From Ignavibacteriae bacterium HGW-Ignavibacteriae-3 (GTDB lineage Bacteria; Bacteroidota; Ignavibacteria; Ignavibacteriales; Melioribacteraceae), in NCBI GenBank assembly GCA_002839795.1, contig PGYS01000012.1, forward strand, positions 1-39,459: a DNA stretch of 39,459 bases, given 5' to 3'. The notes under the pieces were generated by a model. The model was not told the DNA's origin and did not search any database. It worked only from the letters and a program-made list of their open reading frames with translations. Positions within the stretch are counted from its first letter, which is position 1, and every line of letters starts with the position of its first letter. The position numbers and the translations under genes were made by a program. This document shows, one piece after another, positions 1-39,459 of the stretch.

Positions 1-509
1 CATCATTCTGGAACTGGAATATTTTCGGCGGTGCTGTTTTCGGAATAACCAAATTTATACTGATTCCTTTCATGTTCGTCGGCGCACTCATATTGTTTAT
101 TAGCACACTTGCCGAAGTCAACAGAGTTCCATTCGATATTCCTGAAGCTGAGTCTGAACTGGTCGCAGGATATTTTACAGAATATTGCGGTATGAAATGG
201 GGCATGTTCATGCTTGCCGAATACGGCAATATGTTTGCAGTATCTGCAATAATTGTCATTCTGTTTTTCGGCGGTTATCAATCACCATTCGGATATTTCG
301 GTAATACAATAGGTGCTTCGTGGCTTGTTCCTTTTGAGCAGGGATTCTGGTTCATAAGTAAGGGACTGGTGATTGTATTCGTACAGATGTGGTTGAGATG
401 GACATTGCCTCGTCTGCGCGTGGACCAGCTTATGACTGTATGCTGGAAATATTTAATCCCTTATGCTTTCTTAAATTTAATTATAATTGGAATAATTTCT
501 ATACTATAA
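1..509 (+). CDS. nuoH: NADH-quinone oxidoreductase subunit H (3' part)
   Basis: This is the membrane subunit of complex I that helps form the quinone-binding chamber at the junction with the peripheral arm. The reading frame is open from the left edge (first full codon at base 3), so the N-terminus is outside the window; an ATG at 72 is internal, because conserved sequence ([10 protein letters not shown]...) precedes it. The NuoH signature [20 protein letters not shown], the acidic quinone-site loop, is complete. At least four hydrophobic segments follow, with a conserved [13 protein letters not shown] before the last helix. It ends at a TAA five bases before the nuoI ATG, so it belongs to one operon with nuoIJKLMN. 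The family call is secure; only the length is incomplete. Confidence 0.97.
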
Positions 510-514
510 ATCTG

Positions 515-1090
515 ATGAAACAATACCTAAAAAATACCTGGGATGGAATTTTCACCGTTCTTGTGGGAATGAAAATTACTTTTAAACATCTCTTCACTCC
601 CGCAGTAACTATACAGTATCCCGATGTTAAAGTCGCACTCCCCGAGCGCGTCAGGAACAGATTATATGTAAATATGGATGATTGTATTGGCTGCGATCAG
701 TGCTCCCGCGCTTGCCCGGTAAACTGTATCGAAATTGAGACTGTTAAGAGTATTCCCGGCGATGATCTTGGCATAACCTCCAACGGAAAAAAGAAAGCTC
801 TCTGGGTTACAAAATTTGATATCGATATTGCCAAATGCTGCTACTGCCAGCTATGTGTTTTTCCATGCCCCACAGAATGTATTTACATGACCAGTGTTTA
901 TGAATTTGCCGAATTCGAAAGAAGTAACCTTAATTATAAATTTGCGACTCTAACGGACACAGAAGTTTTGGAAAAGAAAGCCAACTACGAAAAAATGCAG
1001 GCAGAAAAAGAAGCGCAAAAAGCTGCGGCCGCGGCAAAACCTAAGCCGGAGGCACCCGCTGCTCCTGCACAAGAAAATAAAACCGAGTAA
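515..1090 (+). CDS. nuoI: NADH-quinone oxidoreductase subunit I (2x 4Fe-4S)
   Basis: This peripheral-arm subunit carries clusters N6a and N6b, which pass electrons towards N2 and quinone. I place the start at the ATG at 515 (191 aa), because the frame is open upstream only where it overlaps nuoH and the first residues (MKQYLKNTWDGIFTVLVGM) match the usual amphipathic N-terminal helix. Ferredoxin motif one is C57-x2-C60-x2-C63-x3-C67. Motif two is C108-x2-C111-x2-C114-x3-C118, each followed by the CP-type ligand of the partner cluster. The last 30 or so residues are an Ala/Pro/Lys/Glu-rich tail (about 165-191) absent from classical NuoI and probably disordered. No clear Shine-Dalgarno sequence is visible, which fits translational coupling to nuoH. 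Confidence 0.96.
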   Translation: MKQYLKNTWDGIFTVLVGMKITFKHLFTPAVTIQYPDVKVALPERVRNRLYVNMDDCIGCDQCSRACPVNCIEIETVKSIPGDDLGITSNGKKKALWVTKFDIDIAKCCYCQLCVFPCPTECIYMTSVYEFAEFERSNLNYKFATLTDTEVLEKKANYEKMQAEKEAQKAAAAAKPKPEAPAAPAQENKTE

Positions 1091-1106
1091 TTAGAGAATA
1101 GATTTT

Positions 1107-1604
1107 ATGAATCTTTACGACATCATCTTTTACATTTTCGCTGCGATTACAATTCTCTCAGCTCTGTTTGTTGTAACCACGCGCAATATTGTTCATTCCG
1201 CATTCTTTCTTTTATTTACGTTTTTCGGCGTAGCGGGAATTTATGTTTTGCTTGGAGCGGATTTTATAGCAATCGCGCAGATTATGGTTTACGTCGGCGG
1301 GATTTTGATCCTGATACTCTTCGGTGTAATGCTAACGAATAAAATTACAAGTGTGGAAATCCGGACCGGAACCGTACAGATGATTCCTGCGACGATTGGA
1401 GTGGTAATTTTTATGGCAGCGGTAATTGCCATAATGGTTATGACTAACTGGAAATCGGAACCCGGTCTGATCCCGTTGGGAACTACGAAGGATCTGGGTC
1501 ATCTTCTAATAAATGATTACGTTTTAATTTTTGAATTGCTTGGAATTCTGCTCCTTATCGCATTAATAGGCGCGGCATCCATCGCAAGAAGAGAACAGGA
1601 ATAA
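1107..1604 (+). CDS. nuoJ: NADH-quinone oxidoreductase subunit J
   Basis: NuoJ is a small membrane subunit of complex I (165 aa, five predicted helices) that lies between NuoH and the antiporter-like subunits. The conserved stretch FVGGILILILFGVMLTNK, in helix 3 with its pi-bulge region, is recognisable at about residues 60-80. An early VVTTRNIVHSAFFLL matches the family's helix 2 border. It starts 16 bases after nuoI with a weak AGAGAA in front and is followed by a 57-base spacer before nuoK, the first sizeable gap in the operon. The length is normal for the family. Confidence 0.96.
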   Translation: MNLYDIIFYIFAAITILSALFVVTTRNIVHSAFFLLFTFFGVAGIYVLLGADFIAIAQIMVYVGGILILILFGVMLTNKITSVEIRTGTVQMIPATIGVVIFMAAVIAIMVMTNWKSEPGLIPLGTTKDLGHLLINDYVLIFELLGILLLIALIGAASIARREQE

Positions 1605-1650
1605 ATACTAGGGTCTAGATACTAGATACTAAATACTTGATACTAGTTTG
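1605..1650 (+). repeat. Short degenerate tandem repeat between nuoJ and nuoK
   Basis: The nuoJ-nuoK spacer is made of about five imperfect copies of a TAGATAC/ATACTAG unit (for example TCTAGATACTAGATACTAAA), ending just before the nuoK ribosome binding site. It contains no gene. It may be a slippage-prone microrepeat. Any effect on nuoK expression is inference. Confidence 0.6.
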
Positions 1651-1661
1651 GGAGAGTAAAT

Positions 1662-1973
1662 TTGTTAACCGTTGGACTGAATCATTTTTTAGTTATTAGT
1701 GCCGTTTTATTCTCGCTCGGCATTTATGGAATTGTGACACGTAAGAACGCTGTGATGGTTCTAATGGGAATTGAATTGGTTCTCAATTCAGCGAACATTA
1801 ACTTTGTCGCATTTTCACATTATGGCAACTTTGGACTTAACGGACAGGCAATAGCACTGTTTGTAATTGTACTTGCCGCGGCAGAAGCAGCAATCGCACT
1901 GGCAATAGTACTAAATGTGTACAAAACATTTGCAGAAGTAAACGTTGACGAAATAGATCACTTAAAAGAATAG
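1662..1973 (+). CDS. nuoK: NADH-quinone oxidoreductase subunit K
   Basis: NuoK is a three-helix membrane subunit (103 aa, family length about 100) related to MnhC antiporter subunits. It supplies two glutamates of the proton path. Both are visible, in MGIELVLNSANINFVAFS (helix 2) and AAAEAAIALAIVLNVYK (helix 3). The start is a TTG at 1662, chosen because GGAGAG at 1651-1656 is ideally placed and because the N-terminus LTVGLNHFLVISAVLFSLGIYG aligns with the family without an upstream in-frame ATG. The stop is three bases before nuoL. The TTG start and the repeat-filled spacer in front are the only unusual points. Confidence 0.96.
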   Translation: MLTVGLNHFLVISAVLFSLGIYGIVTRKNAVMVLMGIELVLNSANINFVAFSHYGNFGLNGQAIALFVIVLAAAEAAIALAIVLNVYKTFAEVNVDEIDHLKE

Positions 1974-1976
1974 GTT

Positions 1977-4070
1977 ATGAGCGAAAGTTTACTGATCAAT
2001 ATTTCCATTGTTATCCTTTTTCTACCGCTACTCGGATTTACTACCGTCATTTTCTTCGGTAAAAAAATTCCCAAGCTTTATATGTTCGAAGTAGCAGTAC
2101 TTGGATTAACACTTCTCCTCTCCATTATCGTTGCATACGTAAAGCTATCCATCTATGATACAAAGGATATAATCGCCGCGTTTACATGGATATCAATGGG
2201 CAATGCACCGGCATTGGGCGGCATCAACATTGAACTTGGATTTAAGATAGACAACATTACTGTTATAATGCTTTTTGTTGTAAATCTTATAAGCTTTTTA
2301 GTCCATGTTTTCTCAATTGAGTATATGCGCGGAGACAAAAGATACACACGCTATTTTGCCTACCTCGGTATTTTCACCTTCTCCATGCTGGGCATCGTAC
2401 TTACACACAATCTTTTGATGATGTATATCTTTTGGGAATTGGTGGGTCTTTCTTCATATTTATTGATCGGCTTCTGGTACGAAAAGAAATCGGCTTCAGA
2501 TGCGGCAAAAAAAGCTTTCATAGTGAACCGTATCGGCGATATAGGCATGTTCCTTGGAATATTAATTCTCTTTACGCAATACCATACATTTACGTTTGAC
2601 GCTATCTACGAGCAAATTGCGGCCGGTAATATTCCATTTGGAAGTAATGCGTGGCTTACTGCAGCAGGAATTTTAATTTTCATGGGCGCTGTAGGAAAAT
2701 CCGCTCAGTTCCCTCTTCACGTGTGGTTGCCCGATGCAATGGAAGGTCCCACTCCGGTTAGCGCATTGATCCATGCCGCAACAATGGTCGCGGCAGGTGT
2801 TTACCTTGCAGTCAGGATTTTTGTTATGCTTACGGCCGACGCGATGCTGGTTATTGCGGTGGTAGGTGCAGTTACAGCCCTGGTAGCAGCCACAATTGCT
2901 CTTACACAGAACGATATTAAAAAAGTTTTAGCCTACTCCACTGTTTCACAGCTGGGTTACATGGTTATGTCCATTGGCGTGGGGGCTTATGCTTTCGCGT
3001 TTTTCCATCTTGTTACGCACGCATTTTTCAAAGCTTGTCTGTTCCTCGGCTCCGGTTCGGTAATTCATTCAATGCATCACGAACAGGATATCCGCAACAT
3101 GGGCGGACTTAAAAAGAAAATGCCGATTACTTATTACACTTTTTTAATTTCATCGTTGGCAATTTCAGGAGTCCCTCTCTTCTCCGGATTTTTAAGTAAG
3201 GATGGAATACTCGCAGGAACTCTCGTATTCGGGAAATTAACCGGGCATTGGCTGATTCCCATAATCGGGTTTGCTGTAGCGGGATTAACAGCATTTTACA
3301 TGTTCAGACTTGTAATTATGACTTTCCACGGTGAGCCGAGAGATCATCATAAATATGATCACGCGCATGAATCACCGTTTGTTATGGCGGCGCCTTTAGT
3401 TGTGCTTGCGGTTCTTTCAGTGTTTATATGGTACACCCCGAATCCCATCAATCCTAGTGCAGGCTGGGTTATAGGCGACTGGATAAAAACTCCGGCACAG
3501 GTAACGCCTCTTGAAACCAGATATGAATTTATGAAACCAAGCAGCGAAGCAGCCAAAGCAGAAGTCCACGGCGAGGTTATTCATTCAGTTGAATATACAG
3601 AAACGATGCATTGGGCTCACTATCCGGCAATGTTCCTTTCTCTGTTCCTCGCCGGTCTTGGAATTCTTGTGGCCTTTTTATTTTATCAGTGGAAAAAACT
3701 TAATGCTGATAAACTTGCCGAGAAACTTCAGGGTCTCTACAAATTTTCTCTTAATAAATGGTTCCTGGATGAACTTTACGATCTTACGGCAATTGCCGGC
3801 ACATTGAGATTCAGTTCTATATTGGCGTGGTTCGATAACACAATTGTAGACGGGATTGTCAACGGTTCCGCCACTGTTACCAGATTCACATCCAGAATGA
3901 GCAACTGGTTCGATACTTATATTGTTGACGGAGCTGTTAATTTCTCTGCATTCTTAAGCGGATTTGTAGGTTTATCTTTCAGAAGATTACAAACAGGCAA
4001 AGTTCAGACATACATCGTATTTGTAGTATTTGCAATTATAATATTGCTGATGTTCTTTAAGCCGTTTTGA
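1977..4070 (+). CDS. nuoL: NADH-quinone oxidoreductase subunit L
   Basis: NuoL is the largest antiporter-like subunit of complex I, at the distal end of the membrane arm (697 aa). The proton-antiporter core is plain. It includes MYIFWELVGLSSYLLIGFWY with the conserved Glu in helix 5, HVWLPDAMEGPTPVSALIHA with the Lys/His channel neighbours, and the broken-helix region KKVLAYSTVSQLGYMVMSIG. A long C-terminal extension (about residues 560-697) with repeated WFD.(T/Y)IVDG motifs is the lateral helix HL plus final anchor that clamps the arm. It starts three bases after nuoK with no separate promoter. Proton versus sodium preference cannot be read from the sequence. Confidence 0.97.
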   Translation: MSESLLINISIVILFLPLLGFTTVIFFGKKIPKLYMFEVAVLGLTLLLSIIVAYVKLSIYDTKDIIAAFTWISMGNAPALGGINIELGFKIDNITVIMLFVVNLISFLVHVFSIEYMRGDKRYTRYFAYLGIFTFSMLGIVLTHNLLMMYIFWELVGLSSYLLIGFWYEKKSASDAAKKAFIVNRIGDIGMFLGILILFTQYHTFTFDAIYEQIAAGNIPFGSNAWLTAAGILIFMGAVGKSAQFPLHVWLPDAMEGPTPVSALIHAATMVAAGVYLAVRIFVMLTADAMLVIAVVGAVTALVAATIALTQNDIKKVLAYSTVSQLGYMVMSIGVGAYAFAFFHLVTHAFFKACLFLGSGSVIHSMHHEQDIRNMGGLKKKMPITYYTFLISSLAISGVPLFSGFLSKDGILAGTLVFGKLTGHWLIPIIGFAVAGLTAFYMFRLVIMTFHGEPRDHHKYDHAHESPFVMAAPLVVLAVLSVFIWYTPNPINPSAGWVIGDWIKTPAQVTPLETRYEFMKPSSEAAKAEVHGEVIHSVEYTETMHWAHYPAMFLSLFLAGLGILVAFLFYQWKKLNADKLAEKLQGLYKFSLNKWFLDELYDLTAIAGTLRFSSILAWFDNTIVDGIVNGSATVTRFTSRMSNWFDTYIVDGAVNFSAFLSGFVGLSFRRLQTGKVQTYIVFVVFAIIILLMFFKPF

Positions 4071-4169
4071 TATTTCAATAGTGAATAGTCTTTGATTATT
4101 CCGGATAATATTGAGGAGGAGTAATATTCTCTTCACGTTAATAAAAATTATAAATATGGGTCTTAAAAT

Positions 4170-5771
4170 ATGATTGGATTTCCGATTCTTTCGTTAATCA
4201 CTTTTCTTCCGATATTGGGTATGTTCTTAATCATGTTCATGAAAAAAGAACAGTCCAAGTCGATTAAATATCTGACTCTGGGTATTACTGCCCTGCAGAT
4301 AGTTTTAGCTTTGGTTCTGCTTGCAAGCTATAATTACTCGGCAGGCGGTATCTATGAAGAAAAGTCATTTCAGTTTATTGAAAAATTCAAGTGGATAAAT
4401 ATCAGCGGCATTTCCTGGCTGGGCAATATTAAGATTGATTATTTTATGGGTATTGACGGATTGAGCATGCCTATGGTTTTATTGACTGCCCTTGTCTCGT
4501 TTGTCGCAGCATTGTCATCCTGGAATATCGAAAAATCGGTTAAAGGTTATTTCGCCCTTTTCCTTCTTCTCGATGCCGGAATGATGGGTGTATTTGTTTC
4601 TCTCGATTTCTTCCTATTCTACATATTCTGGGAACTCATGCTTCTGCCGATGTATTTCCTTATCGGAATTTGGGGCGGTCCAAGAAAAGAATATGCTGCT
4701 ATAAAGTTCTTTATTTATACATTGTTCGGAAGCGTGTTTATTTTATTGGTTATGATCGGTTTATATTTCAGCGCAACCGAATTGATGGCAGACGGCAGCA
4801 GAGTGCATACGTTCAGCATGATTGCTTTAATGAATCCGGCTAACTATTCGGCCGACGGCATTCTTTCTGCTCTTAATCCGGATAATTTAAGATTGATAGC
4901 ATACATCGCGTTGTTTGCCGGGTTCGCGATAAAAATTCCAATGTTCCCTTTCCATACATGGCTGCCGGACGCTCACGTTGAAGCCCCGACTCCGATTTCT
5001 GTAATCCTTGCCGGTGTTCTCCTGAAAATGGGAACCTACGGAATTTTAAGAATCAGTTATCCCATTTTCCCCGATATAACACGTGATTTGATGTGGTACA
5101 TTGCTTTATTCGGAATGGTGAATATTATTTACGGAGCACTTGTTGCTCTTGCTCAAAAAGATTTTAAGAAATTAATCGCGTACTCTTCAGTTTCCCACAT
5201 GGGTTACGTTCTGCTGGGAATGGCCTCGCTAACTACTGTGGGAATTAACGGCGCGATTTTTCAGATGTTCAATCACGGTACGATTACGGCAATGCTCTTC
5301 TTGATTGTGGGAGTTGTATACGATAGGACCCACACCAGAGGATTAAATGATTTCGGAGGACTTGCTTCTCAAATGCCGGTTTACACAGGATTTGTTACAG
5401 TTGCATTCTTCGCTGCGATAGGATTACCGAGTATGAGCGGTTTTGTATCCGAGGCACTGGTATTCATAGGCGCCTTCGGCGTTGACTCATTAAGAGTTCT
5501 TACCATAATTTCTACTCTTGGAATTCTCCTGGGAGCCGCCTATATGCTTTGGACTCTGCAGAGAATCTTCTTTGGTCCTTTGAATGAAAAATGGGCTTCT
5601 CTAAAAGATCTTGATGCAAGGGAATATGCAATGTTTATTCCTCTCACAATTATAATAATCTTCCTTGGAGTATATCCGTCAGCAATGTTAAACATCATGA
5701 ATTCCTCTGTTAATTCATTAGTACATTTTGTAACAACAACTGTCAGCACTACTTCATTAGGCGGATTATAA
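4170..5771 (+). CDS. nuoM: NADH-quinone oxidoreductase subunit M
   Basis: NuoM is the second antiporter-like subunit (533 aa, about 14 helices). Diagnostic segments are FYIFWELMLLPMYFLIGIWGG with the helix 5 Glu, FHTWLPDAHVEAPTPISVILAGVLLKMGTYG split over two lines of the protein, and KKLIAYSSVSHMGYVLLGM. The start at 4170 gives the expected N-terminal helix (MIGFPILSLITFLPILGMF). A 99-base gap separates it from nuoL. A strong purine run GAGGAGGAG at about 4112-4120 lies in that gap but is not followed by a start codon, so it is not the ribosome site; a weak GGG sits 9-12 bases before the ATG. The stop is five bases before nuoN. Confidence 0.97.
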   Translation: MIGFPILSLITFLPILGMFLIMFMKKEQSKSIKYLTLGITALQIVLALVLLASYNYSAGGIYEEKSFQFIEKFKWINISGISWLGNIKIDYFMGIDGLSMPMVLLTALVSFVAALSSWNIEKSVKGYFALFLLLDAGMMGVFVSLDFFLFYIFWELMLLPMYFLIGIWGGPRKEYAAIKFFIYTLFGSVFILLVMIGLYFSATELMADGSRVHTFSMIALMNPANYSADGILSALNPDNLRLIAYIALFAGFAIKIPMFPFHTWLPDAHVEAPTPISVILAGVLLKMGTYGILRISYPIFPDITRDLMWYIALFGMVNIIYGALVALAQKDFKKLIAYSSVSHMGYVLLGMASLTTVGINGAIFQMFNHGTITAMLFLIVGVVYDRTHTRGLNDFGGLASQMPVYTGFVTVAFFAAIGLPSMSGFVSEALVFIGAFGVDSLRVLTIISTLGILLGAAYMLWTLQRIFFGPLNEKWASLKDLDAREYAMFIPLTIIIIFLGVYPSAMLNIMNSSVNSLVHFVTTTVSTTSLGGL

Positions 5772-5776
5772 TTTTA

Positions 5777-7294
5777 ATGATGGAAAATACAAACCTATAT
5801 CACTCGCTCAGTTTAATCCTTCCGGAAATAGTTATTTCGGTTGCATTAATTGTTCTGGTTCTCGCAGACTTGATATTCCATAAGGATAAAAAGTACATCC
5901 CGTATATTGCTCTTGTCTCAATTCTTGTCGCAGGGTACTATACTTTAATCCAGTACGGCACTTCCGGATCTGCATTTTTAACTTCTGGTAAGAACACAAT
6001 TAGTCTGGGCATGTTTGCCGCGGATTCGTTTAGTATTTTCTTCAAAATGATCGTTTTGGTTTCTACGTTGTTTATTGTCTTTTTCTCATTCAGTTCGGAA
6101 GAAATAATCAAAATAAAAGACAGAATCGGAGAATATTACGCTCTTATTTTCGGAATGGTTTTAGGAATGTTCTTCATGATATCGGCGACAGATCTGATTC
6201 TTATTTATCTTTCTATGGAATTGATGTCACTTTCCTCTTATGTCCTTTCCGGATTCACTAAATTGAGAGAACGTAACAGTGAAGCGGCATTAAAATATCT
6301 TTTGTATGGAGCTGTTTCCTCAGGCTTAATGTTATTTGGTATTTCACTGGTGTACGGACTGACAGGCAGCACTAATTTGTATGCTATTAACGCACTGATT
6401 CAGAGTCCAGAGATTAATCTATTCACACTGGCATTCGCGTGTATCTTAATTTTTGCCGGAATTGGTTATAAAATTTCTTCCGCACCTTTCCATTTTTGGA
6501 CTCCCGATGTTTATGAAGGTGCACCAATAACGATCACTGCGTTCTTATCAGTGGCAAGCAAAGCAGCCGGTTTTGCCCTCCTGATCAGATTTATTAAAAC
6601 TACTTTTGTTTCCTACATAGATCCTCTTGGAATGTGGCATTTGCTGAATGTTTTTGATTGGAGATCTATGCTTGTGGCAATTTCCATACTTACAATGACA
6701 CTCGGCAATTTCTCCGCACTATGGCAGAATAATATGAAGAGAATGCTTGCATACTCTTCAATAGCCCATGCCGGTTACCTCCTGTTAGGACTTGTCGTAC
6801 TTTCCAACCAGGGAATTCTTGCAATACTTATCTATTTCTCAGTTTACCTTGTTATGAACCTTGGAGCTTTCCTGGTAGTAATGCTGATAGCTAATAAAAC
6901 CGGGTCTGAGGATATTGATGATTACGACGGACTGGGCCACACTTCACCTTTTCTGGGAATTTCTCTTGCCATATTCCTCGTTTCACTGACCGGGCTGCCG
7001 CCGACCGCGGGATTTATTGGCAAGTTGTATCTCTTCGTGGCACTGGTTGACGCTCAGATGATCGTAGTGGCAGTGATTGCACTGCTCAATTCGGTTGTTT
7101 CACTTTATTATTATGTGAGAGTTCTTAAGCATATGTTTCTTACTAAATCCGTTGATGAAACACCGGTTGTGTCAGTTTCAATTCCGAATATAATTTTAGT
7201 CTCGTCACTCGTTTTTGTAATTCTTCTTTTCGGTGTCTATTTCACTCCTCTTGTTGATGCCGCTCAGAGCTGCCTTGTAATTCTCGGTTTATAA
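5777..7294 (+). CDS. nuoN: NADH-quinone oxidoreductase subunit N
   Basis: NuoN is the third antiporter-like subunit, next to NuoK (505 aa). The family motifs IYLSMELMSLSSYVLSGF (helix 5 Glu), PFHFWTPDVYEGAPITITAFLSVASK cut at the usual lysine, and KRMLAYSSIAHAGYLLLG are all present. Two ATGs stand in tandem at 5777 and 5780, and either could be used. It is the last gene of the nuo operon: a strong symmetrical hairpin follows within 20 bases and the next gene runs towards it. As the order nuoHIJKLMN is canonical, the missing A-G genes presumably lie left of the window. Confidence 0.97.
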   Translation: MMENTNLYHSLSLILPEIVISVALIVLVLADLIFHKDKKYIPYIALVSILVAGYYTLIQYGTSGSAFLTSGKNTISLGMFAADSFSIFFKMIVLVSTLFIVFFSFSSEEIIKIKDRIGEYYALIFGMVLGMFFMISATDLILIYLSMELMSLSSYVLSGFTKLRERNSEAALKYLLYGAVSSGLMLFGISLVYGLTGSTNLYAINALIQSPEINLFTLAFACILIFAGIGYKISSAPFHFWTPDVYEGAPITITAFLSVASKAAGFALLIRFIKTTFVSYIDPLGMWHLLNVFDWRSMLVAISILTMTLGNFSALWQNNMKRMLAYSSIAHAGYLLLGLVVLSNQGILAILIYFSVYLVMNLGAFLVVMLIANKTGSEDIDDYDGLGHTSPFLGISLAIFLVSLTGLPPTAGFIGKLYLFVALVDAQMIVVAVIALLNSVVSLYYYVRVLKHMFLTKSVDETPVVSVSIPNIILVSSLVFVILLFGVYFTPLVDAAQSCLVILGL

Positions 7295-7310
7295 AATTTG
7301 ATTTCATCAT

Positions 7311-7340
7311 AAAAAAAGCCAACATATGTTGGCTTTTCCA
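7311..7340. terminator. Bidirectional intrinsic terminator, nuoN / rlmL-like
   Basis: A perfect inverted repeat AAAAGCCAAC-ATAT-GTTGGCTTTT lies at 7314-7337, with A-runs on the left and T-runs on the right. It gives a GC-topped stem followed by U-rich sequence on either strand. It sits between the convergent nuoN (ends 7294) and the methyltransferase gene (ends 7364), so it can stop both. Confidence 0.9.
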
Positions 7341-7363
7341 TGCTTATAATTTTCAATTATATA

Positions 7364-8578
7364 TTATTCCTCAGATTTTTTCTTTAACAGCTCCTCTTCG
7401 GCTTTATACTCGGCGTAGTATCTCTTTTTGCTTCCCTCGTAACTGTCAATCTGAACCAGCACGCCTTCAAGCTTTCCGTTAACCAGTGGGATTCTTCTTG
7501 TAGTTTTAAGACCAATGGATTTTCGAAGTACGGGATCTCCTGTGTAGATGAATACCGTGCTGCCCTTACATTTCTGCTTGATAAAGTCACCCAGTTCAGT
7601 ATAAAGTTTCTTTACTTCCTCAAAATCGCCCAGCCGGATTCCGTAAGGAGGGTTCGTGATCAGAACGCCATTTTCAAATTGTTTTACATGCTGAAAGGGA
7701 TGGCCGGCCAGCTCAACGGAATCCGAATAAGGAAGTCTTGATAGATTATCCTTTGCGACTTCTATAACGCGTTGTGATTTATCGCTTCCTTTAATTATTC
7801 CTTTAGATAATGGCCGGATCATGGAATCGCATTCCGATTTAACTTTTAACCAGAGATCCTTATCAAAATCAGGCAGATAAAAGAAGCCGAAATTAGTTCT
7901 TAGATATTGTGCAGGGATTCTGCAATAATGCATAAGAGCTTCGCATAAAATCGTTCCGGAGCCGCACATACAATCCCACAACGGTTTTTCACCATCCCAC
8001 TTACTAAGACGGATGATTGCGGCCGCAAGAGTCTCCTGCATCGGCGCTTCGCCCGCAAGCAGTCTGTATCCCCTCTTGTGCAGCGATTCTCCGGAAGCAT
8101 CTATACTTATCACCGCCACATCTTTCTCAATATGAAGATTGATTCTGACATCCGGATTAACGGTCTGCACATCAGGACGTATGCCGTCACTTACAGTCCG
8201 AAAATAATCGGCAATTCCATCCTTGAGGGATTGGGAAGCGAACAGCGAATTAGTGATCTGGCTTTTGGCCACTGAAGAAGTAATAGCGAAAGTATTATCT
8301 ACTGAGAAAATTTTCTCCCATTTAATTTTCCCTGCTGTCTTTTTCAGAACATTTGTATTAACGCATTGAAACGTAATCAGAGGCGCCAGAACTCTTGAGA
8401 TCATTCGGGATGTGTAATTGATTTTGTAAAGCGCTTCCTTCCCTGCTTCAAAATAAACACCCCTGTAAGCTGTTTTGGTATTTTTCGCTCCTAATTCGAT
8501 CAATTCCTCTGCGCAGAGTGTTTCCATCATTCCGGGAACCTGAGCAAAGAAGCTGTTATTTTCCTGATATTCGTACAT
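7364..8578 (-). CDS. THUMP-domain class I RNA methyltransferase (RlmL/YpsC-like)
   Basis: This is a predicted SAM-dependent N2-guanosine RNA methyltransferase of the RlmL N-terminal / YpsC family (COG0116-type), 404 aa. Residues 1-65 form the ferredoxin-like lead (FFAQVPGMMETLCAEELIELG) and about 65-165 the THUMP domain, followed by the Rossmann methylase. The SAM-binding motif DCMCGSGTILCEA is at 202-214 and the catalytic NPPYG at 309-313, followed by IRLGD as in RlmL. It lacks the second RlmK half of E. coli RlmL, as is normal outside gammaproteobacteria. The substrate by homology is 23S rRNA, but tRNA cannot be excluded. It is the last of three same-strand genes, 60 bases after the DA1-like gene, and ends at the shared terminator. 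Confidence 0.9.
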   Translation of the reverse strand: MYEYQENNSFFAQVPGMMETLCAEELIELGAKNTKTAYRGVYFEAGKEALYKINYTSRMISRVLAPLITFQCVNTNVLKKTAGKIKWEKIFSVDNTFAITSSVAKSQITNSLFASQSLKDGIADYFRTVSDGIRPDVQTVNPDVRINLHIEKDVAVISIDASGESLHKRGYRLLAGEAPMQETLAAAIIRLSKWDGEKPLWDCMCGSGTILCEALMHYCRIPAQYLRTNFGFFYLPDFDKDLWLKVKSECDSMIRPLSKGIIKGSDKSQRVIEVAKDNLSRLPYSDSVELAGHPFQHVKQFENGVLITNPPYGIRLGDFEEVKKLYTELGDFIKQKCKGSTVFIYTGDPVLRKSIGLKTTRRIPLVNGKLEGVLVQIDSYEGSKKRYYAEYKAEEELLKKKSEE

Positions 8579-8638
8579 GTTTAATATCCTTTAATTAATA
8601 TATCTGAGGCGCGTTCAAAATCATTGGATTATTTGTGA

Positions 8639-9589
8639 TCATTTTTTCAGGAAACGTAAAAATTCCTGAACCGGCCTTCCTTCAAATTTTGCCCTGACTA
8701 ATTTAAACCCGTCGCCATAAACAGGATCGGGATTCTTTTCTAAATTTTTAATCTGATCATTTCGGGAAGGATCATTTATTGATTTCAGATAGAGGTAAGA
8801 TACATAATTACAACTGCCCTCAATAATTTCCTCAGAATGATTTTCTTTAGCATTCTCCACAATCCATGCGTGCATCAGCTCATGGGCAATTGTAGATGCA
8901 ACAACAATCTCGGGTACACCGTTCAGCACATAAATCATATGGAAAGTGGAAGTGTTAATCAATTTATTGTTTTCATATTGAGTCTTTGTCTGAGAATCGC
9001 AATATCCCTGACCCAGATCTCCGGACCCCTTGAATTTGTTCATCAGAAAGATCTTATCGACGCCTGATATGGACACTTTCTTCATATCCAGATATATTCC
9101 AAATGAAGCCAGCCTTGAAGATACACTGCTCAAAAGCTGTTTGAATTTATATTGCTCAAACACTGCCAATCTGAAGCAGACATTACAGATATTTCGTCCG
9201 TCGTTATATTTTTTCCCTCCGCCCGTTAGCTGCTGGCAAATAAGCCGGCTGCATATCTCACATTTAGCCAATTCCGAGCTGTGCTCTTTATGAAACTTAT
9301 TCCCGTAAGTATCGATATTATATGTTCCTCTTAACGGTTTATCACATATCGCACACTTCGGAATAACATAATTTTCACAACAACTTTCGTGATACTTTTT
9401 ATTTTCGAAAATTATAAACTCTCCGGATATGATTTTACCGCAGTAGGCGCAGCGCAGTCCTTGAATTCCGGTTGAACCTTCCTGTGCGCTAATATTTAAA
9501 TATGCCACCGATAGAAAAAGAAATATCAGCAAAACATTTTTGAATGCCATTGGATTATTTTTTTGATTCAATTTAAGTAAAACCGTCAT
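8639..9589 (-). CDS. Secreted LIM-like zinc-finger metallopeptidase, DA1-type
   Basis: This is a predicted exported zinc protein of 316 aa. A signal peptide (MAFKNVLLIFLFLSVAYLNISAQ) begins at Met14, so translation from 9550 is an alternative start; neither start has a clear ribosome site. Two LIM-like zinc modules follow. The first is C47-x2-C50...H67-x2-C70 with C79-x2-C82...H100-x2-H103. The second, ribbon-like, is C110-x2-C113...C135-x2-C138. The C-terminal part has a gluzincin site HELMH at 236-240 and an EG pair at 257-258 that supplies the third ligand. This order (LIM, LIM-like, HExxH..EG with MHAW) is that of plant DA1 peptidases and their bacterial relatives. In plants DA1 cleaves ubiquitin-pathway regulators; here the substrate is unknown and export implies a periplasmic or surface role. 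Confidence 0.82.
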   Translation of the reverse strand: MTVLLKLNQKNNPMAFKNVLLIFLFLSVAYLNISAQEGSTGIQGLRCAYCGKIISGEFIIFENKKYHESCCENYVIPKCAICDKPLRGTYNIDTYGNKFHKEHSSELAKCEICSRLICQQLTGGGKKYNDGRNICNVCFRLAVFEQYKFKQLLSSVSSRLASFGIYLDMKKVSISGVDKIFLMNKFKGSGDLGQGYCDSQTKTQYENNKLINTSTFHMIYVLNGVPEIVVASTIAHELMHAWIVENAKENHSEEIIEGSCNYVSYLYLKSINDPSRNDQIKNLEKNPDPVYGDGFKLVRAKFEGRPVQEFLRFLKK

Positions 9590-9696
9590 TTTTAGTTAAG
9601 CATTATTTTATTTTTGTTTGATTGAATAAATTTTTACCCGTTTACTTTTATAATCGAGCAAAATCCTAAAAAGACAAGCTTGCCGAGAATAATCAA

Positions 9697-10623
9697 CTAT
9701 TCGGTGATTTTTTTAAATGACAGTATTGCGAGCATAACCGCTATTTTCTTTGCTTTATCAGCGTCGTAAGCCACAAATGAATGTTTGATGGAATCACTAT
9801 CTGCTATATATCTATCTGTACCGGCAACTAAACTCGCCATCTTTGTTTTCATTAAGTTTCCTGTTGCAAACAGAGGCGCGCCTTCCATTTCGATGTAATA
9901 CGGGGCTTCTCCATTATCAAAGTTATTTTCATTCAGAGAATATTTAATAAATCCTACCGGCTGAAAAAAAAATATAGGAACAGTGATACCGAAACTTTTT
10001 TGAACTTGTATATTATTTTGCCTGGCGGTGTTGAATAATAGATCTGTTAAAGATGAATCGGGGTAACTGAGTGCTTTTCTCGGCCACGAATCATCCGGAT
10101 CGATCATCATTGCGCCGCCGTCATTATATGCCCCGGAGGAAACAATTAGCGATGAATCTCCAATTGCTTTACCGAATAGTCCGCATGTTCCGATATGAAC
10201 AATATACTCAACGCCGAGTGCTCCAAGGATTGCAGCTTGGGTCGAAATTCCTCCCGCTCCCGGAAGTCCCGGATTAATTATAAAATTAACTCCGATCTTT
10301 TCGGACTTGATTATATATAAATAATTCGGATTCACCTGACCGAGCTGTATTTTTTTTATTTCGCCATCCTTAATGTTTAGAAACGATAAATATTCTTCAA
10401 TCTGAGTATCGTGAAGTATTATAGCAAATTTGGGGAGCGAATCAAGTTCATGATTTTTGAATCTTGTTTTTTTCAGATGATCGGCGTAGGAGTAAGGTTC
10501 AATTAGTCTTTGCGATTTATCCGTTTTAATATATTCCTGAAACGGACCTCCTCCGTTATAGTTGCTCGGACTTTTGCAGGAAGTAGATAAGATTAATACT
10601 AAAAGAAAAAAAAATTTTTTCAT
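9697..10623 (-). CDS. Lipoprotein with nucleoside phosphorylase fold
   Basis: This predicted lipoprotein begins MKKFFFLLVLILSTSCKS, with the lipobox Cys at residue 18. I choose the ATG at 10623 (308 aa), because AGAGGAAA stands 8-15 bases upstream; the frame also opens ten codons earlier, at 10653. The body resembles the PNP/uridine phosphorylase superfamily. It has an INPGLPGAGGISTQAAILGA loop, the core strand YIVHIGTCGLFG with the following acidic turn, and YYIEMEGAPLFA, whose EMEG matches the ribose-binding EME(G/A/S) of the family. A late VAGTDRY holds the likely catalytic Asp region. Cytosolic phosphorylases carry no lipid anchor, so an envelope nucleosidase or sensor role is possible but unproven. 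It lies 107 bases upstream of the DA1-like gene. Confidence 0.75.
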   Translation of the reverse strand: MKKFFFLLVLILSTSCKSPSNYNGGGPFQEYIKTDKSQRLIEPYSYADHLKKTRFKNHELDSLPKFAIILHDTQIEEYLSFLNIKDGEIKKIQLGQVNPNYLYIIKSEKIGVNFIINPGLPGAGGISTQAAILGALGVEYIVHIGTCGLFGKAIGDSSLIVSSGAYNDGGAMMIDPDDSWPRKALSYPDSSLTDLLFNTARQNNIQVQKSFGITVPIFFFQPVGFIKYSLNENNFDNGEAPYYIEMEGAPLFATGNLMKTKMASLVAGTDRYIADSDSIKHSFVAYDADKAKKIAVMLAILSFKKITE

Positions 10624-10944
10624 TTCGTTTTTTCCTCTGAATAAATTATTCATCGGCTGTAATTTACAACCTGCAAATCAGTAATCCAGCATCAGGAAGT
10701 AAAAATAAAGGGGAATTGGCGATAAGAACACGCCACTTTCATTTGCTATCGGCACGCGTTACCTTAAAATTGATTTTTCAGTCTGAAATTTGAAATTTTG
10801 ATTGAATTCAATAATTAGTTAAGGAATTCAGAAGCATAAATCGCTTCTCAGATATTGTGTCGATTTTTGAACTCTATGAGAAAATGACCGATCCGGTGTT
10901 GCGAATAATTTATTAAAAAATTAGCTCAAATCGGCCATATTTAT
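10624..10944. other. Non-coding interval between PNP-like lipoprotein and hppA
   Basis: This divergent intergenic stretch holds no convincing gene or tRNA. Around 10719-10760 short complementary runs (GGCGATAA with TATCG, and CGCC) could fold, but no known riboswitch was recognised. The hppA promoter lies at its right end. I found no clear promoter for the minus-strand lipoprotein gene. Confidence 0.5.
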
Positions 10945-10976
10945 TTTGGTTATATGCTATTATTGGCTTATTTTTG
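10945..10976 (+). promoter_or_regulatory. Predicted promoter of hppA
   Basis: TTTG at 10945-10948 and TATTTTTG at 10969-10976 are separated by 20 bases, a full match to the Bacteroidota -33/-7 consensus TTTG/TAnnTTTG. It lies 85 bases upstream of the hppA ATG in an otherwise gene-free region. Confidence 0.65.
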
Positions 10977-11061
10977 CCACAAAACTGATTATCTAAAATT
11001 CATTCTTATTTGACCAATCTGTATAAAATTATAAGATCAATAACTAAATAAGGAGTAAAGC

Positions 11062-13260
11062 ATGGTTTCTGAACTGTTTTATTTTGTTCCAATATCATCC
11101 ATCCTGGCCCTTGGCTTCGCATATTTCTTCTATAAACAAATGATGAAGGAGAGCGAAGGGACGGAAAAAATGGCGAGCATAGCATTATATGTTCGAAAAG
11201 GTGCAATGGCATATCTCAGGCAACAGTATAAAGTCGTTGGAATTTTCTTTGTTGTTATTACAGCTATTTTTGCCATTCTGGCTTACGGTTTTAATTTACA
11301 AAATCCGTGGGTGCCGTTCGCATTCATTACAGGCGGTTTCTTTTCCGGTCTTGCCGGATTTTTTGGAATGAAAACAGCAACTCAGGCATCTGCAAGGACT
11401 GCAAATGCTGCGAGAGATACTCTCAACAAAGGATTAAAAATTGCTTTCAGAAGCGGTGCTGTAATGGGTCTGGTAGTCGTAGGGCTTGGACTTCTTGACA
11501 TATCAATTTGGTTCTACATTTTAACTGCAGTATATCCGAGTACAGCGATAGACGGTCATAATTTAGTTATTGTTACAACTACAATGCTTACTTTTGGAAT
11601 GGGTGCTTCAACACAGGCTTTATTCGCAAGAGTCGGCGGCGGTATTTTTACAAAGGCAGCAGATGTTGGCGCCGATCTAGTCGGTAAAGTTGAAGCAGGA
11701 ATTCCCGAGGATGATCCGAGAAACCCAGCAACGATTGCAGACAATGTCGGCGATAATGTTGGCGACGTTGCCGGTATGGGTGCGGATTTATATGAATCAT
11801 ATTGCGGATCGATCCTTGCAACAGCAGCTCTGGGTGCGGCTGCATTTCTACACAATCCTGCCCTGCAGATGAAGGCCGTAATGGCTCCAATGTTGATTGC
11901 CGCCGTAGGCATTATTCTTTCGATTGCAGGTATATTTGTGGTAAAAACAAAAGAAGGTGCTAATCAAAAACAGCTTTTAGCCGCTCTAGCAAGAGGTGTA
12001 AATCTTAGTTCAGTATTTATCGCAATTCTTTCATATTTCATAGTTTATCTTTTGAATATCGATAATTATGTCGGAATCTGGGGCGCAATTGTCACTGGAT
12101 TGGTTACAGGTATTGTTATTGGTAAATCAACAGAATATTACACTTCACATTCATACAAACCCACTCAGCATATTGCTAATAATGCATTAACGGGTCCGGC
12201 TACTGTAATTATTTCCGGTCTCGGTGTTGGAATGATTTCAACAGCAATTCCGGTAATGACCGTAGCTATTGGAATTCTTCTTTCTTTTCTTTTTGCATCA
12301 GGTTTTGATTTCGCAAATATCAGCATGGGATTATACGGAATCGGAATTGCTGCCGTCGGAATGCTCTCTACTCTGGGCATAACGCTTGCAACAGATGCAT
12401 ACGGTCCTATAGCTGACAACGCGGGCGGCAACGCTGAGATGAGCGGATTGGGTAAAGAAGTCAGACAAAGAACAGATGCTCTCGATGCATTGGGAAACAC
12501 TACAGCAGCAACCGGTAAAGGATTCGCAATCGGTTCTGCGGCTCTAACAGCCCTTGCTCTCTTAGCCTCTTATGTTGAAGAGATTAAAATAGGATTACTC
12601 AGAATCGGCCAGCTTACCATGGACCTCGGAGATGGGATTATAGTTGAGACTGAAAAGGCAAACCTTACCGATGTAATGATTTATTATCAGGTTACTTTGA
12701 TGAATCCGAAAGTACTTATTGGAGTTTTTGTGGGATCCATGATGGCCTTTATGTTTTCAGGACTTACAATGAACGCAGTGGGCAGAGCTGCCGGAAAAAT
12801 GGTTGATGAGGTTAGAAGACAATTTAAAGCCTTCCCCGGAATATTAGAAGGTACTCAGGAACCTGATTATGCTACATGTGTGGCGATCTCTACAAAAGGC
12901 GCTCAGCTGGAGATGATATTACCCTCCATGCTCGCGATAATAATCCCCATATTAATGGGCTTGTTGCTTGGAGTGACCGGTGTTATGGGCTTACTTGTCG
13001 GCGGTTTGTCAACCGGATTTGTTCTCGCGGTCTTTATGGCTAATTCCGGCGGAGCCTGGGATAATGCAAAGAAATATGTTGAGGAAGGAAATTTAGGCGG
13101 CAAAGGATCTGACGCTCATAAAGCAACCGTTATCGGTGACACTGTCGGCGATCCGTTCAAAGATACTGCCGGTCCGAGTCTTAACATTTTGATAAAATTG
13201 ATGAGCATGGTTGCGATCGTTATGTCCGGCCTTACAGTAGCTTTCAATTTGATCAAATAA
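11062..13260 (+). CDS. hppA: Membrane-bound ion-translocating pyrophosphatase, K+-dependent
   Basis: This enzyme hydrolyses pyrophosphate and pumps H+ or Na+ across the inner membrane (732 aa, about 16 helices). Catalytic motifs are [11 protein letters not shown], then [20 protein letters not shown], the [10 protein letters not shown] loop and [20 protein letters not shown] near the C-terminus. In [16 protein letters not shown] the Ala and Gly where K+-independent enzymes carry Lys and Thr indicate K+ dependence. The helix 6 gate Glu in GADLYESY is at the position used by Na+-pumping and Na+/H+ forms rather than shifted as in plant H+ pumps, so a sodium-capable pump is plausible; that is inference. 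AGGAG at 11050-11054 sets the start. It is monocistronic, with its own promoter and terminator. Confidence 0.96.
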
Positions 13261-13282
13261 CATTGTGAAATAATAATCTTTT

Positions 13283-13325
13283 AATGGCTCCATTTATTCT
13301 ACTTGTAAATGGAGCCATTTTTTTA
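13283..13325 (+). terminator. Intrinsic terminator of hppA
   Basis: A perfect 14-bp stem AATGGCTCCATTTA / TAAATGGAGCCATT (13283-13296 and 13306-13319) encloses a 9-base loop. It is followed by a run of T residues, 22 bases after the hppA stop. Confidence 0.95.
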
Positions 13326-13482
13326 TCAGTATTCTCAAGATATTTTTTCCGTTAAAAAATATCCCGGACATCACGCCTATCCATCGGTATTATCGAATGT
13401 ACTATAATCTGTTCTGCAGGTTATCTATATTTACGTACTTGATATTTTAAAACGCAAAAACAACATTTTCACAGGGAGAAAG

Positions 13483-13782
13483 ATGGAAAATCTTAAAGAA
13501 TTGATAAGCAATCAGACTATATTCTTCAGCTTTATGAAGGAAAAATATTATGTTTTTTATAATTCAAATATTTTTTTCCGGGATATACAGTATGCCATAA
13601 AAAGCTATCTGGAGAAGAAAAATAAAAAAGTAAAATATTCCGAAGCGGAGAAAATTGCCGAAGGATTTATTGCCCACATGGAAAAAGACAACCAATTGAT
13701 AAAAATGTCAGAAAATGCATGGAAAGTGAATTTTTCTTTGGAGAAAGGTGTTATACAACCGGATGAAGTTAATGCCGTTTAG
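13483..13782 (+). CDS. Small hypothetical protein upstream of the Fe-S carrier
   Basis: This 99-aa soluble protein belongs to no family I recognise. It is rich in Lys, Phe and Tyr, with no signal peptide or membrane segment. The likely structure is two or three helices (for example YAIKSYLEKKNKKVKYSEAE at about 45-65) and a short C-terminal strand. A GGGAGA at 13473-13478 places the ATG at 13483 well, and codon use looks like that of its neighbours, so it is very likely a real gene. It begins an apparent operon with the A-type carrier (24 bases on) and superoxide dismutase, which suggests a link to iron-sulfur or oxidative stress. A role as a small regulator is possible, but nothing in the sequence proves it. 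Confidence 0.7.
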   Translation: MENLKELISNQTIFFSFMKEKYYVFYNSNIFFRDIQYAIKSYLEKKNKKVKYSEAEKIAEGFIAHMEKDNQLIKMSENAWKVNFSLEKGVIQPDEVNAV

Positions 13783-13806
13783 AATCAAGAAAAGAAAGGA
13801 TTTACA

Positions 13807-14181
13807 ATGGATCAGGATGAAAATCTCCATTCACCGGTTGCAAAGGAAATGGCGGATATAGATATCACTGAAAAAGCTATAAAACAGGTTAAAAGGATTA
13901 AAGAAGAGAATAATATTCCCGGGGATCATGCTCTGAGAATCGGGGTTAAAGGGGGCGGATGTTCCGGTATGACCTATCAGATGGGATTTGACGGAGAATC
14001 AAAAGACGGTGATACCGTCATAGAAAAAGACGGTATTAAGCTTTTCGTTGACGGAAAAAGTCTATTTTATCTCTCCGGTACAGTCCTGGATTTCAGCGAC
14101 GGATTAAATGGCAAGGGATTTGTGTTCAGCAATCCCAATGCAACAAAAACCTGCGGCTGCGGCGAATCGTTCGGAGTATAA
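13807..14181 (+). CDS. A-type iron-sulfur carrier (IscA/SufA/ErpA family)
   Basis: This is a scaffold or carrier that hands Fe-S clusters to apo-enzymes in the cytosol (124 aa, about 105 in the core domain). The family signature is complete: C52 in [14 protein letters not shown] and the C-terminal pair C116-G-C118 in [10 protein letters not shown], the three ligand cysteines. The first 18 residues are an extra acidic lead. An AAGAAAGGA just upstream fits a ribosome site. Sub-family (IscA, SufA or ErpA) cannot be set from the sequence, so no symbol is given. The gene stops one base before the superoxide dismutase start, so the two are coupled; supply of clusters and removal of superoxide, which destroys clusters, make functional sense together. 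Confidence 0.93.
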
Positions 14182-14182
14182 A

Positions 14183-14905
14183 ATGGACAGGAAAAAATTT
14201 TTATCATCGCTTGGAATATTGACTATTGCAGGCGGCTTAAAAAAAGTTGACGCGATAACAAATAATATAAATCAATCATTAGACAGGAGTTATAAAATGG
14301 GCAAATTTGAATTGATGCCGCTTCCCTATGCATTCAACGCACTTGAACCGCATATAGACGCACGTACAATGGAGATCCATCATGATAAACATCATGCCGG
14401 ATATGTAAATAATCTGAACAAAGCTGTTGAAGGTACCGGATTGGCAGGAAAATCATTGGAAGATATTTTCCTGGATATTTCAAAACTGCCAGCGGTTGTT
14501 AGAAACAACGGCGGCGGAGTATGGAACCATAATATATTCTGGCAGGTTATGGCGCCTAATAAAGGCGGTCAGCCGTCTGGTCCCCTCGCAGACGCAATTA
14601 ACAGTACATTCGGATCGTTCGATAAATTCAAAGAATTATTCGCAACAGCTGGCGCAACCCGTTTTGGTTCAGGCTGGGCCTGGCTTGTGCTATCGGGAGG
14701 AAAACTGGTTGTAACATCGACAGCAAATCAGGATAATCCTCTGATGGATATTGCGGAAGTTAAAGGAACGCCGCTTCTGGCACTTGATGTCTGGGAACAT
14801 GCTTATTATCTCAATTATCAAAACCGGAGACCTGATTACATTGCAAGTTGGTGGAACGTAGTTAATTGGGATGAAGTAGCAAAGAGATTTGCTTCCGCTA
14901 AATAA
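14183..14905 (+). CDS. sodA: Superoxide dismutase, Mn-type, with N-terminal extension
   Basis: This enzyme converts superoxide to peroxide and oxygen (240 aa from 14183). Metal ligands are H66 (in MEIHHDKHH), H116 (VWNHNIFW), D202 and H206 ([18 protein letters not shown]). A Gly-rich stretch before WNH (NNGGGVWNH) and Gln183 in ANQDNPL favour the Mn type over Fe. Two starts are supported. The ATG at 14183 has GGAG at 14173-14176 and adds [18 protein letters not shown], a weak Tat-like or Sec-like export signal with RK in place of RR. The in-frame ATG at 14297 has AGGAG at 14285-14289 and yields the normal 202-aa cytosolic enzyme. The gene is coupled to the Fe-S carrier (1-base gap) and followed by a terminator. 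Confidence 0.95.
14285..14299 (+). promoter_or_regulatory. Internal ribosome binding site and second start of sodA
   Basis: AGGAG at 14285-14289 stands 7 bases before an in-frame ATG (14297) that coincides with the usual N-terminus of superoxide dismutases ([20 protein letters not shown]). The layout AGGAGTtataaaATG repeats that of the upstream start (GGAGTataaaATG), so one mRNA could yield an exported and a cytosolic form. Confidence 0.6.
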
Positions 14906-14925
14906 ATTATAGTTCTATTAAAGAG

Positions 14926-14954
14926 TCCTGATCGTTGTGATCAGGATTTTTTTT
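14926..14954 (+). terminator. Intrinsic terminator of the iscA-sodA operon
   Basis: TCCTGATC and GATCAGGA (14926-14933, 14939-14946) form an 8-bp stem with a 5-base loop. It is followed by eight T residues and lies 20 bases after the sodA stop. Confidence 0.93.
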
Positions 14955-14973
14955 ATATACACTTGAGGGAAGT

Positions 14974-15495
14974 ATGAACCCGGTAAAGGTCGGAGTACAA
15001 TTAAAGGCAGTTTTAGAAAAATGGGAATCCTCATTGGATAATTATTCTGATTCTGATCTATTGAAAAAACCGGCGGCAGACAGCTGGTCTATCGGACAAC
15101 TGTATTCTCATCTGGTTTACGGAACAATTCGCTATCATCTAAAACAAATTGAACTATGTTTATCAAAAGACGATAACCGGGATCAAAAAAAGACCGGGGC
15201 TGGCGCGTTCTGTTTTTTAATAAACGGATTTCCTCCTGTAAAAATTAAAGTCCCCCCTTCAAAAGAATATACACCTGCGCAGCCTGAAAATAAGCAGGAA
15301 ATAAAAAATGGATTTGTAAAATTAAAACAGATACTGGAAAATTATTCACCGGGAATAGGAAAGAAAGAGAGCGGTAAAGTAAAACATCCGGCACTTGGAT
15401 TTTTATCCGCAGCAGAGTGGTATCAATTAATCGAGATGCATTTTAGACACCATCTCCGTCAGAAAAAAAAATTAGATCAGATTATAAAAAGATAA
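14974..15495 (+). CDS. DinB-like four-helix-bundle protein
   Basis: This 173-aa protein belongs to the DinB/YfiT-like superfamily of putative metal-dependent four-helix bundles. Members bind a divalent metal through three histidines, and some are bacillithiol or mycothiol transferases. The expected His sites are visible: SHLVYG after the SWSIGQLYSHL motif at about 38-49, and the C-terminal HFRHHLRQKKKLDQI that mirrors the family's HxxHHxxQ. It starts at 14974 after GAGGGAAG, just downstream of the sodA terminator, so it is probably transcribed separately or by read-through. Its substrate is unknown. It converges on atpC, and their 3' ends are separated by 73 bases. Confidence 0.72.
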   Translation: MNPVKVGVQLKAVLEKWESSLDNYSDSDLLKKPAADSWSIGQLYSHLVYGTIRYHLKQIELCLSKDDNRDQKKTGAGAFCFLINGFPPVKIKVPPSKEYTPAQPENKQEIKNGFVKLKQILENYSPGIGKKESGKVKHPALGFLSAAEWYQLIEMHFRHHLRQKKKLDQIIKR

Positions 15496-15519
15496 AAAAA
15501 ATCCCGCACAGAGCGGGAT
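15493..15519 (-). terminator. Intrinsic terminator of atpDC
   Basis: Read on the minus strand, ATCCCGC-TCTGT-GCGGGAT (15519 to 15501) is followed by at least seven T residues. It lies about 50 bases past the atpC stop and overlaps the end of the convergent DinB-like gene. Confidence 0.92.
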
Positions 15520-15533
15520 GAAATTCTAAACTT

Positions 15534-15569
15534 GTCCGCCTTCATTTTGGCGGATTATCAATTCTCATT
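15534..15569. repeat. Dispersed intergenic repeat, copy A
   Basis: TCCGCC (15535-15540) and GGCGGA (15549-15554) form an inverted repeat followed by TTATCAATTCTCATT. The string GGCGGATT-NN-CAATTCTCA recurs exactly at copy B (30236-30254), so this is a short dispersed element. It occupies the atpC 3' region. Confidence 0.6.
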
Positions 15570-15979
15570 TAAAAAGAAGCTCCAACAAACTTCATTCTGT
15601 TTATAGCGCGCTCAAGAGCTAATTCAGCACGAATCATATCAATATCACTCTGCGCCCGATTCGATAAACGCTCTTTTGCTCGTTCATAGGCCTTTTTTGC
15701 CCGCTCTATATCAATCTCTTCAGCTGTTTCAACGCTATCGGCCAGAATAAGAACTTTATTATCTTTCACTTCAACAGTACCGCCGCTCGTTGCGTATTCC
15801 GTCTCCAGTCCGGTAATATCTTCAATTTTAATCTTGCCTATTTCGAGAGAACTTAATAAAGGGGCGTGATTGAATAACACCTGAAAATTACCGACCGTTC
15901 CTGGCACAGTAACAGATTTTACATTGCCTTTATATGCGCTTTTAGACGGCGTTATTATTTCTAGCAGAATTTCCTTCAT
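15569..15979 (-). CDS. atpC: ATP synthase F1 epsilon subunit
   Basis: Epsilon is part of the central stalk and can inhibit the hydrolytic direction (136 aa). The N-terminal beta-sandwich is evident from the family pattern TVPGTVGNFQVLFNHAPLLS at about 25-44 and the SGGTVEVKDNKVLILADSVE segment. The C-terminal part (about 88-136) is a two-helix hairpin rich in Arg, Glu and Ala. The start ATG directly abuts the atpD stop, so translation is coupled. The remaining subunits are not nearby, as in green sulfur bacteria, where atpDC form a separate operon. A terminator follows. Confidence 0.95.
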   Translation of the reverse strand: MKEILLEIITPSKSAYKGNVKSVTVPGTVGNFQVLFNHAPLLSSLEIGKIKIEDITGLETEYATSGGTVEVKDNKVLILADSVETAEEIDIERAKKAYERAKERLSNRAQSDIDMIRAELALERAINRMKFVGASF

Positions 15980-17473
<1,494 letters not shown>

Positions 17474-17523
17474 TTAGTGATTTTGGATCAAATCGTAAAT
17501 CTTTACCTCTCTGCCTGCAGAAA

Positions 17524-17895
17524 TCAGGGATTTAGATTAATCAAAAATGAGACTGCTTCTTTCAGTTTCTCATTTGCAACCGGTTTAGTAACAAAAAGAT
17601 CTGCACCTGATTCTTCGGCAGTCAGCCTCATGCTATTTTGCGCATTTGCAGTTAAACATAAAATTTGTGTACCGCTGCGCAGAGGATCCGTTTTGATCTC
17701 CTTTATTAAATCGAATCCATCTTTATTACCCTTTAACGATATATCCATTATGATAATATCGTACAGCGTATTTGAATATCTATCAGAATATTCTTCTGCG
17801 GAGCCGCATAAATCAACGTCGAATTCCTTGCCGAAAATTTTACTCATCAAGACTTGAGAAAGGGAATCATCGTCTACAACTAACATTTTCTTCAT
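17524..17895 (-). CDS. Single-domain response regulator (CheY-like receiver)
   Basis: This stand-alone phosphoacceptor receiver has no output domain (123 aa from the ATG at 17895). The acidic pocket is D8-D9-D10, the phospho-Asp is D51 (DIIIMDISLKG), the switch residue is T82 (CLTANA) and the conserved Lys is K104 (FVTKPV). A GTG two codons earlier (17901) is a possible alternative start; GGGG lies close upstream of both. No kinase gene is adjacent, so the partner is unknown. It may act by protein contact like CheY or Spo0F. The neighbours (atpD downstream, kor genes upstream) give no functional hint. Confidence 0.92.
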   Translation of the reverse strand: MKKMLVVDDDSLSQVLMSKIFGKEFDVDLCGSAEEYSDRYSNTLYDIIIMDISLKGNKDGFDLIKEIKTDPLRSGTQILCLTANAQNSMRLTAEESGADLFVTKPVANEKLKEAVSFLINLNP

Positions 17896-18165
17896 AAACA
17901 CCCCATTTCTAAATTTTATGTTTAATAATGGAAGGCTTTAAAACTTTCCCCATTTAATTCCGAATTGACTCCGCAGGAATTCTGGCAAAATCTAATAAAT
18001 CTAAAAATCATTTTCCATATAAATATGGGGGGTATTCTTAACTTATAAGTTAATATCTAATTGGATTCCGAATGAATTCGTGGATTTCTTTAAAATGCGT
18101 AACATTGGAGAGACTGAATTACTGCTTACAATAATTATATGTGAGGGATATTACAATTTTGCTTA
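17896..18165. other. Intergenic region upstream of the response regulator
   Basis: Together with the hairpin at 18166-18205 this makes a gap of 316 bases without a gene. It is AT-rich with short stop-broken frames, and no tRNA or known RNA motif is seen. It presumably includes the promoter of the receiver gene, but no full consensus match was found. Confidence 0.5.
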
Positions 18166-18205
18166 CTAATCATAGAGACGGGGCCTGACCCGTCTCTATG
18201 ATTAG
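18166..18205. repeat. Perfect 17-bp palindromic hairpin (REP-like)
   Basis: CTAATCATAGAGACGGG (18166-18182) is exactly complementary to CCCGTCTCTATGATTAG (18189-18205) around a 6-base loop. It sits six bases past the korC stop. On the minus strand no T-run follows, so it is not a standard rho-independent terminator for korC; on the plus strand TTTTATTT follows, but no gene reads into it. It could be a REP-like or BIME-type element or a 3'-end stabiliser. Confidence 0.8.
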
Positions 18206-18211
18206 TTTTAT

Positions 18212-18766
18212 TTAAACTTCTTCCCCGACTTTCTGTGCGAGTTCCATCCCTTTTTCCAGCGCTTCTTTATTGAGAGGAATGAGGTGGTGATATCTTTCCG
18301 GTAGAACTTTCTGAATCCCCTTAATGATATTCTCCATCTTAATAATCGGCTTCTTGTTTAAAAACGCGCCGAGTATAATCATATTCATAACTTTGGAATT
18401 CTTCAATTTTGCTGCTTCGTTAGCGGCTTCGATCGGGACAATATCTATATCTGTTCTGGTCGGCGGTTTTAAAATTGTACTGGCTTCATATAACAGGAGT
18501 CCGCCCGGTTTAACAGCATTTTCAAACTTATCAAGCGAGGGCTGATTGAGCGCAATAACGGTATCAAATCTAGTTAATATCGGGGAACTGATTTTTGTAT
18601 CGCTGATTATGGCTATACAATTTGCCGTGCCCCCTCTCATTTCAGGTCCATATGAAGGCATCCAGCTCACTTCTTTTTCTTCCATTACGCCGCTGTAGCA
18701 TAAAATCTGCCCCATTGATAAAACACCCTGCCCGCCGAATCCGGCAATTATCATCTCTTCTTGCAT
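18212..18766 (-). CDS. korC: 2-oxoacid:ferredoxin oxidoreductase, gamma subunit
   Basis: This is the gamma subunit of a four-subunit thiamine-dependent 2-oxoacid:ferredoxin oxidoreductase (184 aa). The family opening IIAGFGGQGVLSMGQIL (about 5-21), the PSYGPEMRGGTANCIAIIS segment and ALNQPSLDKF are typical of KorC/VorC/PorG. It starts two bases after the korB stop and ends the korDABC operon. Domain III is needed for assembly and CoA handling. The substrate (2-oxoglutarate or branched-chain 2-oxoacids) cannot be settled from this subunit; the symbol follows the closest gene organisation. Confidence 0.92.
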   Translation of the reverse strand: MQEEMIIAGFGGQGVLSMGQILCYSGVMEEKEVSWMPSYGPEMRGGTANCIAIISDTKISSPILTRFDTVIALNQPSLDKFENAVKPGGLLLYEASTILKPPTRTDIDIVPIEAANEAAKLKNSKVMNMIILGAFLNKKPIIKMENIIKGIQKVLPERYHHLIPLNKEALEKGMELAQKVGEEV

Positions 18767-18768
18767 AA

Positions 18769-19593
18769 TTATTCTCCTTTCTCTGCTTTGGGTACTTTAA
18801 TATCGCCGAGAGGATAAAACGGCAGCATATTTTCCTCCATCCATACATTTGAATCAACAGGATTCATTTTCCAATTGGAGGGACAGTTGGTAACGATCTC
18901 AACAAAGCTTAAACCTTTTTTTAATTCCTGGTATTTAAAGCCGTTCATAATGGCTTTTTTCGCCTTGCGGACGTTTACCGGATTATTAACGGCCGTGCGC
19001 GTGCAGTAATATACGCCGGGAAGTTGTGCTATAAGTTCCGTTATCTTAAGCGGATTGCCCATAATTTCAACGTCGCGTCCGTGAGGAGTTGTTGTAGATT
19101 TCATTCCAGGAAGAGTAGTGGGCGCCATCTGACCGCCGGTCATTCCGTAAATTCCGTTATTAATAAAAACGATCAAAATATTTTCACCGCGGTTGCACGT
19201 ATGAATTGTCTCTCCGGTTCCTATTGCGGCCAAATCGCCGTCGCCCTGATAAGAAAAAACATATTTATCAGGCATAACCCTTTTTATTCCCGTAGCAGCG
19301 GCGGAAGCGCGTCCATGCGGTGCCTCAGTCATGTCTATGTTCATATAATTATACATAAAAACCGAACAGCCGACCGGGGCAACGCCTATAGTTTTATTCT
19401 GAATTCCAAGCTCGTCAATTACTTCTGCAATCAGTCTGTGAGCCACACCGTGACCGCAGCCTGGACAGTAATGCATTGTAGTATCTATTAAAGTTTCGGT
19501 TCTTTCAAAAACCAAATTGTCATTTGTACAAATGTTTTCTTCGGAAATAATTTCCGAAAAGTGCTGTTCTTCAATCATAGTCTTTTCATTCAT
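18769..19593 (-). CDS. korB: 2-oxoacid:ferredoxin oxidoreductase, beta subunit (TPP-binding)
   Basis: The beta subunit binds thiamine diphosphate and Mg2+ and carries out decarboxylation (274 aa). The TPP/Mg motif is present as GDGDLAAIG followed about 28 residues on by NNGIYGMTGGQ. HYCPGCGHGVAHRL near residue 41 is the KorB/VorA/PorB lead, and PHGRASAAATGIKR follows. The first 40 residues (to TETLIDTTM) are longer than usual and Glu-rich. An internal start near the Met before HYCPGCGH is conceivable, but the 4-base overlap with korA favours 19593. Confidence 0.94.
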   Translation of the reverse strand: MNEKTMIEEQHFSEIISEENICTNDNLVFERTETLIDTTMHYCPGCGHGVAHRLIAEVIDELGIQNKTIGVAPVGCSVFMYNYMNIDMTEAPHGRASAAATGIKRVMPDKYVFSYQGDGDLAAIGTGETIHTCNRGENILIVFINNGIYGMTGGQMAPTTLPGMKSTTTPHGRDVEIMGNPLKITELIAQLPGVYYCTRTAVNNPVNVRKAKKAIMNGFKYQELKKGLSFVEIVTNCPSNWKMNPVDSNVWMEENMLPFYPLGDIKVPKAEKGE

Positions 19594-20660
19594 ACTGTTT
19601 CTCCCACAAATTTTTCTTCGAGCTTTAGTAGAATTTCTTCCGGAGTCGGGACAATTCCTCCCATTCTTCCGAGAAATTCCACAGGTATTTTTCCGTTTAC
19701 AGCGAGACGAACATCTTCAACCATTTGACCGGCATTCATTTCAACAGTTAAAAATCCCTTAGCCTGATCTGCCAGTTTATTCAGTTCATCATAGGGATAC
19801 GGATAGACAGTTATAGGCCTGAATACACCGACCTTAATTCCTTTCTCCCGTGCAAGCTGTGCGGCTTTATGGCAAATCCTTGCAACCAATCCGAAGGCAA
19901 CGAGAATTATCTCAGCATCTTCGCAATCAAATTTTTCGAATCTGATCTCTTCTTTTTCAATGGCTCTGTATTTTTTCTGAAGATGAAGATTAACTTCCTG
20001 CATTTGATCCGGTTCGATATGAAGCGATGTAATAAAATTTCGTTCTCGAGTTTTTGGTTTGCCCACAGTAGCCCAATCCGGATCCTCGGTTGATCTTGGC
20101 AGCTGATCCGGAAGCTGTACTTTTTCCATCATTTGTCCGAGAGCGCCGTCGGTTAAAATCAGAACAGGATTACGCCATTTGAATGCCAGATCAAACCCCA
20201 GTTTTACATGATCAACCATCTCCTGAACCGTAGAAGGAGCCAATACGATTAATTTATAATCGCCATGACCGCCTCCCTTAACGGCCTGGAAATAATCTCC
20301 CTGGGACGGCTGTATGGTACCGAGTCCCGGACCTCCGCGTACAACGTTCACAAGAAGACACGGAAGTTCAGCGCAGGCGATGTATGAAATTCCTTCCTGC
20401 ATAAGACTCATACCAGGTGAAGATGAAGAAGTCATGACTTTTTTTCCGGTTCCCGCAGCGCCGTAAATCATATTTATCGATGCGATTTCGCTTTCTGCCT
20501 GCAGGACCACCATTCCTGTTCTTTTTTGAGCATCTATTGTAAGATACTCAAGGATTTCAGATTGAGGAGTTATAGGATATCCGAAGTATCCGTCACATCC
20601 GGCAAGAATAGCGGCTTCCGCAAGAGCTTCATTTCCTTTCATTAATTTTAGTTCTTTCAT
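19590..20660 (-). CDS. korA: 2-oxoacid:ferredoxin oxidoreductase, alpha subunit
   Basis: The alpha subunit provides the pyrimidine-side TPP contact and the transketolase C-terminal domain (356 aa). The opening KGNEALAEAAILAGCDGYFG with YPITPQSEILEYL is the VorB/KorA hallmark. SSSPGMSLMQEGISYIACAE and RGGPGLGTIQPSQGDYFQ follow, and the C-terminal domain begins around EIILVAFG. It overlaps korD by four bases (ATGA) and korB by four, so the operon is translationally coupled. Length and lack of fusion fit the archaeal-type KorA or VorB form rather than fused bacterial ones. Substrate is likely 2-oxoglutarate or branched-chain 2-oxoacids. Confidence 0.94.
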   Translation of the reverse strand: MKELKLMKGNEALAEAAILAGCDGYFGYPITPQSEILEYLTIDAQKRTGMVVLQAESEIASINMIYGAAGTGKKVMTSSSSPGMSLMQEGISYIACAELPCLLVNVVRGGPGLGTIQPSQGDYFQAVKGGGHGDYKLIVLAPSTVQEMVDHVKLGFDLAFKWRNPVLILTDGALGQMMEKVQLPDQLPRSTEDPDWATVGKPKTRERNFITSLHIEPDQMQEVNLHLQKKYRAIEKEEIRFEKFDCEDAEIILVAFGLVARICHKAAQLAREKGIKVGVFRPITVYPYPYDELNKLADQAKGFLTVEMNAGQMVEDVRLAVNGKIPVEFLGRMGGIVPTPEEILLKLEEKFVGETV

Positions 20661-20944
20661 GAGCTCACCGTTACAGTTATATCACCTGTTACATTTGAAA
20701 TTGTTGCCACGCGCTCCTTTTTCTTTTCAGTTTTCCGGTACACTTTTATTATTCCATCCGGACAAACAAGTGCGCAATTTGTACAACCTGTACAATTATC
20801 CTCTATTTTTACAATATAGTGATAGCCCTTCGAATTAATTTTCCGTGATAATTCAAGGGAATCCTGCGGACAAGCCACTGCACACAGTTCACATCCCTTA
20901 CATTTCTCGATATCAATTAAAATATCGCCTTTAACTTTTGCCAT
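20657..20944 (-). CDS. korD: 2-oxoacid:ferredoxin oxidoreductase, delta subunit (2x 4Fe-4S ferredoxin)
   Basis: The delta subunit is a ferredoxin-like protein that takes electrons from the TPP site (95 aa). Cluster one is CKGCELCAVACP, and cluster two is CTGCTNCALVCP, each a C-x2-C-x2-C-x3-C-P motif. The last 25 residues (KTEKKKERVATISNVTGDIT) are a basic then beta-prone tail not needed for clusters. AAGGTGAGG lies just upstream of the ATG at 20944. It is the first gene of korDABC, and a terminator-like hairpin stands in its leader. Confidence 0.93.
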   Translation of the reverse strand: MAKVKGDILIDIEKCKGCELCAVACPQDSLELSRKINSKGYHYIVKIEDNCTGCTNCALVCPDGIIKVYRKTEKKKERVATISNVTGDITVTVSS

Positions 20945-20963
20945 AATTTTACCTCACCTTATT

Positions 20964-21000
20964 AAACAAAAAAAGGTTACAGCAAATGCCATAACCTTTT
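20964..21000 (-). terminator. Terminator-like hairpin in the korD leader
   Basis: On the minus strand AAAAGGTTA (21000-20992), a 12-base loop, TAACCTTTT (20979-20971) and then TTTGTTT form an intrinsic-terminator shape. It ends only about 20 bases before the korD ATG and upstream of its ribosome site. It may stop read-through from lipA about 360 bases away, or act as an attenuator of korDABC. Confidence 0.7.
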
Positions 21001-21356
21001 AGGTATTCTTCTATTTTAATATTAATTATTTCCACCAAAATTCCGTTCATTAAATGTCCCGATAAAATAAAAAATAAAGAAACTTACGTGCCAACACGAA
21101 CAATTACCAGAAAATTATTTTAACGCGTTAAATCAATTTATTCAAGGTTTTTTTGATGGATGAACTTTTCGATTCCCCGCCTAACCATCATATTTTCTAT
21201 AATTGAGAATTAGAATTAAGGATTGAGAAAAATGGTCCTTGCCTTGAGTGCCGAAAAATAAGGAATTTTTATGGAACATCAATAGAGAAGAAAATTCAAT
21301 TTGGGTCTGAAAGTTGGGTTATTATGGCCAAAAAATCTCTAAAACCGGTATAACTG
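21001..21356. other. Non-coding interval between lipA and korD leader
   Basis: No gene was found here. It contains the 14-base perfect palindrome TTTAACGCGTTAAA at 21119-21132 (a possible operator) and a stretch ATTGAGAATTAGAATTAAGG with GATTGAGAA at 21203-21230, like the GAGAATT repeats elsewhere. No full promoter consensus match was seen for korD. Confidence 0.5.
21119..21132. promoter_or_regulatory. Candidate operator palindrome upstream of korDABC
   Basis: TTTAACGCGTTAAA is a perfect 14-base palindrome about 175 bases upstream of the korD start, in non-coding DNA. The symmetry suggests a dimeric regulator. No regulator is identified, so this rests on symmetry alone. Confidence 0.35.
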
Positions 21357-22262
21357 TTATTTATCCATTTCAGCATGTTTATCGGCATGATACGAGCTTC
21401 TCACGAGGGGGGATGATTCCACTGCCCTTAAACCTAGCCCTAATCCATAATCCTTATAGAACTTGAATTCATCAAGAGTCACATATCTGTGAACCGGTAA
21501 ATGATTTTTTGTGGGCTGGAGGTACTGTCCTATCGTCATTATATCGCAGCCGTGATTATAAATATCATTAATCAGTTCAATAACCTCTTCTTTAGTCTCA
21601 CCAATCCCTACCATTATTCCGCTTTTTGTTCTCAGTTCTTTATCTTTGAACCAGCGGATCAATTCGAGACTGCGCTCATATTTTGCCTGCGGGCGGACAC
21701 CGTGGTACAATCTCTTTACAGTTTCAAGATTGTGATTAAGAATATCCGGAGGATTCTGTAAAATTATATTAAATGCATCTTCCTCGCCCTTAAAATCAGG
21801 GATAAGAATTTCTATAGTTGTATCCTTCATACATTCGCGAATCAACCGGACAGTCTCTGAAAATATTGACGCACCGCCATCCTTCAATTCATCCCGGTCG
21901 ACCGATGTAATGACAACATGCTTAAGGTTCAATGCTTCCACCGATTCGGCTACGCGTCTCGGTTCATCCAGATCAAGTTCGTTTGGAATTCCGACTTTGA
22001 TATTGCAGAACCCGCAGCTTCGGGTACATGTATCACCCAGAATCATAAATGTAGCAGTTCTTCTGTTCCAGCATTCGGCAAGATTCGGACATTTTGCTTC
22101 CTCACACACCGTATTCAATTTTGATTTGCGCATCAGCTCGTGAACTTCTTTATAATTGTGCCCGGTTGGAAGACGTACTTTAAGCCATTCCGGCCGTTTG
22201 CCAAGCTCGGGTCTTTCTTTCTCTATAATTTCTGCAAATTTTTTCTGATGCTGATTGATCAA
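21357..22262 (-). CDS. lipA: Lipoyl synthase
   Basis: This radical SAM enzyme inserts two sulfurs into protein-bound octanoyl groups to form lipoate (301 aa). Auxiliary cluster ligands are C53, C58 and C64 (CEEAKCPNLAECW), and the SAM cluster is C79-x3-C83-x2-C86 (CTRSCGFC). The C-terminal segment VESSPLVRSSYHAD contains the Arg-Ser-Ser-Tyr motif whose Ser caps the auxiliary cluster. It ends the lpdA-lipB-E1-E2-lipA operon, 74 bases after the E2 gene. Together with LipB it provides de novo lipoylation for the E2 encoded next door. Confidence 0.97.
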   Translation of the reverse strand: MINQHQKKFAEIIEKERPELGKRPEWLKVRLPTGHNYKEVHELMRKSKLNTVCEEAKCPNLAECWNRRTATFMILGDTCTRSCGFCNIKVGIPNELDLDEPRRVAESVEALNLKHVVITSVDRDELKDGGASIFSETVRLIRECMKDTTIEILIPDFKGEEDAFNIILQNPPDILNHNLETVKRLYHGVRPQAKYERSLELIRWFKDKELRTKSGIMVGIGETKEEVIELINDIYNHGCDIMTIGQYLQPTKNHLPVHRYVTLDEFKFYKDYGLGLGLRAVESSPLVRSSYHADKHAEMDK

Positions 22263-22336
22263 AATTTTCTCCTCAACTCTTAATAAGATTTTCCATCATC
22301 TTGCTCAGGTAAATCATAATAGTAGGAACATCCCCT

Positions 22337-23944
22337 TCACACAATTGCGGTATCAAAATTTTCCAGTGTTTCTTTAACAAACTTTAAGAATTTCCCTCCG
22401 AGCATTCCGTCAACTAACCGGTGATCATGGCTAAGAGACAAATACATCATCGGTTTGATGGCTATACTTTCCAATCCATTATTATCTACGACTACCGGCT
22501 TCTTTGTAACGGCACCGACACCAAGAATTCCGACTTCGGGCTGATTAATTATAGGGGTGCCGAATAATGATCCGAAGACGCCGTAATTTGTAATTGAGAA
22601 GGTTCCGTCAACGATATCCTCCATAACCAACTTTTTTGTCCTTGCTCTCAATCCTATATCCGCAATAGATTTTGCAAGTCCACGTATATTTTTTTCATCA
22701 GCGTTTTTAATATTAGGTACAATCAGACCGTTCGGCTCCACAGCCACGGCAATACCAAGATTGATATTCCGCTTCATCAGAATACTATTCCCGTCAACGG
22801 AAGAATTCATCAAAGGGAATTCCCTGAGTGCTTTAATAACCGCATAAGATATGAAAGGCATGTACGTAAGCTTGAACTCCTCTTTAGCCAGATAATAGTC
22901 ACGGTTCTTTTCAATAAAATTGTGAACTATAGACATATCTACTTCCAGAACAGCGGTCACATGCACAGATGTATCACGGCTGTTCACCATATGAGTCATT
23001 ATTCTCTGACGGATATTATCCATAGGTATCACTTCGCTGACCTGACCGGAAGAGGATTTTACAATTTCAGATTTAGCCGCGATATTTTGCTCGCCGCTTT
23101 GAATATTTGCTCCCGGGCTGGAAGCTTTACCGGCTTTTCTTTTCCCAACATATTTGAGAATATCGTTTTTTGTAACCCTTCCGCCGGTTCCGGTTCCTAT
23201 AACCGTTTCCAGTTCACTCATAGAAATTCCTTCCACCCTGGCGATATTTAACACAAGAGGTGAGTAAAATATATTAGAATCCTCATTGGATATATTGGGG
23301 AGGGGGAATGTAGACTTATCTTTTTTCTTTTCCACACCGGCATCGGGAGAAATGACTGCTTCTTCAGCTTTTAATACCGATTTTTCTTTGGCAGTTCCGC
23401 CGGTAGTTGAAATTTTAGCAACAGCTACTCCAACGGGTACAATATCATTTACACTGAATAATATTTCTTTCATTATGCCGTCGACCGGAGACGGAACTTC
23501 GGTATCAACTTTATCTGTACTGATCTCAAGAATAATTTCATCGCGCGAGACCTTATCGCCTACGTTCTTATGCCACTTAAGGATGGTGCCTTCCATAATA
23601 GACTCACCCATTTTAGGCATTGGCACATCAATCAATTCACCTCCCACCTGTCTTGTAGAAGGAATTTCCTTTTTTATTTCAACTTCGGGTTCAGCGGCAG
23701 ATTCTCCGTTGGTTTCGATTACTGCCACAACAGTTCCCACAACTACAGTCTCCTGCTCAAAAACTTTAATATCTGCCAATACTCCTTCTTCGGGAGAGGG
23801 AATTTCAGTATCAACTTTATCGGTGCTTATTTCATAAATAATCTCATCCTTGTGGACCTTCTCCCCTTTCTTTTTGTGCCATTTAATAATGGTGCCCTCA
23901 GTTATGCTTTCACCCATTTGAGGCATTATAATATTAACTCTCAT
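22337..23944 (-). CDS. 2-oxoacid dehydrogenase E2 (acyltransferase), two lipoyl domains
   Basis: This is the core acyltransferase of a 2-oxoacid dehydrogenase complex (535 aa). Two lipoyl domains carry the target lysines K43 and K145, each in the identical context EISTDKVDTE. A linker follows, then the E3/E1-binding domain (about 228-268, with GTGTGGRVTKNDILKYV). The catalytic domain contains SHDHRLVDGM with H508 and D512 in place. Two lipoyl domains are unusual, because most branched-chain and 2-oxoglutarate E2s have one. The neighbouring fused E1 points to a branched-chain 2-oxoacid complex, but pyruvate cannot be excluded, so no symbol is given. Confidence 0.93.
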   Translation of the reverse strand: MRVNIIMPQMGESITEGTIIKWHKKKGEKVHKDEIIYEISTDKVDTEIPSPEEGVLADIKVFEQETVVVGTVVAVIETNGESAAEPEVEIKKEIPSTRQVGGELIDVPMPKMGESIMEGTILKWHKNVGDKVSRDEIILEISTDKVDTEVPSPVDGIMKEILFSVNDIVPVGVAVAKISTTGGTAKEKSVLKAEEAVISPDAGVEKKKDKSTFPLPNISNEDSNIFYSPLVLNIARVEGISMSELETVIGTGTGGRVTKNDILKYVGKRKAGKASSPGANIQSGEQNIAAKSEIVKSSSGQVSEVIPMDNIRQRIMTHMVNSRDTSVHVTAVLEVDMSIVHNFIEKNRDYYLAKEEFKLTYMPFISYAVIKALREFPLMNSSVDGNSILMKRNINLGIAVAVEPNGLIVPNIKNADEKNIRGLAKSIADIGLRARTKKLVMEDIVDGTFSITNYGVFGSLFGTPIINQPEVGILGVGAVTKKPVVVDNNGLESIAIKPMMYLSLSHDHRLVDGMLGGKFLKFVKETLENFDTAIV

Positions 23945-24052
23945 TTAAGACTCCTAGAAAATTCTATTTCCGCTGCTATTAAACGAATCATCTGATCTAT
24001 TTATTTGAAAGAGTACATCGATTACCTAACGGCAGAATCATTGATTATACTG

Positions 24053-26137
24053 TCAATACTTTAATAATTTTTTGACTTCATTATAAACTCTATCTCTGTT
24101 TGGAAGAATTGCATTCTCCAGAACCGGATGAAACGCAATCGGAGTATCGAGCGCTCCGATTCTTTTTACCGGACCGTCCAAGAATTCAAAACAGTTTTCA
24201 GTTACAAGAGCTGAAATCTCTGCACCGAAACCGGCCGTTAATGTATCCTCATGAATAATCATTGCCTTCCCTGTTTTCCTTACAGATTTATATATTGTAT
24301 CCACATCGAGGGGCGCAATCGTTCTAATATCAACTAATTCAACCGAGAAACCTTCATCTTCTAACTTCTTAACAGCAAAGTTAGATTCATGAACCAGCGC
24401 ACCCCATGTAATAATTGAAAGATCGTTCCCCTCTTTTACGATTTTTGCTTTGCCAAATGGAACCAGATAATCTGCATCGGGTTCGGGAGAAGTCGCATAG
24501 CTTTGTCTGTACAATCCTTTGTGCTCTAAAAACATTACAGGATCATTGATACGGAGCGCAGTTTTTAATAACCCTTTTGCATCGGCAGCATTTGACGGGT
24601 ACGCAATAAGCAGGCCCGGTATGTGCGCGAAAAATCCTTCTATGTTTTGACTGTGATACAATCCGCCGTGTATGTACCCTCCTACAGCCACACGAGTTAC
24701 TACGGGTGCTTCAAATAAATTATTTGAACGGTAGCGGAACATTGACATCTCATCTCGATACTGCATAAAAGCAGGCCAGATGTAGTCTCCAAATTGGATT
24801 TCAACACATGGTTTTAATCCGGTTAATGCCATACCAATAGCCGCGCCTACGATGCTCGCTTCCGCAAGTGGAGAATTAAATACACGGTCATTTCCAAAAG
24901 CAGTTGATAATCCTTTTGTTGCAGTAAAGACCCCGCCTTTTCCATCGGCTACATCCTCGCCGAATACATAAATTTTATCACTGCGTTCCATCTCCTCGCG
25001 CAACGCGTGGTTAATCGCGTCAACAAGAACTATCGGTTTTCCTTCATGTGTAAGTTTTTCATATTCGAGTCTGTCCCGCTTTCCGGATTCATCAAGGACA
25101 TAGCGGACTGCAGTGTCTGCCGACGGGTCATCCTGCTTTAATGCCCAATCAGCTGCTTCGGTAATGTGATTTGTAATTTCTTTTTTGAATTCGGTATACG
25201 ATAATTCTGTAAGCACATCATTCTTGATCAAGTAGTTTGAAAAGAGTATGATGGGATCCTTCTTCAAGTCTTCTTTTAATGATTCATCCGGTCTATATTT
25301 TTTCTGATCGTCAGACGATGAATGAGAAAATAATCTTACAACGTGCGCCTCAATTAAAACCGGACCTTTTCCTTGGCGCGCATATTTAAACGCGGTTTGA
25401 GCGGCAGCATGTGATTTTAAGAAATCCGTTCCATCAACATCCATCCGTAAAAGATTTTCATAACCTTTCATCATCTCAACAATCGAAGCATTTTTTCCAC
25501 CGCTTTGCTCCTGTACCGGGACCGAAATGGCCCATTTATTATTTTCTATAACAAAAACAACAGGCAGTTTTTCACGGCTTGCCCAGTTAACGGCTTCATG
25601 AAATTCTCCCTGAGAGGTCGTTCCCTCTCCGCTGCTAACATAAACTACTCCGTTAATTCCCCTTCTCTTCATGGAGAGTGCGGCACCGACAGCCTGTAAA
25701 AATTGCGTTCCCGTTGGACTAGATTGAGTTGGTACATTTCCTTCTTTTGATGACCAGTGACATGCCATCTGTCTTCCGCCGGTCATCGGGTCATCGGCTT
25801 TACCTAAAAATCCTAAAAAAATATCTTCGGGTTTAACACCGAGCGAAATAGTATAACACATATCGCGGTAATATGGGAATCCCCAATCCACCCCCACATT
25901 CATTGCAAGACCGCAAGCAACCTGAATTGCCTCATGACCGGCACCGGATATATGAAATGTTGCCTTGCCCTGTTTTATCAAAGTCATCACTTTGTTATCA
26001 ATTGTCCGGCTTATGCTCATAATTCTCAGAGCATTCATCAGTTCTTTTTTAGTTAATCCGCCGAATGAGTCGATCTTGCCGGTCGGAGTGGACCCGTTGC
26101 TTTTATCGATTGCCGTTTCAATTTTTTCTTTTGCCAT
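24053..26137 (-). CDS. 2-oxoacid dehydrogenase E1, alpha-beta fusion
   Basis: This TPP-dependent decarboxylase has its alpha and beta chains in one polypeptide (694 aa). The N-terminal half (about 30-350) has the TPP/Mg motif GEGTTSQGEFHEAVNW...NNKWAIS and the BCKDH-like loop RLFSHSSSDDQKKYR. The C-terminal half (about 365-694) is the beta chain, with FGEDVADGKGGVF, NSPLAEASIVG and EIQFGDYIWPA. The fused layout and loop sequence suggest branched-chain 2-oxoacids as substrate, making NADH through LpdA. A short N-terminal lead (1-28) is charged and probably flexible. It sits 69 bases after lipB and 108 before the E2. Confidence 0.94.
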   Translation of the reverse strand: MAKEKIETAIDKSNGSTPTGKIDSFGGLTKKELMNALRIMSISRTIDNKVMTLIKQGKATFHISGAGHEAIQVACGLAMNVGVDWGFPYYRDMCYTISLGVKPEDIFLGFLGKADDPMTGGRQMACHWSSKEGNVPTQSSPTGTQFLQAVGAALSMKRRGINGVVYVSSGEGTTSQGEFHEAVNWASREKLPVVFVIENNKWAISVPVQEQSGGKNASIVEMMKGYENLLRMDVDGTDFLKSHAAAQTAFKYARQGKGPVLIEAHVVRLFSHSSSDDQKKYRPDESLKEDLKKDPIILFSNYLIKNDVLTELSYTEFKKEITNHITEAADWALKQDDPSADTAVRYVLDESGKRDRLEYEKLTHEGKPIVLVDAINHALREEMERSDKIYVFGEDVADGKGGVFTATKGLSTAFGNDRVFNSPLAEASIVGAAIGMALTGLKPCVEIQFGDYIWPAFMQYRDEMSMFRYRSNNLFEAPVVTRVAVGGYIHGGLYHSQNIEGFFAHIPGLLIAYPSNAADAKGLLKTALRINDPVMFLEHKGLYRQSYATSPEPDADYLVPFGKAKIVKEGNDLSIITWGALVHESNFAVKKLEDEGFSVELVDIRTIAPLDVDTIYKSVRKTGKAMIIHEDTLTAGFGAEISALVTENCFEFLDGPVKRIGALDTPIAFHPVLENAILPNRDRVYNEVKKLLKY

Positions 26138-26206
26138 TTACTTTTCCTTTGTGATTTCTTTGTGTCTTATTAGCTCAGTGCCAAAACCGAAATTTGAGCC
26201 GCCAAG

Positions 26207-26926
26207 TCACAGAGGAATGGTTAAAGATTTTTCTAATAAAATATTTTTCTCTTTTATGGAATGCGCACCATATCCAAACACTTCAGAAAAATTTTCAATC
26301 AATTTCGCTTTAACCCCGCCTAAATTAATTTCTCTGCCAAGTTCATGTTGAAGCGATGTTACACCTTTACCTTTTATACCGCAAGGAATAATACCGTTGA
26401 AATATGAAAGATCGGTATTAACATTAAGCGCAAATCCGTGCATTGTAATCCACCTGCTTACCTTGATTCCGATTGCCGCAATTTTTCTATCGCCGAACCA
26501 AACTCCGGTGAACTTAGAATTTCGTTCAGTCTTTAAGCCATATTCAGCGCATGTACGGATTATTATTTCTTCCAGCCCGCGCAAGTATAAATGGGTGTCT
26601 TCTTTCCAATGGCTTAGATTTATTATCGGATAACCAACAATCTGTCCAGGTCCATGATAAGTAATATCACCGCCACGGTCAATGTCATAAACACTAACAC
26701 CGCGTTCTTTAAGTTGTTCCTCCGAACTGACTAAATTTTCTTTATCGGCGACTTTGCCGAGAGTAAAAGTGTGCGGATGCTCAAGCAGGAAGAGCGTATC
26801 GTCAATTTCGTTTCGACGACGAAGCTCGAAAATTTCTTTCTGAAGATCCCAAGCATATTTATAATCTATCATGCCGAGATCGCAGTAATCAAAGGTTCTA
26901 TATATGGATTGATTCGCCATAGGCAT
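26207..26926 (-). CDS. lipB: Octanoyltransferase (lipoate-protein ligase B)
   Basis: LipB moves octanoate from acyl carrier protein to the lipoyl domains (239 aa), the step before LipA. The RGGDITYHGPGQIVGYP motif (84-100), catalytic K148 in DRKIAAIGIK and acyl-accepting C182 in IIPCGIKGKGVTS are all present, 34 residues apart as in characterised LipB. The start at 26926 overlaps the end of lpdA by 29 bases and has GGAAG nine bases upstream; the second Met (26920) is an alternative. Its place inside the dehydrogenase operon ties cofactor synthesis to the E2 substrate. Confidence 0.96.
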   Translation of the reverse strand: MPMANQSIYRTFDYCDLGMIDYKYAWDLQKEIFELRRRNEIDDTLFLLEHPHTFTLGKVADKENLVSSEEQLKERGVSVYDIDRGGDITYHGPGQIVGYPIINLSHWKEDTHLYLRGLEEIIIRTCAEYGLKTERNSKFTGVWFGDRKIAAIGIKVSRWITMHGFALNVNTDLSYFNGIIPCGIKGKGVTSLQHELGREINLGGVKAKLIENFSEVFGYGAHSIKEKNILLEKSLTIPL

Positions 26927-28301
26927 TTGCCGCAGCTTCCATTATTGATTCGGATAAAGTCGGATGCGCATGGACAGTCTTTACAATAGATTCATATGTC
27001 GCTTCCATTGATTTAGCGAGTGTGAGTTCGGCGATCAGCTCTGTCGCTTCAGGACCGATAATGTGGGCTCCGAGAAGTTCGCCGTACTTCGCATCAAAAA
27101 TTAATTTTACAAATCCGTCACGCTCTCCGGCAGCGAATGCTTTTCCGCTTGCCATGAATGGGAATTTACCAATCTTCAGTTCATAGCCTGCTTCGCGCGC
27201 CTTGGCCTCAGTCATTCCCACGCTGGCAACCTGTGGTATGCAGTATGTACATCCCGGTATATTATCATAATTAACAGGGTGAGGATTCAATCCTTTAATA
27301 TATTCCACGCAGTTAATTCCCTCAGAAGAAGCAACATGCGCAAGCCAAGGAGGACCTATCACATCTCCGATGGCAAAAATACCTTCCACATTTGTCTTAT
27401 AGGTTTTTTTATCAACCTTGATGTGATTCTTGTAAAGTTCCACGCCCAATTCTTCCAGTCCGAAACCCTCAACATTGCCTGTTACTCCGATAGCGCTTAA
27501 AACTTTTTCGGCCTTCAGTTCAATTTTTTTTCCGTCTTTTTCTATATAGACTGTAACTTCATCCCTGCTTAATTCAGCTTTCTCAACTTTAGAGGAAGTA
27601 TGCACTTCAATTCCTCTTTTCTTAAAATTTTTTAAAAGGGTTTCGGAGACTTCTCTATCCTCAACCGGAAGAATCTGATCCAGCATCTCCACAACAGTAA
27701 CTTTTGTCCCGAGCACAGAATAAAAATATGCGAATTCAATGCCGATTGCACCGGCTCCAATCACTATTAAGTCTTTTGGTTGAGACGGAAGATTCATCGC
27801 TTCAGTAGATGTTATAATATTTTTATAGTCGACAGGAATTTCAGAAACGGATTTTGGTCTTGCCCCGGTGGCAATTATTATTTTTGTCGCCTGAATTGAA
27901 TCAATTTCTTTTCCATTTTTATCTAAAATATCAATCCGGTTTTTAGAAGAAAACCTTCCAAACCCGCGGATTCTCTCTATTTTATTTTTCTTTATTAACA
28001 GTTCAACATTTTTTGTAATCCTATCAGAAATATCTCTGCTTCGCTTTATAATTTTATTAAAGTCAAAACTTAAACCGTCCACCTTAATACCAAAGTCCGA
28101 CGAGTGATTCTTCATCAGGTCAAAAATTTCAGCGTTTTTAAGAAGCGATTTGGTTGGAATACAGCCCCAATTAAGGCATATCCCGCCCAGATTGTCTTTA
28201 TCTATCACAACCGTCTTAAAACCCAGCTGTGAGGCCCTAATGGCCGCCACATAACCCCCTGGACCGCCTCCTAAAACCGCTATATCATAGGATTTAATCA
28301 T
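26898..28301 (-). CDS. lpdA: Dihydrolipoyl dehydrogenase (E3)
   Basis: This FAD enzyme reoxidises dihydrolipoamide with NAD+ (467 aa). FAD site GGGPGGYVAAIRASQLG (11-27), the redox disulfide C42/C47 in GGICLNWGCIPTK, NAD site GAGAIGIEFAYFYSVLG and the C-terminal base pair in HAHPTLSE are intact. Trp and Ile replace the more common Val and Thr around the disulfide, which is tolerated in the family. It is the first gene of the lipoate-dehydrogenase operon, directly preceded by a strong promoter match. Confidence 0.96.
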   Translation of the reverse strand: MIKSYDIAVLGGGPGGYVAAIRASQLGFKTVVIDKDNLGGICLNWGCIPTKSLLKNAEIFDLMKNHSSDFGIKVDGLSFDFNKIIKRSRDISDRITKNVELLIKKNKIERIRGFGRFSSKNRIDILDKNGKEIDSIQATKIIIATGARPKSVSEIPVDYKNIITSTEAMNLPSQPKDLIVIGAGAIGIEFAYFYSVLGTKVTVVEMLDQILPVEDREVSETLLKNFKKRGIEVHTSSKVEKAELSRDEVTVYIEKDGKKIELKAEKVLSAIGVTGNVEGFGLEELGVELYKNHIKVDKKTYKTNVEGIFAIGDVIGPPWLAHVASSEGINCVEYIKGLNPHPVNYDNIPGCTYCIPQVASVGMTEAKAREAGYELKIGKFPFMASGKAFAAGERDGFVKLIFDAKYGELLGAHIIGPEATELIAELTLAKSMEATYESIVKTVHAHPTLSESIMEAAANAYGESIHI

Positions 28302-28335
28302 CTGCTTCGCCTTCTGGAATGGAATTAAATGAGCT

Positions 28336-28366
28336 CAAATATAAATAAGAGTGAAACTAAATCAAA
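28336..28366 (-). promoter_or_regulatory. Predicted promoter of the lpdA-lipB-E1-E2-lipA operon
   Basis: On the minus strand TTTG (28366-28363), 19 bases, then TATATTTG (28343-28336) match the Bacteroidota consensus completely. The -7 box lies 34 bases before the lpdA ATG, giving a short leader. Confidence 0.7.
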
Positions 28367-28548
28367 CAATATGTCTTTATACCAAACAATATCTGCGACT
28401 ATTATGTTCAATAAAATTCTATATAAATTCTTCACTAGAAATGAACAACGGACATCAATAATCTGAACTCGGAATAATTTCTCCAGAATTCAATTTTACG
28501 CATTTAATTATACTTAGTTAAAGGGTAGAATTTTTTAAATGGAATATT

Positions 28549-29406
28549 TTAAGAAAATACGATTAGCAAAACGCCCGCAAACATAACAGCGGCGCCAACC
28601 AATCGCTGCCGAAGATTGGGCTCCTTCAAAAAAACACTTCCCAGAACTACAGAGATGAGAGCAGACATTCTCTTCATGGCGATAACATAAGCGGCAAGTG
28701 TTAAAGAGAGGGCAGTCATATGGAAAATGTATGATCCAACGGTAAATCCGCTAATTATCAAAAGATATTTTTTATCATTTGGAATTGATTTGATTTCAAA
28801 CTTCTTTGTCGTCTTGACCAGAAAAGAAATAGTTGTAAAGATCAGGATATTAGTTACTGCCATATGCTGCCAGGTGGATGAATTCTGAATTGCAATTTTA
28901 TCAAAGTTGGCCGATACGCTCCAGAGAAAAGCAACAATTAACATATACCTTGTACCCTTATCTTTAACCAGCGAATTAAACGGCGCGAAAATATTTCTCT
29001 GTTTGAGATCAAGATTCAGCATATACGATCCGACAACACCTGTTAATATACCTATCAGTCCCATCATATTGGGAAACTCGTCAAGTATGAACGGACTTGA
29101 AATAAGGAGAAATATCGGCGTAAAACTCAGCATGGGCATAACACTCGAAATATCACTCTTTGATATAGAACGCATGTACAGAATATTTGCGGCAACATTA
29201 ATAAGACTTGAACCAATTGTTCCGATCCAGAATAATGTATTGAATTTCAGATCGATGAAAAAAAGCAGAGGTGTAAAGAATATGACCGGCAGAAAATTAT
29301 TGGCCCAGGATATAACAAATGAATCGTGTTGTCTGGATGCTTTTTTAATAAATACGCTTCGGATTCCTTCGGAAACCGGATTAAGAGAAGCGAACAATAC
29401 CCACAT
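28549..29406 (-). CDS. EamA/DMT-family membrane transporter
   Basis: This 285-aa protein is predicted to have ten transmembrane helices in two five-helix halves, the EamA (drug/metabolite) layout. Helix-ending motifs such as PMLSFTPIFLLISSPFILDE and AVMFAGVLLIVFS, with a second half starting near FLWSVSANFDKIA, match this. A charged Lys/Glu border at each half is typical. The substrate is unknown, because members move amino acids, nucleosides or other metabolites. It starts 27 bases after the nth stop, so the two are probably co-transcribed. Confidence 0.85.
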   Translation of the reverse strand: MWVLFASLNPVSEGIRSVFIKKASRQHDSFVISWANNFLPVIFFTPLLFFIDLKFNTLFWIGTIGSSLINVAANILYMRSISKSDISSVMPMLSFTPIFLLISSPFILDEFPNMMGLIGILTGVVGSYMLNLDLKQRNIFAPFNSLVKDKGTRYMLIVAFLWSVSANFDKIAIQNSSTWQHMAVTNILIFTTISFLVKTTKKFEIKSIPNDKKYLLIISGFTVGSYIFHMTALSLTLAAYVIAMKRMSALISVVLGSVFLKEPNLRQRLVGAAVMFAGVLLIVFS

Positions 29407-29433
29407 TTAATTGAATCCCAAATTGTTAATAAA

Positions 29434-30153
29434 TTATTTCCCTATACTATCCAGCAGCATAAAAACTTTCTCTTTTCCCTTCAGCTGGGGAGTAAGATTC
29501 TTATCCTTGTATTCGCACAATTTAAGAAGCGGGCATGCCGCGCAATTAGGATTCGACGGCTTGCAAATTTCCCGGCCCAGCCGAATTAAATTTGTATGGA
29601 ATGAATGCGCCACCCCGTCAGGAAATTTTTCATTCAAAGAATAATAAGTTTTATCAGGAGTTTTTTCAGAGACAATTCCTACCCTGTTTACCGTTCTGTG
29701 AACATGAGTATCTACCGGACACACATTTCTGTTCATTGCAAAGAGCAGAACGCAACTTGCTGTTTTAACACCAACACCTTTATAATTTATCAATTGTTCG
29801 ATGGCGGAATGGTCGTCAAGTCCTGTTATAAAATCCAGCGAGAGCGGTCCCCTTTTTCTTAGTTCGCCTATCAGATTTTTAATCGCAGCTGATTTCTGAT
29901 TTGCCAGTCCGGCAATGCGAATGATCTTTGCAAGCTCGGTTCTCTTAACCGAATTAAGATCGATCCATGATTTGTACCTGTCTTTGAGATTTTGAAATGC
30001 TTTATATGAATTGTTGTCGTTTGTGTTCTGAGAGAGAATTGTCGCGATCAATAGATCAAGCGGATCGGGTAATTTCTTGCTTCTCATCGGTATGCCGAAT
30101 TTTTTAATCAGCAACTGATTGACTTTCTGTATTAGAGCCGGTCTGTTTTTCAT
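29434..30153 (-). CDS. nth: Endonuclease III (DNA glycosylase/AP lyase)
   Basis: This base-excision repair enzyme acts on oxidised pyrimidines (239 aa). The helix-hairpin-helix KGVGVKTASCVLL contains the catalytic K130, D148 lies in CPVDTHVHRTVNRVG, and the 4Fe-4S loop is C197-x6-C204-x2-C207-x5-C213. I start at the ATG at 30153, since homology begins there (MKNRPALIQKVN); the frame continues upstream to a TTG at 30207, but no ribosome site is seen. The C-terminal tail is normal. It is divergent from the hexomutase gene and probably co-transcribed with the EamA gene. Confidence 0.95.
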   Translation of the reverse strand: MKNRPALIQKVNQLLIKKFGIPMRSKKLPDPLDLLIATILSQNTNDNNSYKAFQNLKDRYKSWIDLNSVKRTELAKIIRIAGLANQKSAAIKNLIGELRKRGPLSLDFITGLDDHSAIEQLINYKGVGVKTASCVLLFAMNRNVCPVDTHVHRTVNRVGIVSEKTPDKTYYSLNEKFPDGVAHSFHTNLIRLGREICKPSNPNCAACPLLKLCEYKDKNLTPQLKGKEKVFMLLDSIGK

Positions 30154-30193
30154 TAATTTGATTTTTTTGGTGGCAAAAGTTATTAAATTTCCA

Positions 30194-30226
30194 TTTGAAT
30201 TTAGCAATCATTTAATTCTAAATTTA
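30194..30226 (+). promoter_or_regulatory. Possible promoter of the phosphohexomutase gene
   Basis: TTTG (30194-30197), 21 bases, then TAAATTTA (30219-30226) match the consensus except for the last base. It is 44 bases upstream of the start codon at 30270. Confidence 0.4.
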
Positions 30227-30257
30227 TCCGCCTCAGGCGGATTCGCAATTCTCAATT
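30227..30257. repeat. Dispersed intergenic repeat, copy B
   Basis: A perfect inverted repeat TCCGCCT-C-AGGCGGA (30227-30241) is followed by TTCGCAATTCTCAATT. GGCGGATT-NN-CAATTCTCA is shared with copy A at 15549-15567. It lies in the leader of the phosphohexomutase gene, between the possible promoter and the ribosome site. Confidence 0.6.
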
Positions 30258-30269
30258 AACAGGTGATTT

Positions 30270-31619
30270 ATGCCAACACTCATGGTCAGCATCTCCGGGA
30301 TACGGGGACTAATTGGCGACGGACTCGATCCTGAAGTTTTAGTCAAATACACTTCCGCCTATGCCGATTTCTGCGGTAAAGGAAAAATTATTCTCGGAAG
30401 CGATGGAAGGATTACAGGTGATATGGCACGGCATGTCGTTCTGGGTACACTTATGGCCAAGGGTAATGATGTGATCGATCTCGGCATTTGTCCTACTCCC
30501 ACAGTTTTATTCAATATCAAGAAACATAAAGCCGCGGGGGGAATACAGATTTCGGCAAGCCATAATCCGAATCAATGGAACGCATTAAAACTGCTTAACC
30601 GCAACGGCGAGTTTATGACACCGGAAGAGAATATTAAAATGTTAAAACTCCTGGAGACTTCCAATAAAAATTATGCTGAATGGAACCGTCTCGGTAAAAT
30701 TACCGAGTATAAAAAAGGTGTTGATGAACATATAGAAGCAGTCCTGAAACTTGAGAATATTAATGTTTCAAAGCTCAGGAGAAGGAAATTCAAAGTATTG
30801 CTGGATTGCGTGAATGGTGCGGGTTCCTACTCAATGCCTAAACTCCTGGATAAACTCGGGTGTAATGTTATTCAGATTAATTGCGAGAGGACCGGAATTT
30901 TTCCCCGTCTGCCGGAACCGATCCCTGAAAATTTAACAGCAACAATGCGGGCAGTGAAAAAACATAAAGCCGATATCGGAATTGTTGTGGACCCGGATGT
31001 TGACCGTCTTGTTATGATAACGGAAAAAGGTGAACCGTTCGGTGAGGAAAATACAATCACGCAGGCGGTTAAATTTTATCTTTCGAGAAAGAGGGGCAAT
31101 GTAGTAGTAAATCTCTCTACCACCCGAGCCGTTGATGATGTGGCTTCGGAATTTGATTGTAAGGTTTTCCGTGCCCCTGTAGGCGAGGCGAATGTTGTAA
31201 AAAAAATGAAAGAGGTAAAAGCCGTAATCGGAGGGGAAGGAAGCGGCGGTGTGATTGTCCCTAAAGTTGTTTTCGGGAGAGACGCGCTTACGGGAACCGT
31301 TATTATGCTTCAGCATCTTTTGGAATTCAGCGGAAAGATGAGTAAAATGAAAAAATCCCTTCCGCAGTATTTTATCGTTAAGAAAAAAATTGAACTCGGT
31401 ACAAAGGATCCGGATAAAGTTCTTAAGTCTCTAATTGAAAAATACAGATCAGATAGAATTAATCTGGAGGATGGTTTACGAATCGATTTTGATGATCACT
31501 GGGTTCACCTCCGTAAATCCAATACCGAGCCCATCATACGATGCATCGTTGAAGCTAAAAATAAAAAAAATGCAGAGAGTTTTGCAGAGAAATATGTTAA
31601 TGAAATTATGAAACTTTAA
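30270..31619 (+). CDS. Phosphohexomutase (phosphoglucosamine/phosphomannomutase family)
   Basis: This alpha-D-phosphohexomutase moves the phosphate of sugar phosphates between C1 and C6 (449 aa). The phosphoserine is S97 in ISASHNPNQWNALKL, the Mg2+ loop is D241-P-D243-V-D245-R, the sugar loop is GGEGSGG at 321-327, and the phosphate loop is RKSNTEPIIR near 415. All four sites are intact. GlmM (glucosamine-1-phosphate for cell wall) and ManB-type activities are both plausible, so no symbol is given. AGGTGA lies before the ATG. It is divergent from nth and converges on the SnoaL gene. Confidence 0.93.
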   Translation: MPTLMVSISGIRGLIGDGLDPEVLVKYTSAYADFCGKGKIILGSDGRITGDMARHVVLGTLMAKGNDVIDLGICPTPTVLFNIKKHKAAGGIQISASHNPNQWNALKLLNRNGEFMTPEENIKMLKLLETSNKNYAEWNRLGKITEYKKGVDEHIEAVLKLENINVSKLRRRKFKVLLDCVNGAGSYSMPKLLDKLGCNVIQINCERTGIFPRLPEPIPENLTATMRAVKKHKADIGIVVDPDVDRLVMITEKGEPFGEENTITQAVKFYLSRKRGNVVVNLSTTRAVDDVASEFDCKVFRAPVGEANVVKKMKEVKAVIGGEGSGGVIVPKVVFGRDALTGTVIMLQHLLEFSGKMSKMKKSLPQYFIVKKKIELGTKDPDKVLKSLIEKYRSDRINLEDGLRIDFDDHWVHLRKSNTEPIIRCIVEAKNKKNAESFAEKYVNEIMKL

Positions 31620-31675
31620 TTTTCAGCATGCTTCTGAAGTAGATAGCGTGAAAATCGACCTGTCAGAATTATTTT

Positions 31676-32047
31676 TTAAAACATACCGTTTTCATTCACA
31701 GCATCTGCCGGAACAGGCTGAGCCAAATCCCATAACTCCGCTATTTTATCATTTTCAAATCTGAAAATGTGAACGAGCGCCGCGCCTGGGTCCTCTCCAT
31801 TCATTTTAACGTGAGAATGAACAGCTACCATATTCGACTCTTGTATAACGAGTTTAATATCAAGAGTTAATTCCGGATTCTTCCTGGCATTATCATCCAT
31901 CGCTGTAATAATAGATTCTGCATCACCTTTGAAGAAAACATTATGATGTTTTATATCAGCAGCCGCATACAGGTCAAAAGCGTGATGAGCTTTTCCTTTT
32001 GCCGTGAGCATTAGAAAGTTCCGTGCGATATCTTTATGCGATTCCAT
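31676..32047 (-). CDS. SnoaL-like (NTF2-fold) protein
   Basis: This 123-aa protein of the SnoaL/NTF2-like superfamily has a small alpha-beta cone fold used by hydrolases, isomerases and unknown stress proteins. The pattern fits: helix at 5-25, AADIKHHNVFF near 30, then beta strands ending LVHIFRFENDKIAELWDLAQPVP. The reaction is not predictable. It lies 17 bases downstream of the broken PhnB gene and ends the row of small unrelated enzymes-like genes started by the SRPBCC gene. No signal peptide is present. Confidence 0.85.
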   Translation of the reverse strand: MESHKDIARNFLMLTAKGKAHHAFDLYAAADIKHHNVFFKGDAESIITAMDDNARKNPELTLDIKLVIQESNMVAVHSHVKMNGEDPGAALVHIFRFENDKIAELWDLAQPVPADAVNENGMF

Positions 32048-32064
32048 TTCAGACCCTCCGCTTA

Positions 32065-32501
32065 TTAGGATGATTTTTCAAAACAATTGAACATCAGTTC
32101 ACTCCGAATTTATCTCTGCAACTGCCAAAGTATCCACCCCGGAACATATCCTGTAAGTCCATTTCAATACTTCCACCGTAGGCGAGTTTCTCACAAAGTA
32201 TTTTTGTTTCATTTTTAGTGTCGGGTTCCAGTTTGATGTACATATTATTTCCATAATTTAATTTGAAACCCATCGATTCAGGAGCGTCGGTACCCATCAG
32301 GACGTGCCCGGCCGTGAACTGAAGTTCTATATGCACCGCCAGATTAGGATCCTCATGCGCAAATGGAGGCTGCCCTTCCATAGGGACTTCCGAGAATCTT
32401 GTTAACCCGCTTGTAAACTCCCCTCCGAAAACTTTTTTATTAAAATTAAACGCATCTTCAGCCAGTCTGGCGAAATTAAGATATGTGCCGCTTCTTGAAA
32501 T
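32065..32501 (-). pseudogene. PhnB-like VOC protein, start codon lost and frameshifted
   Basis: Reading the minus strand from 32501 gives a full PhnB/VOC-like protein: SRSGTYLNFARLAEDAFNFN, then KKVFGGEFTSGLTRFSEVPM, then HIELQFTAGHVLMGTDAPES and beyond. Two defects break it. The codon where related proteins start is ATT (32501-32499), although AAAGGA stands 7 bases before it. Near the 3' end, GTGAACTGATG gives a stop (TGA at 32096-32094), where one extra G would restore VNWMFNCFEKSS and a stop at 32067-32065, the normal family ending. The intact part (95 codons from an internal ATG at 32381) would lack the first beta strands. A sequencing error could explain the frameshift; an ATT start could be real but rare. 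Confidence 0.75.
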
Positions 32502-32514
32502 GATATTTTCCTTT

Positions 32515-33357
32515 CTAAGCTTCTTTTAATTTTTTGATATCAAGTTTATTCATCTTCATAAAGGCAGCTGTAACACGATTAGATTTTTCCGGTTCCTTCA
32601 TCAGTTCACTCAGTATAGATGGAACTATCTGCCACGATACTGAAAATTTGTCCTTAAGCCAGCCACACTGGCCCTCTTCCCCGCCCTCAATAAGTTTTCC
32701 CCAGTAATAATCTATTTCGTTCTGATCCTCACAACTGATTGTGAGAGACAGAGCCTCATTAAAAGAAACACCATGAATCTGATGGCTGTCCATAGCGATA
32801 AACTTCTGACCAAGCAGCGTAAACCGGCTGTGAACAACCTTCCCTTTAAGGGGTTCTTCCATATCAGGATATCTATAGATGTTGCTGATGGAAGAGTTCT
32901 TCATTACCGATATGTAATAGTGAATGGCTTCCTCTGCTCTGCCGAAAAGTTTGCCTGCGAACATCAGCGCCGGAGTGATTTTTTGTCCCAGTTCGGTGAT
33001 CCTTCCTAAAGTTAGCTGCCAGGAGACTCCGTATCTGTCCTCCACCCATCCGTACAATTTGCTCCAGTCGTACTTATCAAGAGGCATCATTACCTTTCCC
33101 TTCTCCGAGAGTTTATTCCACGCGCCGACTAATTCATCTTTTGTCTCGCAAATGGTATAAAATGAAATTGAAGGATTGATCTGAAAATATGGACCACCGT
33201 TCAAACATATAAATTTTTGTCCGTTTATAACAAGAGTGATAACTAGGGAATTTTTACCCAGTATTTCACTTTCGCCGAACACAGAGCAGTAGAATTGAGA
33301 AGCCTCTTCAGCCTGATTGTCAAACCAAATACAGGGATAAATTTTATTTAGTGTCAT
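32515..33357 (-). CDS. Tandem PhnB-like VOC protein (two domains)
   Basis: This 280-aa protein has two repeats of the PhnB/3-dmu-9_3-mt type VOC domain. The first is at about 3-130 (YPCIWFDNQAEEASQFYCSV ... DRYGVSWQLTLG) and the second at 135-255 (PALMFAGKLFGRAEEAIHYY ... DKFSVSWQIVPS). Each has the family end motif (D)(R/K)(Y/F)xVSWQ. Such proteins are of unknown activity, often near SRPBCC genes. The start overlaps the SRPBCC stop by four bases. It lies 14 bases upstream of the broken PhnB copy, which may be an older duplicate of the domain. Confidence 0.9.
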   Translation of the reverse strand: MTLNKIYPCIWFDNQAEEASQFYCSVFGESEILGKNSLVITLVINGQKFICLNGGPYFQINPSISFYTICETKDELVGAWNKLSEKGKVMMPLDKYDWSKLYGWVEDRYGVSWQLTLGRITELGQKITPALMFAGKLFGRAEEAIHYYISVMKNSSISNIYRYPDMEEPLKGKVVHSRFTLLGQKFIAMDSHQIHGVSFNEALSLTISCEDQNEIDYYWGKLIEGGEEGQCGWLKDKFSVSWQIVPSILSELMKEPEKSNRVTAAFMKMNKLDIKKLKEA

Positions 33358-33782
33358 ATTGATTGATAATCCTCAACATATTTTTTAAAATTGTTCAGAA
33401 CGGACTGCCACCCGGCTCTTTGAACTTCAGCTGAATTTTCCTTCTCCGGTTCGAACAGTTGGGTTACTTTAGTATTTCCACCGATAATTTCAAAAATGTT
33501 TGTGACTTTTCTACCGTCGCCTAAGACATAAGATATAATTCTATTGGTGATTATATTATTATATGTACCGGAGAAATCGAATCCGAAACTTCCATCTTTT
33601 GCTTCCATTCTGTAGAGAAAATTTCCTCCCGGTCTAAAATCAATCTCAACCCGGGTAGTATGCCAATCATCGGAGGCCTGGTTCCATCTTATAATATGTT
33701 TAGAGTTTGTCCAGAAATCCCATACGGTATTTATATCTTGTTGAATCAGCGCTTCAACTTTTACCGCATTATTGTTTACCAT
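33354..33782 (-). CDS. SRPBCC (AHSA1-like) protein
   Basis: This 142-aa START/Bet-v-1-like protein belongs to the AHSA1 group. The helix-grip signs VWDFWTNSKHIIRWNQASDDW (about 20-40), the DFRPGGNFLYRMEAKDGS segment and the C-terminal GWQSVLNNFKKYVEDY fit well. The group binds hydrophobic ligands, but functions are largely unknown; the Hsp90-activator name is historical. It is the first gene of the SRPBCC-PhnB2-PhnB-SnoaL group and is preceded by a 133-base gap. No promoter consensus was seen. Confidence 0.92.
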   Translation of the reverse strand: MVNNNAVKVEALIQQDINTVWDFWTNSKHIIRWNQASDDWHTTRVEIDFRPGGNFLYRMEAKDGSFGFDFSGTYNNIITNRIISYVLGDGRKVTNIFEIIGGNTKVTQLFEPEKENSAEVQRAGWQSVLNNFKKYVEDYQSI

Positions 33783-33915
33783 TGTAAAATCCCTCTCTAT
33801 TTGAATGATGAGTAAAGGGTATTTGGATGGTGAATGAACAATAAAAATGAGGTTATAGTTTCAGAATTCCGGTTACCAGATGAGCGGGTACAGTCTGCCA
33901 GACTCCCCAAATTAA

Positions 33916-34347
33916 TTATTTTATTATCCGGAGATTGGATGTGAAATAAATTACGCCACCATCTACCGGATGCATTTGGGGATTTATATCCACTTTATCC
34001 GGATAACCGTACTCAGGATCGTAGGTAACAATTAATGAATCACCATTTGGATTTTGTATAATTCCGAATAGTGAATTAACTGACATATACAATTTTGACC
34101 CCGGATATGGTATTATTGAATTATCAGATATCCTTATTACGGAGTAAACAGTATCTGCTCTTACGGTGATCTTCATCTTCTGACCGCCGTCAATGCAAAA
34201 ACAAAAGCGGACCTGATCAATGGTATAGTCGTGAATATTATTAGAAAGCCATTTACTATTTGGGCCGGATGGCAATGGAAGGCTGTTTGGTTCTTCACAA
34301 CCTGTGCAAATAAAAAATAAAATAACTAATGTTAATAAGCTTCTCAT
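33916..34347 (-). CDS. DUF6174-like lipoprotein
   Basis: This 143-aa protein begins MRSLLTLVILFFICTGCEE, an SPII signal with lipobox Cys17, so it is probably attached to the envelope. The body has the pattern DYTIDQVRFCFCIDGGQKMK (about 40-60), a predicted strand run and DSLIVTYDPEYGYPDKVDIN (about 103-122), which together resemble the DUF6174 family of unknown function. The CFC pair is a conserved feature of that family. No gene partner is suggested by the neighbours. Confidence 0.75.
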   Translation of the reverse strand: MRSLLTLVILFFICTGCEEPNSLPLPSGPNSKWLSNNIHDYTIDQVRFCFCIDGGQKMKITVRADTVYSVIRISDNSIIPYPGSKLYMSVNSLFGIIQNPNGDSLIVTYDPEYGYPDKVDINPQMHPVDGGVIYFTSNLRIIK

Positions 34348-34433
34348 ATTTCATTCTGTATATAACTTAAAATTTTTTTAGACTAAACCTGCTACACCGG
34401 ATACTTGCTACTCGAATTACAATTACGCCCTTT

Positions 34434-35342
34434 CTAATGCATTCTGCTTCTCTTAGCAAAATAACTTATTAACGCTTTATCGAACTGCTGACTTGTATCT
34501 ATAAGATTATACTCAATTCCAAAGTTAAGACACTCACTTTTCAATTTTTGCAGATACTCATTCATCGCCTCCTGGTATGCTCTCTGAATCTGACGCGGCT
34601 GAGTGGTTAACTGTTCACCGGTTTCAATATCGACAAAAATAGAGTCACGGTCGAATCCGAAATTTTTCTCGATCGGATCCAGAATCTGGAAAACGATCAC
34701 TTCATTTTTTTTATAGTGAAGATGCTTGAGAGCCGTAATTATGGAATTAACATCGTCAAAAAAATCCGAAATAATGATCGTTAACCCCCTCTTCTTGATT
34801 TTGTCGGCCACTGAATCGAGACATTTGGCTGTTTCCGTTGCCAATCCGGAATCAACATTTTCCAGCGTTGACAATATAGTCTTAAGATAAACCCGGCTTG
34901 ATTTTGGGGGAAGCATTGAATGGATTTTATCAGAATAAACGGTGAGCCCGACAGAATCCTGCTGATCCATCATAACATAAGCTAAAGAGGCTGCTAATGT
35001 CTTAGCGTATTCCAGTTTAGTGATAAGGGATGTATGCTTATAATTCATCGATTTGCTGACATCAATGAAAATGTTGCATATAAGATTTGTTTCCTCTTCA
35101 TACTGTTTGATAAAATATTTTTCGCTCTTCGCGAAGACTTTCCAGTCAACATTCTTGAGCGCATCACCCTGCATATAAGGACGGTGCTCGCTGAATTCGA
35201 CGCTGAAACCATGGTACGGACTGCGGTGCAAGCCAACTTTAAAACCCTCGACAACCATACGGGCGCGGAGTTCTAAAGTTTTCAGTTTGGAGATTACAAC
35301 GGGATCTAAAAATTTTTTGTAATCTTCTTTTTTTACAGACAC
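34434..35342 (-). CDS. DUF58 protein (vWA-like)
   Basis: This 302-aa cytosolic protein has the DUF58 signature FSEHRPYMQGDALKNVDWKV at about 50-69, followed by a vWA-like core. The metal-ion-dependent motif DVSKS is at 94-98. DUF58 proteins usually accompany MoxR ATPases and membrane vWA proteins, but none is adjacent here. It begins with a GTG whose G overlaps the TAG of the upstream TPR gene (TAGTG), so translation is coupled. Confidence 0.92.
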   Translation of the reverse strand: MSVKKEDYKKFLDPVVISKLKTLELRARMVVEGFKVGLHRSPYHGFSVEFSEHRPYMQGDALKNVDWKVFAKSEKYFIKQYEEETNLICNIFIDVSKSMNYKHTSLITKLEYAKTLAASLAYVMMDQQDSVGLTVYSDKIHSMLPPKSSRVYLKTILSTLENVDSGLATETAKCLDSVADKIKKRGLTIIISDFFDDVNSIITALKHLHYKKNEVIVFQILDPIEKNFGFDRDSIFVDIETGEQLTTQPRQIQRAYQEAMNEYLQKLKSECLNFGIEYNLIDTSQQFDKALISYFAKRSRMH

Positions 35343-35845
35343 TATTTTGACGCCGTTCTATTTTGAAGAATTTCTTCCGGGGTTTTACCCAGATTGCCCA
35401 ATTCTATTTTTGCCTGAGATGCAAGTTCGTGATTCGGATATTCCTTAAGAAAAGTCTCATACGATTTACGGGCATCATCAATCTTCTTAAGTTCATTGGC
35501 CTCAATAAAAGCAGCCATGAACAGAGCTTTGGAGGATTTTTCGTTTTTAGGGAATTCTTCGTATAATTTATGATAATAGCCAATAGCTTTTTTTAGCGAT
35601 TCTTCATTAGAAATATTGGGAATCTGATACATATGATACATTGCGGCTATAGCAAAGTAGCTTTCAGCGGCATTATCACTCGAAGAATAATCATCAATTA
35701 TTTTCTGATAATCCTTAAGCGCCTCGGAGTAATTTTTCGCGTTGGCTTTCGCGTTTGCCGATTCTAGCAGTTCTTTATCTTTGTTCGAATTGCAGGCAGA
35801 AAATAAGAGCAGAGAAAGAGTTAAAAGGGTTGCAGCTTTTTTCAT
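35342..35845 (-). CDS. TPR-containing lipoprotein
   Basis: This 167-aa protein has an SPII signal, MKKAATLLTLSLLLFSACNS with lipobox Cys18, and at least two TPR-like repeats. These include AKNYSEALKDYQKIIDDY (about 36-53), AIGYYHKLYEEFPKNEKSSK (about 86-105) and ARKSYETFLKEYPNHELA (about 124-141). This arrangement recalls BamD-type or other envelope TPR proteins, but the length and lack of other landmarks prevent a firm call. It is upstream of and coupled to the DUF58 gene. Confidence 0.85.
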   Translation of the reverse strand: MKKAATLLTLSLLLFSACNSNKDKELLESANAKANAKNYSEALKDYQKIIDDYSSSDNAAESYFAIAAMYHMYQIPNISNEESLKKAIGYYHKLYEEFPKNEKSSKALFMAAFIEANELKKIDDARKSYETFLKEYPNHELASQAKIELGNLGKTPEEILQNRTASK

Positions 35846-35879
35846 TGGGTTCCTTCTGAATTTTTGATTTCCATGGCGG

Positions 35880-35911
35880 CAAATATACGATCTTATCTGA
35901 ATGTTTGGAAA
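35880..35911 (-). promoter_or_regulatory. Possible promoter of the TPR-DUF58 operon
   Basis: On the minus strand TTTC (35911-35908), 20 bases, then TATATTTG (35887-35880): the -7 box is a full match and the -33 box has one mismatch. The -7 box lies 34 bases before the TPR start. Confidence 0.5.
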
Positions 35912-36011
35912 GGTAATTCGTTATCCAAAAGCAAAAAATATAAATTTTGGAAAATCATGACTTTTTAATGAATGATGAAATCTAAATTTAATCTTTAATT
36001 TGGCCGGACCA

Positions 36012-37013
36012 TTATACAATTTTTCTTCCAAGCGCCGCAATGCTCTTCTGAATCCTGACCGTTTTTTCAATTGTTCCTTCATCAATTTTTTTTCCGCGCC
36101 GGAAAAATCTATGATTCTCATTCTGATCCGGAGGAGTCAGATCAGGCATTATTACGTCTGCTCCGGAATATAAGCCCGTCCCCCCGTAAACCTCATCCAA
36201 GCTATCCGGTTCCGCAGAAATAGAAATGTGAGTATTCTTCATTACCAGTCTTGCCGCGGCGATTGTTTTCTGCAGCAATTCCGGATCCCCGGATGTCTTC
36301 TTTTGGTAGGGTGTGTTAAGTGAGGGAATGAATTGTCCGATGGTTATTACATCCGTTTTTAATTCGTCGAATAAAAGAATATCATCGGCAATATCTTCAA
36401 TAGTCTGAAGCGGCAGACCTACAATGTTTCCTGAACCGATCTGATATCCTATCGTTTTTAAAAATCTTAATTGCGAAATTCTGTCAGCTAATTTCCCGCC
36501 TGCGTGGTACTCCGCATAGTGATTCGGGTTTGCAGTTTTGTGTTTCAGAATATACCGATCGGCGCCGGCAATTTTCCAGGTCCTGTATTCATCAAATCTT
36601 CTCTCCCCGAGACTTAATGTGAGATTTACTTTGGTAAGCTGTTTGATTTGAAAAATTATATAGGCAATTATATCTGTATCAAAAAAATGATCTTCCCCGG
36701 ACTGAAGAATAATTTTCCCTATGCCTAAATTGGAAATAGTCTGAGCCGTATGGATTATTTCGTCAGGACTCATCCTGTATCGGGCAAGTTTGTAGTTATC
36801 CTCCCGGTATGAACAATAAAGACAATTTTGATTACAGTAATTTGAAAATTTTACTATACCTCTGATCTCAATACCATCGCCACAATCTGCAAGGCGTAAT
36901 TCATCGGCACGAGCAAAAAATTTTTCCTTATCTTTTCGGCCGTTGAGATTAAGAAGAAAAATAATTTCCTCCTTACTTAATTTATCCTTATTGAGAAGTT
37001 CATCAAGTATCAT
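36012..37013 (-). CDS. HydE-like radical SAM protein
   Basis: This is a radical SAM enzyme of the HydE/BioB-like group (333 aa). The SAM cluster is C60-x3-C64-x2-C67 (FSNYCNQNCLYCSYREDNYK), followed by the HydE-type RYRMSPDEIIHTA, LQSGED and TLSLGERR segments. Later come YQIGSGNIVGLP and IGQFIPSLNTP. HydE matures the H-cluster of [FeFe] hydrogenase, but no hydrogenase or hydF/hydG gene is in the window, and the second-cluster cysteines at the C-terminus are absent (non-essential in HydE). PylB-like or other radical SAM roles are not excluded, so no symbol is assigned. Confidence 0.82.
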   Translation of the reverse strand: MILDELLNKDKLSKEEIIFLLNLNGRKDKEKFFARADELRLADCGDGIEIRGIVKFSNYCNQNCLYCSYREDNYKLARYRMSPDEIIHTAQTISNLGIGKIILQSGEDHFFDTDIIAYIIFQIKQLTKVNLTLSLGERRFDEYRTWKIAGADRYILKHKTANPNHYAEYHAGGKLADRISQLRFLKTIGYQIGSGNIVGLPLQTIEDIADDILLFDELKTDVITIGQFIPSLNTPYQKKTSGDPELLQKTIAAARLVMKNTHISISAEPDSLDEVYGGTGLYSGADVIMPDLTPPDQNENHRFFRRGKKIDEGTIEKTVRIQKSIAALGRKIV

Positions 37014-37160
37014 TCATTTATTCTTTATGAATGCAGAGACAATAATTCACTCGACAGAATTATCAAATTCTTGGCGGTTAAAAATCCTGCAGTGAATATT
37101 GATTTTATTATTCCAGCCGGAAACAGGCTGATTGTCAATAGAAGTAGCGCAACTTGTATA

Positions 37161-37203
37161 CCATAACAGAATTGGCCCTAATGGGCATTATTCTGGACTA
37201 TGG
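37161..37203. repeat. Imperfect 43-base inverted repeat upstream of the hydE-like gene
   Basis: CCATA, CAGAAT and GCCC (37161-37178) pair with GGGC, ATTCTG and TATGG (37183-37203) around a TAAT loop, with small bulges. It is in the hydE-like leader, about 150 bases upstream of its ATG and about 90 bases past the S66 stop. It may be a weak terminator or a structured leader. Confidence 0.5.
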
Positions 37204-37289
37204 TGGGAAGATGCAGGTAGGTTTTTCTTAAAATAGAGAATAAAAAGGGGTCAATAATAATTTACTAACCAAAGTCTTTGGTTTTGATC

Positions 37290-38231
37290 CTACAAAACTG
37301 CGTTTTCCTGAATTTCAATGTATCCCCGAGTGGCATTCAGAACCGACTTTACACCGTACGGAATGGTAATATTATCTTTAATATGGCCATGTTTGATATT
37401 ATAAAGTACCGGCAGTTTCAACTTTTTGAAATACGCGTCAATAACTTCATTAAGAGTAAAGGATTTTTTGGTAGGATCCTGTTCAACGCAGTCTACAAAA
37501 CGGCCAAGTATAACGCCGGTAATCTGTTTAAACACTTTAGCGAGTCTAAGCTGGTTAAGCATTCTGTCTATTCTGTAAGGTACTTCATTTATGTCTTCGA
37601 GGAGGAGTATAGAACCTTTTAAGTTAGGAAGATACTCTGTGCCCAGTAAAGAACTTAATAAAGTTAAATTACCTCCAAGAATCCTTCCTACAGCCCTGCC
37701 TTTGTTCAAAAGATAAAATTTTTCATTTTTCGGATTTTGCAGTCTTCCTACTTTTTTATTGGAAGTAATTGTCCTCCAGAATACTTCCTCTGTGAACGCA
37801 CTCACCTCAGCATGAAAATCCACCGCTACCATCGGTCCGGCAAAAGTAATTAATCCGGTCTTGGTAAAAAAAGCAAGTTGTAATGCGTTAATATCGCTGT
37901 AGCCGACAAAGATTTTCGGATTGTTTCTAATCAATTTGTAATCAATTTTATCAAGTAGTCTTCCGGATCCGTACCCGCCCCTTATGGAAAATATCGCCCG
38001 TATATTTTTGTTTTTAAACATTTCATGAAGATCATTCAATCTCATTTCATCGGAACCGGCAAGATATCCCTCCTGAAGACCGACATTTTTGCCGACTTCA
38101 ACACGGTAACCCAGTTTTTCAAGATAAGTTACGCCGCTGTTAATTTTTGTGAGATCTTCTGGAGATGATGCCGGAGAAATAATTCCAATTGTTTCACCCG
38201 GTTTGAGTCTTGCAGGTTTGATTATTCCCAT
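37290..38231 (-). CDS. LD-carboxypeptidase (peptidase S66)
   Basis: This serine carboxypeptidase (313 aa) is of the S66 family, which recycles cell-wall tetrapeptides (LdcA) or cleaves microcin C (MccF). Nucleophile S112 is in FVGYSDINALQ, the Glu of the triad is near E212 (LLEDINEVPYRID), and the His is in HGHIKDNITIPYG (281-283). SIRGGYGSGRLLD (82-94) is the LdcA oxyanion segment. No signal peptide is seen, so it acts in the cytosol, as in LdcA. It has its own promoter match. Confidence 0.93.
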   Translation of the reverse strand: MGIIKPARLKPGETIGIISPASSPEDLTKINSGVTYLEKLGYRVEVGKNVGLQEGYLAGSDEMRLNDLHEMFKNKNIRAIFSIRGGYGSGRLLDKIDYKLIRNNPKIFVGYSDINALQLAFFTKTGLITFAGPMVAVDFHAEVSAFTEEVFWRTITSNKKVGRLQNPKNEKFYLLNKGRAVGRILGGNLTLLSSLLGTEYLPNLKGSILLLEDINEVPYRIDRMLNQLRLAKVFKQITGVILGRFVDCVEQDPTKKSFTLNEVIDAYFKKLKLPVLYNIKHGHIKDNITIPYGVKSVLNATRGYIEIQENAVL

Positions 38232-38261
38232 TAGCGATATTTTCCGTGATCGAATTGTGGT

Positions 38262-38293
38262 TAAATATAGTGAATCGGTATATTCAATGCAAA
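38262..38293 (-). promoter_or_regulatory. Predicted promoter of the S66 gene
   Basis: On the minus strand TTTG (38293-38290), 20 bases, then TATATTTA (38269-38262): all but the last base match the Bacteroidota consensus. The -7 box lies 30 bases before the start. Confidence 0.6.
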
Positions 38294-38422
38294 ATTTAAG
38301 TTGAAATTAGAATCAATTTGAAGTAAAAAATGTTGCGAACGGTCGCTTTGTTTCATAAATCACGGCCGGAAAGTCCGAATTTAGACCAGAAAATGACTTT
38401 TATCGATAAAGTATTTTGCCAA

Positions 38423-39256
38423 TTATACCCCTTTTACAAGATCCGGCCTGCCCCATTCCCTGAATTTGCCGCCGATAAACTCTATTATTTTCGACTGTTC
38501 TTCAGCACCGTTTCCCTCAATATAGATTGGTTCCCCGAACGCGATGTGTACCGGCTTTGATGGATTAATTTTGCCAAGTTCTTTTATATACTTTCCGTTC
38601 GCCCACGCGTCCGTTATAAGCGCAATAGGAATCACGGGAACATTATTTCTCTTGGCAAGTTTATTCCCCAGTGAATTAAACAGCGCAGCGTCCAATACCA
38701 TCGCCCGTGTCCTCTGCGGAAAAATTATTATGGATTTTCCAGCTTGAAGCCTCTTACTTCCCTCCTCCAAGACTATTTTTAAATCCTCTCTTGGATTTTC
38801 TCGTCCCACTAAAATAGGATCTCTGGCAAGAGCAATCGGTCCGAACAATGGATATCTGCTCAACTCTTCTTTAATCACATAAACAACAGATTTGAGGGGT
38901 CTTATTATCGAAGGAAGAATCATTGTCTCCATCGTAGTCATATGATTCGACACAAAAACAACAGGTCCGTCAGCTTTCCGCAGATTGTTCATTCCGTAAA
39001 AGTGCATTTTGATTCCCGCACGTTCCAGACTCTCTCTTGTATCCACCGATGAATCGTACCATTTAAAAGAATCATATATACCCTTTTTTGCGTACCGGTT
39101 AGAATAGATTAAAATTCTAAGCATATTACGGAAAAAATAGAGGGAGGGAAATATTTTCTTTCTTTGTTTGGAAGAATCGGTAATATATTCGTCATTAGCT
39201 GAAACTCGATTAAGGAAAGCATTTTCTTCTTTCATATTAGCCATTATTTTTTGCAT
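38423..39256 (-). CDS. PlsC-like lysophospholipid acyltransferase with HX4E motif
   Basis: This 277-aa protein of the glycerolipid acyltransferase fold has the usual blocks, but the catalytic ones differ. Block I is SNHMTTMETM with H105 and E110, so HX4E instead of HX4D. Block III is IIFPQRTRAMV (178-187) instead of FPEGTRS. Block IV is VPVIPIALITDAW. A hydrophobic stretch near 38-52 (SLYFFRNMLRILIY) may attach it to the membrane. These differences suggest a specialised lysophospholipid acyltransferase clade. No clear ribosome site is seen; Met5 or Met8 are alternative starts. Confidence 0.82.
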   Translation of the reverse strand: MQKIMANMKEENAFLNRVSANDEYITDSSKQRKKIFPSLYFFRNMLRILIYSNRYAKKGIYDSFKWYDSSVDTRESLERAGIKMHFYGMNNLRKADGPVVFVSNHMTTMETMILPSIIRPLKSVVYVIKEELSRYPLFGPIALARDPILVGRENPREDLKIVLEEGSKRLQAGKSIIIFPQRTRAMVLDAALFNSLGNKLAKRNNVPVIPIALITDAWANGKYIKELGKINPSKPVHIAFGEPIYIEGNGAEEQSKIIEFIGGKFREWGRPDLVKGV

Positions 39257-39334
39257 GAAATTACGAAATGGAAAAAATCAATCCAAGATTTTTATGAAAT
39301 TAATAGTTTGGGGAGAAAGGAATTTAGAATATTG

Positions 39335-39350
39335 ATTTGAGAATTGAGAA
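39335..39350. repeat. GAGAATT microrepeat
   Basis: GAGAATTGAGAAT near 39338-39350 has the same unit as 21203-21230 and, on the other strand, the tail of repeats A and B. It suggests a dispersed AATTGAGAATT element. Confidence 0.4.
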
Positions 39351-39371
39351 TGTGAAAAATTTGTGACCCCA

Positions 39372-39431
39372 ACGAGATTCTCCCATTGGGATGCCTTCGG
39401 CAGAACTCGTATTGACGCCGTGAAAGGGCGT
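39372..39431. other. Compact branched hairpin element at the right edge
   Basis: ACGAG-a-TTCT (39372-39381) pairs with AGAACTCGT (39402-39410) and encloses two tiny hairpins, CCC-ATT-GGG and GCC-TTC-GGC, a possible three-way junction. A further hairpin ACGCC-gtgaaag-GGCGT follows (39415-39431). This GC-rich block differs from the AT-rich surroundings. It may be part of a repeat, a small RNA or a gene end continuing outside the window. Confidence 0.45.
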
Positions 39432-39459
39432 TATCCTGAAAAATTGAATTAATTGCCGG

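Follow-up and report, generated by a model that had tools for sequence, protein, structure and literature searches.

A bacterial DA1-like zinc peptidase with an export-type N-terminus and no canonical LIM domain

The window, a stretch of 39,459 nucleotides from an Ignavibacteriae genome, carries a gene whose product is, by profile and motifs, a bacterial DA1-like zinc peptidase. Judged from the sequence, a predicted fold and the analogy with plant DA1, the protein is likely, with a probability of about 0.7, to be a Sec-exported, probably periplasmic zinc endopeptidase in which a zinc-finger module presents substrates to the active site or gates it. The gene is real: its open reading frame, encoding 316 residues, is exactly that given by a sequence-only reading of this DNA, which had proposed a secreted DA1-like peptidase with LIM-type zinc fingers. 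A single copy of the gene was found in its own 3.36-Mb genome. The features of gene and protein are collected in Table 1.

Table 1. Features of the DA1-like gene and its product, with positions in the window.
Feature	Position	Strand	Basis
DA1-like zinc peptidase gene	8639..9589	minus	ATG start, 316 aa, stop codon included; ORF and PF12315
Export-type N-terminus, residues 1-35	9485..9589	minus	Hydropathy rule and alignment
Single zinc finger, C47 C50 H67 C70, beside the missing LIM	9380..9451	minus	Sequence
LIM-like double finger, C79 C82 H100 H103 / C110 C113 C135 C138	9176..9355	minus	Conserved ligand columns and spacing
Peptidase domain, residues 146-315	8645..9154	minus	PF12315 on 202-272; predicted gluzincin-like fold, about 142-316
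HELMH catalytic motif, residues 236-240	8870..8884	minus	Sequence; H236, E237 and H240 invariant in 22/22
E257, proposed third zinc ligand	8819..8821	minus	Invariant in 22/22
YGDG motif, residues 291-294	8708..8719	minus	Y291, G292 and G294 invariant in 22/22

In a Pfam search, residues 202-272 of the protein matched the DA1-like profile PF12315 with E 5.3e-14 and 52.6 bits, where the curated cut-off is 25. The outcome by which the sequence-only reading would have been refuted, a lack of similarity beyond the zinc motifs, thus did not arise. The match covers positions 65-135 of the 213 in the profile, and in some relatives positions 163-211 are matched as well. The profile was found at E up to 0.01 in all 22 aligned relatives, among which the invariant columns include H236, E237, H240, W242, E257, G258, Y291, G292 and G294. 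The peptidase residues that had been picked out from the letters are thus borne out, with HELMH and E257 spaced as HELMH-x16-E and the YGDG motif intact. A wider set of relatives was assembled from 87 frames, less three unrelated HExxH proteins; the 84 that remained all contain HExxH...EG, which follows from their selection by these motifs. YGxG, which played no part in choosing the set, is present in 83 of the 84, anywhere in the protein. Removal of four fragments (L105, L108, L109 and L114) left the 80 relatives used for the tree, the hydrophobicity measurements and the LIM counts.

An AlphaFold2 model built with the 22-row alignment had a mean pLDDT of 90.4 and a pTM of 0.80. When the model was compared with known structures by VIA-align, the best rows were oligoendopeptidase F (2h1n, Z 10.8 over 149 residues, rmsd 2.8), insulin-regulated aminopeptidase (IRAP, 10.4), ACE (9.9) and ERAP1 (9.9), and nearly all of the rows listed were M1/M2/M3-type peptidases, aligned over residues of about 142-316. 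These Z values exceed the 7 to 8 usual for models without a clear match, and are still within reach of helical models. ERAP1 and IRAP belong to family M1, ACE to M2 and oligoendopeptidase F to M3. Foldseek returned no match to the model at E ≤ 0.001, its best rows being LIM structures at E of about 0.007. Similarly, a family profile compared with solved structures found LIM domains, with paxillin best at 4.6e-15; no DA1 chain was among the matches listed (the best 60 of 91, and 8 in another search). By its HExxH...E motif, together with the gluzincin-like fold predicted by the model, the protein is a predicted gluzincin. It resembles the M1, M2 and M3 gluzincins in its predicted fold at 5-15% identity in the listed alignments, but differs from them in having a LIM-like zinc module in front of the peptidase.

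Plant DA1 limits organ size. According to the accessible portion of PMC5322733, it consists of UIMs, a LIM domain, a LIM-like domain and a peptidase, and its zinc peptidase is latent, with cleavage dependent on the HEMMH site; a C274Y substitution in the LIM-like domain abolishes both ubiquitylation and peptidase activity, and the part played by the LIM-like module in activating the latent peptidase is left open there. As excerpted, PMC9546594 reports that the membrane receptor kinase TMK1 is cleaved on its cytoplasmic side by DA1-family peptidases; further accounts of DA1 are found in extracts of PMC7141810 and PMC12864510. Bacterial relatives of DA1 as such are already in print, since Dong et al. 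2017, in the section available, noted a high similarity to Roseiflexus proteins, citing Burroughs et al. 2011. In a literature search, no biochemical data or experiment on any bacterial member were found.

The protein encoded in the window shares with Arabidopsis DA1, DAR1 and DAR2 (PF12315, clan MA) the DA1-like domain, the HExxH motif with a glutamate some 16 residues further on, and a LIM-like module before the peptidase, the latter being equated by position and spacing and not by alignment with a plant sequence. The sequence-only reading had gone further, seeing in it the same architecture as in plant DA1. This holds for the LIM-like module and the peptidase but not for the remainder: whereas the plant enzyme is cytosolic, the bacterial protein has an export-type N-terminus, no UIM was found and there is no canonical LIM domain. 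UIMs were sought with Pfam at a limit of E 1, though the HMMER filters can miss short motifs; only residues 36-46 separate the proposed cleavage site from the first finger. We class the protein as a member of PF12315 but not as a DA1 as that name is used for plants. A search of its genome for E2-family proteins gave no match and the 14 control genomes were equally silent, so this result is uninformative as to the absence of a ubiquitin system.

Support was also obtained for an N-terminus of the export type. The N-terminus contains a hydrophobic stretch with a 10-residue Kyte-Doolittle mean of 3.29, followed by an A-Q junction that appears compatible with signal peptidase I, with the putative cut lying between A35 and Q36. 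A hydrophobic stretch is similarly placed in the aligned relatives entered from their true start, and AQ, SQ or GQ junctions are common at the corresponding place. By the home-made hydropathy rules on which the export call was based, for this protein and for the family alike, 66 of the 80 relatives have a hydrophobic N-terminus, and 57 of the 80 are at 2.7 or more. The 66 include nearly all rows from Ignavibacteria, Zixibacteria, Calditrichota and Marinimicrobia, but not most of those from Spirochaetota and Bacteroidales. The 14 rows without one comprise eight from Spirochaetota, two from Bacteroidales, one each from Fusobacteria, Opitutia and a cyanobacterial bin (which has a second copy that does carry a hydrophobic N-terminus), and one from Zixibacteria (L112) in which the upstream stretch is masked. 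A ninth Spirochaetota row (L095) is counted among the 66 but is probably a false positive, its hydrophobic stretch being placed ahead of the probable start. Under a stricter signal rule, in which every ATG, GTG and TTG start is tried, 63 of the 80 have a passing start codon and 17 have none. On the quick tree of the family, at least five changes between export and its absence are needed.

As a control, 284 soluble neighbouring ORFs were measured over their first 50 residues, a procedure similar but not identical to that for the family, where the part ahead of the first CxxC was used, to a maximum of 70 residues. Here 118 reached the loose threshold of 2.0, 71 reached 2.7 and 23 reached 3.29. 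Passing the loose threshold is thus of little weight by itself, and the case for export rests instead on a stretch that is kept in place, with AQ-, SQ- and GQ-type junctions, across most of the alignment. A consideration against export is that fingers rich in cysteine would have to be protected against oxidation once outside the cytoplasm. It is conceivable, if rather improbable, that the stretch stays uncleaved as an inner-membrane anchor, in which case the enzyme would be a membrane-bound processing protease whose fingers and peptidase face the periplasm. Residues 13-31 form one helix in the AlphaFold2 model, and the n-region is long, at 18 residues, and conserved in the orthologue of a congeneric genome; the A-Q junction after the stretch, and its counterparts in the aligned relatives, argue instead for cleavage. 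These observations suggest that several phyla of bacteria use the DA1 peptidase outside the cytosol. A literature search, judged by titles and abstract openings and covering a minority of subscription journals, turned up no account of a DA1 relative that is exported. Burroughs, Iyer and Aravind reportedly linked prokaryotic LIM domains with membrane-associated peptidases in a 2011 abstract; if so, the novelty of export is smaller than it seems. What is new here is that the LIM-like spacing is always present in the 80 bacterial relatives, and that a hydrophobic N-terminus is found in 66 of them, distributed among the groups as given above.

The genomic context was analysed at 73 loci, comprising 72 from named genomes and that of the window. 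No conserved partner gene was present among the clustered neighbours. The peptidase family itself was recovered at 70 of the 73, and the commonest other neighbour, at 13, was a transporter that we take from its sequence to be of the MATE type. It adjoins the gene on the opposite strand at 6 of the 40 loci that were inspected, two of which have no peptidase ORF by the rule used. As these transporter-adjacent loci are all Ignavibacteria-type, we interpret the arrangement as shared gene order and do not propose a partnership. In the window the same-strand neighbours are a phosphorylase-superfamily protein 111 bp upstream and an RlmL-like methyltransferase 64 bp downstream. These are not conserved as a set, for the methyltransferase is retained in one congener, G393, and neither adjoins the gene in four others. 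The upstream neighbour (9697-10653, minus strand; PF01048, 46.7 bits) has a lipoprotein-like N-terminus and is apparently an exported relative of nucleoside phosphorylases.

With neither a substrate nor a partner found around the analysed loci, and with three candidate finger sites and an active-site zinc within 316 residues, the protein might be thought to bind or sense in a zinc-dependent manner on a peptidase fold without cutting, for instance as an envelope zinc or redox sensor. We consider this very unlikely, since no substitution occurs at H236, E237, H240, E257 or Y291 in any of the 22 aligned relatives and a catalytic glutamate would be needless for metal binding alone.

PF12315 was detected in 18 of 395 genomes drawn from the phylum of the window, a count that takes in its own genome; all 18 belong to the order of the window. 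None of 14 control genomes had the profile. A protein search found relatives in 17 of 57 near-relative genomes and the gene is present in 6 of 12 congeneric genomes, own genome included in both counts, some of these congeneric genomes being incomplete. The gene is thus patchy within the genus and not essential to the group; this patchiness and the lack of a conserved partner at the loci analysed are points against the reading favoured here. Of 95 stretches returned by an alignment-based scan of named genomes, 72 were relatives. They came from Ignavibacteria, Zixibacteria, Marinimicrobia, Calditrichota, Spirochaetota and Bacteroidales, with a few bins of other groups. The scan used a single eight-residue pattern and cannot serve as a census. 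A single-sequence scan of genome contigs returned 60 stretches with no relative among them, and none of the 50 IMG/VR stretches matched by one pattern was a relative.

The claim of LIM-type fingers has to be narrowed. The eight ligand columns of the LIM-like module are at least 90% conserved across the 22 aligned relatives, and its spacing pattern is found in all 80 bacterial relatives, this one included. The canonical LIM profile PF00412, however, gave no match to the protein up to E 1, and none in its whole genome up to E 0.1 (4 of 14 controls gave matches). Here, therefore, 'LIM-type fingers' means a single finger and a degenerate LIM-like module, the ligands of which are all present. PF00412 was matched in 19 of the 22 aligned relatives; the other two rows without a match are probably L012 and L024, which were aligned from an internal start and hence lack the N-terminal fingers. 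A strict canonical-LIM spacing pattern is found in 46 of the 80, and it undercounts with respect to Pfam, as L015 and L054 match PF00412 yet fail the pattern.

The syntenic orthologue in G393 shows what is missing. It has 368 residues as against 316, contains a canonical LIM domain at 45.2 bits and is 68% identical to the window protein outside the missing stretch; the downstream methyltransferase is 86% identical, with order and direction kept. A DNA alignment places the extra stretch, of about 52 codons (net about 155 nt), after the putative signal and ahead of the first finger that remains; the frame is maintained. The two proteins are sisters (SH-aLRT 100) within a six-row congeneric set (98), on a tree of the 80 bacterial rows that was quickly made and in which 24 of 76 inner branches are open. 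As G393 and the four surrounding congeneric rows each have six CxxC motifs where the window protein has four, the LIM domain was lost on the side of the latter. That this copy is a decaying remnant, as the loss of some 52 codons with the LIM domain could imply, is still harder to credit, because its frame is open, its ligands and active-site residues are otherwise intact, the rest of the protein shows the identity noted above, and relatives with four CxxC motifs also exist elsewhere (L054, L068 and L084).

For an exported endopeptidase, the most likely role would be the limited cutting of envelope proteins. The zinc module may bind envelope or membrane proteins along extended segments, gate the active site, or both, so that limited cuts would be made rather than free digestion. 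The analogy is with plant DA1, in which the cysteine change in the LIM-like module abolishes peptidase activity. The canonical LIM domain of many relatives would then be an accessory unit for binding substrates or partners, lost in the window lineage, which would have kept its catalytic and LIM-like residues thereafter. Since the LIM-like module was never lost in the 80 relatives, and by analogy with plant DA1, this module is probably coupled to the peptidase, with the canonical LIM as an optional adaptor. Ubiquitin would not be expected to take part, as an exported enzyme would lie outside cytosolic ubiquitin control.

On a broader and more doubtful view, which we offer tentatively, DA1-type LIM peptidases might be bacterial at root, independent of ubiquitin and chiefly enzymes of the envelope, with an essential LIM-like module coupled to the peptidase and canonical LIM domains as swappable adaptors for substrates; plants would have adopted a form of this system and added ubiquitin control. 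If so, the window protein, with its canonical LIM dropped by in-frame deletion, would be a case in which nature has set the two modules apart. A small relative without UIM or canonical LIM would also offer a compact model for communication between the LIM-like module and the peptidase.

Several other loci were of interest in their own right. In the Bacteroidales bin RUG11822 (L115:5977-12032) a short, signal-less DA1-like gene heads a same-strand run that continues with a protein kinase, two VWA proteins (one of which was scanned), a PP2C phosphatase and a MORN-repeat protein; the run resembles the TerY-P triad. In another Bacteroidales locus (L111:52-6735) a short DA1-like gene follows, on the same strand, genes for a conjugative coupling protein (T4SS-DNA_transf) and a DO-GTPase2 protein. 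Near the G393 gene, L116:6883-7425 (minus strand) encodes a small zinc-finger protein that matches the B-box PF00643 below threshold (19.1 bits, cut-off 24.1). Finally, nine Spirochaetota rows (L085, L089, L091, L094-L096 and L099-L101) form one clade (SH-aLRT 99), whose proteins have three CxxC motifs and contain just the LIM-like module with the peptidase. No smaller form was seen.
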